From assembly GCF_001406815.1 (NCBI RefSeq), contig NZ_CVRR01000010.1, positions 1 through 64,000 on the forward strand: a DNA stretch of 64,000 nt, read 5' to 3'. Below, piece after piece: positions 1-64,000 of this stretch (its first letter is position 1; the number at the start of each line of letters is the position of its first letter). The position numbers and the translations under genes are program-made. The notes under the pieces are model-generated. The model was not told the origin of the DNA and made no database searches. It saw only the letters and a list, made by a program, of their open reading frames with translations. This stretch comes from Roseburia faecis (GTDB lineage: Bacteria; Bacillota; Clostridia; Lachnospirales; Lachnospiraceae).

Positions 1-63
1 AATTTCGCACCGTTAGTCATTAACCTGAGCAGGCACTTGTCTTAAGTTGACATTAGGTTGACC

Positions 64-86
64 ACATTGGGGTCTGACCCCAATGT
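64..86. repeat. Perfect 11-bp palindrome with 1-nt centre
   Basis: Arms at 64-74 and 76-86 are exact reverse complements around one central base; the core is GGGGTCTGACCCC. It lies just downstream of the last gene of the glycan locus (glf, minus strand). No U-run follows on the minus strand, so it is not a typical intrinsic terminator. The shape resembles REP-like hairpins used by single-stranded Y1 transposases; that is inference, since no transposase is visible here. The rest of 1-134 holds no gene; a weak 6-bp inverted pair (95-100/119-124) is the only other structure. Confidence 0.6.
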
Positions 87-134
87 CTGTTCCGAACCGC
101 TCCATGTCTTCACCTGGGGCGGTTGCTGTTTTTC

Positions 135-1250
135 CTAATCCAATTCCTTCTCTGTCAGCTCCAGCGCCGAAGCAATCACAGCATCCATATCATAATACTT
201 ATACTCGCCCAACCGTCCGCCAAAGATTACCTTCTGCTCCTTGTCTGCCAGCTTCTTATATTCCTGATACAGTGCACCATTCTTTTCATCATTCACCGGA
301 TAGTACGGCTCATCACCGACCTTCCACTCCGAACTGTATTCTCTGCTGATCACCGTCTTCGGAATATCATTTCCGGCATCATCCTTGCCAAACTCAAACC
401 ACTTGTGCTCGATGATCCTCGTCCACGGCGTCTCTCGATCCGTATAATTCACCGCCGCATTTCCCTGAAAATTCGGTTTGTCCAGCACTTCCGTCTCAAA
501 GCGTACAGAACGATACTCCAAAGCACCCAATTGGTATTCAAAGTAAGCATCAATCGCCCCTGTATAAACAATCTTATCCGCCAAAGCATCCAGCTTTGTC
601 TTATTCTCGAAATAATCCGTATCCAAACGCACTTCAATTCCATCCAGCATATTGGCAACCATCTTCGTATAGCCGCCCACCGGAATCCCCTGATACAAAG
701 CATTAAAATAATTGTTATCAAACGTCAGTCGAACCGGCAGTCGCTTAATAATAAAAGCCGGAAGATCCTTGCAATCGCGCCCCCACTGCTTCTCCGTATA
801 ACCCTTGATCAGCTTCTCGTAAATATCCTTGCCAACCAGAGAAATCGCCTGTTCCTCCAGATTGTGCGGCTCCGTAATACCGGCTTCGTTGCGCTGCTCC
901 TCAATTTTTGCCGCAGCCTCCTCCGGTGTCACAACGCCCCACATCTTATTGAACGTATACATGTTAAAAGGCAGCGAATACAACTCTCCCTTATAATTCG
1001 CTACAGGACTGTTCGTAAAACGATTGAACTCCGCAAAACGCGTAACATAATTCCACACTTCTTTATTATTTGTATGGAAAATGTGCGCACCGTATTTGTG
1101 CACATGGATATTCTCAATATCCTCCGTATAAACGTTGCCTGCAATGTTCGGGTGCTTGTCGATCACAAGCACTTTCTTACCGGCATCCGTTGCCTGTCTG
1201 GCAAATACCGAACCGAATAAACCGGCTCCAACAATTAAATAGTCGTACAT
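135..1250 (-). CDS. glf: UDP-galactopyranose mutase
   Basis: Converts UDP-galactopyranose to UDP-galactofuranose using reduced FAD, in the cytoplasm. The 371-residue product has the family's usual length. The N-terminus (MYDYLIVGAGLFGSVFA) is the Rossmann FAD-binding motif GxGxxG at residues 8-13, followed by the conserved Glf segment with GNVYTEDI and HKYGAHIFHT. The ATG at 1250 gives the canonical N-terminus; the Shine-Dalgarno is weak, and the gene starts 10 nt after the acyltransferase stop, so translation is probably coupled. It is the last gene of the exopolysaccharide locus. Its presence implies that the repeat unit contains galactofuranose; the acceptor transferase among the neighbouring glycosyltransferases cannot be named from sequence. 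Confidence 0.96.
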   Translation of the reverse strand: MYDYLIVGAGLFGSVFARQATDAGKKVLVIDKHPNIAGNVYTEDIENIHVHKYGAHIFHTNNKEVWNYVTRFAEFNRFTNSPVANYKGELYSLPFNMYTFNKMWGVVTPEEAAAKIEEQRNEAGITEPHNLEEQAISLVGKDIYEKLIKGYTEKQWGRDCKDLPAFIIKRLPVRLTFDNNYFNALYQGIPVGGYTKMVANMLDGIEVRLDTDYFENKTKLDALADKIVYTGAIDAYFEYQLGALEYRSVRFETEVLDKPNFQGNAAVNYTDRETPWTRIIEHKWFEFGKDDAGNDIPKTVISREYSSEWKVGDEPYYPVNDEKNGALYQEYKKLADKEQKVIFGGRLGEYKYYDMDAVIASALELTEKELD

Positions 1251-1260
1251 AAACTTATTC

Positions 1261-2253
1261 TCAACTTTTTACTAACACATCTCCAAGTTTTTTGTTTACA
1301 TTCAAATATGTATCTGAAATTTTTTTGCTTCCAAACGTAAAAATAGTTATTATCGTAACGCATAACGACAATAAGATTCCTACTTCGATATGACTGAACA
1401 AAAAATCAGCGGTCCAAATATAGTCAATAAATTTATACAAAATCTTTACTGAAAAAGCTGACGCTATGTAAATACACGCTGTCCTACTTCCGTAGACTGT
1501 ATACCATTTCTTCTCATTCGAAACTAAATTAACGATACAGAGAATGGCTACGATTCCTACCCCATAAGCAAACAAGCGTGTCACCACTCCCTGCAAGTTA
1601 TTCATACCAGATTCCTGATAACATTGAATATTTTCATATGCTTTAACCGGAATCATATTTTTGATGTGTAGCAGAATCACACTTATTGACAATATTACTG
1701 ACATAATTACAGAATAACGTTTCGGCATTTTTCGAACTTTCGCTATCGTTGCTTCATCAGCTAATACCCCTAACAAGAAGTATGGGAAAAATACAATTGT
1801 TCTAGAAATCGCCAAAAAACGATCCGCTTCATGAATTCCACCAACATATAAACCAAGTAAAATCGATAAAATAAATATTCCCTTTATTCGCTTTAAATCA
1901 TCAATCAGCAAGCGCCAAATCAACAAACTAAATAAATACCAAAAAATATATTTAGGTGTAAGAATATTAATAGCTAACGTTTTCTCAGTACATAACGCAA
2001 AAATGGTGTTAAATATAAAGTACGGTATTGCACAATTAATAATTGTTTTTCTCGCACCTTCGCCCCCCCGTCGTACACTTTTCGAAAAATAACCTGATAT
2101 GAATACGAATACCGGCATATGGAACGAATAAATCCATGCTCTAATGATCGCATAATTATGTTCCAAACTGATTTCTTCTAATGAATGTCCAAACACAACT
2201 AATACAATCAAAAGAAATTTCAAATTATCAAATAAATAATTTCGTTCTTTCAA
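1261..2253 (-). CDS. Membrane acyltransferase, family 3 (glycan O-acetylation)
   Basis: Integral-membrane acyltransferase of the Acyltransferase_3 type (330 aa), likely adding O-acetyl groups to the polysaccharide. The first residues (YLFDNLKFLLIVLVVFGHSL) carry the conserved histidine of the family within the first membrane helix; later features are FHMPVFVFISGYF near residue 45 and about ten hydrophobic segments. The start is a TTG at 2253, preceded by GGAAGTGAGAG; the next methionine (about residue 45) would remove the catalytic histidine, so TTG is preferred. The gene is AT-rich compared with the proximal part of the locus. Substrate and position of acetylation are unknown. A related gene in the same locus (6687-7695) is broken, so this copy may be the only functional one. 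Confidence 0.85.
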   Translation of the reverse strand: MKERNYLFDNLKFLLIVLVVFGHSLEEISLEHNYAIIRAWIYSFHMPVFVFISGYFSKSVRRGGEGARKTIINCAIPYFIFNTIFALCTEKTLAINILTPKYIFWYLFSLLIWRLLIDDLKRIKGIFILSILLGLYVGGIHEADRFLAISRTIVFFPYFLLGVLADEATIAKVRKMPKRYSVIMSVILSISVILLHIKNMIPVKAYENIQCYQESGMNNLQGVVTRLFAYGVGIVAILCIVNLVSNEKKWYTVYGSRTACIYIASAFSVKILYKFIDYIWTADFLFSHIEVGILLSLCVTIITIFTFGSKKISDTYLNVNKKLGDVLVKS

Positions 2254-2273
2254 TTTTTTCTACTCTCACTTCC

Positions 2274-3764
2274 TTATCTCTTTAAATATTTGGCAAAAAA
2301 AGTTAGCTCTTTTTTAAAGAACAGAACACTTGTTAATAAGATGCAGCCTCCAACCACTGCACAATACAAAATTGCATGAATTACCCAATTCATAACTGTC
2401 ACTACGCGAAGCGGTATGACCAGACTGCAAATCATAAATCCGATGGCAACACTTATCGCGAACAGGCAAAACTTCTTATAGAAAATGCTCTGTACTCGAC
2501 CCGGAACGATTTTACTCGTGTAATACACATGAAACATCATCCGGTAAGTCATCCCCACGATGGTTCCTACCGCCACACCAACCAGCCCGAATTTATGCAC
2601 CAAAATTACTGAAATCACTATGTTCAGCAGTGCTTCTATATACGCAGGTACCGTAATCTCCTTAAATTTATTTGCGGCATATGCGAGATTCAGGTGCGGA
2701 AACTTCACTAGATAGAGTCCTTCTGAAATGATAAGCAGAATGCCAAATATCGGTTGATTGTAGTTTGTATCTGTCACGTCTCTTGTGTATAACAGGATAA
2801 AGGGATTAATCAGTAATGCCGTCACCGTGAAGATAAAAAACACCAGAACAAACACTACATACTCATATAGATCCAGCTTCTGATTTAACTCTTTCCAGTC
2901 CTTTTTTGCATAAGCCTGTCCTACCGTTTGTGAAAGACCAGAAAGACATGCCTGCACAAGTGCTTTTATCCCATTACTCACAAGCCCATACACACTATAT
3001 ACAGAAACCGTTTTAAGGTTCGTAAGAATGGTCAAGATGGTGATGTCCGTGCTGCCATGAATAAACGCTGCCAGATTGATTGCAAATCCACTCCATCTCG
3101 ATTTTATTAATGAATACTCCGGATCTGTACTCCAATCAATCCTATAGTCTCTTTTTACGATATACCCAAAAATGACCGGCTGAAGTATGAATAGGATGCC
3201 GCTGATCAACTTGAGTATATGAATACTCGGATAAATCCATACGGAAATCAGTGCAAATATCACATTGCAGATGACAATCAGCGTCTGCGTAAAATTAACA
3301 GCATATGCCCTCTTATCCGCATTCAGCAGCGTCTTTAGCGTAATTGAAAACATATACTGAATCAGCACCGCAATCGATAGAATCAGCGTAAGAGAGCATA
3401 CATAGGCGAAATTAAACTCTGTTTTAAAAAGAAGCGGATAAGCGATTGATAGTCCTACGGAGTACGCTACAAACAAGATACCGATCTTCCTAAAAAAAAG
3501 ATTTGCAGTTACCATGACCGCCGATATTTTCTGCTCATCCTTTTCTACAATCGGTTTATACAAATTTGCCATGACTACACCTGTAATACCACCCTCTACT
3601 AACGAAATATAGCTCAGAAACTGGTTCAATGACGATACTAGCCCATTTACTTCTGATCCAAAGCATGTGAGAATGATCTTAGGCAATATAAAACCGCTGA
3701 GAATCGTAAACGTCTGTAGTATTAATCCCGAAATCATATTGATCAGGGTTGCTTTATTTCTCAT
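2274..3764 (-). CDS. Wzx-like polysaccharide flippase
   Basis: Predicted MOP-superfamily exporter (496 aa, 12-14 hydrophobic helices) that would flip the undecaprenyl-linked repeat unit across the membrane. The N-terminus (LINMISGLILQTFTILSGF) and the segment FGSEVNGLVSSLNQFLSYIS are typical of Firmicute capsule flippases. ATG at 3764 lies inside the end of licD (overlap of 11 nt), so the two are translationally coupled. Together with the Wzy-like gene at 7758 and the initiating sugar transferase at 15221 it makes a Wzx/Wzy-dependent pathway. Such proteins are recognised by topology more than by motif, hence no gene symbol. Confidence 0.88.
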   Translation of the reverse strand: MRNKATLINMISGLILQTFTILSGFILPKIILTCFGSEVNGLVSSLNQFLSYISLVEGGITGVVMANLYKPIVEKDEQKISAVMVTANLFFRKIGILFVAYSVGLSIAYPLLFKTEFNFAYVCSLTLILSIAVLIQYMFSITLKTLLNADKRAYAVNFTQTLIVICNVIFALISVWIYPSIHILKLISGILFILQPVIFGYIVKRDYRIDWSTDPEYSLIKSRWSGFAINLAAFIHGSTDITILTILTNLKTVSVYSVYGLVSNGIKALVQACLSGLSQTVGQAYAKKDWKELNQKLDLYEYVVFVLVFFIFTVTALLINPFILLYTRDVTDTNYNQPIFGILLIISEGLYLVKFPHLNLAYAANKFKEITVPAYIEALLNIVISVILVHKFGLVGVAVGTIVGMTYRMMFHVYYTSKIVPGRVQSIFYKKFCLFAISVAIGFMICSLVIPLRVVTVMNWVIHAILYCAVVGGCILLTSVLFFKKELTFFAKYLKR

Positions 3765-4566
3765 AATCGTTCACTCTCCATGGTTTAATTCCGTGATTAA
3801 CACGTTTTTCCTCTGGTGGAAGTGTCATATAATCGCCATAAATACATCTGAGATATGTATCGTAATCTTTAAATCCTTTAACGGTCATCGTTTCAAACCG
3901 ATACTCTCGCATTTCGTCAAATACTTCCTTCGGAACAGCTTTCGTCCCCCACGTACTATCCTCAACGTATATGGAATCTGACACCTTAATCCTGGAACAA
4001 TTTCTAATAAGCAGTCGGATAAAAAACTCTGGTGAACACAGTTTGGAAATTCCATACCAAAAGTAATTCCATATTATATGTCGACAATTTCTAGGATGGC
4101 TCGTGTAATATTGTGAATTTGCAAACCAAAGCAATTTTTTTAGAATCGGCCGTACCGTAGTATTCAGCAGTTTAATCCTAAATACGCTTTTACCCATGCC
4201 GTCAAATGGGAAAATATCGATCCATAGGCGCTGTGTATCACGCGTCCCTTCTTCCTTAACGTAGATATCCGGGTTAACTATTTTCACGAATGGAAACAAA
4301 CTATTACCAAGTTCGAATCCGATTGCTTCTAACTGACCAATCTGCTTCTTCTCTTTGAGAATCTCAACCATTCTATCGTAATCTGGTCTTAGAATGCCGA
4401 TATCGATATCATCATCCCATGGAATAAACCCTTGATGCCGTACTGCACCAAGCATCGTTCCGGATGTAATGCTATATCTAATATCATTTGCATCTAAAAA
4501 ATCTATCGTTTCCTTCAGCATTAGTAATAACTGCTGCTTGGTTTCCTCATTGCTCAAATAAACCAT
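3754..4566 (-). CDS. LicD-family phosphotransferase
   Basis: Member of the LicD family (270 aa), nucleotidyltransferase-fold enzymes that attach phosphocholine or other phospho-alcohols or sugar phosphates to surface glycans. Near the N-terminus it shows TSGTMLGAVRHQGFIPWDDD, the family signature, with the metal-binding acidic triad DDDID at about residues 54-58. The usual length is about 270 residues. It precedes the flippase with an 11-nt overlap. No choline uptake or CDP-choline genes are in the window, so the transferred group cannot be stated. The 540 bp upstream contain the noncoding end of the IS110 element rather than another locus gene, so its promoter arrangement has probably been altered by the insertion. 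Confidence 0.9.
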   Translation of the reverse strand: MVYLSNEETKQQLLLMLKETIDFLDANDIRYSITSGTMLGAVRHQGFIPWDDDIDIGILRPDYDRMVEILKEKKQIGQLEAIGFELGNSLFPFVKIVNPDIYVKEEGTRDTQRLWIDIFPFDGMGKSVFRIKLLNTTVRPILKKLLWFANSQYYTSHPRNCRHIIWNYFWYGISKLCSPEFFIRLLIRNCSRIKVSDSIYVEDSTWGTKAVPKEVFDEMREYRFETMTVKGFKDYDTYLRCIYGDYMTLPPEEKRVNHGIKPWRVNDYEK

Positions 4567-4759
4567 ACGCTACTATTATTTCCTTCCTATAATTTCAAGC
4601 CCCAAATCATTGATTTTTGGACTTTTTCTTTAAACAGTTACCTTATAACAAGTGCTAAAGTGCATGAACATTCATTGTATCAAGTACTGAATAGCTGAAA
4701 ACAGGTACACCAAATAAAGCATCCATTGCTTTATAAAGGCTATAATTCCTCTGTTCTAC

Positions 4760-5100
4760 TATGATGATGAACCTTCCGTGTCTAATAGCATCATGTGCCA
4801 ACTTCCTTCGTCCCATCTGCTCATACACTGAGTGCCGGCTAAGCTTTCAAACAGGGTCATGCCCCTACGGAGAGAACTACTGCCAGCTACAGCTCTTGTT
4901 TGTTTTGATTGTTACTGACCTTCCTTTGCTGCAGGGACTCTTTTCAGTGGACGCCTCCCCTGCTTTATCAGTTGGTCTTGGTGCTGATGTAGTGCACTCC
5001 ACACTCCATCTGGTTTATGGGTTTCTTTTCCAGAACCCTGCCCGAATCCAGATAAACTCTGAATCCCGGCAAGGGTCTGGATTTGTAATGCTGTCTTAAG
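4760..5100 (-). ncRNA. Candidate bridge/seek RNA of the IS110-family element
   Basis: This stretch immediately follows the transposase stop on the same strand. It has no credible gene (the plus-strand ORF across it lacks any recognisable domain) but it is structured: a long hairpin has arms 5030-5042 and 5068-5080 (CCAGACCCTTGCC with GGCAGGGTTCTGG on the minus strand) and a small inner stem (5049-5052/5058-5061). A second pairing joins 4931-4936 and 4958-4963. IS110/IS1111 transposases are now known to use an element-encoded RNA that recognises both target and donor DNA. Assigning that role here is inference from position, length and foldability; the RNA ends are not determined. Confidence 0.5.
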
Positions 5101-5106
5101 TAGTAC

Positions 5107-6534
5107 TTATGCTGCCTGTGGTATTGACTGATCTGGTCTTACAATGTCTCCCAACAGTTTCTTCGGATCATATGTTGTCCCTTTTGTCAGAATTGTAAAA
5201 ATCACCCTCAGTATCTTGCAGGCAATCACTATGAGCGACTGCATCTTCTTTAGCGGATTTTGCTTCCTTGTCGTATAGTAAACATGAAGTTCCTTAAATT
5301 CTTCCGAATGTGCCACTGCCGACTTTGCCGCCTGGAATAACCAATATCTGAGTCGTTTGCGTCCTCTGTGACTGATTTTGGTCTCTCCGGTATGCTTGCC
5401 CGAACTGCAGGCTACCAATCCTAATCCGCTTAACTTCTGGATTTTCTTTACATTGTCAAATCTTGATATGTCCCCGTTCTCTGCAAGTATCCCAGACAGG
5501 ATGTTTTCACCGATTCCTGATATTGCCAGAATGTTCTTTGCATATGGAATCTCATTGCATCTTTGATTTAACTGGTTTTCTATATCTGAAAGCTGCTCAT
5601 CAAGCTCGATAATCCGGCTGACGAACCACTTAACAGCCTGTCTGCCGGCATCCGCTCCATCCTTGATCCCTACGCTTTTCCTTACGTATTCCAGAATAGA
5701 TGATGCATTGGCATAGCCTCGTCCACGAAGCTTCGCCTCATGCCATATCTGTTTCATTCCCTCTGTTCCAAGGGCAGCCAGTTCATCCGGAAATGGTGCC
5801 TCCTTAAGCAGTTCTAAACTAAATGCTCCGTCTATTTTTCCAAATGCATCCTTGTATTCGGGAAAATAGATTTTCATCTCTCTGTGAAGCCTGTTAAGAT
5901 TCCGGATCCTGTCTTCATTCAACTGATCTCGAAACATCGAAAGACGTCTGATATCTGCATAAAGTTTTTCCGGAAGATATGGCATTCCAAAGTTGCCATC
6001 CTTAACCAGATTTGCAATAAGCTTCGGATCCTTTTTGTCATCCTTAAGCTGGCTGTTGTCTTCTAACTCTTTTGTCTGCTTTACTGCGTATGGATTCACC
6101 TGCACAACACTGATTCCCTTTGCAACCAGCCAGGTTGTCAGACAGAACCAGTAATGGCCGGTAGGCTCCAGCCCTAAGACAATCTGTTTCTTATCATTTG
6201 CAGCTGCAAGCTTAGTACTCCAGTCTAACATTCTTTCAAAGCCCTCTGCCGTATTACTAAAGCCAAAAGCGGACTTACTGAGTTCTCTTCCTCTGGTATC
6301 AATTGTCCTCACATAATGTGTCTCGCTGCCAATATCGCATCCTAATATCAGCATGTCATCACTGACGAATGAAAGCTTATCGTTTTTGTCAAACTTACCT
6401 TTGGTTTCCAACTCATGCCAGGTAGATGCTTTTAACTCTGCCTTAATAGCATCAGCTTTTGCAATAATCTCCTGCTGTTCAAAAATATTTACTGATAAAA
6501 CTTGATTTTTCTTCTTTGAGCCTTTAATATTCAT
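5107..6534 (-). CDS. IS110-family transposase (DEDD/serine recombinase type)
   Basis: RNA-guided DNA transposase of 475 residues. The N-terminal RuvC-like DEDD domain shows D67 (LGCDIGSE), E123 (LGLEPTGHYWF) and the D165/D166/D169 cluster (LKDDKKDPKLIA). The C-terminal Transposase_20 domain has the helix-hairpin-helix-like LAISGIGENILSGILAE (about 336-351) and then LGLVACSSGKHTG, where S377 or S378 is the expected catalytic serine. It appears full length and intact, with ATG at 6534. The N-terminal extension of about 60 residues before the DEDD fold is longer than in small IS110 members. Both catalytic regions are present, so the element may be active. Confidence 0.95.
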   Translation of the reverse strand: MNIKGSKKKNQVLSVNIFEQQEIIAKADAIKAELKASTWHELETKGKFDKNDKLSFVSDDMLILGCDIGSETHYVRTIDTRGRELSKSAFGFSNTAEGFERMLDWSTKLAAANDKKQIVLGLEPTGHYWFCLTTWLVAKGISVVQVNPYAVKQTKELEDNSQLKDDKKDPKLIANLVKDGNFGMPYLPEKLYADIRRLSMFRDQLNEDRIRNLNRLHREMKIYFPEYKDAFGKIDGAFSLELLKEAPFPDELAALGTEGMKQIWHEAKLRGRGYANASSILEYVRKSVGIKDGADAGRQAVKWFVSRIIELDEQLSDIENQLNQRCNEIPYAKNILAISGIGENILSGILAENGDISRFDNVKKIQKLSGLGLVACSSGKHTGETKISHRGRKRLRYWLFQAAKSAVAHSEEFKELHVYYTTRKQNPLKKMQSLIVIACKILRVIFTILTKGTTYDPKKLLGDIVRPDQSIPQAA

Positions 6535-6540
6535 TGTAGA

Positions 6541-6606
6541 TACCTCTTGTATTCGTTAGATTTTACCAACTTGCCGGTCAGTAATAATCTAATTTTACTT
6601 GAGGTA
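6541..6606 (-). promoter_or_regulatory. Inverted repeat directly upstream of the transposase start
   Basis: Two imperfect arms, 6541-6562 and 6586-6606, share TACCTC/GAGGTA at the outside and TTAGATT/AATCTAA inside. On the minus strand the second arm ends 6 nt before the ATG, so the hairpin would lie in the transposase leader. It may limit translation or form part of the element's subterminal structure; neither is shown. The rest of 6607-6686 has no gene. Confidence 0.45.
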
Positions 6607-6686
6607 TTTTTTCGTCAATCTCTTGACCCATTTAAATTATACAGGAAGCTTTTCCAAATCTATTTCTTGGTACAGCTATCCCTCTA

Positions 6687-7695
6687 TCAATATACGTACC
6701 TTAACCATCTGAAGTTCTTCAATCTCTCAAGTTTAAATATAATTGCGCAGATTGCTCCACATATCATCACCGTAATCACAAACACAAGCAGCGATGATTC
6801 CCCTGCAAATCGTTGAATCAGATGTCCCACGACTGCTATCACAGAACCATGTGTCACATATATAATCGTACTCGCTTTACGTAATTCAATGTTTCTTCCA
6901 TGCAACTATAGTTTCCAATCCTTAGCAATCAGAAATAGGCCCACACAACAAAGTGGAGGCATAACATATACATCATTATTGATGCTCCCTGACACACCTC
7001 CTATCCATCTCCATTCGATATAGAGGAGACAGCATAACGCGAATGTAAGTAGGTATAAAACTCGTTTCTCCATACAAAAACGCTCTCCCTTCTCAGCTAA
7101 TTGCTTTCCGCTCCAAATATAAAAGAAAGATACAGGAAAGCTTAAATACGGTACAGTAAAGACCTTTTCATATGCTGCGATAAGGGAGGCACCCATATTT
7201 CCACATGAAAAAACGCTATATAGAGATGACCTATAGTGTACAGTCACATAGACAAGCATACAGATTCCCAATAGTATCTGTGCCTTACAGTGCCTGGACA
7301 GATGCCAAATCAGCAAAACACCCTCAATAAGCGCGGAAATATACCAAGAGGCCATAAATGTCCCTCCAAAAAGCACTCCCCGAATCGTTCTTGCGATTCC
7401 ACGAAGCACTCCTGAATCAAACCATCTCCTTCGGTAAAGAATAAGCGGTAGCTGAACTACTGTCCAAAACAAGTACATCCGTACATTCTTGAAGATGAAA
7501 TCATGAAGTATCTTCTTCTCATCGTCATGATGCTTATGCAATTTTGAGAACAAAAAAATAGGACGACATTATAAAGAAGAGGGGAACCGCCACCCGAAGC
7601 CATGGGTACAAATACTCCGGAAAGAGACCTATGTGTATCGTAACCACCATCACCGACAAGACCAGTTTAAGCGCATCAAGGCTATCTGTCTGTTT
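6687..7695 (-). pseudogene. Broken acyltransferase-3 gene (frameshift plus in-frame stop)
   Basis: Three pieces rebuild one membrane acyltransferase. Reading from 7695, the frame gives LDALKLVLSVMVVTIHIGLF and then VPLFFIMSSYFF, the family N-terminus with its histidine. At a run of seven T (minus strand, 7552-7558) the frame is lost; with six T it would continue into the next piece (7553-6909; SKLHKHHDDEKK then YLFWTVVQLPLIL). That piece ends at an amber codon at 6906-6908, after which the same frame continues to 6687 with ASTIIYVTHGSV, the usual C-terminal helix. The 5' end is also missing its start and is joined to a glycosyltransferase remnant. So the gene is dead by truncation, frameshift and nonsense. 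Confidence 0.85.
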
Positions 7696-7765
7696 TTAGG
7701 AATCTCTCAACATTATACACTAGAACAATAATGCTTAACGTATTTCTTTCGCCTATATTACCCAT
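7682..7765 (-). pseudogene. Remnant of a family 2 glycosyltransferase N-terminus
   Basis: An ATG at 7765, overlapping the stop of the polymerase gene, opens 27 codons that read LSIIVLVYNVERFLK near their end. This is the first beta strand and following turn of GT2 enzymes (compare the consensus IIVPVYNVEKYL). Immediately after it the sequence switches to the acyltransferase fragment in another frame. The intact locus evidently once had a GT2 gene starting right after the polymerase; a deletion joined its first codons to the middle of another gene's 5' part. Too short for most gene callers. Confidence 0.7.
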
Positions 7766-8864
7766 ATTGCTTTACCTCATTATTTAAATAATAACAAGCT
7801 AATATTAATCCCAAATTCAAAAATAAAGCGCTATACATATTTTCGCATATAGAATATAGTGTAAAAGCAAGGATAATATTAGCCTCCAAATACTTTTTTT
7901 CTTTTCCAAATTTCCACACGCTCCAACAATACAAAATTGTAAGCAGCAGAAACAAAATAATCCCTTGCATTAAAATTACATACCATAAACTATTATCCAA
8001 AGAAAATGGTAATTGCTCTGCTTGTATATTTGTTCCAAATAAGGACCAATCAACATAATCAAACATTCTATATGCCAAACTAAATCTTCCCGTTAAGACA
8101 TAATCGAGCGCAACAAGAGCCTTGCTTTTTCCATATGTATACACTGCAATCAAATCGAATAGAATGGCACCCATCTCTAAAAATAATAAAGCTTTAGGTA
8201 TTAATGATTCAGAAGACTTTCCTTTTGTTTTTTGAATCCAAAAACATACAAACAAAAACAAAGTAATACACACCAATCCTGTTCTAGTTTTCGTATAATA
8301 ATACAAGAAAATTGCTATTAATTCAAACGTCACTATTTTCTTAGTACTCTTATTTTCATCTAAGTAAATAATGCCACATATTATTCTAAAAAAAGCTGCT
8401 AACACACCATTAGGATGCGAGAAGCCAAACGCATATCGCTCAACATCTATCATGTGAATACCTTCATATCTTCCTATAACATAGATGTTCTGTCCCTCTA
8501 TAATGGAAGAAATAATTGTTAAAATGAAAAGTATGATATTACAATATGTCCAACATTTTACCAAAATTCTAACATTGCTTTTCCTCATAGCCATTATAAA
8601 AATGGTAATAACAAGAAATGTTTCATCTCCTTTTGCATATAAAAGCAGAAGTGAAAAAACAAACGAAATCATAAAAACTATCCACTCATTTTTTCCGTAT
8701 TTCGTACATGAAATTTTAGCAATCATGCAAACAATACCTATTACAACCATACTATTTGTAACAATTGGACTAAATTCTAATTGTAACGTAGATAAAAAAT
8801 ATCTTAGCACCATAATGATTACACCTAAATATAACCAATCGCTTCTATTTATTTTAATTTTCAT
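7758..8864 (-). CDS. Wzy-like polysaccharide polymerase
   Basis: Hydrophobic protein of 368 residues with about ten to twelve membrane segments and a large outer loop, as in O-antigen/capsule polymerases. Two features support the family: FGFSHPNGVLAAFFRII near residue 150 and TKTRTGLVCITLFLF near residue 195, the positions where Wzy-type proteins carry a conserved histidine and arginine. It would join flipped repeat units on the outer face of the membrane. ATG at 8864 is preceded by AAGGAAC at good spacing. The gene is strongly AT-rich relative to the cps regulatory genes, suggesting separate origin. Specific linkage unknown. Confidence 0.85.
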   Translation of the reverse strand: MKIKINRSDWLYLGVIIMVLRYFLSTLQLEFSPIVTNSMVVIGIVCMIAKISCTKYGKNEWIVFMISFVFSLLLLYAKGDETFLVITIFIMAMRKSNVRILVKCWTYCNIILFILTIISSIIEGQNIYVIGRYEGIHMIDVERYAFGFSHPNGVLAAFFRIICGIIYLDENKSTKKIVTFELIAIFLYYYTKTRTGLVCITLFLFVCFWIQKTKGKSSESLIPKALLFLEMGAILFDLIAVYTYGKSKALVALDYVLTGRFSLAYRMFDYVDWSLFGTNIQAEQLPFSLDNSLWYVILMQGIILFLLLTILYCWSVWKFGKEKKYLEANIILAFTLYSICENMYSALFLNLGLILACYYLNNEVKQYG

Positions 8865-8911
8865 TATCGTTCCTTTATAATAACTGTCATAATAAATTCC
8901 GGACTTTTTAT

Positions 8912-9907
8912 TTATCTTAATCCTTTTATTTTTAGATAAATTCTTCGAAAATCCGAAAATATTTGTTTCATTTTAACTTGTTCACTTTTCATTATCCCAA
9001 GTTTTAATTTACTAATCTTATTAACCTTTTCACATAAATCGCCATCTATATTTTCTATAATCTCTGTAAATTTAGAATTAGCTTTCGAATCCCATACATT
9101 TACACTTATCATACTCATTTCAAGACCAAACAATTCATGAATTAATTGTTCAGTCTCTTGAATCATTAATTCAACTTTCTCTTTTTTTTCATAGTTTCCA
9201 CATTCAATACACTCTAAAATTTTCTTATATTTTTTTTCGCAATCCTGTATACATATATATGGATACGTCCTTATCCTGTTATCGCCACTTTTTGACTCTT
9301 TATAATATAAATAAGTATCCACATTTGCATACATCATCTTAGGATTACAGCATAAAAAAGATAACAAAAACAACGCATCTTCCCCACTTACCATTGTTTC
9401 ATCAAAAAGAAGTCCATTTCTTTCTAAAAAATCTTTTTTCCAAAATTTAGCGTATGGTCCATTGATTTTTCCATCCATTATTAACCTTTTGAGAACCATA
9501 TCATATGTTGTTCCTAACATATTTCCCCATCTGCATTTATGTTGACCAGCAACAAATATCAAATCTGTAAAGACTAAATCCGCGTTTTCATAACCGTGAA
9601 CAAATTGGTCAAACACATCTGTAATAATTGTATCATCGGAATCAACGAAATAAATATATTCCCCTTTTGCTTTTCTAATACCTTCATTTCTTGCAGAACT
9701 AACGCCACCATTTTTCTTTCTAAAGTATTTAAACCTTTTATGATTGTATGAATAGTCTGCACAAAACTCTCCAATTTCTCCTTTTGATCCATCGTCTATC
9801 AATATACATTCGTACTCTAGTTTTTCAATACAATTTATAGACTCAAAACATCTCTCTAATATAAAAGGTTCCGTATTATAGATTGGCACAATAAAAGATA
9901 ACTTCAT
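8912..9907 (-). CDS. Family 2 glycosyltransferase
   Basis: Cytoplasmic GT-A fold inverting glycosyltransferase (331 aa from the chosen start). It opens with MKLSFIVPIYNTEPFILERC, has ILIDDGSKGEIGEF, then VSSARNEGIRKAKGEYIYFV followed by the metal-binding DSDD at about residue 95. The C-terminal 100 residues are lysine- and glutamate-rich and not recognised. The open frame extends to 9955, but ATG at 9907 is preferred: it has GGGGGG(A) six bases upstream and gives the exact GT2 N-terminus. It follows the deleted GT2 gene by 10 nt. Donor and acceptor cannot be inferred. Confidence 0.9.
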   Translation of the reverse strand: MKLSFIVPIYNTEPFILERCFESINCIEKLEYECILIDDGSKGEIGEFCADYSYNHKRFKYFRKKNGGVSSARNEGIRKAKGEYIYFVDSDDTIITDVFDQFVHGYENADLVFTDLIFVAGQHKCRWGNMLGTTYDMVLKRLIMDGKINGPYAKFWKKDFLERNGLLFDETMVSGEDALFLLSFLCCNPKMMYANVDTYLYYKESKSGDNRIRTYPYICIQDCEKKYKKILECIECGNYEKKEKVELMIQETEQLIHELFGLEMSMISVNVWDSKANSKFTEIIENIDGDLCEKVNKISKLKLGIMKSEQVKMKQIFSDFRRIYLKIKGLR

Positions 9908-9917
9908 TAGTCCCCCC

Positions 9918-10223
9918 TTATTCCTCGACAAAATCACTTTTTCTTTTCCATACATTATATATCAATATTCCGGGTAAAAAGGATATAGACACAAGCAGCT
10001 TAGTTTTAATATTACTATACAAAAATTTTGCCGTATATCCAGCAAATTTTCCGTACACAATATACTGAATTGCACCTTTTATGCGATATTTCCATTTAAG
10101 TTCCGGTTGCATAAACTCAATTACCCATTCAAAATCTTTGCATGCTTGCTTTTTCAGTGAGTTGTACAGTTGCGGCAACATCCCCGCACGATTATATGTA
10201 GGGGTTAATATAGTTAAAAGCAT
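9918..10223 (-). pseudogene. GT2 glycosyltransferase with large internal in-frame deletion
   Basis: The 101-residue frame begins as a normal GT2 enzyme (LLTILTPTYNRAGMLPQL, then KDFEWVI) and at residue about 36 jumps into what looks like the C-terminal tail of the same family (MQPELKWKYRIKGAIQYI and a final hydrophobic stretch ending YNVWKRK). The VDDGSxD loop, the acceptor region and the DxD metal site are gone, so it cannot be catalytic. The 5' signals are intact: AAGGAG and an ATG three nt after the radical SAM stop. A normal member would be about 270-300 residues, so roughly 180 codons are missing without frame loss. A functional mini-protein is possible but not supported. Confidence 0.8.
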
Positions 10224-10226
10224 CCT

Positions 10227-11405
10227 TTACTCCTTCATTTGCAGTTCAATGTCTGCATTTACAATTTCTTCGCCAGTTTTATACTTTAACTGCTCTTTAC
10301 TGGCTTCACTCAGTCCATTATTAACAACACAATTCAAATCGCATGTGCTACATTTATCTAATTCCTCTTTTGTGACTTTACCATCACGATAATCTCGACA
10401 AATTTCAAGTTCATACATACTATATGGATGTTTTGTAAACAAAGCTTTAAACTTATGTATCAATACCCATGCGGCAGGCTTCCAGATGTATTTGTGCATA
10501 GCAGGAGAAGCGGAACCAATCATCCAACAATCTCGATCACAACAACGAACTTTTTTTCGAACCCTCTCCGCTTGTTCACTATGCCATAATTCATCCCAAC
10601 TTTGTGTATTCAAATTTCCCATAACTTCTTTATCTTTCGTTCCATTACACGGCATGACATCGCCGTACGGATCGATAAAGAATGTATCAAAACTCATGTC
10701 GCAAGGCAACAAACGTTTTTGCCCATAAATGTAGTTGATTAAACCGTGGTTAAAATAGGCACGAAACCATTTTTTAGGGCTATTGCTCCGAAGTAATTCA
10801 TTAACTAAACATTCAAAATTCTTAGCAACCATTGGACGATCATGTATGATGTTCTTTGCCTCAACAAAATAGAAACTATTATGTAAAGAAGCAGTTGCAA
10901 ATTCCATCCCCATCTCATCAGAAATCTTGTATAACGGAACTAAATCTGGCGCATTCTTGTCCTGTACCGTCATCCCAAATCCTACATCCTTCATCCCCAT
11001 CTCACGCAATTTTTTTAACGTACTATAACCACGTTGATAGCCATTCTGCAGACCGCGAATTTCATTGTTAGTCTGCTCCAGCCCCTCAATAGAAATGCGA
11101 ATTCCAATCTGCGGAAACTCTTTACATAAATCGACAATGCGATCCGTAAAAAATCCATTAGTTGAAATAACAATCCGATCCGACTTCTTGTACAATTCAC
11201 GTACAATGTCCTTTAGATCCGTGCGAATAAATGGTTCCCCACCAGTAATATTCGTGAAATACATCTTAGGTAGCTTTTTGATAGTTTCAATACTAATTTC
11301 CTCTTCCGGCTTGGAAGGTGCCTTATAACGGTTGCACATAGAGCAACGAGCGTTACAACGATAAGTAACGATGACCGTACCATTTAACTTCTTTTCTTCA
11401 GACAT
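10227..11405 (-). CDS. Radical SAM protein with SPASM-type C-terminal cluster domain
   Basis: 392 residues. The radical SAM core has the CxxxCxxC motif at C17, C21 and C24 (TYRCNARCSMCNRY), followed by NITGGEPFIRTDL, the GGE motif that binds SAM. The C-terminal part is cysteine-rich (DVMPCNGTKD, RCCDRDCW and CSTCDLNC), as in SPASM domains that hold auxiliary Fe-S clusters. Such enzymes modify peptides, but related ones occur in surface-glycan loci as dehydrogenases or epimerases of sugars. No precursor peptide gene is nearby, and its place among glycosyltransferases suggests a sugar or glycolipid substrate (inference). ATG at 11405 follows AGGAGAG. Confidence 0.9.
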   Translation of the reverse strand: MSEEKKLNGTVIVTYRCNARCSMCNRYKAPSKPEEEISIETIKKLPKMYFTNITGGEPFIRTDLKDIVRELYKKSDRIVISTNGFFTDRIVDLCKEFPQIGIRISIEGLEQTNNEIRGLQNGYQRGYSTLKKLREMGMKDVGFGMTVQDKNAPDLVPLYKISDEMGMEFATASLHNSFYFVEAKNIIHDRPMVAKNFECLVNELLRSNSPKKWFRAYFNHGLINYIYGQKRLLPCDMSFDTFFIDPYGDVMPCNGTKDKEVMGNLNTQSWDELWHSEQAERVRKKVRCCDRDCWMIGSASPAMHKYIWKPAAWVLIHKFKALFTKHPYSMYELEICRDYRDGKVTKEELDKCSTCDLNCVVNNGLSEASKEQLKYKTGEEIVNADIELQMKE

Positions 11406-11416
11406 GATTAACTCTC

Positions 11417-11566
11417 CTATTGTTTACTCTCTCTTAAGAATGTTTCGATTATATTTAAAAACCGCTTGGCACATACCGAGAACACAACCGAACCACAGAT
11501 GACTGCAATCGCTGTGAAAATATATGCCAGCAAACCATTTTCAAATATAAGGGTTACCGGCGTTCC
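11417..11566 (-). pseudogene. C-terminal remnant of a membrane protein, probably an acyltransferase
   Basis: Between the glycosyltransferase stop at 11554 and the radical SAM start, one minus-strand frame is open for 49 codons from 11566 to a TAG at 11417-11419, overlapping the end of the glycosyltransferase gene in another frame. It encodes a hydrophobic segment (LLAYIFTAIAVICGSVVFSV) followed by a basic end (CAKRFLNIIETFLRESK), the usual last helix and tail of Acyltransferase_3 proteins. It has no start or ribosome site. The family assignment is tentative. Confidence 0.5.
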
Positions 11567-12528
11567 TCAAGCATCCCCCACAGTGTCTTTGCATATTTTT
11601 CCTCTGAACACTCACTTTCAAGAAAGCTCTTAAACTTTGCCGCACTAACATCGGCTTCTTCTCTATGCTGTAAGTAGTACTGGATTGTATTTTTCCAGTC
11701 TTCAATATTCCTTCTGCACAAAGCACCTCTGCCATCGGCGAAATACTCCTGTGTGGTTACTGTATCCGACGTAATCGCCATCTTCCCATTGGCGGCTGCC
11801 TGATAAAAAGCAATCAATCCAGCCGGTGCCTCAGTATCCAACGGCGTAACTACCAACTGTGACTGACACATAAACTCAAGGAATTCCTGCTCAGGAATGT
11901 CCGACTTCACCACCATATTTTTGCCAAAGTTCTCTTTGTACTCTTCATACTTATCTTTCGGCATAACACAGTTGAATGTAACTTCCGGCATCGCCTGTGC
12001 AATTCTAATCAAAAACTCCCAGTCGCGACCGTTCCGGCCGCCGCAGAACACGGTATTCGGATTAACTTTTCCTTCATATTCAACGCTATAACCACCATGA
12101 TAGGTGTCATGCAGCAGCGTGTACCTCTTATGGATTCCGAGCATTTCATTCAAATGCTCACCGTACTTCTTGGAAGTCACAGTTGCCTGAACCTTTCTCG
12201 ATTTCAGCATTGGCTTATATAAAAACTTTGCCAGCTTATTTTTTGCAGTTGCTTTATCTTTGAGCAGGATATTTAGCGCAATAATCTTTCTATTTTTGAA
12301 CTGTACTTTACACAACCACCAGCACAAAACTGCCATGAAGTCGTACCAGCAGATGATAGTGTCACCCTCCGTCGACTGCTTGATCACATTCTTGCAAGCT
12401 GCCAGCATTTCTTTGGTGGAATTACATTTCTGTGGAGGATAAATCTGCCGAATCTTGGCTGTTTCATAGCCGTTCAGAAATGTCATATTCTGTTTATCCG
12501 CTGGGTTATCAAACAGCATATAAACCAT
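11554..12528 (-). CDS. GT-B glycosyltransferase of the glycan locus
   Basis: 324-residue predicted glycosyltransferase. The N-terminal half has IICWYDFMAVLCWWLCKV and a run of basic residues; the C-terminal half has a nucleotide-sugar-binding Rossmann pattern: NTVFCGGRNGRDWEFLIRIA, then VTPLDTEAPAGLIAFYQAAA followed by GKMAITSDTVTTQEYF, which matches the E-x7-E region of GT4-like enzymes with E246 as the likely first acid. It sits 17 nt downstream of the next GT4 gene. It is shorter and more diverged than the two GT4 genes upstream. Sugar specificity unknown. Confidence 0.8.
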   Translation of the reverse strand: MVYMLFDNPADKQNMTFLNGYETAKIRQIYPPQKCNSTKEMLAACKNVIKQSTEGDTIICWYDFMAVLCWWLCKVQFKNRKIIALNILLKDKATAKNKLAKFLYKPMLKSRKVQATVTSKKYGEHLNEMLGIHKRYTLLHDTYHGGYSVEYEGKVNPNTVFCGGRNGRDWEFLIRIAQAMPEVTFNCVMPKDKYEEYKENFGKNMVVKSDIPEQEFLEFMCQSQLVVTPLDTEAPAGLIAFYQAAANGKMAITSDTVTTQEYFADGRGALCRRNIEDWKNTIQYYLQHREEADVSAAKFKSFLESECSEEKYAKTLWGMLEERR

Positions 12529-12545
12529 CGGCCTACCCTCCTCTC

Positions 12546-13745
12546 TTACTGGTACACCTTCATAATTTTCTCGTAATACTCATCAATGGTATCGAAGCTG
12601 ATGTCCTTACAGTTCGCACTGTACTTCGCACACAGCTTCTTATCACCCCAGAGCTTCTCTATCTTTCTCTTCAAATGTTCGCAATTACCGCTTTCAAACA
12701 GCTCGCCGGTCTTGCCAACCTGAATCAGCTCCGGGATGCCACCAATGTTCGCACCCAGCACCGGCGTGCCGTACATCTGAGATTCCATCACGGAGAACGG
12801 ACAGTTCTCATACCACTCAGACGGGTAGATGGAGAACCGTGCTTCACGAATGAGTTTTTCCAGTGCCTCACCCTTCTGGAAGCCCACGTTCTTGATGTTC
12901 TTAACACCATTCACCGTCTCTTCCAACGGTCCAGTACCGGCGAAGATGAACTGTACATCCGGCAGTTCCTTACAGACCTTGATGAGTGTGCCGATGCCCT
13001 TCTCCTCGGAGAAGCGGCCAAAGTAGAGGACGTAATCCTTCTTCTCTGTCTCTTTCCACTCTACCTTATCAATGAAGTTGTGCATTGCCACGGTCTTGGT
13101 CGCAAACAACGGATTGCTGTCCATCTTGCTCTTCATGAACTCGGAGCAGCAGATCATCATGTCGATGTATTTATAAGTGCCTTTCCACTTCCAAAACTCT
13201 GCCTCCATCATGCCGATGGCACTTTTCGCAGTGGAACCGTGGATGCACTTGCCTTTCATGCAGTTCATGAAATGGCCGCCGAGGCACTTCTCACAGTTCT
13301 CATGTGTGATAGTGTTCTTTAATTGATGGTTCGGACAAACCAGCTGGTAGTCATGTGCCGTGAAGATGATTTTACAATCTCTTCCGGTCTCCTTGCGCCA
13401 CTTCACGATTTCCAGGATGATGGACGGTGTCAGCTGGTAGTTGAAGTTGTTCAGGTGACAGACATCCGGCTGGTAGTCATCTAGTACTAGTCTTAATTTT
13501 TCTCTTGCTTCCTTGCTGTAGATGGTCTTGATCGGGTAGGTCAGCTTGCTCAGTTTGCTACCACCGTGGAAGTCCATATCAGATGTATAAGCATTGACAC
13601 GGTTGCCCACGCAGCGGCCTTCGTGCTCCATTCCGAAGTACTGAACTTCGTGTCCGTGCTGCTCCAGTGCCTCACCCAGCTTAAATATGTACGTCTCCGA
13701 TCCGCCGTTTGGATATAGAAATTTATTTGTTATCAATACTCTCAT
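12546..13745 (-). CDS. Family 4 glycosyltransferase
   Basis: Retaining GT-B glycosyltransferase of 399 residues. N-terminal domain: MRVLITNKFLYPNGGSETYI, with GGSE as the acceptor-side loop, and later VCHLNNFNYQL and IIFTAHDYQLVCPNH. It has an inserted cysteine cluster (CEKCLGGHFMNCMKGKC, about residues 149-165) that could bind a metal. C-terminal domain: LYFGRFSEEKGIGTLIKV and the donor site SEWYENCPFSVMESQMYG with the E-x7-E pair. ATG at 13745 follows AGGAGAT. It lies 6 nt downstream of the next glycosyltransferase. Substrates unknown. Confidence 0.92.
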   Translation of the reverse strand: MRVLITNKFLYPNGGSETYIFKLGEALEQHGHEVQYFGMEHEGRCVGNRVNAYTSDMDFHGGSKLSKLTYPIKTIYSKEAREKLRLVLDDYQPDVCHLNNFNYQLTPSIILEIVKWRKETGRDCKIIFTAHDYQLVCPNHQLKNTITHENCEKCLGGHFMNCMKGKCIHGSTAKSAIGMMEAEFWKWKGTYKYIDMMICCSEFMKSKMDSNPLFATKTVAMHNFIDKVEWKETEKKDYVLYFGRFSEEKGIGTLIKVCKELPDVQFIFAGTGPLEETVNGVKNIKNVGFQKGEALEKLIREARFSIYPSEWYENCPFSVMESQMYGTPVLGANIGGIPELIQVGKTGELFESGNCEHLKRKIEKLWGDKKLCAKYSANCKDISFDTIDEYYEKIMKVYQ

Positions 13746-13751
13746 CTATTA

Positions 13752-14879
13752 TTATCTCCTGTACAGTTTCATCGTTTCCTTTACAACTTCATCCCAGTTA
13801 TATTTCTCGCAGATAAAGTCAGCTGCCTGATTCTTCATTTTCATAACCATTTCAGGATGGTCACAGGCCTCTTGCAGTTTTTCTCGCAAGTCCTCTACAT
13901 CTGACTTTTTGAAAATCAATGCCTTATCTTCCACAACCTCTGCGCACTCTGGAATGTCGGAAACCAGACAGCAGTTGCCGTAGCTCATTGCCTCCAGTAG
14001 ACTTAGCGGCATTCCTTCCAGATCGGACGGCAGCGTGTAGGTGTAAGCGTTGCTGTATAGTTCATCCAACATTGCTCCCTGTACAAACCCGGTAAAGAAA
14101 ATCCGATCGTCACCCTTCGCCAGTTCTTTCAATTCCTCCATAAAGGAATCCGTATCACTGGAGCCGCCTGCGATAACCAGCTTTTTATCCGTCTTGACAT
14201 TCTTGAAGGCCTCAACCAGATATCGAATCCCCTTTTCTGGCACCAGACGACCGAGGAACAATATGTATGAGTCATTTTTCAGCCCGAACTTATCTGTAAT
14301 CAGACTTGCTTCCCGAATCTGCGGCCTATTCACGCCATTAGGGATAAAGTGCGTTTCTCTTCCATAAGTTTCCTTAAAATAGTCCTGCACTCCTTTGCTC
14401 AGAACAATGACCTCGTCCGCATATTTCGCAGCATTTTTTTCGCCTTGGTGGATAAACTTAGAACCAAGTCCTGATTGCCATTTCTCGCGCTGCCAATCAA
14501 TGCCATGGACGGTAACTACAACTCTTTTACCAAACATCTTCGGCAGCCATGTAAAAAAAGCTGGTCCTTCGGCATGAATATGTACTACATCATATCTTCC
14601 GAATGCGCTGTAAAGAGCCGCAAAAAAAGATGAACTTACAGCCGCAAGTCCGCGCCGTTCAATGGTCGGAACAGACTTCTGACGGATTCCCTCGTACTCC
14701 GTTTTACCAGCATCGTCATATTCTGCACCACTCACATGATGGCCTGCTCTGTTGTAACAGGTCACGTCACAGCCATTCTGTGCCATTCGGGTGCAGAGCT
14801 CTTTGACAACGATTTCTACTCCGCCTTCTCTCGATAATCGCTTCTGTCCGAACATCGCAATCGCAAGTTTCTTACTCAT
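13752..14879 (-). CDS. Family 4 glycosyltransferase
   Basis: GT-B glycosyltransferase of 375 residues. It begins MSKKLAIAMFGQKRLSREGG, has YDVVHIHAEGPAFFTWL and TVHGIDWQREKWQSG in the N-terminal domain, HFIPNGVNRP at the hinge, LFLGRLVPEKGIRYLVEAF in the donor domain and LPSDLEGMPLSLLEAMSYG with the E-x7-E donor motif. The open frame reaches 14900, but ATG at 14879 fits better: its bases overlap the stop codon (14872-14874) of an upstream remnant frame, consistent with translational coupling. It resembles capsular transferases of the rhamnosyl/glucosyl type, without enough detail to name a sugar. Confidence 0.9.
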   Translation of the reverse strand: MSKKLAIAMFGQKRLSREGGVEIVVKELCTRMAQNGCDVTCYNRAGHHVSGAEYDDAGKTEYEGIRQKSVPTIERRGLAAVSSSFFAALYSAFGRYDVVHIHAEGPAFFTWLPKMFGKRVVVTVHGIDWQREKWQSGLGSKFIHQGEKNAAKYADEVIVLSKGVQDYFKETYGRETHFIPNGVNRPQIREASLITDKFGLKNDSYILFLGRLVPEKGIRYLVEAFKNVKTDKKLVIAGGSSDTDSFMEELKELAKGDDRIFFTGFVQGAMLDELYSNAYTYTLPSDLEGMPLSLLEAMSYGNCCLVSDIPECAEVVEDKALIFKKSDVEDLREKLQEACDHPEMVMKMKNQAADFICEKYNWDEVVKETMKLYRR

Positions 14880-15009
14880 AAATCTTTCCCACAATCCCAC
14901 TCAATTTCTTCATCAATATCTCAGCCAACACAAAGAACGGATAGGCTTGCTCACCTGTCCGCTGGCTGTCACCCCACCCTCTTGGTCGAAATTTCTTCCT
15001 GTGCGGCAT
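14872..15009 (-). pseudogene. Possible C-terminal remnant of a lost locus gene
   Basis: A 45-codon minus-strand frame (ATG at 15009) ends with AYPFFVLAEILMKKLSGIVG and overlaps the start of the GT4 gene by stop/start overlap, as real neighbouring genes do. The first half (PHRKKFRPRGWGDSQRTGEQ) is basic and not recognised. An exact 6-bp hairpin (15003-15008/15013-15018) lies over its apparent start. It is most simply the tail of a deleted gene left between the AAA-ATPase fragment and the glycosyltransferase; the evidence is the coupling geometry alone. Confidence 0.35.
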
Positions 15010-15027
15010 TTCTGCCGCTCAGAAAGA

Positions 15028-15192
15028 TCATTCGTTCATTCCCATATGGATGACATCATATTGATTCAGGTGCAACTTAAAATCCGATGATTTACGGATT
15101 TCTAATCCCGAAAACATGTTTTCAGAATCACACCCTTTGCTATAATACGCGGCAAGCATATTTGCAGCATAGGATTTCCCAAACCTTCCCAT
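15028..15192 (-). pseudogene. Fragment of an AAA-ATPase-like/PD-(D/E)XK protein
   Basis: A 54-codon frame reads GRFGKSYAANMLAAYYSKGC, then FSGLEI and HLNQYDVIHMGM before a stop. This is the Walker A region (normally RPRRFGKS) and following segment of the AAA-ATPase-like proteins common and multicopy in Lachnospiraceae, usually about 500-580 residues long. Both the residues before the P-loop and everything after about residue 55 are missing. A ribosome site (GGAAAGGAGAGG) precedes the ATG at 15192. It has no connection with glycan synthesis and marks an insertion or recombination scar between the sugar transferase and the glycosyltransferases. Confidence 0.7.
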
Positions 15193-15220
15193 AAATGCCC
15201 TCTCCTTTCCCATTTACCGC

Positions 15221-16681
15221 TCACATCGCACCTTCATGTCTCAGCACGACTCCCACTGTTTTGCACAATATTTTCACATCAAGTCCCAGACTCCAGTTCG
15301 CAATATAACTGCGATCAAGTGCTACCACCTGTTCAAAATCCGTAATCTCACTGCGCCCGCTTACCTGCCACATCCCGGTGATCCCCGGTTTGATTGCCAG
15401 GCGGCTTCTATGGTGCAGCTCATATTTCACCCACTCATCTTCCGTTGGTGGTCGTGTACCTACCAGAGACATATCCCCTTTGAGTACATTCCAGAACTGT
15501 GGAAACTCATCGATGGACCAATCACGGATCTTATTTCCAAGCCCCTTTTTTATCGTCCCGTCCGGCAGACGCCTGCTGCCGATGATGCGCGGGTCAAAAT
15601 CCAGTTTAAACATCATTCCGTCCGATACACGGTTTTCTGCGGCAAGTGCTGCTTTGCGCTCCTCCGCATCCAGATACATACTGCGGAATTTATAGCACGT
15701 AAATTTCTTGCCATTCTTTCCGATCCTGGTCTGTCCGAAGAAGATCGGACCGGGCGATTCATGATAGATCATCGGTGCAAGGATCAGAAACAGAATTCCT
15801 GTGAGGATGCAGCCGACGATGCCTCCGAGAATATCTATCAGCCGTTTGAGAAACAGTTCCCAGGTACTCACGGTACGGATGCTTGTAGTCAGCACCGTGT
15901 ATCGTCCCAGTTTTTCCACAAACTGTTTGTTCGCCGCCAGCTCCATCCGGTTGGCAAGTTTCAGATGTACCGTTACTCCCATTTCCGTCAGCTGGTCGAT
16001 CCATCTGTCTACCCGCGGATCATTTGGCTGCAGATCGATAAATACTTCATCCACCCATGCATGGCACAAGTAATCCATAACAGATTCTCCCTCTGCCACA
16101 AATGGGATGTCCCCCAGTTTTTCGGGAAGTGTTTTCTTTTCATTGACATCGATCACAGCGATTCCTCGAACCTGAAACAGTTCATAGCTGTGATGTTGGA
16201 TATCTTCCTGCACCTGTGGAAGATTGGCCCAGTCGGTCAATATCACGATAGAATTCTTTCTTCCAAGCCGCAGATTCCGCAATACATGCCGTTTCCAGAG
16301 AATTCTTGTCCCATAACTGATTATAGCATAAAAGATAGCGGTCAGAAACAGTGTAATACGCGAAAAATCCCCCGCATCTTTCACAAAGAACAGATAAAAC
16401 ACGGCAAACAGTATCACCAGGCTGACCTGACGCATGGTTGCCGCCAGTTCTATGAGCAGTCCACGTTTCAGAACGTTCTTACATGTATTTAAAAAGAACA
16501 TCATGCATACATCAATCAGGATCAACACGATGGCAAGGTTTCCATACACGGAATTGGAATATAAATTCAGGTTCCGGTGTCTGACGAGATACGCCAGGAA
16601 AAAAGAAACCTGCAGACACAGAATGTCCAGTATCACAAAATCAATGTGTTTGATCCAGCTGTTTTTTGCTTTTTGATACAT
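15221..16681 (-). CDS. Polyprenyl-phosphate sugar-1-phosphate transferase (initiating enzyme)
   Basis: Starts the repeat unit by moving a hexose-1-phosphate to undecaprenyl phosphate at the inner membrane. 486 residues: four or five N-terminal membrane helices (about 15-125), a CoA-binding-like Rossmann domain (about 130-250) and the C-terminal bacterial sugar transferase domain beginning KRLIDILGGIVGCILTGILF. Catalytic-domain motifs are FFGQTRIGKNGKKFTCYKFR, SMYLDAEERK, DEFPQFWNVLKGDMSLVGTR with PPT, and IKPGITGMWQVSGRSEITDF. ATG at 16681 follows AAAGGAGAC. It is separated from the cps regulatory genes by a terminator-like hairpin, so it may be transcribed partly from read-through. WbaP/CpsE-like; the sugar is not determinable. 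Confidence 0.95.
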   Translation of the reverse strand: MYQKAKNSWIKHIDFVILDILCLQVSFFLAYLVRHRNLNLYSNSVYGNLAIVLILIDVCMMFFLNTCKNVLKRGLLIELAATMRQVSLVILFAVFYLFFVKDAGDFSRITLFLTAIFYAIISYGTRILWKRHVLRNLRLGRKNSIVILTDWANLPQVQEDIQHHSYELFQVRGIAVIDVNEKKTLPEKLGDIPFVAEGESVMDYLCHAWVDEVFIDLQPNDPRVDRWIDQLTEMGVTVHLKLANRMELAANKQFVEKLGRYTVLTTSIRTVSTWELFLKRLIDILGGIVGCILTGILFLILAPMIYHESPGPIFFGQTRIGKNGKKFTCYKFRSMYLDAEERKAALAAENRVSDGMMFKLDFDPRIIGSRRLPDGTIKKGLGNKIRDWSIDEFPQFWNVLKGDMSLVGTRPPTEDEWVKYELHHRSRLAIKPGITGMWQVSGRSEITDFEQVVALDRSYIANWSLGLDVKILCKTVGVVLRHEGAM

Positions 16682-16744
16682 GATGTCTCCTTTCTTTCGT
16701 TTTTATGATTCTTATTACTTTTGTTCATTCCCAATTTTTTCTAT

Positions 16745-16785
16745 AGGAAAGGGCACAGCAGAATCAACTCTGTGCGCCCTTTTCA
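16745..16785 (-). terminator. Terminator-like hairpin after the LRR gene
   Basis: Arms around 16748-16758 and 16769-16783 pair (AAAAGGGC and CACAG on one side, CTGTGCCCTTT on the other, with one bulged base). On the minus strand it follows the leucine-rich-repeat gene by about 12 nt, but the U-tract is short (CCTTTCC), so it may attenuate rather than stop transcription before the sugar transferase. Confidence 0.6.
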
Positions 16786-16796
16786 AGAACCCGAGA

Positions 16797-17348
16797 TTAT
16801 TTAGAAACTTTCTTTACGGTTCCTTTGAATCCGGCTTTCTTCAGCTGAGCCTTGAATGCTTTCAGCTGCTTTGCAGACATACCGGAAACCTTGATTGTCA
16901 TCTTTTTGGTGTCTACACCCTTAAATGCAGTCTTATCAACCTTTACGGAAGCAGACTTGATGACGATTGTCTTTACAGACTTTGCACCTGTAAATGCCTG
17001 AGCGCCAATGGTCTTGATGCTGGCTGGAAGTGTAACAGTTGTAGCTTTTGTAGCATTTGCAAAAGCTTTTGCTCCAATCACTGTAACCTTGTAAGAGACT
17101 CCATCTACAACAACCTTAGAAGCTACTGTAACACTCTTCTTTGTTGTCTTTGGTAAAGCCTTTACGGTTGCTGTACCGTTTGCTGTGGTACTTACCTTTG
17201 CGCCATTATCAGCCTTGACGTTTGTCTGTTTTTCCGGAGCTGGAGCTACGGTTGCAGAATCTGTTGCAGCATAAGCAGTACAAACAGATCCAAACATCAT
17301 AGTAGCAGCGGTAATACCTACCAGCACCTTCTTAATTAATTTGTTCAT
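16797..17348 (-). CDS. Secreted small leucine-rich-repeat (BspA-type) protein
   Basis: 183 residues with a clear signal peptide: basic MNKLIKK, hydrophobic VLVGITAATMMFGSVCTAY and a cleavage site after AYA (about residue 27). A threonine/alanine-rich linker (residues 30-80) leads to two or three LRR_5 repeats of BspA type (TVIGAKAFANATKATTVTLP, then KTIGAQAFTGAKSVKTIVI) and a lysine-rich tail. It has no sortase signal or surface-anchor repeat. Such domains bind proteins or glycans on surfaces; here the gene stands inside the polysaccharide operon, 56 nt after cpsD and before the initiating transferase, so an accessory role in surface polysaccharide assembly or retention is possible (inference). 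Confidence 0.85.
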   Translation of the reverse strand: MNKLIKKVLVGITAATMMFGSVCTAYAATDSATVAPAPEKQTNVKADNGAKVSTTANGTATVKALPKTTKKSVTVASKVVVDGVSYKVTVIGAKAFANATKATTVTLPASIKTIGAQAFTGAKSVKTIVIKSASVKVDKTAFKGVDTKKMTIKVSGMSAKQLKAFKAQLKKAGFKGTVKKVSK

Positions 17349-17404
17349 TGGGATATAATCCTCCTTCCCTGATTATTTATGTGAAAACCCTTTCGGGGAA
17401 TCAC

Positions 17405-18175
17405 CTACTTCTGCTCTGTGCCATAGCCATAATATTCATGTTTTCCATAGTAGCCATAGCCTTTTCCATAATAACTCTTGCCATAGTAGTTGCCATATTT
17501 GTGATAATATCCACTTGCAGCGCCTTTGGCACGGCTGAGTGCAATGCCGACAACCGGACACCCGGCACGCTCCAACTGGCGGATCGAATTACGAACCATT
17601 GCCTTTGGCGTTTCTCCTGCGCGGACAACCAGCAGTGCGCCATCACACAGCGAGCCAATCTTTTCTCCATCCGATACCAGATTCAATGGTGGAGCATCAA
17701 TAAACGTATAACGATAATTTTCATCCAGTTCCTCAAATGTACTTGTCAGTTTCTGTCCTTCGAGAAGCATGGACGGGTTAATAATATTTTCTTTATTCGG
17801 AAGGAGATCTCCCGCTCCGATATTGGTACGCAACACATATTTGTCCAGCGTATCGTCACTTGCCAGATAATCGGAAGTTCCCAGAATTTTTCCATTGTCT
17901 TCCCGGACAACCTGATATTTGTCAACCATAACACTCTTGCGCAGATCCATGTCCACAAGAATGCTCTTGCTGCCGGCTTCTGCCATCTGCCGCCACAGCT
18001 GCATGGCAACAAAACTTTTTCCCTCATCTGGAGCGCTGGATATCACCATGATTTTTTTCACTTTGCTTCCAAGAAAGCTCACATTGACGCGCAGACGGTT
18101 CAGTGCTTCCTCTACCGCATACGGAAGTTTCGGCATATTCTGGACGGTCGCACGGTTTTTCGGTGTAAATTCCAT
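17405..18175 (-). CDS. cpsD: BY-type tyrosine kinase of polysaccharide synthesis (CpsD/CapB)
   Basis: Cytoplasmic tyrosine autokinase of 256 residues that works with CpsC. Walker A SAPDEGKS (47-54, K53), Walker A' ILVDMDLRK (72-80) and Walker B YTFIDAPPL (D160) are all present. The C-terminal tail is unusually tyrosine-rich: 13 tyrosines in residues 223-251, spaced as YY or single Y between Gly/Lys, the autophosphorylation cluster. Cycles of phosphorylation here and dephosphorylation by CpsB control chain length. Start ATG overlaps the cpsC stop (TAATG), showing tight coupling of the pair. Confidence 0.95.
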   Translation of the reverse strand: MEFTPKNRATVQNMPKLPYAVEEALNRLRVNVSFLGSKVKKIMVISSAPDEGKSFVAMQLWRQMAEAGSKSILVDMDLRKSVMVDKYQVVREDNGKILGTSDYLASDDTLDKYVLRTNIGAGDLLPNKENIINPSMLLEGQKLTSTFEELDENYRYTFIDAPPLNLVSDGEKIGSLCDGALLVVRAGETPKAMVRNSIRQLERAGCPVVGIALSRAKGAASGYYHKYGNYYGKSYYGKGYGYYGKHEYYGYGTEQK

Positions 18176-18954
18176 TACTTTTTCTTCCTTCTTTTCTTTT
18201 TCTCTTTACTGATCGCTTTTTCTACCTCATCGGAAATTTCTTCAATGTCCCCCTCCGGAATAACGGTAAACGGCATAATACCAAATTCTTTTTCGACATC
18301 CTCTGCCGTATTTAAGCTGTCGTCCATAAGCATACGTACCACGAAGATCACGGCTACAAGAAGCATTGCAACAACCGCTCCGAGAATAATATTTTTGGCA
18401 AGGTTCGGCGAACTCGGTTCATCTGGAACCACTGCATATTCCGCAATGGTCGGCTGTGCATTCTCAGATGCATTCATAACTTTCGGAATATAGGTTACCG
18501 CTGTATCTACAAGTTCATTGACTATCGACTGGGCAAGTTTTGGATCATTGTCCTCCACCGACACGGCAAGTAACCGTGAATCCCCGACAACTGAAATATC
18601 TACTTTTTTCAGCAGATCTTCATATTCCATATCCAGATTCAGATTATCGATGACTTCATTGAATACGGGACGGATTTTGATCAATTCGGTATAGTCCTGG
18701 GAAAGGGATGTTCCGATATTAAAATCCGACAGATCAAGCACACTTCCACTGGATGCGGAAATCATATACATTTTTGCAGTTGCCGTATATTTTGGTGTGA
18801 TCAGAGAATGTGTGATGGAGCCTGCAATCACTCCCCCGATCACAAATGCGAGAATCAGCCATACCAGCTTTGCCCGCAACAGATAAAAAATTTCAAGCAG
18901 ATCAATTTCGGTTTCTTCGCTGTTCTGCTCTGTCAGTTGGTTTTCCTGGTTCAT
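18175..18954 (-). CDS. cpsC: Wzz-type chain-length protein (CpsC/CapA), kinase adaptor
   Basis: 259-residue polysaccharide co-polymerase. It has two membrane helices (about 30-50, LVWLILAFVIGGVIAGSITH region; and about 185-205, IILGAVVAMLLVAVIFVV) flanking an extracytoplasmic domain, with the typical PSSPNLAKN before the second helix. The cytoplasmic end is highly charged (KKKRRKKK) and would contact the kinase. Together with CpsD it forms the split version of a tyrosine autokinase used in Gram-positive bacteria. ATG at 18954 follows AAGGAAAG, 3 nt after the LCP gene. Confidence 0.94.
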   Translation of the reverse strand: MNQENQLTEQNSEETEIDLLEIFYLLRAKLVWLILAFVIGGVIAGSITHSLITPKYTATAKMYMISASSGSVLDLSDFNIGTSLSQDYTELIKIRPVFNEVIDNLNLDMEYEDLLKKVDISVVGDSRLLAVSVEDNDPKLAQSIVNELVDTAVTYIPKVMNASENAQPTIAEYAVVPDEPSSPNLAKNIILGAVVAMLLVAVIFVVRMLMDDSLNTAEDVEKEFGIMPFTVIPEGDIEEISDEVEKAISKEKKKRRKKK

Positions 18955-18957
18955 TCG

Positions 18958-20004
18958 TTACTTTCCTTTCTCTTGCACCAGTGGATACAGTTGTTTCATG
19001 GATGTCTCCAGTGAATCTTCATCCATATAAAACTCCCAGTGCTTTTTCCCATCGTGCAGCTTTTCTCCAATTTTGGATGTACCGTCGATTGTGATAATTC
19101 CTTTGTCTGTATATCCCTGCATATCCTTTAACAGGGCAGTTAGATCATTCATCTTAATATCTGTCGTCGCATACGGGCGCAGCCGGTCGTATAATTTCAC
19201 GGTCGCATTGACATCCCCCGCATTCTGTTTTTTTATCTTTTTCATGAATGCATTTAAAAAGATCTGCTGGCGGCGCATACGCTGCGTATTGCGATCGTCA
19301 TCCATGGCATACCGGGACTGCATGAGCAGTTCTGCCTGCCGGTCTGTCAAGGTAAGCGTTGTCCCTTTTTGCATAGCCGGATCCAGCTTGGTCATATCAT
19401 CTTCCAGTGTAACGGTTACTCCCCCCACCTCATGATTCAGAAGTGGCATTGCATCCATTTTCAATGCATAGTATCCATCAATAGGCAGACCGCCAAGCAT
19501 TTTTGATACGGTCTCAACCGTATTGTCACAGCTTGCAGCCTTGTCCTTTCCATACCAGTGTGCCGTACAAAGCTGCATCTGTGCACTGGCATTGGCACTT
19601 CCGTCTTGCAGAAGCATTGGCACTTCGGTGATTGTGTCCCGGTTCAGCTGCAAAATCCCATATGCTTTTTCTTCTTCATCCACAACAACAAGCATCAGTG
19701 CATCTGCCATCGAGCCATGATATTCTTCTCCTTCGGCATCTTCGTTTCCGCTTTTGTCGGTTCCGATAAAGAGATACGTCTGAACCGGATGGGCAAATTT
19801 CCAGGTCTTTTTATGTAGCTTGATCGAGACGGTTTTTTCTTGAAATTCTTTCCAGACACGCTGCGTTTCATTTTCTGTGGCTGCCTGCTGGATACGCACG
19901 TCGTGCCGATCCATCCCACGGATGATAAAATATACAGCAATGATTACAAGTACGGCAATGATAATTTCTATAACTGCACGCATGGTTTTCTTTTTTTCGC
20001 TCAC
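18958..20004 (-). CDS. LytR-CpsA-Psr family protein
   Basis: Membrane-anchored LCP protein, probably ligating the finished polymer to peptidoglycan. The chosen start is GTG at 20004, overlapping the cpsB stop and placed after GGGAGGTACTGCA; the open frame extends further upstream inside cpsB but without ribosome site. From this start the product has 348 residues: a short basic cytoplasmic end, one membrane helix (about 10-27) and the LCP domain. Recognisable parts are YLFIGTDKSG, SMADALMLVVVDEE, ILQLNRDTI and, near the C-terminal part, YAMDDDRNTQRMRRQQIFLN, which carries the conserved arginines that bind pyrophosphate. The usual DxR triad is retained. Confidence 0.9.
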   Translation of the reverse strand: MSEKKKTMRAVIEIIIAVLVIIAVYFIIRGMDRHDVRIQQAATENETQRVWKEFQEKTVSIKLHKKTWKFAHPVQTYLFIGTDKSGNEDAEGEEYHGSMADALMLVVVDEEEKAYGILQLNRDTITEVPMLLQDGSANASAQMQLCTAHWYGKDKAASCDNTVETVSKMLGGLPIDGYYALKMDAMPLLNHEVGGVTVTLEDDMTKLDPAMQKGTTLTLTDRQAELLMQSRYAMDDDRNTQRMRRQQIFLNAFMKKIKKQNAGDVNATVKLYDRLRPYATTDIKMNDLTALLKDMQGYTDKGIITIDGTSKIGEKLHDGKKHWEFYMDEDSLETSMKQLYPLVQEKGK

Positions 20005-20702
20005 TGCAGTACCTCCCTGGTCAGGCGATCCGTTTTCTGGAGGAACGCTTCGCCAAATCTCTTTGCTAGCACGATGCGCCCCTCGGCAAGATTTGGATGC
20101 CGGGTATCCATGTTGTGACAATCACTGCCAAGAATAATGGTTGTGGCTTCTTTTGCAAGCTGAAACGCTTTATGCCTCTTTTTCCAGTTCAGAAATACGC
20201 CTGCATTCATCTGCTTGTATAACGGAAGTTCCATGACGGCATCCCAGATTTCTTTTTTCTTCTGGAATTCGTAATAACGCTCAATATGGGCAAGGACAAC
20301 TTTCAGTTTCTGGTGTCGTACCAGTTTCTCCACATCTGCATAAATGGCAGAATTCCACTGGGCAAACGGCATTTCCAGAAGAAGTGTCTGTGTTCCTTCC
20401 ACACAAAGCTTCGGGATCATTCCAGCACTTCCGATTCCCTGAAAGTAATAAACTTCCGCTGCCAGATGCAGCTTCTGATCCAGATTTGTCTCTGCCATTT
20501 TCGTTTTCAATTTTTCATAGCTGCACTGTCTGCGCAATAAAAATTCTTCCACAGAATCTTTTTGTGCATAAAAATGAGGAGTTGCTACGATTTCATCAAC
20601 CTGCTGCTCCCTCTGCGCTGCTAACATGTTCAGTGACATTTCTATGTTTCGACTTCCGTCATCTATTCCCGGAAGAATATGTGTATGAAAATCAATCAGC
20701 AT
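20001..20702 (-). CDS. cpsB: PHP-type protein tyrosine phosphatase (CpsB/CapC)
   Basis: Manganese-dependent phosphatase of 233 residues that dephosphorylates the CpsD tyrosine tail. PHP motifs: DFHTHILPGIDDGS at residues 4-17 (H6, H8, D14 region), ATPHFY near residue 60, LAHIERYY near residue 138 and GSDCHNMDTRHP near residue 195, the last two supplying metal ligands. Length and N-terminus are typical. It is the first gene of the minus-strand glycan operon; 258 bp separate it from the divergent XRE regulator gene. Confidence 0.95.
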   Translation of the reverse strand: MLIDFHTHILPGIDDGSRNIEMSLNMLAAQREQQVDEIVATPHFYAQKDSVEEFLLRRQCSYEKLKTKMAETNLDQKLHLAAEVYYFQGIGSAGMIPKLCVEGTQTLLLEMPFAQWNSAIYADVEKLVRHQKLKVVLAHIERYYEFQKKKEIWDAVMELPLYKQMNAGVFLNWKKRHKAFQLAKEATTIILGSDCHNMDTRHPNLAEGRIVLAKRFGEAFLQKTDRLTREVLQ

Positions 20703-20785
20703 TTTTTATGGCCCATAATTATTTCATAATCATATTTGTTTGTAACAAGAGATATTTTACCTCATATCTTTATCCTTTCACAGTA

Positions 20786-20880
20786 CGTTTACACGCGAAA
20801 ATTGGCGAATTTCCAAGTTTTTCCGTTTGTAAACGCACAAATACTCAAGTCATAAACGCACCTATATTTTACGTTTGAAA
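20786..20880. promoter_or_regulatory. Cluster of AAACG half-sites in the cpsB/XRE intergenic region
   Basis: Between the divergent cpsB and XRE genes the motif TAAACGCAC occurs twice in direct orientation (20830-20838 and 20853-20861, 23 bp apart). The inverse CGTTTAC is at 20786-20792 and ACGTTTG at 20871-20877. Spacings near two helical turns and the neighbouring regulator gene suggest an operator, perhaps for the XRE protein; nothing shows which protein binds. No promoter could be placed with confidence. The rest of 20703-20960 is AT-rich without a gene. Confidence 0.5.
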
Positions 20881-20960
20881 AGTGTTTATTATATTTTAAT
20901 AACTGATACTATCTTTATATAAGAAGATTTGGAATTTTAGGGAATACAGAGGATTACGAA

Positions 20961-21329
20961 ATGAATAAGAAACGGGAACCTTATGATAGAATTGCAGTTG
21001 GCGAACGGATTCGCCATAAGCGGATACAACTTGGACTCTCACAGGATGAACTGGCGGTGCGGATCAATCGGGCAACAAAATACTGTTCCGATATTGAACG
21101 CGGGATGTGTGGTATGTCTGTGGAAACCATGCTGGCGATTGCCAAATCGTTAGATATGAATTTAGATTATATGATGTTTGGAGAAATCTCTGAAACAGAG
21201 CGGGAATGGCAACAAAAAGATGCAATGACACTGATCCACATCATCGAAAAGGCGCCCGCCTCCCAAAGAAATTATGCGATACGCCTTCTCAAACTATTTA
21301 TTGCTGCAACCGGGAATTCGCCTACATAG
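20961..21329 (+). CDS. XRE-family transcriptional regulator
   Basis: 122-residue Cro/C1-type regulator. The helix-turn-helix occupies residues about 12-66: VGERIRHKRIQLGLSQDELA, then TKYCSDIERGMCGMSVETML and AKSLDMNLDYMMFGE. The C-terminal 50 residues (IHIIEKAPASQRNYAIRLL) are helical and likely for dimer contacts. It is the only plus-strand gene between the glycan locus and the ATP synthase operon, transcribed away from cpsB. Its own AAACG-rich upstream region suggests control of itself and of the polysaccharide operon (inference). Confidence 0.9.
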   Translation: MNKKREPYDRIAVGERIRHKRIQLGLSQDELAVRINRATKYCSDIERGMCGMSVETMLAIAKSLDMNLDYMMFGEISETEREWQQKDAMTLIHIIEKAPASQRNYAIRLLKLFIAATGNSPT

Positions 21330-21427
21330 ACCCGTTCTTTTTCACGACTTCCGGTACACAATATCTCCTCATTTGTATACAAACTTACTACTACGATTGT
21401 ACCAAACTCCGGTGTAAAAGTCCATAA

Positions 21428-21464
21428 AAGAGGGAGGATATTCCCATGAAATACCCTCCCTCTT
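21428..21464. terminator. Bidirectional terminator between XRE gene and atpC
   Basis: Stem AAGAGGGAGG (21428-21437) with CCTCCCTCTT (21455-21464), extended by two more pairs beyond one mismatch. T-runs flank it on the right for the plus strand (TTATTT) and A-rich sequence on the left gives TTTTA for the minus strand. It separates two convergent units. Confidence 0.8.
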
Positions 21465-21478
21465 ATTTCCATTTTCAC

Positions 21479-21883
21479 TTATCGATACTCTGCAAGATTA
21501 ATACGGATCAGAGCCTTATGCAATGCAAATTCCGCGCGCTTTAAATCCAGATTGTCATTTCTGTTGTGAATCCGCTCCTCTGCTCGCTCTCTTGCGGCTT
21601 CCGCACGCTCCAGATCAATCTCTTCCGGCCATTCTGCCAGTTCTGCCAGAAGTGTTACCTTATCTCCCAGAATCTCGGCAAATCCGGCATGCACTGCTGC
21701 CACCTGTTCTTCATCCCCATGATGGATCGTGACAAGCCCCGGTTCCAGTACCGTTGTAAGTGGAATGTGATCACGATATACACCGATCTCGCCGGATTCC
21801 GTATTAAACTCCAGCAGATCCGCAGTTCCCTTATAAAAAACGCGGTCCGGCGTGATGATTTCTACATCAAATGTCTTTTCCAT
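21479..21883 (-). CDS. atpC: ATP synthase F1 subunit epsilon
   Basis: Central-stalk subunit of 134 residues. N-terminal beta-sandwich: KTFDVEIITPDRVFYKG and IGVYRDHIPLTTVLEPG; C-terminal helical hairpin: EIDLERAEAARERAEERI. The frame opens at 21907, but ATG at 21883 is preceded by GGAGG at 10 nt and matches the family N-terminus. Last gene of the atp operon, 27 nt after atpD; a terminator follows. Confidence 0.95.
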   Translation of the reverse strand: MEKTFDVEIITPDRVFYKGTADLLEFNTESGEIGVYRDHIPLTTVLEPGLVTIHHGDEEQVAAVHAGFAEILGDKVTLLAELAEWPEEIDLERAEAARERAEERIHNRNDNLDLKRAEFALHKALIRINLAEYR

Positions 21884-21910
21884 CTCTGTTTCCTCCAGCC
21901 GGCACACACA

Positions 21911-23320
<1,410 letters not shown>

Positions 23321-23328
23321 TTATTACG

Positions 23329-24189
23329 TCACTCTATCGCATTTGCTCCCGCAATAATTTCCGTCAATTCCTGTGTGATAGATCCCTGTCTTGCACGGTT
23401 ATATTTTAAGGAAAGATCCTCTATCATCTCTTCCGCATTGCTTGTTGCGGAATCCATAGCCTGCATGCGGGCACCGTTTTCACTTGCCACGGCTTCTACC
23501 AGTGCCCCATAAAACAGACTTGTCACATATTTTGGAATAATCTGATTCAGAGCCTCCTGTTCGTTTGGCTCATAATTCATAAGAATTTCTCTGGAAGACT
23601 TTTCCTCCGAAGGTTCACTTACTTCCACCGGAAGCATGCGGATCAGCTGCGCTTCCTGACTAACGGTATTTTTAAAATGCGTATATGCCAGATAGATCTC
23701 TCCTATTTTCCCTTCCGCGAAATCGTCGAGCACTCTCTTACAGAGTGCTGCGGCATCCGGATATGTCGGATTTTCCATAATTTTCGAGGCATCTACCTCG
23801 ATGTGATATCCTTTTCGCTCCAGTATCTCAATTCCTTTTCTGCCAACTGCATAGATCACGACATCCTCTTTGGCAACATCATCACTTTCTGTGATCAGTT
23901 TCACCACATTCGCATTATATCCTCCTGCAAGTCCACGATTCGAAGTCAGTACAACGATCGCTTTCTTTTTGGATTCCCCGCTTCTTAAGTATGGATGATC
24001 CATATTGCCGCTGTGTGCTAAAATGGAACTTACCGTCCGGTACATATACTGAAAATAGGGATCTGTCTGTTCTGCCCGCCCTTTGGCTTTCTGGAGTTTT
24101 ACGGTAGAAACAAGTTTCATGGCTTTGGTAATCTGCTGTGTGCTCTGGATACTTCCTTTTCGTCTTTTTATATCCCTCATAGACGCCAT
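23329..24189 (-). CDS. atpG: ATP synthase F1 subunit gamma
   Basis: Rotor shaft, 286 residues. N-terminal helix MASMRDIKRRKGSIQSTQQI followed by TKAMKLVSTVKLQKAK, and the C-terminal helix ARMQAMDSATSNAEEMIEDL with LKYNRARQGSITQELTEI: both conserved ends that form the coiled coil inside the alpha/beta ring. The central part has LTSNRGLAGGYNANV. Spaced 27 nt from atpA and 20 nt from atpD. Confidence 0.97.
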   Translation of the reverse strand: MASMRDIKRRKGSIQSTQQITKAMKLVSTVKLQKAKGRAEQTDPYFQYMYRTVSSILAHSGNMDHPYLRSGESKKKAIVVLTSNRGLAGGYNANVVKLITESDDVAKEDVVIYAVGRKGIEILERKGYHIEVDASKIMENPTYPDAAALCKRVLDDFAEGKIGEIYLAYTHFKNTVSQEAQLIRMLPVEVSEPSEEKSSREILMNYEPNEQEALNQIIPKYVTSLFYGALVEAVASENGARMQAMDSATSNAEEMIEDLSLKYNRARQGSITQELTEIIAGANAIE

Positions 24190-24216
24190 GTGTTATCACC
24201 CCCTGTTATCATACCC

Positions 24217-26275
<2,059 letters not shown>

Positions 26276-26288
<13 letters not shown>

Positions 26289-26803
26289 GTCGATTCACCC
26301 ATTTCTTTTAATGTTTCATCCACAAGTGTGCTCTGAATCTCTGCGGTAATGGAAGATGCCACAACTTTCTGTGCCATCAGGGATGCCACAGTGATCATTT
26401 CCTGTTTCATATCATTCATGGCATGCTTCTTTTCCAGAAGTGCCTCCTCCTGTGCATGTTTTACAATGCGTGCAGCTTCTTCCTTTGCCTCATTGACAAT
26501 GCGGTTCTGGTTCTTTAACGCCTTTTGTCTGGCATCTGCCAGAATCGTTTCCGCTTCCTTGTCAATTTCTTTTAACTTTGCCTCATACTCCGCTTTCAGC
26601 GCTGCTGCTTTTTCTTTGTCGGCGCTGGCCTCATCCAGTTCCGATGAAATGTGATCCTGACGGTCTTTTAAAAGTTTCCGTGCGGGATTAAACAGCAGAT
26701 ATGACATCAGCATATAAAGGAAAAATACTGCAATTGCCAGCAGGGCAGCATCAAAGAGCAGCTGTGGATTTAAATCAAATAAAAATTCCTGTGCAGCTAA
26801 CAC
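26276..26803 (-). CDS. atpF: ATP synthase F0 subunit b
   Basis: Peripheral-stalk subunit, 175 residues: one membrane helix (about 15-37, LLFDAALLAIAVFFLYMLMS) then a long charged coiled-coil rich in Glu, Lys and Ala to the end. The helix is followed by LFNPARKLLKDRQDHISSEL, the usual b-subunit pattern. Start 15 nt after the atpE stop. Confidence 0.94.
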
Positions 26804-26818
26804 TCGTTTGCCCCTCCT

Positions 26819-27091
<273 letters not shown>

Positions 27092-27116
27092 TTAAATACT
27101 TGTTTTGATACAAGGA

Positions 27117-27186
27117 GCAAATCGCATGAGAGTTCCGCTTACGCGGAAGCGATTTGCGTAGGAAATGCATCTTGAGGATGCATTTC
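27117..27186 (-). other. Two exact hairpins between atpB and atpE
   Basis: Hairpin one: outer arms GCAAATCGC 27117-27125 and GCGATTTGC 27149-27157, inner arms TTCCGC 27133-27138 and GCGGAA 27143-27148. Hairpin two: GAAATGCATC 27162-27171 and GATGCATTTC 27177-27186, overlapping the atpB stop codon. No U-tract follows, so they probably act on mRNA stability or processing and help raise c-subunit output relative to a (inference from the c-ring stoichiometry). Confidence 0.65.
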
Positions 27187-27910
27187 AATCTTCTCCACAC
27201 GCCTGTGACACATAAGTCATTGTGAGCATACAGAACACATACGTCTGGATTGCTCCGGAAAACAGATCAAAATATACGTGCAGTGCTGCCGGCCATGCCG
27301 TTGCAATTACCCCAAGCAAACCGTATACCAGTGCCATGATTACGGTTCCTGACAACACATTTGCAAACAGACGCAGCGACAATGAGATCGGTATTGCAAT
27401 CTCACTGATAATGTTGATCGGCGCCCAGAGTGGAAGCCATGGCGGAAGCGGTGAACACATACCTGTCCATATTTCTTTCAGACTCTGGTGTTTTGCCTTG
27501 TTGAAACGGATCATGAAAAATGTGATCAGTGCAAGTGCAAGCGTGGTTCCGTAATCTGCCGTCGGCGGGCGCAGACCAAACAATCCAGATATGTTACTCA
27601 TCAGTATAAAAATAAAAATCGTGCTGATATAGTTGACGAATCTGGGTGCCCACTTTCCCATGGTGGAATCCACCATTCCGTCTAATTTTTCTACAATCAG
27701 CTCGATTATATTCTGAAAAGTATCCGGTTTTTCGGTGGCATGCTTTAACTTGCGATTGGCAATCACAGCAAAAATAACCATTACTGCCATAACAATCAAA
27801 ATACATGCGTGGCTGTCGGTGATCCAGACTTCCTGACCAAATACTTTTACTTTAAAAATTCCATGAATCATAAAGTCGATATCCGACGCCAGTAAAATCC
27901 CCTCATTCAT
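27185..27910 (-). CDS. atpB: ATP synthase F0 subunit a
   Basis: Stator membrane subunit, 241 residues, about six helices. The essential arginine is R180 in ISLSLRLFANVLSGTVIMAL, and the final helices read QTYVFCMLTMTYVSQA. PINIISEIAIPIS precedes the arginine helix as in Firmicute a subunits. Together with the c subunit it forms the ion path. It starts 4 nt after atpI. Confidence 0.96.
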   Translation of the reverse strand: MNEGILLASDIDFMIHGIFKVKVFGQEVWITDSHACILIVMAVMVIFAVIANRKLKHATEKPDTFQNIIELIVEKLDGMVDSTMGKWAPRFVNYISTIFIFILMSNISGLFGLRPPTADYGTTLALALITFFMIRFNKAKHQSLKEIWTGMCSPLPPWLPLWAPINIISEIAIPISLSLRLFANVLSGTVIMALVYGLLGVIATAWPAALHVYFDLFSGAIQTYVFCMLTMTYVSQACGED

Positions 27911-27914
27911 ATAA

Positions 27915-28301
27915 TCACCTCCTTCCTTTTACTTTCTCCCATAAAGGCTGAAGATATGCTCCAATTTTTAAACCAAGCAGCCCAAGAAAAGCCGCAATCA
28001 GGTTTCCCCATTGAAAATACCCAAATAACACGAACAAAATCACCACTACTACATAACGAAGAATTGATTTTGTGACAATTCTTCGCGTCGCATGTGCGGT
28101 GTCCCCCATCGTAACAGAATCAAAGATCACAGTTGCAAGATTGATTGCCATCCCCACGGCAATTGCAATGCCAAACCATACCCCGATGGAATATGCAATC
28201 CTGTCCTTTACAAACCATACCCCGATCAGTTCTACAATCACCCCATATAATAAAATTGAGACGACCAGCCCCGGTAATGCTTCGTTAATCCTTTTTAACA
28301 T
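27915..28301 (-). CDS. atpI: ATP synthase subunit I-like protein
   Basis: 128-residue membrane protein with four hydrophobic segments, encoded directly before atpB as AtpI usually is. AtpI proteins help assemble the c ring and may supply Mg2+. Sequence conservation is low in the family, so the name rests on position, size and topology (SIGVWFGIAIAVGMAINLAT, VVVVILFVLFGYFQWGNLIA). It overlaps the preceding small gene by 17 nt. Confidence 0.8.
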   Translation of the reverse strand: MLKRINEALPGLVVSILLYGVIVELIGVWFVKDRIAYSIGVWFGIAIAVGMAINLATVIFDSVTMGDTAHATRRIVTKSILRYVVVVILFVLFGYFQWGNLIAAFLGLLGLKIGAYLQPLWEKVKGRR

Positions 28302-28533
28302 GGTTTTCTTTCTTTTCCTCCTGCCTGTATAGTTTCCTTACTGTCTTATAAATATTCGTAAACCCTGCCAAAGCTCCCATAAAGAAAAACGGAATCATTA
28401 ACCAGTTAATCCCTGTCAGATTTCCCAGCCACACTCCCAGTATACTGCATAAAAAAATCGGCACCAGCATACTGATTCCAAACTGAAAAATGAATGTTAA
28501 TGTCTGTATCACGGATCTGTTGTCTTTTTTCAT
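28285..28533 (-). CDS. AtpZ-like small membrane protein
   Basis: 82-residue protein with two hydrophobic hairpin helices (IFQFGISMLVPIFLCSILGV and NWLMIPFFFMGALAGFTNIY) and a charged C-terminus, the pattern of AtpZ/AtpI-type F0F1-ATPase accessory subunits (DUF3464-like). First gene of the atp operon; the promoter is 25-55 nt upstream. Start ATG after GGAGGAAGG. Confidence 0.85.
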   Translation of the reverse strand: MKKDNRSVIQTLTFIFQFGISMLVPIFLCSILGVWLGNLTGINWLMIPFFFMGALAGFTNIYKTVRKLYRQEEKKENHVKKD

Positions 28534-28558
28534 AGCCTTCCTCCGTCCCGATGGATGT

Positions 28559-28588
28559 ATTATACCTCATTATTCGTCGTTTTGTCTA
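28559..28588 (-). promoter_or_regulatory. Sigma-A promoter of the atp operon
   Basis: On the minus strand TAGACA (28583-28588) and TATAAT (28559-28564) are separated by 18 bp, 25 nt upstream of the first atp gene start. Confidence 0.75.
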
Positions 28589-28659
28589 TAAAATTCCATA
28601 GTTTTTAGAATATTTTATCATTTTTACCAATCATTTTCTTTAGCAGCCAGCTAATCCGA

Positions 28660-28689
28660 TTGACAATCCCAGAGCCTATGGACTATAAT
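28660..28689 (+). promoter_or_regulatory. Sigma-A promoter of the tsaC operon
   Basis: Perfect TTGACA (28660-28665) and perfect TATAAT (28684-28689), spacer 18 bp, about 30 nt before the tsaC start. Confidence 0.85.
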
Positions 28690-28717
28690 AGACGGGATAT
28701 AAAGCGGAAAGCAAAGT

Positions 28718-29782
28718 GTGAATATGATGAATACAAAAATAGAACGTGTCAATCCCGAACAGATTGACGAAACAATTATGGAAGAGGCCGGACGTCTGAT
28801 CGCAGAGGGTGAACTGGTCGCTTTTCCGACAGAAACGGTATACGGTCTTGGCGGAGATGCCCTGCATCCGGAAGCTGCCCGCAAAATCTATGCAGCAAAA
28901 GGACGTCCTTCGGACAACCCCCTGATCGTGCACATTGCGGACTTTTCCGATATGGAACGTGTTGCACGTGAAGTTCCGGAGGCTGCCCGCAAATTGGCCG
29001 GTGCTTTCTGGCCGGGTCCCCTGACGATGATCGTCTGGAAAAGCGATGCCGTTCCGATGGCAACAACCGGAGGAATGGATACTGTCGCTGTACGGATGCC
29101 GAATCACCCGGTTGCACTTGATCTGATACGCAAAAGCGGATGTCTGATCGCTGCGCCAAGTGCCAACACATCCGGTCGTCCGAGTCCGACAGAAGCTTCT
29201 CATGTTGCAGAGGATTTATCCGGTCGGATTGCCATGATTTTAGATGGCGGCCCGGTCGGTATCGGCATTGAATCTACCATCATTGATCTGACCGAATCAA
29301 AACCTATGGTACTGCGTCCCGGCTACATTACGCCGCAGATGCTTTCCAAGGTGCTTGGCGAAGAGGTTATCATTGATCCGGGCATTATTGCTGCAGATGA
29401 CACACGCAAACCGAAAGCTCCGGGTATGAAATACAAACATTATGCCCCAAAAGCCGATATGGTAATCGTAGACGGATCATCCGCCGCGGTCATCTCCAGA
29501 ATCAATGCTCTGGTACATGAAAAACAGGAGAATGGAAAAAAGGTAGCTGTCATTGCTACGGAAGAAACCCGTTCTTCCTATCATGCAGATGTCATTCTTT
29601 CCATGGGCAGCCGTTCCAACGAAGACGCCATTGCACAGCATCTGTACAAAATTTTGCGTGAGTGTGATGAATTGCATGTAGATGCCATTTATTCAGAAAG
29701 CTTTCAGACCCCTCGCATCGGACAGGCCATTATGAACCGTCTGCTCAAAGCGGCCGGTCATACCGTAATACATTGCGATTAG
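28718..29782 (+). CDS. tsaC: Threonylcarbamoyl-AMP synthase (Sua5 type)
   Basis: Makes threonylcarbamoyl-AMP from threonine, bicarbonate and ATP for t6A37 in tRNA. 354 residues: the N-terminal YrdC domain has AEGELVAFPTETVYGLGGDA, KGRPSDNPLIVHIAD and SANTSGRPSPTEASHV; the C-terminal Sua5 domain begins near residue 210 and includes PGMKYKHYAPKADMVIV. The two-domain form distinguishes it from short TsaC. GTG at 28718 has GGAAAG six bases upstream; ATG codons at 28724 and 28727 are alternatives differing by two or three residues. It leads the plus-strand operon with the phosphatase homologue and upp. Confidence 0.94.
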   Translation: MNMMNTKIERVNPEQIDETIMEEAGRLIAEGELVAFPTETVYGLGGDALHPEAARKIYAAKGRPSDNPLIVHIADFSDMERVAREVPEAARKLAGAFWPGPLTMIVWKSDAVPMATTGGMDTVAVRMPNHPVALDLIRKSGCLIAAPSANTSGRPSPTEASHVAEDLSGRIAMILDGGPVGIGIESTIIDLTESKPMVLRPGYITPQMLSKVLGEEVIIDPGIIAADDTRKPKAPGMKYKHYAPKADMVIVDGSSAAVISRINALVHEKQENGKKVAVIATEETRSSYHADVILSMGSRSNEDAIAQHLYKILRECDELHVDAIYSESFQTPRIGQAIMNRLLKAAGHTVIHCD

Positions 29783-29792
29783 GAGTAATTAT

Positions 29793-30254
29793 ATGGAGTA
29801 TAACAAACTGATTTTTGTTGCCCAGACAGGAACCTGTCGCGAGGCAATGGCAGCCGGTATCATGGGAGATTTTACCTTGCGTCATCCGCTGGAGATCTTA
29901 TCCCGTGGACTTGTTGTACAATTTCAGGAACCAATGAATCAAAAAGCCGAAGCTGTCTTAATCAGCAACGGTATCAATATGGAAAATTATGTTTCCCAGC
30001 AGCTGACGGAAGAAGATCTGACAGAAGATGCTCTTGTCATTACCATGGAAGAAATTCACCGGGAGCGCATTTTAGAGCAGTTTGAAAATGCTGTTCCGGA
30101 AAATATACAGGTTCTTACCAAATATGTCGGGGACGAACTGGAAATATTAGATCCATACGGAGGTGCTTTGCCCGCCTACGGATTATGCTATGAAACCCTG
30201 CGCAAATCAATCAAAAAACTTGTGAAAAAACTTAACGAAGAAGAAGGAGAATAA
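29793..30254 (+). CDS. Low-molecular-weight phosphatase homologue lacking the catalytic cysteine
   Basis: 153 residues with the LMW-PTP fold pattern. In active members the P-loop is C-x5-R(S/T) near residue 10; here the segment is [17 protein letters not shown], so the nucleophile position is Ala10, and the Asn and Ser of the loop are Gly13 and Glu17, while C15 and R16 remain. The later general-acid region is kept as [12 protein letters not shown] (D120). Position next to sua5 and upp is that of ywlE, the protein-arginine phosphatase of Bacillus. With the cysteine lost, phosphatase activity is unlikely; it may bind phosphoproteins or have a new role (inference). Ribosome site and coupling look normal, so it is not an obvious pseudogene. 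Confidence 0.82.
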
Positions 30255-30258
30255 ATTT

Positions 30259-30888
30259 ATGGGAAAAGTAGTCGTTATGGATCACCCGCTGATCCAGCAC
30301 AAGATCGGATTAATGAGAAGAACCGAGACCGGCTCTAAGGATTTCCGTACACTTGCAGGCGAAGTTGCAATGTTTGAGTGTTACGAGGCAACCCGTGATC
30401 TTGAGTTACAGGATGTGGAGATCGAAACTCCGATCTGTAAGACGACCGTAAAAGAATTAAAAGGAAAAAAACTGGCAGTGGTACCGATTCTGCGTGCCGG
30501 ACTTGGCATGGTAGACGGTATGCTGGAAATGATTCCTGCTGCAAAAGTCGGACATATCGGTCTCTACCGTGATCCTGAGACAGCAAAACCAGTGGAATAT
30601 TACTGCAAACTTCCGGCAGACTGTGCCAACCGCGAAGTATTTGTCGTAGATCCGATGTTGGCTACCGGCGGATCAGCCATCGCAGCAATCCAGATGCTGA
30701 AAGACAAGGGTGTAAAAAGCATTCGTTTTATGTGCATCATTGCTGCACCGGAAGGTGTAAAAGCACTTACCGATGCTCACCCGGATGTTGATCTTTACAT
30801 CGGAGCACTTGATGATCATTTAAATGAACATAAATATATTGTTCCGGGTCTGGGAGATGCCGGTGATCGTATCTTTGGAACCAAATAA
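30259..30888 (+). CDS. upp: Uracil phosphoribosyltransferase
   Basis: Salvages uracil to UMP with PRPP. 209 residues: [20 protein letters not shown] at the N-terminus, [14 protein letters not shown], the PRPP loop [16 protein letters not shown] (about 130-145) and [15 protein letters not shown] at the C-terminus, which is the uracil-binding end of the family. Four nt after the phosphatase homologue. Confidence 0.98.
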
Positions 30889-30906
30889 TCAGATATTACA
30901 ATATCC

Positions 30907-30940
30907 AGGGGGCAAAAGTCAGGATTGACTTATTGCCCCT
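30907..30940 (+). terminator. Hairpin after upp
   Basis: GGGGCAA pairs with TTGCCCC around AGTC/GACT (30910-30938), with small bulges. The T-run after it is interrupted (TCTCGTTATTTT), so read-through to the deaminase gene is likely. Confidence 0.6.
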
Positions 30941-30979
30941 CTCGTTATTTTACAGAAACTGCAAAGGAGGCTAACACAT

Positions 30980-31459
30980 ATGAGCACAAAACGACAGGAC
31001 TACATCAGCTGGGACGAATACTTCATGGGCGTTGCCATGCTCTCCGGTATGCGTTCCAAAGATCCAAACACACAGGTTGGAGCCTGTATTGTCAGTGACA
31101 AACACAAAATTCTTTCCATGGGATATAATGGATTTCCAACCGGATGTTCCGATGATGATTTCCCATGGGTACGCGAAGGCGATGACAACAAATACTTTTA
31201 CTCTACCCACAGTGAATTGAATGCCATTCTCAACTACCGGGGCGGAAGCCTGGAAGGATCAACCATATATGTTACGCTCTTTCCATGCAATGAATGTGCC
31301 AAAGCCATTATCCAGTGTGGTATCCGTGAAGTTGTTTACGACAGTGACAAATACGCTTCTACCCCGGGTGTGATCGCATCCAAAAAAATGCTGCGCGCCG
31401 CCGGTGTGACACTGCGCCATTATGAACACACGAACCGGGAAGTAAAATTGTCATTGTAA
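30980..31459 (+). CDS. dCMP deaminase (ComEB-like)
   Basis: Zinc-dependent deaminase, 159 residues, converting dCMP to dUMP for dTMP synthesis. Zinc site: HSELNAIL (H and catalytic E, about residues 76-83) and FPCNECAKAII (about 98-108). DPNTQVGACIVSDK and YNGFPTGC are substrate-loop features. ATG at 30980 follows AAAGGAGG. A clear terminator follows. ComEB homologues have this size; no competence genes are nearby. Confidence 0.93.
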   Translation: MSTKRQDYISWDEYFMGVAMLSGMRSKDPNTQVGACIVSDKHKILSMGYNGFPTGCSDDDFPWVREGDDNKYFYSTHSELNAILNYRGGSLEGSTIYVTLFPCNECAKAIIQCGIREVVYDSDKYASTPGVIASKKMLRAAGVTLRHYEHTNREVKLSL

Positions 31460-31476
31460 GAGTTGAAAAAATAAAT

Positions 31477-31506
31477 AAAAAAGACAGCTACGAACGCTGC
31501 CTTTTT
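31477..31506 (+). terminator. Intrinsic terminator of the deaminase gene
   Basis: AAAAGaCAGC (31479-31488) and GCTGcCTTTTT (31496-31506) form a 9-bp stem with one mismatch, loop of seven, and a T-run. Confidence 0.85.
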
Positions 31507-31655
31507 AGGAGAAGGTATTTTTACTATGGGGTATAGCAAAAACTATATATAATGTATTGGGGGGTTTTTACAGTGATTATAGTACCATGGATCTACACAG
31601 AAGTGTGCACAAACTTCACAAAAGTTTGGCATCGTTTTTGTGCACTATGTATACA
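31507..31655. other. Noncoding gap with inverted repeats between two terminators
   Basis: No gene is supported. The stretch has CAAACTT (31610-31616) facing AAGTTTG (31622-31628) with GTGCAC on each side (31605-31610 and 31640-31645). It could be a protein site or a short transcript ending at the strong terminator at 31656; the only ORFs run into that terminator and into ftsH, so they are not credible. Confidence 0.4.
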
Positions 31656-31700
31656 GAAAAAAGGCTCTGCCGGAAAGTTTTTCCCGGCAGAGCCTTTTTC
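31656..31700. terminator. Strong bidirectional terminator next to ftsH
   Basis: AAAAAGGCTCTGCCGG (31658-31673) and CCGGCAGAGCCTTTTT (31684-31699) pair perfectly around a 10-nt loop, with A-run before and T-run after, so it ends ftsH transcripts (minus) and any plus-strand transcript. Confidence 0.92.
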
Positions 31701-31724
31701 TGTCATTTTGACCATCCAGATCTT

Positions 31725-33548
31725 TTATGCTTCAAATAATGCTTCAAACTCTTCGCGTGTAATCTTTTCTTTCTCCAGAAGAAGTGCTGCACAGCGGTCA
31801 AGCACATCCCGATGCTCGGCAATGATTGTTTTTGCCTTCTCATAAGACTCATCAATGATACGCTTTACTTCCACATCAATGGCAGAGGCAATTCCCTCAC
31901 TGTAGCTGTGTGCATGTGCCAGATCACGTCCGATAAATACTTCATCGTCATCATCTTTGTAGCAGATCAGGCCGATATTCTCGGACATTCCATACCGTGT
32001 CACCATATCCCGCGCCATCTTGGTGGCCTGCTTGATATCCTGGGAGGCACCTGTGGTAATATCATCAAATACCAGTTCCTCTGCAACACGTCCTCCGAGA
32101 TCTACCACGATCTCCTGCAGCATACGTCCCCTGGAGTTAAACATCTCATCCTTCTCCGGAAGCGGCATGGTATAACCCGCAGCCCCGGCACCGGTTGGGA
32201 TAATGGATACCGTATGCACCGGTCCCACATCCGGCAGAAGATGAAATAGAAGGGCATGTCCGGATTCATGATATGCTGTAATTTTCTTTTCTTTTTCGGA
32301 AATCACGCGGCTGTGTTTCTCCGCACCGATTCCCACTTTGATGAATGCTTTCTGGATATCTGCCTGCTGAATATATGCCCGGCTTTCTTTTGCTGCAAGA
32401 ATGGCAGCCTCATTCAGCAGATTCTCCAGATCTGCTCCTGTAAATCCCGCAGTCGTCTGTGCGATCTGTTTTAAATCAACGTCATCTCCCAGCGGCTTGT
32501 TCTTTGCATGAACCTGAAGAATTTCTTCACGGCCTGCCACATCCGGTCTTCCGACTACAATCTTTCGGTCAAAACGTCCCGGACGCATGATCGCCGGATC
32601 AAGAATATCCACACGGTTGGTTGCTGCCATCACGATAATTCCCTGATTAACACCAAATCCATCCATCTCAACAAGCATCTGGTTTAAGGTCTGTTCGCGC
32701 TCATCATGACCGCCTCCCATACCTGTACCACGGCGTCTGGCCACAGCATCAATCTCATCGATAAATACGATACACGGTGCATTTTTCTTGGCATCCTCAA
32801 ACAGATCACGGACACGCGAAGCTCCGACACCGACAAACATTTCTACGAAATCGGAACCGGAAATACTAAAGAACGGTACTCCGGCCTCGCCTGCAACGGC
32901 TTTTGCCAGAAGTGTCTTACCGGTTCCCGGAGGTCCGACTAAGAGCACACCTTTCGGAATACGTGCACCAAGGTTTGTATACTTCTTTGGTGCACGCAGA
33001 AAGTCCACCAGTTCCTCAAGTTCTTCTTTTTCTTCTTTCAGACCGGCGACATTCTCAAATGTCATATGGTTATCTTCCTCGGTGGAAAGCTTTGCACGGC
33101 TTTTTCCAAAATTCATCATTTTACCGCCGCTGTTGTTTGCTGCCGCATTGTTGCTCATAATCATAAACAGAATGAAGATAGCACCAAAAATAAGAAGATA
33201 TGGCAGAAGTGTCATAATCCAGCTCTCTGACGGCACATCATCCACAACAAACTGGGTAAAATCCTTTTCTTTTAATTCTTTCTGGATCTCGTTCACATCT
33301 GAGGTATACATCCGTTCCGTAGAACCATCTTTCAGTTTGATATTCAGATAACCGGTCGGTACTTCACGGTTCTGCTCTACCCGGATACTGACAACCTTTT
33401 CCTCACTGATGGCTTTCCAGAGATTATTCTGTGTGAAATCACTGGTTGTACTGTTGTTGGTAAATGTATACCACAAAATAATCACAAGCAGGATCAGCAT
33501 CGCATAGACACCAAATCCTCCAAATCGGGGTCTGTTCTTTGTATTCAA
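31725..33548 (-). CDS. ftsH: ATP-dependent zinc metalloprotease FtsH
   Basis: Membrane AAA+ protease, 607 residues, degrading membrane and regulatory proteins. Helices at about 14-30 and 112-132, Walker A GPPGTGKT (205-212), Walker [34 protein letters not shown], and the zinc site HESGH at 427-431. Last gene of the tilS-hpt-ftsH end of the cluster, 18 nt after hpt. Confidence 0.98.
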
Positions 33549-33566
33549 TGTACTACTCTCCTTTTT

Positions 33567-34109
33567 TTAATCCGCATCTTCCACGAATCCAATATACGGA
33601 AGATTACGGTATCTCTGATCGTAATCAAGACCAAATCCGACTACGAACTTATCCGGTATCACAAATCCGGTATAATCCACCTGCAGGTTTTCTACCACCC
33701 GGCGATCCGGTTTATCCAGCAGCGTACAGATCGTAAGAGTTTTTGGATTACGACTCTCAAACAGCTGCATCAGCCGGCTTAATGTATTTCCGGAATCCAC
33801 AATATCTTCCACAACGATCACGTTCTCTCCTTCAATCGACTGTTCAAGATCCTTCTTGATATTTACGACACCGGAAGAATGGGTCTGTGCTCCATAACTG
33901 GATGCTGATATAAAATCGATCGTCATTGGCAGCGCAATCCGCTTTGCAAGTTCTGTTGTGAAAAAGATAGATCCTTTCAGGATACAGACCAGATAAACCG
34001 ACTCGCCTTTGAAACGTTCCGTGATCTGTGCACCGATCTCTGCAATCCGCTGATTTAACTGTTCCTCGGTCAGATATACCGATATCTCATGTTTCTTACT
34101 GTAATCCAT
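33567..34109 (-). CDS. hpt: Hypoxanthine phosphoribosyltransferase
   Basis: Purine salvage enzyme, 180 residues from the chosen start. PRPP loop VIVVEDIVDSGNTLSRLM (around residue 100), LVCILKGSIFFTTELAK and LQVDYTGFVIPDKFVVGFG. The frame can start at a TTG at 34127, but ATG at 34109 has AAGGAGG at eight bases and fits other Hpt proteins. The tilS-hpt-ftsH order is conserved in Firmicutes. Confidence 0.95.
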   Translation of the reverse strand: MDYSKKHEISVYLTEEQLNQRIAEIGAQITERFKGESVYLVCILKGSIFFTTELAKRIALPMTIDFISASSYGAQTHSSGVVNIKKDLEQSIEGENVIVVEDIVDSGNTLSRLMQLFESRNPKTLTICTLLDKPDRRVVENLQVDYTGFVIPDKFVVGFGLDYDQRYRNLPYIGFVEDAD

Positions 34110-34123
34110 CCTCTTATCCTCCT

Positions 34124-35524
34124 TCAATGGCTGCTATTACTGGCAGTGATCTCCAACACCCATCGGGTTGCATCGGAAATCCCTGTGCCATATGCCATAC
34201 GCCCTCCGACAATCCAGAAGATTTCATCCTCCCCGGCCAGAAGCAGCTGCTCATCTCTATGCGATGCCGGAATCTTTTCATTGACGAAATAATCCTCCAG
34301 CTTCTTGTGATGTCCTGCCGCATCCAGCACAAAATAGTCTCCTTTTCGGCGGTTACGTATAGCTAAACTATCTTTTATCTTATCATAATCAAACCATTTC
34401 GTATACATTTTTCGTGGAATTTTATCGGTATTCCCATCATACAGAAACTTTTTAAACGAAAATTTCCATTCACCGGCCAGCAGGTTTTCCGGCAGCCGGT
34501 CCGTATCTATCGGCAGACAGATCTTTTCCGTTTCCTTTCTTTTTCCCATGATTTCGATCACATTGTAAACTCTTGTGGCGGTCAGCCCATAGGGCAGTTT
34601 TACATATCTTCCGGTCTGTTTTTCCAGAAGGTCCGCCACTGCCTGCAAATGTGCCGCCGTAATATCTTTGCATGCCCCGGCAGCTTTCCAGACAGCTTTG
34701 CGGATCAGCCGCATCCGGACAGCCTGCGAAAGCTCTGCCAGCCCGTCCGTATCCAGTTTCACATTTTTCCTCTCCCCGGAAATAAATTTTTTCTCCAGGG
34801 AAACCGTCTCTTCTTCCAGATAATCTCTTACCTGCTGCAGCTGTTCCATCGCCGTCTGCATATGCTGTACCGCCTGCGGATTCATCCTTATCAGTTCCGG
34901 AAGCACCCTCTTTCGCATCCGGTTTCTGCTGTAGGACTCGTTGGCATTGGTACTGTCCGTACAATATCCCTGCCCCCGCTCCTCCAGAAATTGTTCGATC
35001 TGTTCCCTGCTGCACTGCAAAAAGGGACGGATATAGATTTCCCCGTTTGTTCCTGTCCGCTGTGGACGCATCCCGCACAGTCCATCCAGTCCGCTTCCCC
35101 GGATCAGCTGAAACAGCATGGTCTCCGCATTGTCTTCCATATGATGCGCCAGTGCGATCCGGACGTTTCTGTCCTGCCCGGCCGCATCCGCAAACACCTG
35201 ATATCGCAGAATTCGTGCCGCCTCTTCTTCTCCCAGATGATGTATTTTGGCATAACGTGGAACATCAACATTCCGGATATGACAGACAATCCCCCGTTGT
35301 TTACAGAGCTGTTCCACAAACACCGCATCATTTTTACTCTCTTCTCCACGAATTCCATGCTCCACGTGGATAACCTCAAGTGAAAAATTCATTTTCGTGG
35401 AAAGTTCATACAGAATCAGGCACAGACAGACAGAGTCCGCACCGCCGGACACTCCAACGAGTACCCTGCCTCCCTTCGGCACCATATTCCACTTTCTCAT
35501 AAATTTTTCTACCTGTACGATCAT
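34124..35524 (-). CDS. tilS: tRNA(Ile)-lysidine synthase
   Basis: Changes C34 of tRNA(Ile2) to lysidine so that AUA is read. 466 residues: N-terminal PP-loop ATPase domain with GVSGGADSVCLCLILYEL (about 23-40), HVEHGIRGEESKNDA, ALAHHMEDNAETMLFQLIRG, SGLDGLCGMRP; C-terminal TilS domain with RRKGDYF and KKLEDYFVNEKIPASHRDEQ. Start ATG overlaps the spoIIE stop by one base (position 35524). Confidence 0.96.
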   Translation of the reverse strand: MIVQVEKFMRKWNMVPKGGRVLVGVSGGADSVCLCLILYELSTKMNFSLEVIHVEHGIRGEESKNDAVFVEQLCKQRGIVCHIRNVDVPRYAKIHHLGEEEAARILRYQVFADAAGQDRNVRIALAHHMEDNAETMLFQLIRGSGLDGLCGMRPQRTGTNGEIYIRPFLQCSREQIEQFLEERGQGYCTDSTNANESYSRNRMRKRVLPELIRMNPQAVQHMQTAMEQLQQVRDYLEEETVSLEKKFISGERKNVKLDTDGLAELSQAVRMRLIRKAVWKAAGACKDITAAHLQAVADLLEKQTGRYVKLPYGLTATRVYNVIEIMGKRKETEKICLPIDTDRLPENLLAGEWKFSFKKFLYDGNTDKIPRKMYTKWFDYDKIKDSLAIRNRRKGDYFVLDAAGHHKKLEDYFVNEKIPASHRDEQLLLAGEDEIFWIVGGRMAYGTGISDATRWVLEITASNSSH

Positions 35525-37413
35525 TATTTCTCCCAGATTCCGCTTACCACTATTGTCATATCATCCGGTGCATGTCCTCCTGTAAAAAGCATCACATGTT
35601 CCATCAGCTTTTCAGCAAAAGTACCTGCGTTCTCTGTTTTTATCTCTTTTATCATTTCCGCGAGCTTTTCTTCCGGATTTTTCACATGTAGATATTCTAA
35701 CACACCATCCGTAACCATGACAAGGAAATCCCCATGTGTGAGCTTTCTGTGGATGACATCCCCGGTACAGGACGCATCGACTCCCGCCGGAAGTGTGGAC
35801 GCCCGCAGGCACTCCACCCGGTCTTTATGTTTCAGAAAAGATGCTGCTGCACCGATTTTGGTAATCGTCATCTGCCCACTGTACAGATCCAGATCCATGA
35901 AATCCAGTGTAGAGTAAGACTCACGATCTCCCTGCAGAACCATTGCCGAATTCATCATGCGGATAGCCGTCTCCTGAGGAAATCCTGCTTCCATAAATTT
36001 CTGCATCAGCTCTACCACCATATCGCTCTCCCGGAATGCAGACGGTCCGCTTCCCATACCATCGGAGACACATACATGATAATGCCCATTTTCCATCGAA
36101 AACAGAGAAAAGTTATCTCCACTGACACTCGATCCCTCTTCTTTTTCCGAGGCAACCCCGGATAATGCATAAAAGCAGGTATCTTCATACGCTGTAATCA
36201 TAACCGGTTCCTGTGTCAGTATGGATCTGGTATCCTCTTTCAGCCGGACCGCCATGCCTGAAGCACGCTCGAGCGCTTTTCGATAATTTTTAACAGGAAT
36301 TCCGCCTCCCCACTTACTTGCCACCAAAGCGGTCACCATGCGCCGCTTTTCTTTGTCCTCATAAACATGTATCTGTTTTACATCCAATCCCCGTTCCCTT
36401 GTCTCAAACGCAATTTTTGCCAGCAGAACACGCTCTGTCCGGTCCATACACCGGATTCCCTGATCCCAGTCCTGCAAAGCATCCGCCATCGCATCCAGCT
36501 GATCCGCGATTACCTTGCGGTTCTCCTGCAGGCGGTGATACCATGCCTCATTGAGTTCCATACGGGAAAAAGCCCAGATTGCCTCTTCCACCATCCCGGA
36601 ATAACGCGGACACTCTTCCATAAAATTCTGACTTAAAATTTCTTCTTTGGTACTGTGTTGTGCAACTGCCTGCAGCATCCGGCGGATTTTTATCCAGAAA
36701 TCCGGTTTCTGCTGCTCTAAACACACGACACATCCATCGCAGTCCGCACACAACTTTCCGGTAATCTCCTGGGCAAGAATATCCAGATGATCCTGCTGTT
36801 TTGGCTTTTGCCTGCCGTCCATCGCGGCAAATGCCACGGAAAGCTCGTCAACTGCCTCTGCAAATGCATGAATCCGCCCCTGAGGGTCCATTCCAACCAT
36901 CGTTTCCACGCCTTCCTCTTCCACCCGGTTCTTATGTCTCTCCCGGAAAATCTGACTGCCCATTCCGATTCCATAATGGAACAATACTGCCAGTGCAAAC
37001 ACGATCACACCTTCGCTGATGCCAAGGATCAATGCCTTTTTCTCCATATTCAGAATCAGAAGTCCCGATGTATTCATCGCGATCGTGGTAATTCCCGCAA
37101 TCATTCCTGCCGTCCATCCGCTGCAGCGCCTGTTTGCCCATATATAAAACCGGATTGCGATTCCCAGTACAAAAAGAATAAACAGATATTTTACAATCGC
37201 AGCCACCGGCATGCACCAGCCCATTCCCACAACCAGTCCTATGTATAGCAGAAAATTTCTCTTTTTATCCAGACAGCATGCCGTGTAAAATGCCGGCACC
37301 ACCGGATAATATCCCATGATACATAACATACTTGCCGCCAGCCCGAATACTGCATAGATCATTTTTCCGATCAGCGATCCTATCCCCATTGTTTTCCATT
37401 GTCCTGTACGCAT
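35524..37413 (-). CDS. spoIIE: Stage II sporulation protein E
   Basis: PP2C-type serine phosphatase that frees sigma-F in the forespore. ATG at 37413 follows GGAGGTGTATC and gives 629 residues, shorter than the roughly 800 of Bacillus SpoIIE; the membrane part has fewer helices (about 10-195). The central region has a cysteine cluster (CADCDGCVVCLEQQ, about 215-230), which occurs in clostridial forms. The PP2C domain at the C-terminus shows SDGMGSGPSAFRESDMVVEL, the segment with MTITKIGAAASFL, and FLVMVTDGVLEYL. Evidence that the organism sporulates, with the yab genes. Confidence 0.93.
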   Translation of the reverse strand: MRTGQWKTMGIGSLIGKMIYAVFGLAASMLCIMGYYPVVPAFYTACCLDKKRNFLLYIGLVVGMGWCMPVAAIVKYLFILFVLGIAIRFYIWANRRCSGWTAGMIAGITTIAMNTSGLLILNMEKKALILGISEGVIVFALAVLFHYGIGMGSQIFRERHKNRVEEEGVETMVGMDPQGRIHAFAEAVDELSVAFAAMDGRQKPKQQDHLDILAQEITGKLCADCDGCVVCLEQQKPDFWIKIRRMLQAVAQHSTKEEILSQNFMEECPRYSGMVEEAIWAFSRMELNEAWYHRLQENRKVIADQLDAMADALQDWDQGIRCMDRTERVLLAKIAFETRERGLDVKQIHVYEDKEKRRMVTALVASKWGGGIPVKNYRKALERASGMAVRLKEDTRSILTQEPVMITAYEDTCFYALSGVASEKEEGSSVSGDNFSLFSMENGHYHVCVSDGMGSGPSAFRESDMVVELMQKFMEAGFPQETAIRMMNSAMVLQGDRESYSTLDFMDLDLYSGQMTITKIGAAASFLKHKDRVECLRASTLPAGVDASCTGDVIHRKLTHGDFLVMVTDGVLEYLHVKNPEEKLAEMIKEIKTENAGTFAEKLMEHVMLFTGGHAPDDMTIVVSGIWEK

Positions 37414-37530
37414 GATACACCTCCAAAAAATTGTTTTCGAGGGACAAGTATACACAGACAATGACGCATATTCTGTCAGATTTTCTGTGGTTTTCAAAAA
37501 AGTTTTCGCTCAAATCTTCCATCAATGCAT

Positions 37531-37568
37531 TAAAGAAAAAGAAGAACCTGTTCAGACAGATTCTTCTT
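37531..37568 (-). terminator. Intrinsic terminator after divIC
   Basis: GAAGAACCTGT (37541-37551) and ACAGATTCTTC (37556-37566) pair with one mismatch around TCAG; on the minus strand TTTTTCTTT follows. It separates divIC from spoIIE, which therefore probably has its own promoter in 37414-37530. Confidence 0.82.
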
Positions 37569-37570
37569 TT

Positions 37571-37864
37571 CTACTTCTTTTCCTTGAAGATGATTTCATT
37601 CTTATAAGTCAGTCCAAGCTTGCTTTTTGCCACATCTTCAATATATTGTGAGGATTTCATATACGTCTCAAGATCATCTATCTCCGTAGATCTCTCGTTT
37701 TCTTCCTCATACTGCTGTTGTAATTCTTTTTCTTTTGCCGCATATTCCGCATCTTTTGAACGTATCCTGCAGATCTGAACCGTCATGACAACCAAAAATG
37801 CAAGCACAATGATCATGATTCCTGCAGTACCGCTTCCACGGCGACGCCTTTTAGTTTTTCTCAT
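37571..37864 (-). CDS. divIC: Septum formation protein DivIC/FtsB-like
   Basis: 97-residue bitopic protein: basic N-terminus (MRKTKRRRRGSG), one membrane helix (about 14-31), then a coiled coil rich in Glu/Gln (about 35-65) and the conserved end LETYMKSSQYIEDVAKSKLG with LTYKNEIIF. Partner of FtsL/DivIB in the divisome. Overlaps yabQ by 14 nt. Confidence 0.9.
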   Translation of the reverse strand: MRKTKRRRRGSGTAGIMIIVLAFLVVMTVQICRIRSKDAEYAAKEKELQQQYEEENERSTEIDDLETYMKSSQYIEDVAKSKLGLTYKNEIIFKEKK

Positions 37865-38252
37865 GTTCTTTCTCCGATTCTTCAGGCTTCTTTCTTTTAC
37901 GAAGCTTATTTAACTTTATTGTAGTCATTTCCCGGAACTTTTTCAACCTCTTTTTCAGATAATGAATCTTTTCCGTCAGATACCGCATAACAAACCGACT
38001 GCAGAAACTGTAATAAATCCACGCTCCCAGAAGGCTTCCCAGGAGTACATAGCCCCGGATTTTTCCATTATTTACCTGACAAAGATGCAGAAAAAAACAA
38101 AGCGAAATGACCAGCCAGTATACCAGATCCTCTAAGGAAATCATAAAGATCCCATGCGGAAAAATTCTACGAACTACACGGATTCCGTCATATGCCGCAA
38201 ATGCTATCATCCCAAACAGAAAAAAATGTACAAAAATCCTGCCCTCTTCCAC
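37851..38252 (-). CDS. yabQ: Spore cortex protein YabQ
   Basis: 133 residues with four hydrophobic segments (FVHFFLFGMIAFAAYDGI at the N-terminus, LEDLVYWLVISLCFFLHLCQ) and a strongly basic tail (KLRKRKKPEESEKEHEKN). YabQ sits in the outer forespore membrane and is needed for cortex assembly in Bacillus. Name rests on the conserved order yabP-yabQ-divIC plus topology. No gap to yabP. Confidence 0.88.
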   Translation of the reverse strand: MEEGRIFVHFFLFGMIAFAAYDGIRVVRRIFPHGIFMISLEDLVYWLVISLCFFLHLCQVNNGKIRGYVLLGSLLGAWIYYSFCSRFVMRYLTEKIHYLKKRLKKFREMTTIKLNKLRKRKKPEESEKEHEKN

Positions 38253-38531
38253 TTAACCGAACCACTTTCCAAAGACACCCCGGCCAGGTGTTCCGGAATA
38301 TTGAAGCATATCCACGGTTCCATCAATTTCCACTTCTTTTTTCTGCAGGTCCAGCCGGTTTACGTGAAGTTCTTTTCCCTTAATCGTCAACCGTCCGAGT
38401 TCTGTGTCAAGGATAATCTCATTTGCATCAAAATTTACAACATCCGTTACACCGGTAAAACTTCCGCTTTTCCGGTTCTGCAGGATCAGCTTATGCTGCC
38501 CTGTGCTGTTTGACTGTCCTCTTTCTTCCAT
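38253..38531 (-). CDS. yabP: Sporulation protein YabP
   Basis: 92 residues without membrane helices, beta-rich: HKLILQNRKSGSFTGVTDVV, ILDTELGRLTIKGKELHVNR and a C-terminal SGTPGRGVFGKWFG. These are the YabP/YqfC-type features. Expressed with yabQ under mother-cell control in Bacillus; no sigma-E promoter was resolved here. Confidence 0.9.
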   Translation of the reverse strand: MEERGQSNSTGQHKLILQNRKSGSFTGVTDVVNFDANEIILDTELGRLTIKGKELHVNRLDLQKKEVEIDGTVDMLQYSGTPGRGVFGKWFG

Positions 38532-38568
38532 ACAAGCGCCCTCCTGTTAAAGAGTATGCGCCACACTT

Positions 38569-38811
38569 CTAGGATATGTATTCAAACAGATCTTTCGCCT
38601 GTTCTTTTTTGGTCGTATCCTGAATATCCGTAACACGCACTTTTACGGATTTCTGTCCAAACAGAATTTCTATTTCGTCTCCGACTTTTACATTGGTGGA
38701 TGCCTTGGCAGGTTTTCCGTTTACCATAACACGTCCTGCATCACAGGCTTCATTGGCGACCGTTCTTCGCTTGATCAGGCGTGATACTTTTAAAAATTTA
38801 TCTAATCTCAT
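38569..38811 (-). CDS. S4-domain RNA-binding protein (YabO/RqcP-like)
   Basis: 80 residues: MRLDKFLKVSRLIKRRTVAN, then ACDAGRVMVNGKPAKASTNV and KVGDEIEILFGQKSVKVRV, a complete S4 fold like Hsp15/YabO. RqcP stabilises P-site tRNA during ribosome quality control in Firmicutes. The open frame reaches 38847 but ATG at 38811, after GGAGAAAT, begins at the S4 helix. Confidence 0.92.
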   Translation of the reverse strand: MRLDKFLKVSRLIKRRTVANEACDAGRVMVNGKPAKASTNVKVGDEIEILFGQKSVKVRVTDIQDTTKKEQAKDLFEYIS

Positions 38812-38875
38812 ATTATTTCTCCTTATAACAGAAAAGAGAGCGTCCAATGACGCTCTCCCACATATTCCACCAGAA

Positions 38876-39148
38876 TTAGTTCAGGGAATCCTTTAAAGCC
38901 TTACCTGCTTTAAACTTCGGTGCCTTAGAAGCTGGGATTGTGATTTCCTGCTTTGTCTGTGGGTTTCTTCCAACTCTTGCTGCTCTCTCAGAAACCTCGA
39001 AAGTACCGAATCCAACTAACTGGATCTTCTCACCCTTCTTCAGCTCCTCAGCAACAACATCTGTGAATGCCTTAACTGCTGCTTCAGCGTCTTTCTTTGA
39101 AATCTCTGCCTTCTCAGCTACTGCTGCAACTAACTCTGCTTTGTTCAT
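38876..39148 (-). CDS. hup: HU-type DNA-binding protein
   Basis: Histone-like protein, 90 residues: [40 protein letters not shown] and [20 protein letters not shown]-type ending. The flexible arm contains the RNPQT motif that inserts its proline into DNA. First gene of the minus-strand cluster with its own promoter. Confidence 0.97.
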
Positions 39149-39219
39149 GTTAAAATTCCTCCTATGGATTCCTATATTATATAATTCGAGTTCCTTCTCT
39201 CAAATTACTTACAAATCTA

Positions 39220-39248
39220 TTTATACTTGTTTTCCATCCTTTTGTCAA
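39220..39248 (-). promoter_or_regulatory. Sigma-A promoter of hup
   Basis: Minus strand TTGACA (39243-39248) and TATAAA (39220-39225), spacer 17 bp, about 70 nt before the hup start; an AGGAGG ribosome site follows. Confidence 0.85.
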
Positions 39249-39314
39249 GGAAAAATGCGATATTTTCGGGCTTTGAGGCACTTAAAAACAACCAAAATTC
39301 TGTCCGGAAAACCG

Positions 39315-40586
39315 TCATTTTGACACAAGCGAACTGGAGGATGTCATACTGGAAATCAGATCCTTGAGTGTATCAAGCTCTTCCTGCCGGTTCTTGTACT
39401 CGCTCTGACTACTGCTTTCTGAACTGCTCTGACTGCTCCCCTGTGAGCTGCTCTGGCTGCTGCTTTCTGAGCTGCTCTGGCTGCTGCTTTCTGAGCTGCT
39501 CTGACTGCTGCCTGTTTCACTGGAATCTTCATCCGCGAGATTGATAACAACTGTCGATTTCTCCGAGTTGACATATAAGTTCCGCTTCCAGGTATCATAA
39601 TCCGAAGAATATACCGTAATTGTATGGCTTCCATAGGTTAATTTCACCGGCTTCTCATAGTCCGTTTCTTTTCCGTCAATTGACAGCACCGCATCTTTTG
39701 CATCGATGACAAACTGCACCTTTCCGTAAGACGGTCCTTCGCCTTTTAAGGTGTCAAGATCCACATTTGTAGTCTCGCCACGCGTAATCGTCACTTCCGT
39801 ACTGCCGCCCCATCCGTCATTGGCTACGCGAAGTTCATAGGTTCCTTCCGGCACCTGAATCTCCATATCTGGTGTAATTTCCGCAAAAATCTTTGTGCCC
39901 AGCTGCAAAAAACTTCCTTCAAACAGTTTGGTGTTGGACAGTGCAAGCGTTCCCTGTGCGGTTGTCACACGCACCGCAAGAATGTTTTTATCCCTGCCGA
40001 CAACGCTTAACGTATCCCCATCCGACAAATCCGTCATCTGGATTCTTTTATCTCCGGAAAACACAATCGTGTCATCCGTATAGCGATATTTTCCATCTCC
40101 GATCTTTAGCATGTCCAGATCCGGATTTACCGAAAACCGGGTGATATTGTCGTATACCCATGCCTGATCCGAAATCCGGGCTTCCGTGAGGATTCCTTCG
40201 CTGTCTACATCCCCGATGGTCACAAGCAGACCGGGTTCAAAACTTGTCACAGGTGTCCGGTTTCCGTATTTGTCATAAAAACGGGTGCCTGTTCCGTAAT
40301 AATACCGGTATTCCATTCCATCCGCATACCGGTACAGCTGGAGACTTTCCTGAATCTGATCGACTGCGGTCAGCAGAAACTCTTCGGACTTTTCCGTTTC
40401 CGTGGAATTCTCCTGTGTTTCCTGTGTATTCCGGTCTGCAATGGAATGATGAAAATAGGTAACTCCGTCATCTGTCGTCTCCTCCTGCTGTCCACATGCC
40501 ACAAGCAGACACAGCCAAAAAAGCAGACTCAAATATGTAATTGTTTTTTTAATTCTGTCTCTTCTCATATCCTTAGTATAGCTCAT
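39315..40586 (-). CDS. PEGA-domain lipoprotein with Ser/Gln repeat tail
   Basis: 423-residue predicted lipoprotein: hydrophobic YLSLLFWLCLLVACGQ with a lipobox cysteine (LVAC, about residue 31). An acidic linker, a beta-rich middle part and PEGA-like repeats follow (KVQFVIDAKDAVLSIDGKET, then YGSHTITVYSSDYDTWKRNL). From about residue 355 it has a 35-40 residue low-complexity stretch of SSS/QSS/ESS units, then a charged coil (KNRQEELDTLKDLISSM). PEGA proteins sit on the cell surface and bind peptidoglycan or glycans; the exact role is unknown. ATG at 40586 is 3 nt after the stop of the previous gene; an ATG at 40568 would also keep the lipobox. Downstream 39149-39314 has only the hup promoter. 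Confidence 0.8.
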   Translation of the reverse strand: MSYTKDMRRDRIKKTITYLSLLFWLCLLVACGQQEETTDDGVTYFHHSIADRNTQETQENSTETEKSEEFLLTAVDQIQESLQLYRYADGMEYRYYYGTGTRFYDKYGNRTPVTSFEPGLLVTIGDVDSEGILTEARISDQAWVYDNITRFSVNPDLDMLKIGDGKYRYTDDTIVFSGDKRIQMTDLSDGDTLSVVGRDKNILAVRVTTAQGTLALSNTKLFEGSFLQLGTKIFAEITPDMEIQVPEGTYELRVANDGWGGSTEVTITRGETTNVDLDTLKGEGPSYGKVQFVIDAKDAVLSIDGKETDYEKPVKLTYGSHTITVYSSDYDTWKRNLYVNSEKSTVVINLADEDSSETGSSQSSSESSSQSSSESSSQSSSQGSSQSSSESSSQSEYKNRQEELDTLKDLISSMTSSSSLVSK

Positions 40587-40589
40587 TCT

Positions 40590-41564
40590 TCACAGAAAAG
40601 AAAACAAATTTTCCAGAAAATGTTCCCTTGCCGGCTCCGCTGCAATCAGCCGGTTTAATTTTTCAATATCTCTGCCGGATACCCATGCTTTATGCGAGTT
40701 ACTGTAGTGATTGGATACTTTCCAGAATTTCTCTGGAAACAGAAGCAGCACATGCAGTAGCTGTTTTTCTTCCTTGCACAATTTTCTCTGCTTTTCATAG
40801 GCTTCCAGAATATGTTTTCCCATGTCCGTACTCCAACTGTTTTTTTCCAGAATCTTACGCAGATAGTTTGCCAGATCCACCATCTGTTCTCCGTAAAACA
40901 GATTTTCATAATTTACGAGCCGGACCCCCTGTGCTGTACGAAGCATATTATGCTGGTTACAATCCCCGTGACAAAACCCCCTGGTTCTCCCCTGGTCTTT
41001 TCGCTCCTGCAGCATCCCGACCGCTTCTTTCGCCTGTGCGATATAATGCGTATACTGTTCCCAGAATGACCGCTCAAACTCGTTTCGGGTTTTTCTTGAC
41101 TGCACAAAATTTTTTACCAGGATCAGTTCCCGGTAATGCCGGTAATAGAGCACTGCCGGTTCATTCTTTGTATTTTTCATAAAATCCGGAATTTCCGTAA
41201 CACAGGATGAAACACAGCAATGAAACCCTGCCAGCGCCTGGGCACCGGCAGCTACATCTTTCTCCCGACCTGTCTGGCATTCATTTCCCTCTACCAGATC
41301 TTTCAGCCAGAAACGCATGCCACTTTCATCCGTTACCACACACTGCCCGTCTTTTGTCAGACTGACCTGTTCCACCGGATATCCCTTTTCCTGCATGCTG
41401 CATAATATTTCGCGCACAAATTTTGCGCGTTCTGCAGATCCCCGAAACGGTGCAAGTACTTTTTTCCCCTGATCCGTCTCACAGCAAAACACACCTCTGC
41501 CTTTCGTGATCTGTTTTATTTCTATGTCATATTGCTCCAACATTGCTTCCGGCTGATAATACAA
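40590..41564 (-). CDS. CotS-family spore coat/kinase-fold protein
   Basis: 324 residues with an aminoglycoside-phosphotransferase-like fold. FCHGDCNQHNML (about residue 195-206) keeps the catalytic H-G-D and metal-binding N, and VRLVNYENLFYGEQMVDLAN replaces the usual DFE-type aspartate by asparagine (N220 region), so catalysis is doubtful. CotS and YtaA relatives belong to the spore coat. The start is TTG at 41564, after GGGAGGGG; the next ATG (seven codons on) lacks a ribosome site. Located between cca and the lipoprotein gene. Confidence 0.82.
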   Translation of the reverse strand: MYYQPEAMLEQYDIEIKQITKGRGVFCCETDQGKKVLAPFRGSAERAKFVREILCSMQEKGYPVEQVSLTKDGQCVVTDESGMRFWLKDLVEGNECQTGREKDVAAGAQALAGFHCCVSSCVTEIPDFMKNTKNEPAVLYYRHYRELILVKNFVQSRKTRNEFERSFWEQYTHYIAQAKEAVGMLQERKDQGRTRGFCHGDCNQHNMLRTAQGVRLVNYENLFYGEQMVDLANYLRKILEKNSWSTDMGKHILEAYEKQRKLCKEEKQLLHVLLLFPEKFWKVSNHYSNSHKAWVSGRDIEKLNRLIAAEPAREHFLENLFSFL

Positions 41565-41623
41565 AATGAAACCCCTCCCACATGACTTGAATCTATTTTC
41601 ATCATATGGAAAGGGTGTCTTAT

Positions 41624-42967
41624 TTATTCCTGTTTTGTCTGTTGCAATTGCAAAGCAAGTGCAAGCAGCGTCTCTTTATTATTCAGTTGCGGTTCATCAA
41701 GAACCTGTTCATACAGCGCCTGCAACACTTCTCCCATTTCTTTGCCCGTTTTCATTCCCTGTACAATCAGATCCCTGCCGTTTATGGCAAGATCCTTTTT
41801 CTGCACACACTGGTGTTCTTTTAATATCTCACGATAAGTTTCTTCGTAGGCATCAATATAGGAAAGCTTTTTCTGCCGCTCATACATGCTCTGCGCCAGT
41901 GTATCTGCACGCTTTACCGCAAACAGAGCCTCCATATTTTCCACTCCGATCCTGCTGATCGCACGGCGCACATTGCGCGGTGTCACGGCCGGACGGTCAT
42001 CATGATAGCGCACGAGCAGGCATACGCGTTTTATTGTTTCGTTGTCAAACTTCAATCGCCGCAAAATAACCCGTGCCATTTCCGCACCTTCCGCCGGATG
42101 TCCTTTAAAATGATTCTGCCCTTTTTCATCTGTCGTTACACACACCGGTTTGGCCACATCATGAAGCAGCATGGTCAGGCGCAGAATCCGGTCCTGTGGG
42201 ACTTCCTGCATGGCATGAAGGGTATGTTCCCCCACACTGTAACAATGATGTTTCGTAATCTGCGGGGTTTCCATCATCCTGTCAAACTCCGGGAGAAATA
42301 CTCTGGAAAGTCCCAACTCATATACCGTACGCATCTCCTCCGGATGTGCAGAGGTGAGCAATTTCACCATTTCGGTCTGGATTCTCTCCGCACTGACTTT
42401 CTGTAAATTGTCTGCCAGATCTGCCACAGCCTGTCTGGTTTTCTCCTCAATGGAAAATCCAAGCTGTGCGGCAAAACGCACGGCGCGCAGCATACGCAGC
42501 GCATCCTCTCCAAACCGGTCATGCGGTATCCCCACACAACGGATCACGTGCCGTTTGAGATCCCCAATCCCGTCAAATGCATCCACCAGTCCTGCGGTAT
42601 CATTATATGCCATGGCATTGATCGTAAAATCCCGGCGTTTTAAATCCTCTACCAGATTTCCCGTAAAAGTCACTGTCTTCGGATGTCTGGCATCTTCATA
42701 TTCCCCATCGATCCGGTAAGTTGTCACTTCATACCCCGTATGATCCAGCATAACCGTAACGGTTCCATGTGCAATGCCCGTATCAACCGTATGGGAAAAC
42801 AGCGATTTCACCACCTGCGGTTTCGCGGAAGTTGTAATGTCCCAGTCCTGTGGGCTGCGTCCTAAAAGTGTATCTCTGACACATCCACCCACGGCATAGG
42901 CATCATACCCCTCCTGCTGAAGTCTGTGTATAATTTGCTTTACGTGTTCTGGTAATTGAATTTTCAT
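41624..42967 (-). CDS. cca: CCA tRNA nucleotidyltransferase
   Basis: Adds or repairs the 3' CCA of tRNAs. 447 residues: class II poly(A)-polymerase head AVGGCVRDTLLGRSPQDWDI with the metal-binding DWD at about residues 37-39, RRDFTINAMAYNDTAGLVDA, HDRFGEDALRMLRAVRFAAQ and a C-terminal HD domain (LTMLLHDVAKP). The HD domain suggests an additional phosphohydrolase activity. Stop of the upstream GGDEF gene overlaps its start by 4 nt. Confidence 0.96.
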   Translation of the reverse strand: MKIQLPEHVKQIIHRLQQEGYDAYAVGGCVRDTLLGRSPQDWDITTSAKPQVVKSLFSHTVDTGIAHGTVTVMLDHTGYEVTTYRIDGEYEDARHPKTVTFTGNLVEDLKRRDFTINAMAYNDTAGLVDAFDGIGDLKRHVIRCVGIPHDRFGEDALRMLRAVRFAAQLGFSIEEKTRQAVADLADNLQKVSAERIQTEMVKLLTSAHPEEMRTVYELGLSRVFLPEFDRMMETPQITKHHCYSVGEHTLHAMQEVPQDRILRLTMLLHDVAKPVCVTTDEKGQNHFKGHPAEGAEMARVILRRLKFDNETIKRVCLLVRYHDDRPAVTPRNVRRAISRIGVENMEALFAVKRADTLAQSMYERQKKLSYIDAYEETYREILKEHQCVQKKDLAINGRDLIVQGMKTGKEMGEVLQALYEQVLDEPQLNNKETLLALALQLQQTKQE

Positions 42968-45900
42968 AAAAATGCGTAGTGTCCTTTTTCCCCTGTTTTG
43001 ACTTTATATAAAATCTCATCTGCGCTGCGGATTAATTCATTAATATCTTCCTCTTTTCTCACATCCCCTGCGCTTGCAATTCCGATGGAACAGGTAATCC
43101 GCGATTTTTCGGTCGTCGTGATCGCATGGCCGAGATAATTTTCAATCTGCCGCTGGAATCCCTGCGTGGAATTGATTTTCTCATAGATTCCTTTTGCGAT
43201 CTGTTCAAGGATTTCCCGGGCATCGGTATTTAAGATCATAATAAATTCATCCCCGCCATATCTGGCAACAAATCCTCTTCCCTTTACCGCCTTGCGGAAA
43301 ATCTTTGCCATTTCCTTTAAGATCAGATCTCCGACATCATGCCCGAACGTATCATTATAATGCTTGAAATTGTCCAGATCAATAAACATCAGCCCGACAT
43401 GATGTGTCTTTTCCGACACACGGTAACACTCAATCATCTGCTGGATCTCTTCGTACATACCGGCACGGTTATAAATACCGGTAAGCATGTCCGTAACCGC
43501 AGCCTCCTGCAGCTTGCGGTTCATCATATAAATCTTGTCGTTTGCCTCCATGCGATTGATCGAATACTCCATCTCCCGAAAAAGCAGGGAATAGATTCTC
43601 AGGTCATCCTCATTCAGCATGTAGCGTTCGATCGAACCATGCCAGTTATCCTTCATGCGGACATATGTGATCAGAAGGCTGGTCAGCTTTCCGTTTTTGA
43701 GAAACGGTGCTGCCACAAACGAACATACATCATCTATTCCGAAATAACCGATCGTATCCTGATGTTCCAGAAAACTGTCGCTGATCTTTGATACCGCAAA
43801 CCCCTGTGGATATTCCAGCATGGTATTTCCGATCGCCGCAATGTCCGCTTCCGTCATCTCACATTTGGTATCGTTATAAAGTACATGGGCACCATCTTCA
43901 TGGTAACAGATATACAATGCACAATCCAGGCTGAAATGATTCATAAACGTATTGAACGCATTCTGTACCATACCCTCTACGTTGCTTCCGTTCACATCAA
44001 TCAGTTTCTGCCATGTGGAAATAAACTCCATCTGTCTCCGGGACGTTGCATAATCCTGTAAAAGGCCTTCCTGTTTGATCAGGGCTTCAATTTCTTCCTC
44101 CCGCACGGCACACGTTTGCGGATGCTCTCCCAGATCAATTTCCTTCAGGAGATTCATGGGAAGCAGCCGTGCCGCCTGGGAATTAATCTCCTCATGCTGC
44201 AAAAGCGTTGCGCGTTCCATCTGGCAGCGCTCACTGCGCCCCATTTCCTCAAACAGCTTCATTCTCTCTTTCCGGAATAAACGATAACTGAAAAACTCAT
44301 TTCCCTCTGCCTGAAGCAGGAAACGCTCTGCCTGTTCAAAACTGACCAGTACCTCTTCCTTCTTTCCATCCATGCGGTTAAGCATTGCCATGGAAAATGT
44401 GTATAGAAACATATCCTCATCACACTTGGCATAGTCATGGATGATTTCCTCGTTTTCATTTTCTTTTTCTTTCTCAATAATATAATTCAGGAACTGCCGG
44501 CAGTTAAGCAAGTAACGTTCACAGTTAAACCGGTCTTTCTGCATGATGCTCACAAGTGCTAAAAGACCATATAATTTTGACAGATTACATACACGCAGAC
44601 TGTTAAGATGCAGTTTTTCTATTACCTTCATCGCCATCAGCAGATCATGTTCCGCCTTCGCATAGTTCTCCTGCATAATATAATTCAGTGCACGGTTGTA
44701 AAACACTTCCGCAATATCCTCCGGAAGACGCAAATGGTAAAACACCTCAATGGCACGGTTATAATAATGCTCCGCAAGCCGGTTTTTTCCCATGGCACTC
44801 AGATTATATCCGATGCCGGACAGAATTCTGCCCTCATAAACATCATCCCTTGATTTCATGAACTGGTATGTACGCACGGAATACAGCATGGCAATCTCAT
44901 TCATACCATTCGTTGATGCAAGCATAATGTTTTTCTGATATGCATCATATACCAGCTGCTCATTTCCAATCTCTTTTGCCAGTGCCACCCCTTTACTGAA
45001 ATATAAAAGAGATGCCTCGGAACGGTAGGCCCTTGCAACCATCTCCGGCCGATTATCATATGCATAAATATAAATATGTGCCAGATGATTCCGGTAATTG
45101 TTCTGCATCAGCTTTTCAATCAGCCCTTCATGAATCGGGATATCCTGTATACAGAAAAAAATATTGTACCAGCCGGACATACGCGCCATAACAGACAAGA
45201 GTTCCGCCTTGAATATCTGTTTCTCATTCCCACTTTTTTGTGCTTCCTCCCGGGCATACTGTGCATACATTTCGGCCTGTTGCAGTTTGCCCTGATACAT
45301 CAGGCACGTTCCCTTTAAAAAGGAACATTCACTGCGGTAAAACAGATCTTTGCAAACGGATGGCAGACGCATTGCTGAATCAACCATCTCCAGTGCCTTA
45401 GAAAGCTCTGCACGCAAAATAGCGGTACGGGTATACAATAGATAAAATTCCCGCAGGGTTATATCATCCACAAAAATATCTTCAAATTTAAGTTTATATT
45501 CAAGTTTCTGCAAGTACCATTTTGCCTGGTCACAATCCAAAAACGTAATGATTGTCTCTACCTTTGCAAGCATGTGGCTGTAATTTTTCTCTTCTGCCAC
45601 ATCCTCCGCATTCTCCCGGTTTCTGTGTTTCCCGGAACTTCCAATATGATAAATCTGGCTGCTGTCTTCAAGTTTTTCCACGATTGCATCCCACATGTTG
45701 ACGGCCATATCCAGCCGCGGCTGCATTTCGTTTACTCCAAGCACAATCCCGATTTCCGTACACGGTTCTGTCAGCAGCCGGTAAATAAGTTCCATGGAAC
45801 TGCGTCCTGCCAGCTGGAAACGGTTAATTACAATCATAATCGGCCGGTATTCCGTGAGTTTTTTCAGCATGGCAACGATGGCTTCTGTCATGCGCCGCTG

Positions 45901-46275
45901 CTCATATTCCACTTCATTTAACAGCACCCCTTCTTCCCTTTTGCAGATACCATCTTCATAGTACCCTAAAAACAAAGACCGGTGCAGTTCATAAGTTCCG
46001 CATTCGCGCAAAAAAGCTTCAAAATCTCCCTTTACAAATTTGCGGAACATGTCACAGATAATGTCCAGAAAAGGCGCATATGCCCCGGACAATGTCTCAT
46101 ATTGCAGTTCACAACAGGCAAAAAAAACGTTATCGTCTTCCTGATAACGTTTTTTATTCTCCAGCCCGGACACAGAAAAGTCATTGTTATAGCTTGCCAT
46201 AACAATGTTCTTTTCTGCGGTTCCGATTCTGTGATATACCTGTTCTATAACACCATTAAAGTACTTTTCAATCAT
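42964..46275 (-). CDS. Large GGDEF protein with degenerate AAA and TPR-like regions
   Basis: 1103 residues. C-terminal GGDEF domain with VARYGGDEFIMIL (GGDEF at 1007-1011), so diguanylate cyclase activity is possible. The inhibitory RxxD site just before it is absent (KGRGFVARY). Middle part (about 250-720) is a long helical repeat region (TPR-like; RAIEVFYHLRLPEDIAEVFY, NRALNYIMQENYAKAEHDLL), then a GAF-like segment (about 760-900). The N-terminus resembles the AAA-type domain of large LuxR-like regulators: PIMIVINRFQLAGRSSMELI corresponds to a Walker B strand, but no P-loop (GxxxxGK) is present. Without transmembrane helices; cytoplasmic. Co-transcribed with cca by overlap. Confidence 0.88.
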   Translation of the reverse strand: MIEKYFNGVIEQVYHRIGTAEKNIVMASYNNDFSVSGLENKKRYQEDDNVFFACCELQYETLSGAYAPFLDIICDMFRKFVKGDFEAFLRECGTYELHRSLFLGYYEDGICKREEGVLLNEVEYEQRRMTEAIVAMLKKLTEYRPIMIVINRFQLAGRSSMELIYRLLTEPCTEIGIVLGVNEMQPRLDMAVNMWDAIVEKLEDSSQIYHIGSSGKHRNRENAEDVAEEKNYSHMLAKVETIITFLDCDQAKWYLQKLEYKLKFEDIFVDDITLREFYLLYTRTAILRAELSKALEMVDSAMRLPSVCKDLFYRSECSFLKGTCLMYQGKLQQAEMYAQYAREEAQKSGNEKQIFKAELLSVMARMSGWYNIFFCIQDIPIHEGLIEKLMQNNYRNHLAHIYIYAYDNRPEMVARAYRSEASLLYFSKGVALAKEIGNEQLVYDAYQKNIMLASTNGMNEIAMLYSVRTYQFMKSRDDVYEGRILSGIGYNLSAMGKNRLAEHYYNRAIEVFYHLRLPEDIAEVFYNRALNYIMQENYAKAEHDLLMAMKVIEKLHLNSLRVCNLSKLYGLLALVSIMQKDRFNCERYLLNCRQFLNYIIEKEKENENEEIIHDYAKCDEDMFLYTFSMAMLNRMDGKKEEVLVSFEQAERFLLQAEGNEFFSYRLFRKERMKLFEEMGRSERCQMERATLLQHEEINSQAARLLPMNLLKEIDLGEHPQTCAVREEEIEALIKQEGLLQDYATSRRQMEFISTWQKLIDVNGSNVEGMVQNAFNTFMNHFSLDCALYICYHEDGAHVLYNDTKCEMTEADIAAIGNTMLEYPQGFAVSKISDSFLEHQDTIGYFGIDDVCSFVAAPFLKNGKLTSLLITYVRMKDNWHGSIERYMLNEDDLRIYSLLFREMEYSINRMEANDKIYMMNRKLQEAAVTDMLTGIYNRAGMYEEIQQMIECYRVSEKTHHVGLMFIDLDNFKHYNDTFGHDVGDLILKEMAKIFRKAVKGRGFVARYGGDEFIMILNTDAREILEQIAKGIYEKINSTQGFQRQIENYLGHAITTTEKSRITCSIGIASAGDVRKEEDINELIRSADEILYKVKTGEKGHYAFL

Positions 46276-46317
46276 GGCTCCAACCCCCTATTTGAAATCC
46301 ATAATCCCGGCTGATTT

Positions 46318-47757
46318 TTAATATGCCTTGCCCCAATATACCAGCTTATGTGCCGGTTTTCCACAGCATACACAAACATCTGAAATCTGTTCCTGATCAT
46401 TAAACGGCATACAGCGTGAGGTTACTGCCAGATCTTCTTTGATCTTGTCCTCACATGCCTGATCTCCGCACCACATACCACGGATGAATCCCGGTTTATT
46501 TTCTGCAATATCCTTAAATTCTTCGTAATTATGTGCATCCCAGATATGTGCATCACGATGTGCCTTTGCACGCGCAAACATATCTTTCTGAACGGTCTCT
46601 AACAGTTCCGGAATCTTTGTCTCGATCTCATCCAGGGAAACCTCAATTTTCTCTCTGGTATCTCTGCGGACAACCACACATTTATTTGCCGCAATATCTT
46701 TCGGTCCCAGTTCCACACGAAGCGGAATTCCACGCATCTCCTGCTCAGAGAATTTCCATCCCGGACTCTTATCGGAATCGTCCAGTTTTGCACGGCAGAC
46801 TTTTCCCAGACGCTCACGCACTTCGTTTGCCTTATCCAATACGCCATCCTTCTGCATCTGGATCGGGATAACCATTACCTGTGTCGGTGCTACCTTAGGT
46901 GGCAGAACCAGACCATCATTGTCGCCGTGAACCATGATGATGGCTCCGATCAGACGTGTTGTCATTCCCCACGAAGTCTGGTGTACATACTGTAATTTAT
47001 TCTGTTTATCGGTATACTGGATACCAAATGCCTTTGCAAATCCATCTCCGAAGTTGTGACTGGTTCCAGACTGCAGGGCTTTTCCATCATGCATCAGTGC
47101 CTCGATGGTATAGGTGTCTTCCGCACCGGCAAATTTTTCTTTTTCTGTCTTCTGTCCGCGGACAACCGGCATGGCAAGGAACTCTTCACAGAAATCTGCA
47201 TACAGATTCAGCATCTGGATGGTACGTGCCTGTGCCTCCTCTGCGGTTGCATGCGCCGTATGCCCCTCCTGCCACAGGAATTCTCTGGAACGCAGAAACG
47301 GACGGGTTTCCTTTTCCCAGCGTACTACGGAACACCACTGGTTGTACACCTTTGGCAGATCACGGTAAGACTGGATCAGATTTTTATAAAAATCGCAGAA
47401 CAGTGTCTCAGAAGTAGGTCTGACGCACAGACGCTCCGGCAGCTGATTGAGTCCGCCGTAAGTCACCCATGCGACTTCCGGTGCAAATCCTTCCACATGA
47501 TCCTTCTCTTTTTCCAGAAGGCTCTCCGGAATAAACATCGGCATATATACATTCTCTACGCCTGTTTCTTTGAATCTGCGGTCTAATTCATGCTGTATAT
47601 TTTCCCAGATAGCATACCCATCGGGCTTGATGATCATGCAGCCCTTTACTGCGGAGTAATCAATCAGCTCTGCTTTCTTTACGACGTCGGTATACCATTG
47701 TGCAAAATCTTCCTCCATGGAAGTAATGGCTTCAACAAGTTTCTTCTCTTTCGCCAT
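46318..47757 (-). CDS. proS: Prolyl-tRNA synthetase
   Basis: Class II synthetase of the eukaryote-like short form, 479 residues from the chosen ATG at 47757 (AAAAGGAGAAAGAC upstream). Motif 2 region [15 protein letters not shown] and [17 protein letters not shown], motif 3 [20 protein letters not shown] with [12 protein letters not shown], the anticodon-binding domain and a C-terminal zinc-like cysteine pair ([18 protein letters not shown] at the end, with CGDQACEDK earlier). The frame extends upstream to 47940 but that part overlaps the promoter, so it is not coding. No T-box was recognised. Confidence 0.95.
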
Positions 47758-47821
47758 GTCTTTCTCCTTTTCTGCGACCACTGTGCGGTCATTTTTTACG
47801 TTATACTCGTGTAAGAGTTTT

Positions 47822-47850
47822 CTTTTCTGCCCGCAAAATGCGCAGAAAAG
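47822..47850 (-). other. Hairpin in the proS leader
   Basis: CTTTTCTGC and GCAGAAAAG (minus strand, outer ends 47850 and 47822) pair perfectly around 11 nt, starting within about 10 nt of the expected transcription start. Lacks a T-box anticodon-like specifier and T-box sequence; function unknown, perhaps 5' protection or attenuation. Confidence 0.55.
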
Positions 47851-47859
47851 CTCGAATAT

Positions 47860-47888
47860 ATAATATGACGAACACAGCCGATTGTCAA
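47860..47888 (-). promoter_or_regulatory. Sigma-A promoter of proS
   Basis: Minus strand TTGACA (47883-47888) and TATTAT (47860-47865), spacer 17 bp. It puts the start near 47853, about 95 nt before the proS ATG. Confidence 0.85.
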
Positions 47889-47957
47889 GATTTGCGTGAA
47901 GTGAAACCGCTCGATAACGGCTAAATGGGTTACTGTTCACTCAGCACCTGAATACCA

Positions 47958-48722
47958 TTAACATTCTGTTTCGAAATTTCTCGGACTGATTTCATAGGTC
48001 ATCTCTTTGCCACTGACCGGATGAACAAAATCGATATGATAACTGCACAGTGCCGGGGTTCCTCTTTCAGCCTTTCCATATTTGTGATCTCCGCAGATCG
48101 GAGTTCCAAGATGTGCAAGCTGTACACGGATCTGATGATGGCGGCCGGTATGTAAAGTAATATCCAGCAATGCAGATCCTTCTCCCTGCCTGATCACCTG
48201 ATAATCAAGTACCGCTTCCTGTATCTTATTTTGTGACGTTGCTGTATGCCGTGGTTTCTGCAATTGCAACCGCTTCCCGTCTGCCGGATGCCTGATGTCT
48301 TCCCGTTCGTTCTCCCTCTGCTTCTGTTCTATTACACAGGATTTATTTTCTTTCGGTTCAAATTGTATCCAGTCCTGCAGTGTTCCTGTCTTTTCATGCC
48401 CCGTAGCCTGTTCAAAAGTTTTTCCTTCCGGCAGCCGGACTTTTGCATAATATTTTTTTCCAAAGGAATGGTCTTTTACCTGTGCCGACAATTTTGCTGC
48501 CGCCTGTTTTGTTTTTGCAAACACCATCACGCCTTCCACTGGCTGGTCCAGCCGATGGACTACACCGATAAACGGCTGTCCGGTTCCTTCCTGCGCTACG
48601 TGATTTAAAAGTATGCTCACCATGTCTTTCTGCCCCAGTTTTTTGGTCTGCGTTGCAATGCCTGCCGGTTTGTAGCAGATGATCAGCTGTGCATCTTCAT
48701 ATAAAATTTCTGGTTGTATCAT
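47958..48722 (-). CDS. RluA/RluD-family pseudouridine synthase
   Basis: 254 residues. It has the RluA catalytic motif VVHRLDQPVEGVMVFAKT with the aspartate of HRLD (about residue 58), TLHTGRHHQIRVQLAHLGTP and ICGDHKYGK. Around residues 120-165 there is an insertion rich in Lys/Gln/Arg (VIEQKQRENEREDIRHPADG) that is longer than usual and may interact with RNA. No S4 domain. Substrate (rRNA or tRNA position) unknown. Confidence 0.9.
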   Translation of the reverse strand: MIQPEILYEDAQLIICYKPAGIATQTKKLGQKDMVSILLNHVAQEGTGQPFIGVVHRLDQPVEGVMVFAKTKQAAAKLSAQVKDHSFGKKYYAKVRLPEGKTFEQATGHEKTGTLQDWIQFEPKENKSCVIEQKQRENEREDIRHPADGKRLQLQKPRHTATSQNKIQEAVLDYQVIRQGEGSALLDITLHTGRHHQIRVQLAHLGTPICGDHKYGKAERGTPALCSYHIDFVHPVSGKEMTYEISPRNFETEC

Positions 48723-48753
48723 GATTTGTTTTTCCTTATGTTTTCTTTATCTT

Positions 48754-48812
48754 TATGTCCCGCCCATCTATACTGTTGGGACATATACATTTTTTCCTTG
48801 CTTCTATGTCCC
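48754..48812. repeat. TATGTCCC repeats and hairpin after pflA
   Basis: TATGTCCC at 48754-48761 faces GGGACATA at 48778-48785, and TATGTCCC recurs at 48805-48812. The first pair could form an 8-bp hairpin downstream of the pflA stop (48827). No T-run on the minus strand, so termination is uncertain. Confidence 0.5.
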
Positions 48813-48826
48813 TCCTGTTCATACAA

Positions 48827-49561
48827 TCAGGATTTATAACCGGGAATAATGATTTCCCGTGCATGTTCCACCTGCTCTTTGGTCGGCGGCTCCACATCTT
48901 CCAGTGCATAAGGAATCCCAAGTTCTTTCCATTTAAATACCCCCAGCGTGTGATATGGCAAAATTTCCACACGTTCCACGGTTTTTAACGTATCAATAAA
49001 TGCACGGAGCCTGTGTAACTGCCCATCATCATCGGTAATGCCCGGCACAAGTACGTGCCGAATCCACATCGCTTTACCGTGATCCGACAGACAGGTTGCC
49101 ATATCCAGAATATTTTTATTCGTCTGGCCTGTCAGTTGTTTATGCTCGTCCTCATCCATTTCCTTTATGTCGAGCATAAACAGATCCGTCACTTCCATCA
49201 GTTTTTCAAACTTAGAATAGAATGGTTTCTCACGGGTAAACGGGTTGCCCGCTGTATCCAGACAGGTATTGACACCTTTTTCCTTGGCAAGCGTAAACAA
49301 TTCTGTGACAAAATCAATCTGCAACAGTGCTTCTCCGCCACTTACGGTAATACCGCCCTTTTTGCCCCAGTATCTTTTATACCGCAGCGCCTGTTGCAAA
49401 ATTTCTTCTGCGCTTTTCATTTCCCCCTCAGTTTTTGCCCAGGTATCGGGATTATGGCAGTATTTGCAGCGCATATTGCAGCCCTTCAAAAAAATCAGAT
49501 AACGCACGCCCGGTCCGTCTGCGGAACCGAATGTCTCGATTGAATGTATATTTCCTAGCAT
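48827..49561 (-). CDS. pflA: Pyruvate formate-lyase activating enzyme
   Basis: Radical SAM glycyl-radical activase, 244 residues. FLKGCNMRCKYCHNPDTW carries the CxxxCxxC cluster ligands (about residues 29-36), GGITVSGGEALLQIDFV the SAM-binding GGE motif, and the C-terminal part ends with ILPYHTLGVFKWKELGI, the typical PFL-AE pattern. Installs the glycyl radical in PflB. It lies 198 nt after pflB, past a strong terminator, so it needs its own promoter; a TATAAT (49627-49632, minus strand) is available. Confidence 0.97.
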   Translation of the reverse strand: MLGNIHSIETFGSADGPGVRYLIFLKGCNMRCKYCHNPDTWAKTEGEMKSAEEILQQALRYKRYWGKKGGITVSGGEALLQIDFVTELFTLAKEKGVNTCLDTAGNPFTREKPFYSKFEKLMEVTDLFMLDIKEMDEDEHKQLTGQTNKNILDMATCLSDHGKAMWIRHVLVPGITDDDGQLHRLRAFIDTLKTVERVEILPYHTLGVFKWKELGIPYALEDVEPPTKEQVEHAREIIIPGYKS

Positions 49562-49635
49562 TGTTTTACCTCGTTTTTAACCAAACCAATAAAAGCATCG
49601 AATTATCATTTCATTAGTATGTGCAAATTATATCA

Positions 49636-49681
49636 TAAAAACAGGGCTAATACACAAATATTCATTCATGTATTAACCCTG
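49636..49681 (-). terminator. Intrinsic terminator after pflB
   Basis: Minus strand: CAGGGTTAATACA (49669-49681) and GTGTATTAGCCCTG (49642-49655) pair with one G-T, loop of 13, followed by TTTTTAT. It lies about 80 nt after the pflB stop. The gap also has a small exact hairpin GTTGC/GCAAC at 49724-49736 near the pflB end. Confidence 0.9.
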
Positions 49682-49758
49682 ATTTCTTATTCATTTCAAC
49701 GGATATGATCTACGAATTACTCCGTTGCTTCGCAACTCTCGTGACCCCTTAGATCCTA

Positions 49759-52011
49759 TTACATATGATCGTGGCAGGTACGTGCGATAACGTCCATCTG
49801 CTGCTCTTTGGTCAGATCAATGAACTTCACAGCGTAACCGGATACACGGATGGTGAAGTTTGCGTACTCTTCTTTCTCCGGATGCTCCATAGCGTCGATA
49901 AGCTTCTCCTTGCCAAACACGTTAACATTGAGGTGATGCGCACCCTGGTCAAAATATCCGTCCATAACGTTTACAAGGTTCTCAATACGCTCGCCTTCTT
50001 CATTTCCAAGTGCACCAGGGTTGATGGTCTGGGTATTGGAAATTCCGTCAAGTGCCCACTCATACGGGATCTTTGTCAGAGAGTTCAGGGAAGCAAGAAG
50101 TCCGCTCTTCTCTGCGCCGTAGCTTGGGTTAGCTCCCGGTGAAAGTGGCTCGCCAGCCTTACGTCCGTCTGGCATTGCTCCTGTAGCTTTACCATATACA
50201 ACGTTGGAAGTAATGGTAAGGATAGAAGTTGTAGGCTCAGAATCACGGTAAGTGTGATGCTTCTTTAACTTATCCATGAATGTCTGTAACAGCCATACTC
50301 CGATATCATCGGCACGGTCATCATCGTTACCGTATCTTGGGAAGTCTCCCTCGATCTCGAAGTCTTTTGCAATTCCGTTCTCGTCACGGATAACTTTAAC
50401 CTTTGCGTACTTAATTGCAGAAAGAGAATCGATTACGTGTGAAAATCCTGCAATACCGGTTGCGAACGTTCTCTTCAGATCAGTATCCATCAGAGAAAGT
50501 TCTGCTGCTTCATAGTAATATTTGTCATGCATATACTGGATCAGGTTTAAGGTATTTACATAAATATCTACTAACCAGTCCATCATCTTGTCGTACTTCT
50601 CCATAACTTCATCGTAATCAAGGTACTCAGATGTGATCGGCTTGTAATCCGGTCCGACCTGCTGGCCTGTCTTCTCATCCACACCACCGTTGATTGCGTA
50701 GAGGAGACACTTTGCAAGGTTTGCACGGGCACCGAAGAACTGCATCTCCTTACCTGTCTGTGTAGCAGATACACAGCAGCAGATGGCATAATCATCGCCC
50801 CATACCGGTTTCATAGCGTCATCGTTCTCGTACTGGATGGAACTTGTATCAATAGAGATACGTGCCGCATAATCCTTGAATGCTTCCGGAAGTCTGGAAG
50901 AATATAATACGGTAAGGTTTGGCTCCGGAGCCGGTCCCATGTTCTCTAAGGTGTGCAGGAAACGGAAGTCGGACTTTGTAACCATGGAACGTCCGTCTAC
51001 GCCTGTACCCGCAACGTCAAGTGTTGCCCAGACCGGATCACCTGAGAACAGCTGGTTGTAAGAAGGAATACGTGCGAATTTTACCATGCGAAGCTTCATG
51101 GTAAAGTGGTCAACCAATTCCTGTACTTCCTGCTCTGTGATGATGCCTTTCTTTAAGTCTCTCTCGAAGTAGATATCAAGGAAGGTGGAAACACGACCAA
51201 CGGACATTGCTGCACCGTTCTGTGTCTTGATTGCTGCAAGGTATCCGAAGTATAACCACTGTACGGCTTCCTTTGCGTTTGTTGCAGGTCTGGAAATATC
51301 GTATCCGTAGATCTCTGCAAGCTTCTTCATATCCTCTAAACACTTGATCTGCTCGGCGATCTCTTCTCTTAAACGGATCACATTGTCTGTCATCTCACCA
51401 CAGCCACAGTTTGCCTTATCTTTCTTCTTCTCCTCGATGAGGTGGTCGATACCGTATAAAGCAACACGGCGGTAATCACCAACAATACGTCCGCGTCCGT
51501 ATGTATCCGGCAGACCTGTTAAGATCTTATTGTGACGTACTTTCATCATCTCCGGTGTGTAAGCATCGAATACGGCTGTGTTGTGTGTCTTGTGATACTT
51601 GGTAAAGATCTCCTTTAATTGGTCACTTACCTGATATCCATATGTCTCACATGCCTGAACAGCCATCTTGATTCCACCGTAAGGCATGAATGCACGCTTT
51701 AACGGCTTGTCTGTCTGTAAACCTACAATTGTCTCTAAATCCTTTAAAGATTCATCAATATATCCCGGACCATAAGCTGTAATACCGGTTACAACCTCGG
51801 TCTCCATATCGAGGACTCCGCCCTTTGCGCGCTCTTGCTTCTGCAGTTTCTGCAGTGCTCCCCAAAGCTTATTGGTAGCCTCTGTAGGTTCTGCAAGGAA
51901 ATCCTCGTTACCATCATATGGTGTGTAGTTATCCTGAATGAACTGGCGGACATTAATCTCTTCTTTCCAAAGACGTCCTTCGAATCCATCCCACTCTTTC
52001 ATTTCTAACAT
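49759..52011 (-). CDS. pflB: Pyruvate formate-lyase (formate C-acetyltransferase)
   Basis: Glycyl-radical enzyme, 750 residues, converting pyruvate and CoA to acetyl-CoA and formate under anaerobic conditions. Active-site cysteines in [20 protein letters not shown] (about 415), glycyl radical site near the end in [20 protein letters not shown], and the PFL N-terminus [20 protein letters not shown]. Full length and intact. It is the main fermentative C1 source, and the ZTP riboswitch upstream fits: formate feeds 10-formyl-THF. ATG at 52011 after AAGGAGGATCACC. Confidence 0.98.
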
Positions 52012-52033
52012 GGTGATCCTCCTTCTCTTATTG

Positions 52034-52086
52034 GTTAGTATTCTCTAATCATTGATAGATTACACTAACGTTCATCATTTTGTCAA
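52034..52086 (-). promoter_or_regulatory. Proximal pflB promoter overlapping a 36-bp dyad
   Basis: Minus strand TTGACA (52081-52086), spacer 18, TAATCT (52057-52062). Across the -10 and start lies a dyad from 52034 to 52069 with arms matching GTTAGTNTNNTCTA and its reverse complement (GTTAGT 52034-52039, ACTAAC 52064-52069). This looks like an operator. It does not match the Rex consensus TTGTTAANNNNTTAACAA. The binding protein is unknown. Confidence 0.6.
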
Positions 52087-52151
52087 TACCCACGCATGTC
52101 TTTATTTTCATACAATATATTTACCAAAAACCGGAAAATATAAATGAACGC

Positions 52152-52190
52152 AAAAAACCGCCTGGGTTTTTTATCTTTTGCCCAGACGGT
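52152..52190 (-). terminator. Expression-platform terminator of the ZTP riboswitch
   Basis: Minus strand ACCGTCTGGG (52181-52190) and CCCAGGCGGT (52157-52166) pair with one mismatch (C/A position), loop of 14, then TTTTTT (52152-52157). Its 5' arm is the aptamer's own 3' conserved segment, so ligand binding would block the terminator and allow pflB expression. Confidence 0.9.
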
Positions 52191-52250
52191 ACGGCTCATG
52201 CCTTTGTTATACTTCACGTGGTGCTCCACATTATCCGTCAGTCATATAAC
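52179..52250 (-). ncRNA. ZTP/ZMP riboswitch (pfl motif) upstream of pflB
   Basis: Minus strand, 72 nt. P1: GTTATA (52245-52250) with TATAAC (52206-52211). The internal loop reads TGACTGACGGATAAT, matching the conserved GACUGRCG. P2: GTGG-AGCA-CCAC (52218-52229), followed by GTGAAG. P3: GGC-ATGA-GCC (52193-52202), then the hallmark 3' segment CCGTCTGGGCA (52179-52189; consensus CCGCCUGGGCA), which forms the P4 pseudoknot part. All elements occur in the right order and spacing. ZTP riboswitches sense 10-formyl-THF shortage and turn on folate, purine and pfl genes; the terminator placement predicts an ON switch for pflB. Confidence 0.92.
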
Positions 52251-52256
52251 AAGGTC

Positions 52257-52285
52257 ATTATAAGTCATATGATATTTTTTATCAA
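52257..52285 (-). promoter_or_regulatory. Promoter of the riboswitch transcript
   Basis: Minus strand TTGATA (52280-52285) and TATAAT (52257-52262), spacer 17 bp; the start would be at about 52250, the first base of the aptamer's P1. Confidence 0.85.
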
Positions 52286-52315
52286 GTAGTACTTTTGTCC
52301 CATTTTATGAAATAA

Positions 52316-52756
52316 CTACCATTCTTTCATACTGTTATAGTATCCGGTAATCGCACGGCTGTTTTTCCGCACCGCCTTTGCCTGTCTGTGAATTGTGGCA
52401 AACTTTTCACGCATCAGTTCTTTGTTGCGGGCTTCCTGCGCCTGAATCTTGACACTTTTGTCCGTTACCCGGCGAATGCACTGCTGCATGTCACGAATTT
52501 CCTTTGCATAATCTTCACGGTTCTGATCCAGTTCTTCTGCCACCTGTGCATAGAGCTTCTCAAAACCACTGTCCAGCTGGTTCAGCTGATCAATACACGC
52601 ACTTTTTGCCTCCACGGTTTCATCAAACACATCAAACGGGCATTCCGGATCCGTCAGGGTATCTTTCTGCCGGTCATCCAGGCGGATAATTTCATCCAGA
52701 ACCTGTTCCTTTTTTTTCAGGCTCTGCAGCATAATTGCAATATATGTATCTGGCAT
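52316..52756 (-). CDS. FliT-like flagellar chaperone (helical protein after fliS)
   Basis: 146-residue all-helical protein, mostly charged, encoded directly after fliS where fliT is normally found. In Firmicutes such proteins have little sequence conservation; helices LQSLKKKEQVLDEIIRLDDR and KSACIDQLNQLDSGFEKLYA are consistent with the FliT/FlgN chaperone fold. The longer frame (52840) overlaps fliS; ATG at 52756 is chosen because AGGAG lies six bases upstream. Likely chaperone of the FliD cap (inference). Confidence 0.65.
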   Translation of the reverse strand: MPDTYIAIMLQSLKKKEQVLDEIIRLDDRQKDTLTDPECPFDVFDETVEAKSACIDQLNQLDSGFEKLYAQVAEELDQNREDYAKEIRDMQQCIRRVTDKSVKIQAQEARNKELMREKFATIHRQAKAVRKNSRAITGYYNSMKEW

Positions 52757-52773
52757 ACTGTCTCCTGCCGGCA

Positions 52774-53181
52774 TTACGCTACCGGTTCCTTTGTCTTGAT
52801 ATTGTTTCCGTTTGCGGTCTTTGCCATAACTTCTTTCCATGTATCCCGCATGGTACGGAGATGACCAAGCACTTCCTCTAAGATATCCTTGTCCTTTTTC
52901 ATGTTGGCCTCTAACAATCTCTGTAACAGATAGGTATAGACCGCATCAAAATCTTTGGCAACTGCATATTTGTGGTCGAGAGTTATCTGAAACTCCCGAA
53001 TGATATTCTCTGCCTTTCGGATATTGTTATGCGCCTTTTCAATATCGCCCTTTTCAATCGCTACAATCGCAATGTTTGTAAATTTAATAGCTCCCTCATA
53101 GAGTAACAGCGTCAGTTCTGCCGGTGTTGCCGTCTGGATCTTACTGTTGTTATACGCTGCATATGGATTTTTCTGAATCAT
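52774..53181 (-). CDS. fliS: Flagellar export chaperone FliS
   Basis: Flagellin chaperone, 135 residues. MIQKNPYAAYNNSKIQTATP is the exact FliS N-terminus (YAAYxxxxIxTAxP); then ELTLLLYEGAIKFTNIAIVA and YTYLLQRLLEANMKKDKDIL, the standard four-helix pattern. It starts 64 nt after fliD. Confidence 0.96.
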   Translation of the reverse strand: MIQKNPYAAYNNSKIQTATPAELTLLLYEGAIKFTNIAIVAIEKGDIEKAHNNIRKAENIIREFQITLDHKYAVAKDFDAVYTYLLQRLLEANMKKDKDILEEVLGHLRTMRDTWKEVMAKTANGNNIKTKEPVA

Positions 53182-53245
53182 CCTGATTCCCCCTATTATT
53201 TCCTGTATATTTTATTTTGCAAAAGATTGCCCTGCATGATACTGA

Positions 53246-54799
53246 TTAACTGCTGAACATACCTGAAAGAGAACTTGTCTGGCTGTTTAACTTGGAAAGC
53301 GCAGTCTCCATCTTGGAAAATTTCTTGTAATAATAATCTTCCTTGTCGGAAATCTTTGTCTCCCACTCTGCAATGGTCTTCGTATAGCTTGTATACTGGG
53401 AAGTCATCTCCTTATCATTGTAAATGCTGTATCTGCTTCGCAGGGAATTACTCTGCATCTGCTTGTCGATTGCCGTATACAGATTGGTCGACAACTGCTT
53501 CATGAAATCAATCACGGTATCCGGATCACTGCTTAATGCAGCCATCAGCTTATCTTTATTTCCTGATGTATTTTCATCATCCTCATCACCGTCAATATGA
53601 TAAGCATTCTGCTCATTCTCTGCCGCATTCATATAACCAAGTGTACTGATTCCAAAACTGGAAAGCGAAAAATTCTTTCCATTGATGGAAATTGCCTTGG
53701 TCATGGAAGTCGTCATGGCATTCATAATCGTGCTCAGATTGGAATCACGGCGAAGCAGGGAGTCCTTGATCTTTGTCTCCCACTTTTCTACTTCCGAATC
53801 AGACATCTGCGACTTCTCATCATCTGTCAATGGCTCGTAATTCTTTGCAGAATCTGCGTTATACAGTTTCGTCATCTTGTTGATGATGTTGTTGTAACTG
53901 GTCAGGAAGTCTTTAATCTTGTCATAAATTCCCTGTGTATCGGTCGTTGTGGAAATAGAAACTGCCTTGCTGTCATCTAAGGCATCGACATCGACCTTTT
54001 CAAGATCATCGACTTTGTCTGTCACTCCATTGACGGAAATGGATAATCCATTGATAGAAAAATTATTCGTTGTACTGGTATATTTTACGCCATTTAAAAC
54101 AATAACCGCATCGCTTCCGTCAATCTTCTTTGCCGTCTTGCCCAGACCCAGTGCGTTTAATAATGTTGTAGAATTTGTATCGCTGCTGTCCGCAGTAATA
54201 TTAAAATCCGTTGCATATCCTGAATCTGAAGAACTCAGATAAAAGCGTCTGTTTCCGGCATCAAAATTTGCATTCAGTCCCGCATCCTTCAGCTGGTTTA
54301 CAACGTCACTGATTGTGCTGTCTTTTCCTACTTTGATCTGTTTTGTGGTTCCGGATGCAGAATTATTTGCCGGTCCCACATTAAAGGTAATTTCATCTGC
54401 TGTAACACCCAGATCCGAAAGCTTTGTAGACGTAGTAACTTTCTCGTTGGCTGCTGTCTTAATCTCAGCCCCCGTCAGATAACCGGACTGTGCAGTAGAA
54501 AGCACATGCAGTTTCTGTGTTCCGACAGTCGCATTTCCGCTCGCACTGACGGTTGCCTTCGTGCTGTCGGACGATGTTGTCTTTTTGGTATTGTATCCGC
54601 TGTCAAACCGCAGATTACCAACACTCTTATAAAAACTGTTTACTTCTTTATTCAGACTTTTCCAGATCTCCTGCTTCCAGCCAAGTTTTGTCTGCTCTTT
54701 TTCGTATTTTTCCTTTTTGGTACTGTATGCAGAAACGAGTTCTTTTACGATAGAATCGGTATCCAGTCCGGACACCATACCTGTCATTCTGATTGGCAT
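53246..54799 (-). CDS. fliD: Flagellar hook-associated protein 2 (filament cap)
   Basis: Filament cap, 517 residues. MPIRMTGMVSGLDTDSIVKE is the diagnostic FliD N-terminus, followed by KEQTKLGWKQEIWKSLNKEV. The C-terminal coiled coil (ETKISDKEDYYYKKFSKMET, then ALSKLNSQTSSLSGMFSS) forms the leg domain contacting FliT/flagellin. Middle region is Ser/Thr/Asp-rich, surface-exposed and variable. Confidence 0.96.
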   Translation of the reverse strand: MPIRMTGMVSGLDTDSIVKELVSAYSTKKEKYEKEQTKLGWKQEIWKSLNKEVNSFYKSVGNLRFDSGYNTKKTTSSDSTKATVSASGNATVGTQKLHVLSTAQSGYLTGAEIKTAANEKVTTSTKLSDLGVTADEITFNVGPANNSASGTTKQIKVGKDSTISDVVNQLKDAGLNANFDAGNRRFYLSSSDSGYATDFNITADSSDTNSTTLLNALGLGKTAKKIDGSDAVIVLNGVKYTSTTNNFSINGLSISVNGVTDKVDDLEKVDVDALDDSKAVSISTTTDTQGIYDKIKDFLTSYNNIINKMTKLYNADSAKNYEPLTDDEKSQMSDSEVEKWETKIKDSLLRRDSNLSTIMNAMTTSMTKAISINGKNFSLSSFGISTLGYMNAAENEQNAYHIDGDEDDENTSGNKDKLMAALSSDPDTVIDFMKQLSTNLYTAIDKQMQSNSLRSRYSIYNDKEMTSQYTSYTKTIAEWETKISDKEDYYYKKFSKMETALSKLNSQTSSLSGMFSS

Positions 54800-54817
54800 A
54801 ATTTTCCCTCCCCTTTT

Positions 54818-55231
54818 TTATCTTTTTTCATCCACCATAAGGCCTGCAAGTTCCCACACTTTTGCAATCATATCCAGTGTTTTCTCCGGTGGGATCTCTT
54901 TGAGTACTTTTTTGGTATCTTTATCAATAATTTTTATGGTCACACGATTGGTTGCCTCATGAATGCCGAATATTGCTTCCGAGTTGACCGCCTTTTTATT
55001 CACTTCATCCACGGCTTTTTTGATCTGCGCATTTGTATTCCGCTGATCTGCTCCCTGGGAAGTGTTTACGTTCTCCTCACCAGCCTGCTTTATATTCTCC
55101 GATACGATGCCCTTTTCAGGTGCATCGGTCTCTGCAGCTTTTACCGCAGAATCTGTTTTGGGCTGGCTTTCTGCAGATGACACGCTTCCCTGATACGTCA
55201 TTCCTGCACCTTTAATAGCCTCCATTGCCAT
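54818..55231 (-). CDS. flaG: FlaG-family protein
   Basis: 137 residues: a variable, charged N-terminal half (SSAESQPKTDSAVKAAETDA) and the conserved FlaG domain at the end: VTIKIIDKDTKKVLKEIPPE then KTLDMIAKVWELAGLMVD. FlaG affects filament length in other bacteria. A sigma-28 type promoter precedes it, so it and fliD-fliS can be expressed separately from the upstream genes. Confidence 0.92.
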   Translation of the reverse strand: MAMEAIKGAGMTYQGSVSSAESQPKTDSAVKAAETDAPEKGIVSENIKQAGEENVNTSQGADQRNTNAQIKKAVDEVNKKAVNSEAIFGIHEATNRVTIKIIDKDTKKVLKEIPPEKTLDMIAKVWELAGLMVDEKR

Positions 55232-55312
55232 GATGATTACCTCCTGTCTCCATCATCCGCCGCCGGTTATGCCGGCTGCATAGCCAATCTATTACTGTCA
55301 TTCTATAAATAA

Positions 55313-55339
55313 TTATCGGAGCGTGTCAGTAAAAACTTA
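55313..55339 (-). promoter_or_regulatory. Sigma-28 type promoter of flaG, inside the csrA 3' hairpin
   Basis: Minus strand TAAG (55336-55339), 15-bp spacer, TCCGATAA (55313-55320); consensus TAAA-N15-GCCGATAA, 10 of 12 matched. It lies within a hairpin (ATCGGAG and GTGT at 55315-55326 against ACAC and CTCCGAT at 55340-55351) that follows csrA by about 12 nt and may act as its terminator, although its U-run is weak. Confidence 0.75.
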
Positions 55340-55363
55340 ACACCCTCCGATTGTTTTTCCGAT

Positions 55364-55582
55364 TTATCCAAGAATTCCTTTTAATGCTTCGATACCATCA
55401 AGGCTGATTGCCTCCTGGTTTTCTTTCTGAATCTGAAGATACACTTCCTTACGGTATACCGGAACATCTTTCGGTGCCGTAATTCCAAGTTTGATCTGGT
55501 CTCCCCGGATTTCAAGTACGGTGATCTCGATATTGTTGTTGATTACAAGGGCCTCCCCCTTTTTTCTTGTCAATGCCAGCAT
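55364..55582 (-). CDS. csrA: Carbon storage regulator CsrA
   Basis: RNA-binding translational regulator, 72 residues: MLALTRKKGEALVINNNIEI with the RNA-contacting residues L4 and R6, IKLGITAPKDVPVYRKEVYL with R43/R44 region, then a C-terminal helix. In the FliW/CsrA pathway it represses flagellin translation until FliW is freed. Starts 3 nt after fliW. Confidence 0.97.
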   Translation of the reverse strand: MLALTRKKGEALVINNNIEITVLEIRGDQIKLGITAPKDVPVYRKEVYLQIQKENQEAISLDGIEALKGILG

Positions 55583-55585
55583 ATC

Positions 55586-56050
55586 TTATTCACCCGCCTT
55601 TTCTTTCTTTGCCTTAAGCACATCATATACTTTGTATTTTACCGGATAATCATCCTCCACAATCATCTGTACCCCTTTGCGGTTGTCCATATTGATCACA
55701 ACCGGTGCTTTCAGGTTTACGGAAAAATCTTCTATATTTTTCGGAACCGTTACCGTCACAAGAATATATGTGTTTTCCGGTGTCAGCTTTCCGAGTGGTG
55801 CAATCATTTCCTCACTTACATTCGGGTTGTAATCTTCCTTGACGATATGCGGCATCATAACCGGAAATGCAATGTCTGGATCATCCATCGACTGCAGCCA
55901 CATAATGGAATTGTATTTTTTTTCTTTCTCTTCATCATAAATCAGTGCAAAATGATTGAGATCCGGAAAACCGATCATACCTTTCTCTAACGTGATGATT
56001 TTATCATCTTCTATTTCAATTTGTCCAAAAATACGTGAATCAGCCTTCAT
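55586..56050 (-). CDS. fliW: Flagellar assembly factor FliW
   Basis: 154-residue antagonist of CsrA that also binds flagellin. FGQIEIEDDKIITLEKGMIG, then FALIYDEEKEKKYNSIMWLQ and SMDDPDIAFPVM are typical, and the C-terminal end has VVINMDNRKGVQMIVEDDYP. Its place directly before csrA and after flgL is the conserved order in Firmicutes. Confidence 0.96.
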   Translation of the reverse strand: MKADSRIFGQIEIEDDKIITLEKGMIGFPDLNHFALIYDEEKEKKYNSIMWLQSMDDPDIAFPVMMPHIVKEDYNPNVSEEMIAPLGKLTPENTYILVTVTVPKNIEDFSVNLKAPVVINMDNRKGVQMIVEDDYPVKYKVYDVLKAKKEKAGE

Positions 56051-56075
56051 GGTCTTTCTCCTTCGCTCCGCGTTT

Positions 56076-57647
56076 TTATAAATAGTTCAGTAATGTCTGG
56101 CTTCCAACTTTCGATGCAGCCGTCAGACTGGACGTATATGCATTGTAAGCAGCATAGTAATCAATGATAATATCCGAAATGTCACGGTTATCATTGTTAG
56201 ACTTCAATTCTTCTACCGTCTCTTTCTGGTTTTCCACACGGGTCTTTGTCAGCTCCACGCGCTGCTGCAATCCACCCACATTGGTATGTGCCACATTTAC
56301 TTTATTCAGGTATCCGTCAAAATTCGAGATAAACTGCTGGTAGGTTTTTGACAGATTATCGTCTGCATAGGTAGCTTCTTTATTGGCAGCATCCAGATAG
56401 GTCTGAAGTTTCTTCTGGCTCTCCTCATCCGAATACTTATCCATCGACATCATCTTTTCAATTCGTGAAACTTTGTCATGTGCCTGTGTGGAAGCAGAAA
56501 CAAGCGTCATCATCTCTGTCATGTCCCGTCCAATGTCAGTGCTTAAAACATCGCTTGCCTGTGTATTTGCCGCGAGCATGATTCCACTGGAAATTTCGAA
56601 ATTGATCGGCTGATCTTCCTTGGTATACTGTACCGCCTCCTGCATATCCGGAGTCTTCATCTTACAGTCATAGTAATATTCCGGACGAACCTCTCCTGCA
56701 TCAAATCCAGTTTTGGTGTACGTGATGCTAAGATCCGCCTTTTCCCTCTTTAATGTATTGGACAAATCTTTTCCGAGAATCATTTCACCGGTATCTTTGA
56801 TAAATACCATGTCCGTGTCTTCGACTTTGGCTTCCCCGTTGTTCGCCTTAAGCCACTCCTCCTTGGATTCGTACATGGTAAACTTGCCGGTTTCTGCCCC
56901 ATTTTCATCTACAAATTTTCCCTGTGCAAGGTCTAATTCCACTTTCTTTCCTGCAGCTGTCGTATAACTCATACTGGAAATCGGATCAATTGCTCCCGTT
57001 CCATCCGAATTATCTTTTCCGTTAATCTTTCCATACGCCAGACGCAGCCGGTCGTAGGTATTTTCCCCGATGGAAATCGTTTCATCAAAACTGTTTGTGG
57101 CATCCGTCGGTACATCTACGCTTCCGTATGTGTAGCGTGCCTCGGAAATATCTTTATAGGATAATTTCTGATCAATCGTGTAGGATGTAGTTTCTTCATC
57201 CGTCTTAAATGTCAGCTGCTCGGTCGTGCGATATCCGGTAAATACCGTTCTGCCGGAAAAATCTGCATTTCCCTCTGCATAAATCTGATCACTTAAAGAT
57301 TTCAGCTGATTCAGAATCGTTCTGCGGTCATCTTCTTTTAAGGTATCCGTTGCCCCTTTGACACATAATGAGCGGACATCCGTCAGGATTGTTTTCATAT
57401 TTTCCAGCGCCGTATCCGTCACATTCAGCCAGGAATTGGCATCCGAAATGTTATTGTTCAGATACTGGTCAATATGGGACAGACTGGTCTGCATACGCAG
57501 GGAACGAATCGCAATGACCGGATCATCCGACGGTTTATTGATCTTCTTCTGCGTTGTCATCTGGGTATTATATTTATCCACAAGCACCTTATTTGCATTG
57601 ATATTGCTCTTTGTGTTGCTTGTGATCATATTATTGGTAACTCTCAT
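56076..57647 (-). CDS. flgL: Flagellar hook-associated protein 3
   Basis: Hook-filament junction protein, 523 residues. N-terminal flagellin-like coiled coil: MRVTNNMITSNTKSNINANK, NTQMTTQKKINKPSDDPVIA. C-terminal half of the coil ends with YYAAYNAYTSSLTAASKVGS and LLNYL. It is longer than many FlgL proteins because of a central insertion (about 180-350). A regulatory leader between 57648 and 57702 is short, so it is in one operon with flgK. Confidence 0.95.
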   Translation of the reverse strand: MRVTNNMITSNTKSNINANKVLVDKYNTQMTTQKKINKPSDDPVIAIRSLRMQTSLSHIDQYLNNNISDANSWLNVTDTALENMKTILTDVRSLCVKGATDTLKEDDRRTILNQLKSLSDQIYAEGNADFSGRTVFTGYRTTEQLTFKTDEETTSYTIDQKLSYKDISEARYTYGSVDVPTDATNSFDETISIGENTYDRLRLAYGKINGKDNSDGTGAIDPISSMSYTTAAGKKVELDLAQGKFVDENGAETGKFTMYESKEEWLKANNGEAKVEDTDMVFIKDTGEMILGKDLSNTLKREKADLSITYTKTGFDAGEVRPEYYYDCKMKTPDMQEAVQYTKEDQPINFEISSGIMLAANTQASDVLSTDIGRDMTEMMTLVSASTQAHDKVSRIEKMMSMDKYSDEESQKKLQTYLDAANKEATYADDNLSKTYQQFISNFDGYLNKVNVAHTNVGGLQQRVELTKTRVENQKETVEELKSNNDNRDISDIIIDYYAAYNAYTSSLTAASKVGSQTLLNYL

Positions 57648-57702
57648 AGGATCTCCCTCCTAAGTTTTATACTGTCAGCTCACACGGTTTCGTCCACAGG
57701 CA

Positions 57703-59574
57703 TCATACCACCCCGGTCTCATTGATCAGTTTGTCATACATCTCTGACATCACGGAAATCACCTTAGATGCCAGATTGTATGCATTCTGGAATTTGATCA
57801 GGTTCATCGCTTCCTCGTCTTCATCCACACCGGATACCGAGGTACGCTGTGTCGCAATCGCGGTAGACAGGTTCGAATAATTATTGGAACTTGTTGTTGT
57901 CTTGTTCACGTCAACCGTCACATCTGAAATCAGTGTTTCGAGAAACGTCTCCGCAGAATCCCCGCGGAACATCCGCACATCCTTCTGCAGCTTCAACAGA
58001 TCCTCAACGGTATCGTATTTCGCCTCCCCCTGTGTAATCTGGGTTGACGTTGCAAAGTAGTTGGGATCCTTTAATGATTTGCTGTTTACTGCAAGGGTTG
58101 TCGCTGTAAACTGATAATAGCTGTCCCCGTCGGATGACAGTTCAATATCCGTCGTCCATCCGTCTTTCTTTGCCGCCTGTACTTTCGCATCCCACGCATC
58201 TGCACCAAACGTGTTTCCGGTTGGGGAAATTCCCACAAAAAAGGCTCCCATTTTATCGCCATCTAATGTAACACCCTGTTTTTCAATATCATTGAATGCC
58301 TGGGTAAAATTACGCAGGAACTCATTGATCTGATTCTGATAATATGGAATTCCCATTGCATCCATGGAAGAACCGGTTGTCAGATAATTGCTCTGCCCGT
58401 CTCCCTTGACACGGTCAACTTCTGCCTGATCTGCCATCTGGGATTCCGGGGCAAGCTTAAATGTTACACTGTTCACCCCGTTTTCACCGACTTTTGCAGT
58501 CCATCCATCATAGTAATAAAACTTATTATTTACCATAATCCGGCCTTTATTCGCCAGTGAAAGTTCATTCACTTTTGTATCCGGAATCTTTATCGTAATA
58601 GAAGACAGATCTGCATCCGAGACCGTTCCCTTCATATTTTCATTGTTATTTCCGTCACGGATCATAAACAATGCCTTGAGGCTTCCGTTGGCACTGGCAC
58701 CTTTGGCATTAAATTCCATTCCGGTATCTTCCCAGGTAATGGCATACATGCCCTCGGCATCCATCTGATTGTTCAGATACTTTGAAGAGGTGCATTTTAA
58801 TGTCCGGTAATCGTTTCCGTCTACAAGTGTCTGTCCGTTGATATATACGCGGTAATTGGTTCCTCCTAAGTTTTGTCCGTTGGAGTTTGTCACCTCGAAT
58901 TCTTTCGTCTCTACATCTGCAATCCCTGAAAGCTCATCAATCAGATTCGCGCGTTGGTCGCGCAGCTCATTTGCATGCCCTCCGCGTACTTCAATATTAT
59001 TAATCTGCTTGTTGAGCACCGAAATTTTCTCTGCAATGGAATTGATATTATCCACAGAAGCCTTGATCTCTTCGTTGGTATCCTCCTGAATCTCCGTCAG
59101 GCTCTTGGACAAAGCATTAAAATAAGTGCAAAGGCTCTGTGCCTGATGAATAAACTGATTGCGGACGGCTTTCACTTCCCCCTGTGTCTTTAAGGTATCC
59201 AGATCCTTAAACATCTGGGAAAAAATACTGGAAAATCCTTTCTGCGATTGCTCATCATCCCGGAAGATTGTCTGGACCTGATCCACATAATACAGTTTCT
59301 GTTCGAAAAATCCCCGGCTTGAATTACTCTGCCAGTATTTTTCATCATAATAGAGATTTCGCTCCTGCGTCACGGAAGTCACTTCCACACCGGTTCCGAC
59401 ACTGCCGTATCTGGTATATACACGGATCGGATCGGTTGCGGACAGATTTGCCGTCTGTCTGGTATATCCTTTGGTCTGCACATTTGCAACGTTGTTTGCC
59501 GCTGTATTCACTGAGGTCTGAAATGCCGACAACGCACTTGCCCCGATATTCAATCCAAAAAATTGTGATGGCAT
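57703..59574 (-). CDS. flgK: Flagellar hook-associated protein 1, second copy
   Basis: FlgK-type protein, 623 residues. MPSQFFGLNIGASALSAFQT then VNTAANNVANVQTKGYTRQT is the flagellar rod/hook motif, and the C-terminus has SGVDEDEEAMNLIKFQNAYN with LASKVISVMSEMYDKLI. It follows another flgK (59593) with an 18-nt gap; the two are clearly diverged in N-terminal and central regions and are not a recent tandem duplication. Confidence 0.93.
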   Translation of the reverse strand: MPSQFFGLNIGASALSAFQTSVNTAANNVANVQTKGYTRQTANLSATDPIRVYTRYGSVGTGVEVTSVTQERNLYYDEKYWQSNSSRGFFEQKLYYVDQVQTIFRDDEQSQKGFSSIFSQMFKDLDTLKTQGEVKAVRNQFIHQAQSLCTYFNALSKSLTEIQEDTNEEIKASVDNINSIAEKISVLNKQINNIEVRGGHANELRDQRANLIDELSGIADVETKEFEVTNSNGQNLGGTNYRVYINGQTLVDGNDYRTLKCTSSKYLNNQMDAEGMYAITWEDTGMEFNAKGASANGSLKALFMIRDGNNNENMKGTVSDADLSSITIKIPDTKVNELSLANKGRIMVNNKFYYYDGWTAKVGENGVNSVTFKLAPESQMADQAEVDRVKGDGQSNYLTTGSSMDAMGIPYYQNQINEFLRNFTQAFNDIEKQGVTLDGDKMGAFFVGISPTGNTFGADAWDAKVQAAKKDGWTTDIELSSDGDSYYQFTATTLAVNSKSLKDPNYFATSTQITQGEAKYDTVEDLLKLQKDVRMFRGDSAETFLETLISDVTVDVNKTTTSSNNYSNLSTAIATQRTSVSGVDEDEEAMNLIKFQNAYNLASKVISVMSEMYDKLINETGVV

Positions 59575-59592
59575 AACTACGCCTCCTTATCT

Positions 59593-61302
59593 CTATTTCA
59601 ATCCTGTCACGATCAGTTCTGTCATCTGACTGATTACCGTCATAAAACGGCTGGACGCATTATATGCAGACTGGAATTTGATCATGTGTGTCAGTTCCTC
59701 ATCGGAGGAAACGCCCATCGTCTGCTGTCTCTGGTTGTCGATGGAAGACAGTGCCCCCGTCAGTGTCTCACTTGCCGACTGGAAAGTGCTTCCATCATTT
59801 CCGATCTGCCCGATCAGCTTGTTATAATAGCCTTCAAACGTACACGGCTTTTTGTCGTACGGATTCAGTGTCATTTCCTTGTCGTTCCAAAGGCTCATCA
59901 GTTTTTCACCCAATGGATAATCCGTACCGTTCTGATTCTTGTACGGCATCAGTGTGATCTGCTTGCGCAACTCTTTATTGATGCTGATATTGTTCAGGGA
60001 ATACAGCGTCGTGGGATCATTTTCGTCCTCTTCGTTGTATACATAGTAGGTATTCCCATCATCTCCTGTCACCTTGGTATAACGATCCATTCCCACACGG
60101 GTAAACAATTCCCTCGGTGGCAGCTGTCCGTCTTCCCCGACCGCACAGTTTGCGGCATCCAGAACTTTCTTTCCCTTTAATGATACCTGATTCCCATCGG
60201 CATCGGTATAGGTGACATCCGTATCTACTGTCTTATTCGGACAGTATGCATCGTTGATTTTTGTCACAATATTGTGAAGCAGTGCAGAAACCTGTGCTTC
60301 TGTCTCCATCATGGTACAACCGGAAATACGGTCATACGCCTCTTCGCTTTCCAGATCCTGATACGTTCCGTATCCGTCCCCACGGGCAAGAAGTTTGGCT
60401 TTAATACTTCCCACATCGGTATTTAAATCCGTGGAAATCACTTCGTTCTTTTTAAATACGCGGACATACTGCTGCTTGTCCACATCAGAAAGCTGCGTCC
60501 AGTACGGTGTGTAAAATCCGGTTTCTTTGTCTTCCTGCAGTCCGATGTTATAGCACTTATTGTCATCGATAAACGGTGTGCTTTCAAAATCTACATACGT
60601 AAATCCCGTCGCATCTTCCTTAATGGAGACACTTCCGTATCCGCCCAGCTCATCCAGCAGATTGTCACGCTCATCTCGCAGGGTCATTGCAGTTTCCTGT
60701 CCGCCAGCTTCTACTTTCTGAATCTGCAGGTTCAGTTCATAGATACGGTTTCCGATCTTGTTTACACGGTCAACATCATCTTTAATTTGTTCATTGATAT
60801 TGGATTGGTACGATTTCATGTCATCATACAATGACTTCGTACGGCTCAGCAGAAGATCCGCTTTTTCAAGTACCAGATTCTGTTGTGTGGAATTATCCAT
60901 ATTAGGCTCCAGTTCCTGAAATGCCTGATGCAGATCACTGACACTCTGTTTGAACTGTTCTCCGTTTAATTCCTGAAACAGATCCTGCACATAATCCGTG
61001 ATTTCATAAAAAGAAGTATAAAATCCCTTGCGTCCATTCTCCTGCCGATAAGATTTGTCTAAGAAAATATCCCTTGCATGAACCACATCCCCAATGGATA
61101 CACCCAGCCCATACTGCTGCATGTTCACATTTTTATTCGGGTCCTTTAATTTATTATAATTTTTATCTGCAAAACGAACCTGCTGACGGACATATCCTGT
61201 TGTATTCACATTTGCAAGGTTGTTTGCCGTTGTATTCAGTGCATACTGGGCATTCTGAAGTCCAGACGCCCCAATATATAAGCTTCCGAATCCGTTTCCC
61301 AT
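59593..61302 (-). CDS. flgK: Flagellar hook-associated protein 1, first copy
   Basis: FlgK-type protein, 569 residues: MGNGFGSLYIGASGLQNAQY, LNTTANNLANVNTTGYVRQQ, and C-terminal MGVSSDEELTHMIKFQSAYN with ASSRFMTVISQMTELIV. It follows flgN by 14 nt. As with the second copy, both terminal helices needed to join the hook are intact, so two different junction proteins may be present in the filament. Confidence 0.93.
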   Translation of the reverse strand: MGNGFGSLYIGASGLQNAQYALNTTANNLANVNTTGYVRQQVRFADKNYNKLKDPNKNVNMQQYGLGVSIGDVVHARDIFLDKSYRQENGRKGFYTSFYEITDYVQDLFQELNGEQFKQSVSDLHQAFQELEPNMDNSTQQNLVLEKADLLLSRTKSLYDDMKSYQSNINEQIKDDVDRVNKIGNRIYELNLQIQKVEAGGQETAMTLRDERDNLLDELGGYGSVSIKEDATGFTYVDFESTPFIDDNKCYNIGLQEDKETGFYTPYWTQLSDVDKQQYVRVFKKNEVISTDLNTDVGSIKAKLLARGDGYGTYQDLESEEAYDRISGCTMMETEAQVSALLHNIVTKINDAYCPNKTVDTDVTYTDADGNQVSLKGKKVLDAANCAVGEDGQLPPRELFTRVGMDRYTKVTGDDGNTYYVYNEEDENDPTTLYSLNNISINKELRKQITLMPYKNQNGTDYPLGEKLMSLWNDKEMTLNPYDKKPCTFEGYYNKLIGQIGNDGSTFQSASETLTGALSSIDNQRQQTMGVSSDEELTHMIKFQSAYNASSRFMTVISQMTELIVTGLK

Positions 61303-61316
61303 TCTTTTGTTCCTCC

Positions 61317-61829
61317 TTAACTCATTGCGTCAAATCCGCTGCTGCCCAGCAAGCTTCCTGTATTGCAGGCAGTTTTGTCATAATTGGCGGTCTCAGGGGC
61401 CTGCCGCAAACTCTTGAACAACGTAAGGTCGAATTCGTTTAACTCTATGGCCTGTTTAATCAGAGCCACGTTCTGATCATTCAGATGATTCATCCGATCT
61501 GCTGCCGCAAGCAGACGGTCTCTCGCTTCGGTCAGTTTTTTCTGTACATCCGGCTGCGACTCCAGCAAAGTGATCAGTCTGGTAACTGTCATCTTTTCTT
61601 CTGTACGTCCGAGTACATTGGCAATATCCTTTAAGAGCTGTACCTGCTGGTTGCTGTGTGTCACCAGATCATCACTTGCCAGCTGTTCCAGACATGTCAG
61701 TTTTTCCAGTTCCGGAACATCTGCCCGAATCAGGATGTCTGTCTTTTTTTCTCCATAAGAAATCAATGTCTGGTAAATCTTTTCTTCTTCTTCCAGTACT
61801 GTTACAAGCTCTTCTACTAAACTAGCCAC
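61317..61829 (-). CDS. flgN: FlgN-type export chaperone
   Basis: 170-residue helical protein with the FlgN pattern: LVEELVTVLEEEEKIYQTLI at the N-terminus and a C-terminal helix before DKTACNTGSLLGSSGFDAMS-like tail. FlgN binds the C-termini of FlgK and FlgL and guides them to the export gate. Placed between flgM and the two flgK genes. Confidence 0.88.
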   Translation of the reverse strand: MASLVEELVTVLEEEEKIYQTLISYGEKKTDILIRADVPELEKLTCLEQLASDDLVTHSNQQVQLLKDIANVLGRTEEKMTVTRLITLLESQPDVQKKLTEARDRLLAAADRMNHLNDQNVALIKQAIELNEFDLTLFKSLRQAPETANYDKTACNTGSLLGSSGFDAMS

Positions 61830-61859
61830 TTCAAAAACCTCTCTCGTCTGCCTTTCTCA

Positions 61860-62132
61860 TCAGGCATTATACTTTTCAAGTAATTTGCTGGCAAAATCGC
61901 CAGGCTCAACGGAATATGTTCCCGCATCAATCATTGATTTGAGCTGGCTTACCTTATCTTCCCTGATATCCGAAGCTTCTGATACTGCACTTTTTGCGAC
62001 CTGATAATCACGTCCGGCCTGTGAAATGGACACCTGATCTCTCGGACCTGCTGCATTCTGCGCCTTCTGTGTCTTTAAATTCTTTTGTATACCGTATAAC
62101 TGTGCTACCTGGTTATATGCATCTATACGCAT
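61860..62132 (-). CDS. flgM: Anti-sigma-28 factor FlgM
   Basis: 90-residue FlgM: MRIDAYNQVAQLYGIQKNLK, then RDQVSISQAGRDYQVAKSAV and LKSMIDAGTYSVEPGDFASK with a final LLEKY, matching the sigma-binding C-terminal half of Gram-positive FlgM. ATG at 62132 follows AAAGGAG; an open frame further upstream lacks a ribosome site. First gene of the flagellar late operon. Confidence 0.93.
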   Translation of the reverse strand: MRIDAYNQVAQLYGIQKNLKTQKAQNAAGPRDQVSISQAGRDYQVAKSAVSEASDIREDKVSQLKSMIDAGTYSVEPGDFASKLLEKYNA

Positions 62133-62202
62133 GCTCAGCATCTCCTTTCTTCCTTGAAATAAGCTTCCGAAATGCATCTGTTCTTGCATCTCTATACATT
62201 GT

Positions 62203-62229
62203 TTATCGGTTCGTTTGGCAGATACTTTA
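62203..62229 (-). promoter_or_regulatory. Sigma-28 type promoter of the flgM operon
   Basis: Minus strand TAAA (62226-62229), 15-bp spacer, ACCGATAA (62203-62210): 11 of 12 match to TAAA-N15-GCCGATAA, about 70 nt before the flgM ATG. It makes flgM and the hook-junction genes late genes under FliA-type sigma. Confidence 0.88.
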
Positions 62230-62265
62230 GCTTTTTTTTAAATTTACAGATGCGGGCAGTTTTGC

Positions 62266-62295
62266 TTGACAAGAGCCTCTGATATGAATTATACT
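62266..62295 (+). promoter_or_regulatory. Sigma-A promoter of the SRP RNA
   Basis: TTGACA (62266-62271) and TATACT (62290-62295), spacer 18 bp, the start near 62301. Confidence 0.85.
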
Positions 62296-62300
62296 TAAAT

Positions 62301-62566
62301 CTCCGAGTAGCCGGGGTGGTAGCGGTACCTTGTACCAACAATCCGCTATAGTTGGGGTGATATCCCGCAGAGGGTCAGGGCGGTGGAGCTGCCCTTCGCA
62401 AGTGGCGTTGACGTCTGGGTCTTGCGCAATGGGAATTCGTGAACCGGGTCAGGGTAGGAATACAGCAGCCCTAAGCGAAAGCTCTCATGTGACGTGAGGG
62501 TGCCTGGGGGGAGTTAACTGCAAAGGTAACGTCTATTGTTTCTGATTCGAAGCGGGATACTCGGTT
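62301..62566 (+). ncRNA. ffs: Signal recognition particle RNA (large, Alu-domain form)
   Basis: About 266 nt. The ends pair: CCGAGTA (62303-62309) with TACTCGG (62558-62564). The S-domain has GTGAACCGGGTCAGG (about 62440-62455) followed by GGAATACAGCAGCCCTAAGC, the conserved loop region binding Ffh, and the 5' part has the Alu-domain motifs GGTGGT and GTTGGGGTGATA-like stretch. It is the Firmicute long form rather than the short 4.5S type. Confidence 0.95.
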
Positions 62567-62578
62567 CTTGTTGTATTT

Positions 62579-62679
62579 TGTTTTTCAAGAATATAACCTA
62601 CGCACTTGTTTTGCGCATAGCGCAATTCTCATAACAAGTGCTCCTTTATTCTGTTTTTAAGAATACAACCTGCACATTT
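62579..62679. repeat. Direct repeat pair flanking a hairpin after the SRP RNA
   Basis: TGTTTTTCAAGAATATAACC near 62579 and TGTTTTTAAGAATACAACCT near 62652 share about 25 of 29 positions, including the following ACGCAC/GCACAT region. Between them an exact 9-bp stem (GCACTTGTT 62602-62610, AACAAGTGC 62633-62641) encloses TTGCGC/GCGCAA (62611-62616, 62620-62625). It may serve as SRP RNA 3' end or read-through stop; no gene lies here. Confidence 0.5.
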
Positions 62680-62684
62680 ATGAA

Positions 62685-62722
62685 ATTTTAAAAGGAGGCC
62701 GCATTATGCGCCTCCTTCTTTT
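62685..62722 (-). terminator. Intrinsic terminator after the small acidic protein gene
   Basis: AAGGAGGC (62692-62699) and GCCTCCTT (62710-62717) with inner GCAT/ATGC; on the minus strand TTTTAAAATTT follows. Confidence 0.82.
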
Positions 62723-62742
62723 ATTTCCTATATTTCCCCGGT

Positions 62743-63147
62743 CTATTCCGCATATTGTGCATCAAACAGTTCCAACAAAAAATCATGGTACAAACGCTGA
62801 TACTCTTCATGAAAAGCTGCCGCAATATTCGCATCCCCGCCTTCCATCTGTGCCGCCTCAAATAATGCAAATGCATTCTCATAAACCTGCGGATTCTTCT
62901 CATAAAACGCTTCCGTCAATCCATCCTGAAACGCGAACTGCGCCGCCTGTGAAAGATTGTCCATAAAATCCTCCCGGCTGACATTACCGGATTCCTCATA
63001 ATCCGACAGAAAAATATGCTTATCCGCAGATTTTACAAAATCCTCGTATGCTTCCCTTACATCCTCATAAGTAAGCGGAACATAATGTTCTTTCCAGTAG
63101 GCATCAAATGCATCCTTATCTTTAAACTGTTCAAAAATTTCTTCCAT
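62743..63147 (-). CDS. Hypothetical small acidic protein
   Basis: 134 residues, not recognised. Acidic and aromatic, probably all helical: MEEIFEQFKDKDAFDAYWKE, then YEDVREAYEDFVKSADKHIF and NLSQAAQFAFQDGLTEAFYE. No signal peptide, membrane helix or cysteine. It starts 15 nt after the glucokinase stop, so the two are in one operon, and has its own terminator. Could be a regulator or binding protein; no function can be given. Confidence 0.75.
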   Translation of the reverse strand: MEEIFEQFKDKDAFDAYWKEHYVPLTYEDVREAYEDFVKSADKHIFLSDYEESGNVSREDFMDNLSQAAQFAFQDGLTEAFYEKNPQVYENAFALFEAAQMEGGDANIAAAFHEEYQRLYHDFLLELFDAQYAE

Positions 63148-63162
63148 AATGACTCATTCTCC

Positions 63163-64000
63163 TTATCGTTCCTTACCGCTTATCAGATTTGCCGCACCGA
63201 TGATTCCCGCCTTATTTCCAAGAACCGCACATGCAACTTTCGGAATAAACGCCTTGCTGCCACCAAAGCATTTATCCTGAATGTATGTTTCAAGAGGCTC
63301 TGTCAGTTTTTTCCCCTGATTGCAGATTCCTCCCGATAACAAAACAATATCCGGCCGGAAAATATTGACAAAATTTGTAATGGTTTCTCCAAGATAGCAA
63401 ATATAATCATTTACTACTTTTTCTGCTGCTGTATCCCCATCCTGTGCGGCATCAAACGGAATTTTTCCATTCATGTGCGAAAGGTCTCCCTCACACATCG
63501 CATTCAGGCTGGATTCCGGGTACTGCTGCGCGGCTCTTTTTGCATCGCGGATCAGCGCTGTCGCCGATACATATGCCTCCACGCAGCCTTTCCGTCCGCA
63601 TGTGCACGGCTCACCGCCACATATCAGACTTGTGTGTCCGAGTTCGGCACCTCCTGCATGTGCGCCCTCAAACACCTTTCCATCGAGAATAATTCCACCG
63701 CCCACACCGGTTCCAAGGGTCAGCAGAATGGCATTTTTTGCATGCCGCGCCGCGCCGGCTTTTACTTCACCCAAAGCCGCACAGTTTGCATCATTGGAAA
63801 CTGCAATCGGGCAGGAAAAGTACTGTCTTAACTGTTCTGTGAGCGGAACATTTTCCCACCCGAAATTATTGGAATACAACACAACTCCATGTACTGCATC
63901 AATCGTTCCCGGGCTTCCGATTCCTATACTCTTCAGCTGTGTTTCCCCGATACCTTTCTGCTTCAAAAGCGTTTTTACCAGTTCTGCCATATCCCTTATG
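63163..64000 (-). CDS. glk: ROK-family glucokinase, cut by the window edge
   Basis: Partial: the frame is open beyond position 64000, and about 25-35 N-terminal residues with the first phosphate motif (DxGGT) are outside. Present are SIGIGSPGTIDAVHGVVLYS, DANCAALGEVKAGA, LLTLGTGVGGGIILDG, and the ROK zinc region ELGHTSLICGGEPCTCGRKG with CVEAYVSA, as well as VLLSGGICNQGKKL near the end. It phosphorylates glucose with ATP. The frame upstream of ATG at 63990 (codons for I-R-D) shows that this ATG is internal. Confidence 0.93.
   Translation of the reverse strand, partial: IRDMAELVKTLLKQKGIGETQLKSIGIGSPGTIDAVHGVVLYSNNFGWENVPLTEQLRQYFSCPIAVSNDANCAALGEVKAGAARHAKNAILLTLGTGVGGGIILDGKVFEGAHAGGAELGHTSLICGGEPCTCGRKGCVEAYVSATALIRDAKRAAQQYPESSLNAMCEGDLSHMNGKIPFDAAQDGDTAAEKVVNDYICYLGETITNFVNIFRPDIVLLSGGICNQGKKLTEPLETYIQDKCFGGSKAFIPKVACAVLGNKAGIIGAANLISGKER

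Follow-up and report, generated by a model that had tools for sequence, protein, structure and literature searches.

The ZTP riboswitches, whose history as a class is outlined in PMC7266159, include one in front of the pfl gene of Clostridium beijerinckii. In this riboswitch, an invader strand breaks up P3 and the pseudoknot as long as no ligand is present, and wobble pairs in the invader alter expression levels (PMC10085676). With respect to iron, a study on Roseburia intestinalis reports that low iron raises feoB 1.8-fold and PFL-activase 2.3-fold with pfo at 0.6-fold, and that high iron also raises feoB (3.8-fold) and PFL-activase (2.3-fold) (PMC4659462). In the open-access literature searched, we found no paper on a pflB riboswitch in Roseburia and none joining DtxR, feoB, pflB and a Clostridium binding motif. 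The locus analyzed here lies in a 64-kb stretch of Roseburia faecis DNA (64,000 nucleotides, hereafter the window) and is a further case of the known class, a predicted transcriptional ON-switch as in C. beijerinckii pfl, with which it shares the aptamer class, the kind of gene and a terminator-forming invader (PMC10085676). Compared from the text of that article, with sequences not aligned, the window differs in that its transcript is predicted to begin with P1 and in that its invader and the pseudoknot segment form a U-G wobble and enclose a loop of 14 nt. The window also carries a putative second, iron-type promoter downstream, a feature for which the comparison covers the window side only. 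We consider it probable that the riboswitch controls transcription elongation into pflB and that this downstream promoter bypasses it. The riboswitch is a clean and compact case of its class, and the useful part is its apparent pairing with an iron-type promoter.

Comparison of the window with Rfam at gathering scores gave 2 matches, a ZMP-ZTP riboswitch and a bacterial large SRP RNA (62303–62564, plus strand, 179.1 bits). The first-pass annotation had called a ZTP riboswitch in front of pflB and had suggested a covariance search as a check. This search (cmscan) confirmed the call: RF01750 (ZMP-ZTP) scores 54.1 bits at 52255–52173 on the minus strand (gathering score 39, E = 5.3e-6), and the match covers model positions 1–86 of 86, that is, the full length. 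The segment is a ZTP riboswitch, real and ordinary in kind. Promoter, aptamer, terminator and pflB follow each other in that order on the minus strand, the aptamer lying 161 bases upstream of pflB, and the gene 3′ of the riboswitch, on the same strand as had been claimed, is of the one-carbon/purine kind (pflB, TIGR01255, 1160.1 bits, 52011–49759). The parts are listed below; the letters of every part were re-read from the sequence.

52257–52285, minus strand: distal promoter, −35 TTGATA at 52285–52280, 17-nt spacer, −10 TATAAT at 52262–52257 (11 of 12 consensus positions; genus register)
52250, minus strand: predicted transcription start, the G that opens the conserved P1 (fixed register; no covariation just outside)
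52173–52255, minus strand: ZMP/ZTP riboswitch aptamer (RF01750, 54.1 bits, full length)
52244–52250, minus strand: P1 5′ strand GUUAUAU, partner 52212–52206 (Rfam alignment, fold, genus alignment)
52235–52239, minus strand: pseudoknot 5′ strand GACGG (covarying second pair in 63 loci)
52218–52229, minus strand: P2 hairpin GUGGAGCACCAC (Rfam match, fold)
52206–52212, minus strand: P1 3′ strand GUAUAAC (Rfam alignment, fold, genus alignment)
52180–52195, minus strand: P3, GCC at 52195–52193 with GGC at 52182–52180 (Rfam alignment)
52185–52189, minus strand: pseudoknot 3′ strand CCGUC, common to the terminator 5′ arm (Rfam alignment, fold, 63-locus comparison)
52152–52190, minus strand: intrinsic terminator, arm 52190–52181, 14-nt loop, arm 52166–52157, U tract 52157–52152 (fold; 63-locus comparison)
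49759–52011, minus strand: pflB, formate C-acetyltransferase, 750 aa (TIGR01255, cut-off 994.2 bits)
48827–49561, minus strand: pflA, PFL-activating enzyme, 244 aa (TIGR02493, 307.5 bits)

A terminator-like hairpin of 18 pairs (49681–49642, minus strand) separates pflB from pflA. Within the aptamer, GACGG in J1/2 is complementary to CCGUC in the P3 loop, and among 63 loci the second pair of this pseudoknot is A-U 54 times, G-C 8 times and G-U once, which is a compensatory change. The aptamer alone folds no better than shuffled sequences (z −0.78) because that fold cannot hold the pseudoknot. The anatomy of the riboswitch, its conservation and its covariation are seen in the sequences themselves; by analogy with its class, the predicted aptamer should bind ZMP/ZTP.

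The terminator hairpin (52190–52157) folds with −16.5 kcal/mol (z −3.27), and none of 200 shuffled sequences folds as well. Folding of 52190–52149 placed the pseudoknot strand in the terminator 5′ arm, the arrangement of an ON-switch that had been described in the first-pass annotation: the arm, ACCGUCUGGG, includes the conserved CCGTCTGGG segment and the CCGUC strand. Because CCGUC is needed by both the pseudoknot and the terminator arm, aptamer and terminator are mutually exclusive. The invader CCCAGGCGG pairs with CCGUCUGGG with 1 U-G wobble. Of 63 loci, 57 have a predicted terminator over the pseudoknot strand, and the 6 without one under the rule used are L006, L009, L015, L044, L061 and L065 (L017, which has a differing anchor, was excluded from these counts and from those of the promoter gap given below). 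A separate terminator scan did not list the riboswitch terminator because that scan was limited to loops of 3–8 nt and this loop has 14 nt. On this anatomy, RNA polymerase would start at or near the first P1 base, 52250, and a shortage of 10-formyl-tetrahydrofolate would cause ZMP/ZTP to build up. Bound ligand would stabilize the docking of P1-P2 to P3 through the GACGG/CCGUC pseudoknot, and the docked aptamer would withhold CCGUCUGGG from CCCAGGCGG, so that no terminator would form and pflB would be transcribed. Without ligand, the terminator would form and the transcript would end near 52152. Such ligand-dependent switching is what the described members of the class lead us to expect at this predicted riboswitch, and binding of ZTP might thereby increase the supply of formate in this organism.

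The distal promoter stands as first read (TTGATA/TATAAT), and position 52250 lies 7 nt past the last base of its −10 box. When 30 pflB-type loci of the genus were aligned on the first G of P1, 28 had TTG at −35 to −33 together with TANNAT at −12 to −7. In the larger set of 63 loci, 32 had a consensus promoter in the 75 bases that precede the aptamer anchor, against 11.4 expected in shuffled sequences, and in 17 of those 32 the gap from promoter to anchor was exactly 13 bases. The conserved P1 has 7 bp, and the window has 2 extra outer T-A pairs (52252–52251). We considered the resulting extension (52252–52251/52205–52204) as a conserved part of the aptamer and rejected it, as the outer pairs −1 to −4 of the 30 pflB-type loci are formed no more often than with shuffled partners (−1, 27 versus 26.2; −2, 12 versus 14.0; −3, 9 versus 8.3; −4, 13 versus 14.0). 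Pair −5 (7 versus 4.4, uncorrected P 0.023) was taken as chance. Since the promoter register is fixed to the first P1 base and the pairs outside it do not covary, the transcript is predicted to begin at 52250, and the earlier proposal, by which the RNA begins with the first base of P1, is supported for the pflB type. The rule is clean for this type only, because in 13 purine-type loci the pairs −2 (10 versus 7.9, P 0.10) and −3 (9 versus 6.0, P 0.08) are somewhat above shuffles. This analysis took 43 of the 46 genus loci (30 pflB-type, among them L062, whose fetched piece does not contain its gene, and 13 purine-type), leaving out 18 non-genus loci as well as L006, L009 and L015, which have another P1 and a promoter 18–19 nt from the anchor versus 13.

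Riboswitches of this kind also occur elsewhere in the genus and order, with a match in 55 of the 98 genomes searched (the window's own included) and 64 tabulated hits, all of which were fetched; since the loci share descent, these counts are not of independent events. The gene downstream is pflB in 35 of the 64 by BLAST. Assigned by eye, the other 29 precede genes of the IMP cyclohydrolase type (16), purH (10), purE (1) and formate-THF ligase (1), and in 1 case (L062) the fetched piece contains no gene; 1 example of each of the 4 non-pflB gene kinds was confirmed by Pfam. Among 80 loci with a named PflB (80–94% identity over the best segment, the best being Roseburia porci), the riboswitch pattern stands no more than 800 bases upstream of the gene in at least 12, a lower bound in that several offer fewer than 800 upstream bases. 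Like 43 of the 46 genus loci, the window has P1 GTTATAT, and it shares P2, CCGTCTGGGC and the promoter register with most of them. In contrast to them, its Rfam alignment shows an additional U separating GCCG from ACCG, and its terminator stem therefore stops short of the P3 5′ arm, into which the stem extends in many relatives (by eye). The aptamers of L059, L062, L063 and L064 carry an insertion, often a stem (by eye), between GACGG and P2. The window's genome has a second ZTP riboswitch, which precedes an IMP cyclohydrolase gene and scores 35.6 bits, below gathering (L002, about 1415–1581, minus strand, G000:C59, Rfam match 52979–53059). About 100 extra bases forming 2 similar hairpins (by eye) lie between its P1 and P3.

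The first-pass annotation had spoken of a full ON-switch architecture. Promoter, aptamer and terminator are indeed all present, but this description omitted a second candidate promoter with iron-type operators, located between the riboswitch terminator and pflB:

52057–52086, minus strand: proximal promoter candidate, TTGACA at 52086–52081, 18-nt spacer, TAATCT at 52062–52057 (alignment with close relatives)
52054–52069, minus strand: iron-box-like operator GTTAGTGTAATCTATC over the proximal −10, 1 mismatch to GTTAG-N6-CTAAC (pattern match)
52034–52049, minus strand: second putative operator ATTAGAGAATACTAAC (box pattern)

The window's −10, TAATCT, matches 3 of 6 consensus positions, which is under the threshold of the promoter scans and was left unscored. 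At the equivalent place, the close relatives L036, L066 (Roseburia porci) and L067 have TTGACA-18-TATACT (L063 aligns without TTGACA), and TTGACA-17/18-TATA[GT]T stands in several pflB leaders that are more distant. Across the 35 ZTP-pflB leaders, promoters after the terminator exceed expectation at each stringency (11 or more of 12 consensus positions, 9 leaders versus 0.12 expected; 10 or more, 11 versus 1.0; 9 or more, 15 versus 5.3), and in 20 of the 35 nothing in this region reaches 9 of 12. The palindrome [AG]TTAG-N6-CTAA[CT] occurs in 12 of these leaders (the window's included), against 0.02 expected, and the exact box is absent from the remaining 23. With 1 mismatch, 52086–52054 matches TTGACA-N9-12-GTTAG-N6-CTAAC, the only such match in the window and one found in none of 100 shuffles. 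The exact pattern precedes pflB in 1 relative (L215, the same as L045). These patterns predict activity of a second promoter. In L060 and L064, a common repeat-like insert of about 100 bases separates the terminator from pflB (by eye) and occupies the place of the second promoter of other loci.

These observations bear on whether the riboswitch could be the sole gate of pflB, with expression set by ZTP alone. The completeness of the riboswitch parts and the weak proximal −10 of the window fit this reading, as do relatives with a short leader or without TTGACA after the terminator, such as L059 with just 69 nt from the pseudoknot segment to the ATG. Against it, the window and some of the relatives carry a candidate proximal promoter with iron-type boxes, and R. 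porci L066 shows no riboswitch pattern in the 643 upstream bases available and yet retains TTGACA-18-TATACT. We therefore regard a sole gate as unlikely; placing pflB under ZTP alone is probably an incomplete reading.

At the other extreme, the riboswitch could be marginal, with most pflB mRNA coming from the proximal promoter and the terminator mainly blocking read-through from the upstream gene. The ORF next upstream, which has 174 aa and follows fliS, ends at 52316, 30 nt before the −35 box, and no terminator between it and the riboswitch promoter was listed in a scan of 51950–52420 that took loops of 3–8 nt only. With the ORF so close and no terminator listed between, the riboswitch terminator may also end the upstream flagellar-cluster transcript. 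This arrangement is not general, because among the 35 pflB loci (1.5 kb fetched) only the window and L060 have a flagellar neighbour. A marginal riboswitch would also suit the R. porci locus and the fact that PFL is a main fermentation enzyme. The promoter register kept in 28 of 30 pflB-type loci and the covariation of the pseudoknot speak against it, since they make the switch itself appear to be under selection, and a marginal role seems doubtful to us.

To see what the box marks in the genus, we counted TTGACA-N9-12-GTTAG-N6-CTAAC in 60 genomes. There were 29 matches in the 36 genus genomes and none to the reversed pattern, and no match in the 24 non-genus genomes. By BLAST, the genes that follow the 29 matches are feoA (15), DUF3793 (3, in 1 case followed by flavodoxin) and pflB (1); by eye, they are ABC transporter (6), Fur-like (1) and another ORF (1), with none readable in 2. 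The 6 ABC transporter loci were assigned from their N-termini, and the BLAST reference, possibly in a wrong frame, matched none of them. A looser order with the box after the −10, TTGACA-N16-19-TATANT-N4-10-TTAG-N6-CTAA, gave 11 matches and none reversed, followed (by eye) by pflB (3), DUF3793 (4), ZIP (2), FecCD (1) and an ABC-type gene (1). Profile scans supported 1 example each of the DtxR-type, DUF3793, PTA, enolase, Nramp, ZIP, FecCD, FeoA, FeoB, Fur-family, ABC transporter, flavodoxin and binding protein families. The box with TTGACA is a feo promoter signature of the genus, on the evidence of these patterns. The feoAAB promoters and the window's candidate promoter are alike in having TTGACA and then a box of the GTTAG-N6-CTAAC type over the −10 box; the pflB box of the window differs in its mismatch and in the second box downstream. 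As TTGACA with the box precedes mostly feo and iron-type genes, and the window matches it with 1 mismatch, we infer that the proximal pflB promoter is probably part of the iron regulon. The bare box RTTAG-N6-CTAAY was rejected as a means of defining the regulon, its count being close to that of the reversed control and clean only with TTGACA: it gave 13 matches versus 11 reversed in the window's own genome, where it is not clearly enriched, and 136 versus 114 summed over 10 genomes, with large differences between genomes. ORFs of at least 200 aa contain 0 of 12 real sites versus 4 of 7 control sites (covering 12 of the 13 real sites, all but that of the window, and 7 of the 11 control sites).

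Instead of being a DNA operator, the GTTAG-N6-CTAAC element might work in the mRNA, as a 5′ hairpin. It starts about 7 nt after the −10 in several pflB leaders (e.g., L013), where the RNA could begin with it, and 52090–52012 folds weakly (−13.1 kcal/mol, z −1.40). At feo promoters, however, the element overlaps the −10 and hence is partly untranscribed, and its 6 inner bases vary, so that we hold an mRNA hairpin to be very improbable and take the element as a candidate operator. The likely best candidate for its repressor is a DtxR-type protein; a Fur-family protein, a kind also encoded in the genome, may act in its place. The window's genome (G000) has a single PF02742 match, and an ABC transporter gene is divergent from the DtxR-type gene. 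The box precedes the DtxR-type gene in G000 and not in G052 or G034, the 3 genomes looked at.

The reading that we favor, with some reserve, is that Roseburia-type pflB is a two-input gene, with a ZTP-gated distal promoter and a feo-type iron-box proximal promoter for which the riboswitch is bypassed; ZTP then probably controls only the distal of 2 transcripts. The proximal promoter, overlapped and trailed by iron-box operators, would yield the transcript that bypasses the riboswitch, and this transcript would probably be raised when iron is short, a condition in which PFL could replace the iron-rich pyruvate:ferredoxin oxidoreductase. If this is true, the increase of PFL-activase mRNA reported for iron-limited R. 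intestinalis would have a cis-acting route, pflB would be wired to both a folate-stress RNA sensor and an iron-starvation regulon, and iron availability, formate and butyrate fermentation would be linked in gut bacteria that form an abundant group. The low-iron changes of feoB, PFL-activase and pfo in R. intestinalis agree with this prediction. The rise of feoB and PFL-activase in high iron is not what a simple iron repressor would produce, and the PFL-activase target of the R. intestinalis qPCR may differ from the pflA beside pflB.

Boxes of the iron type were also observed elsewhere. In the window's genome, 2 of them (L147 and L148, G000:C5) lie 33 nt upstream of phosphotransacetylase and 129 nt upstream of enolase, and boxes stand before enolase again in G034 and G052 (L197 and L201). 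In addition to enolase, the bare box precedes feo genes in both of the latter genomes, and flavodoxin and a periplasmic binding protein in G034.
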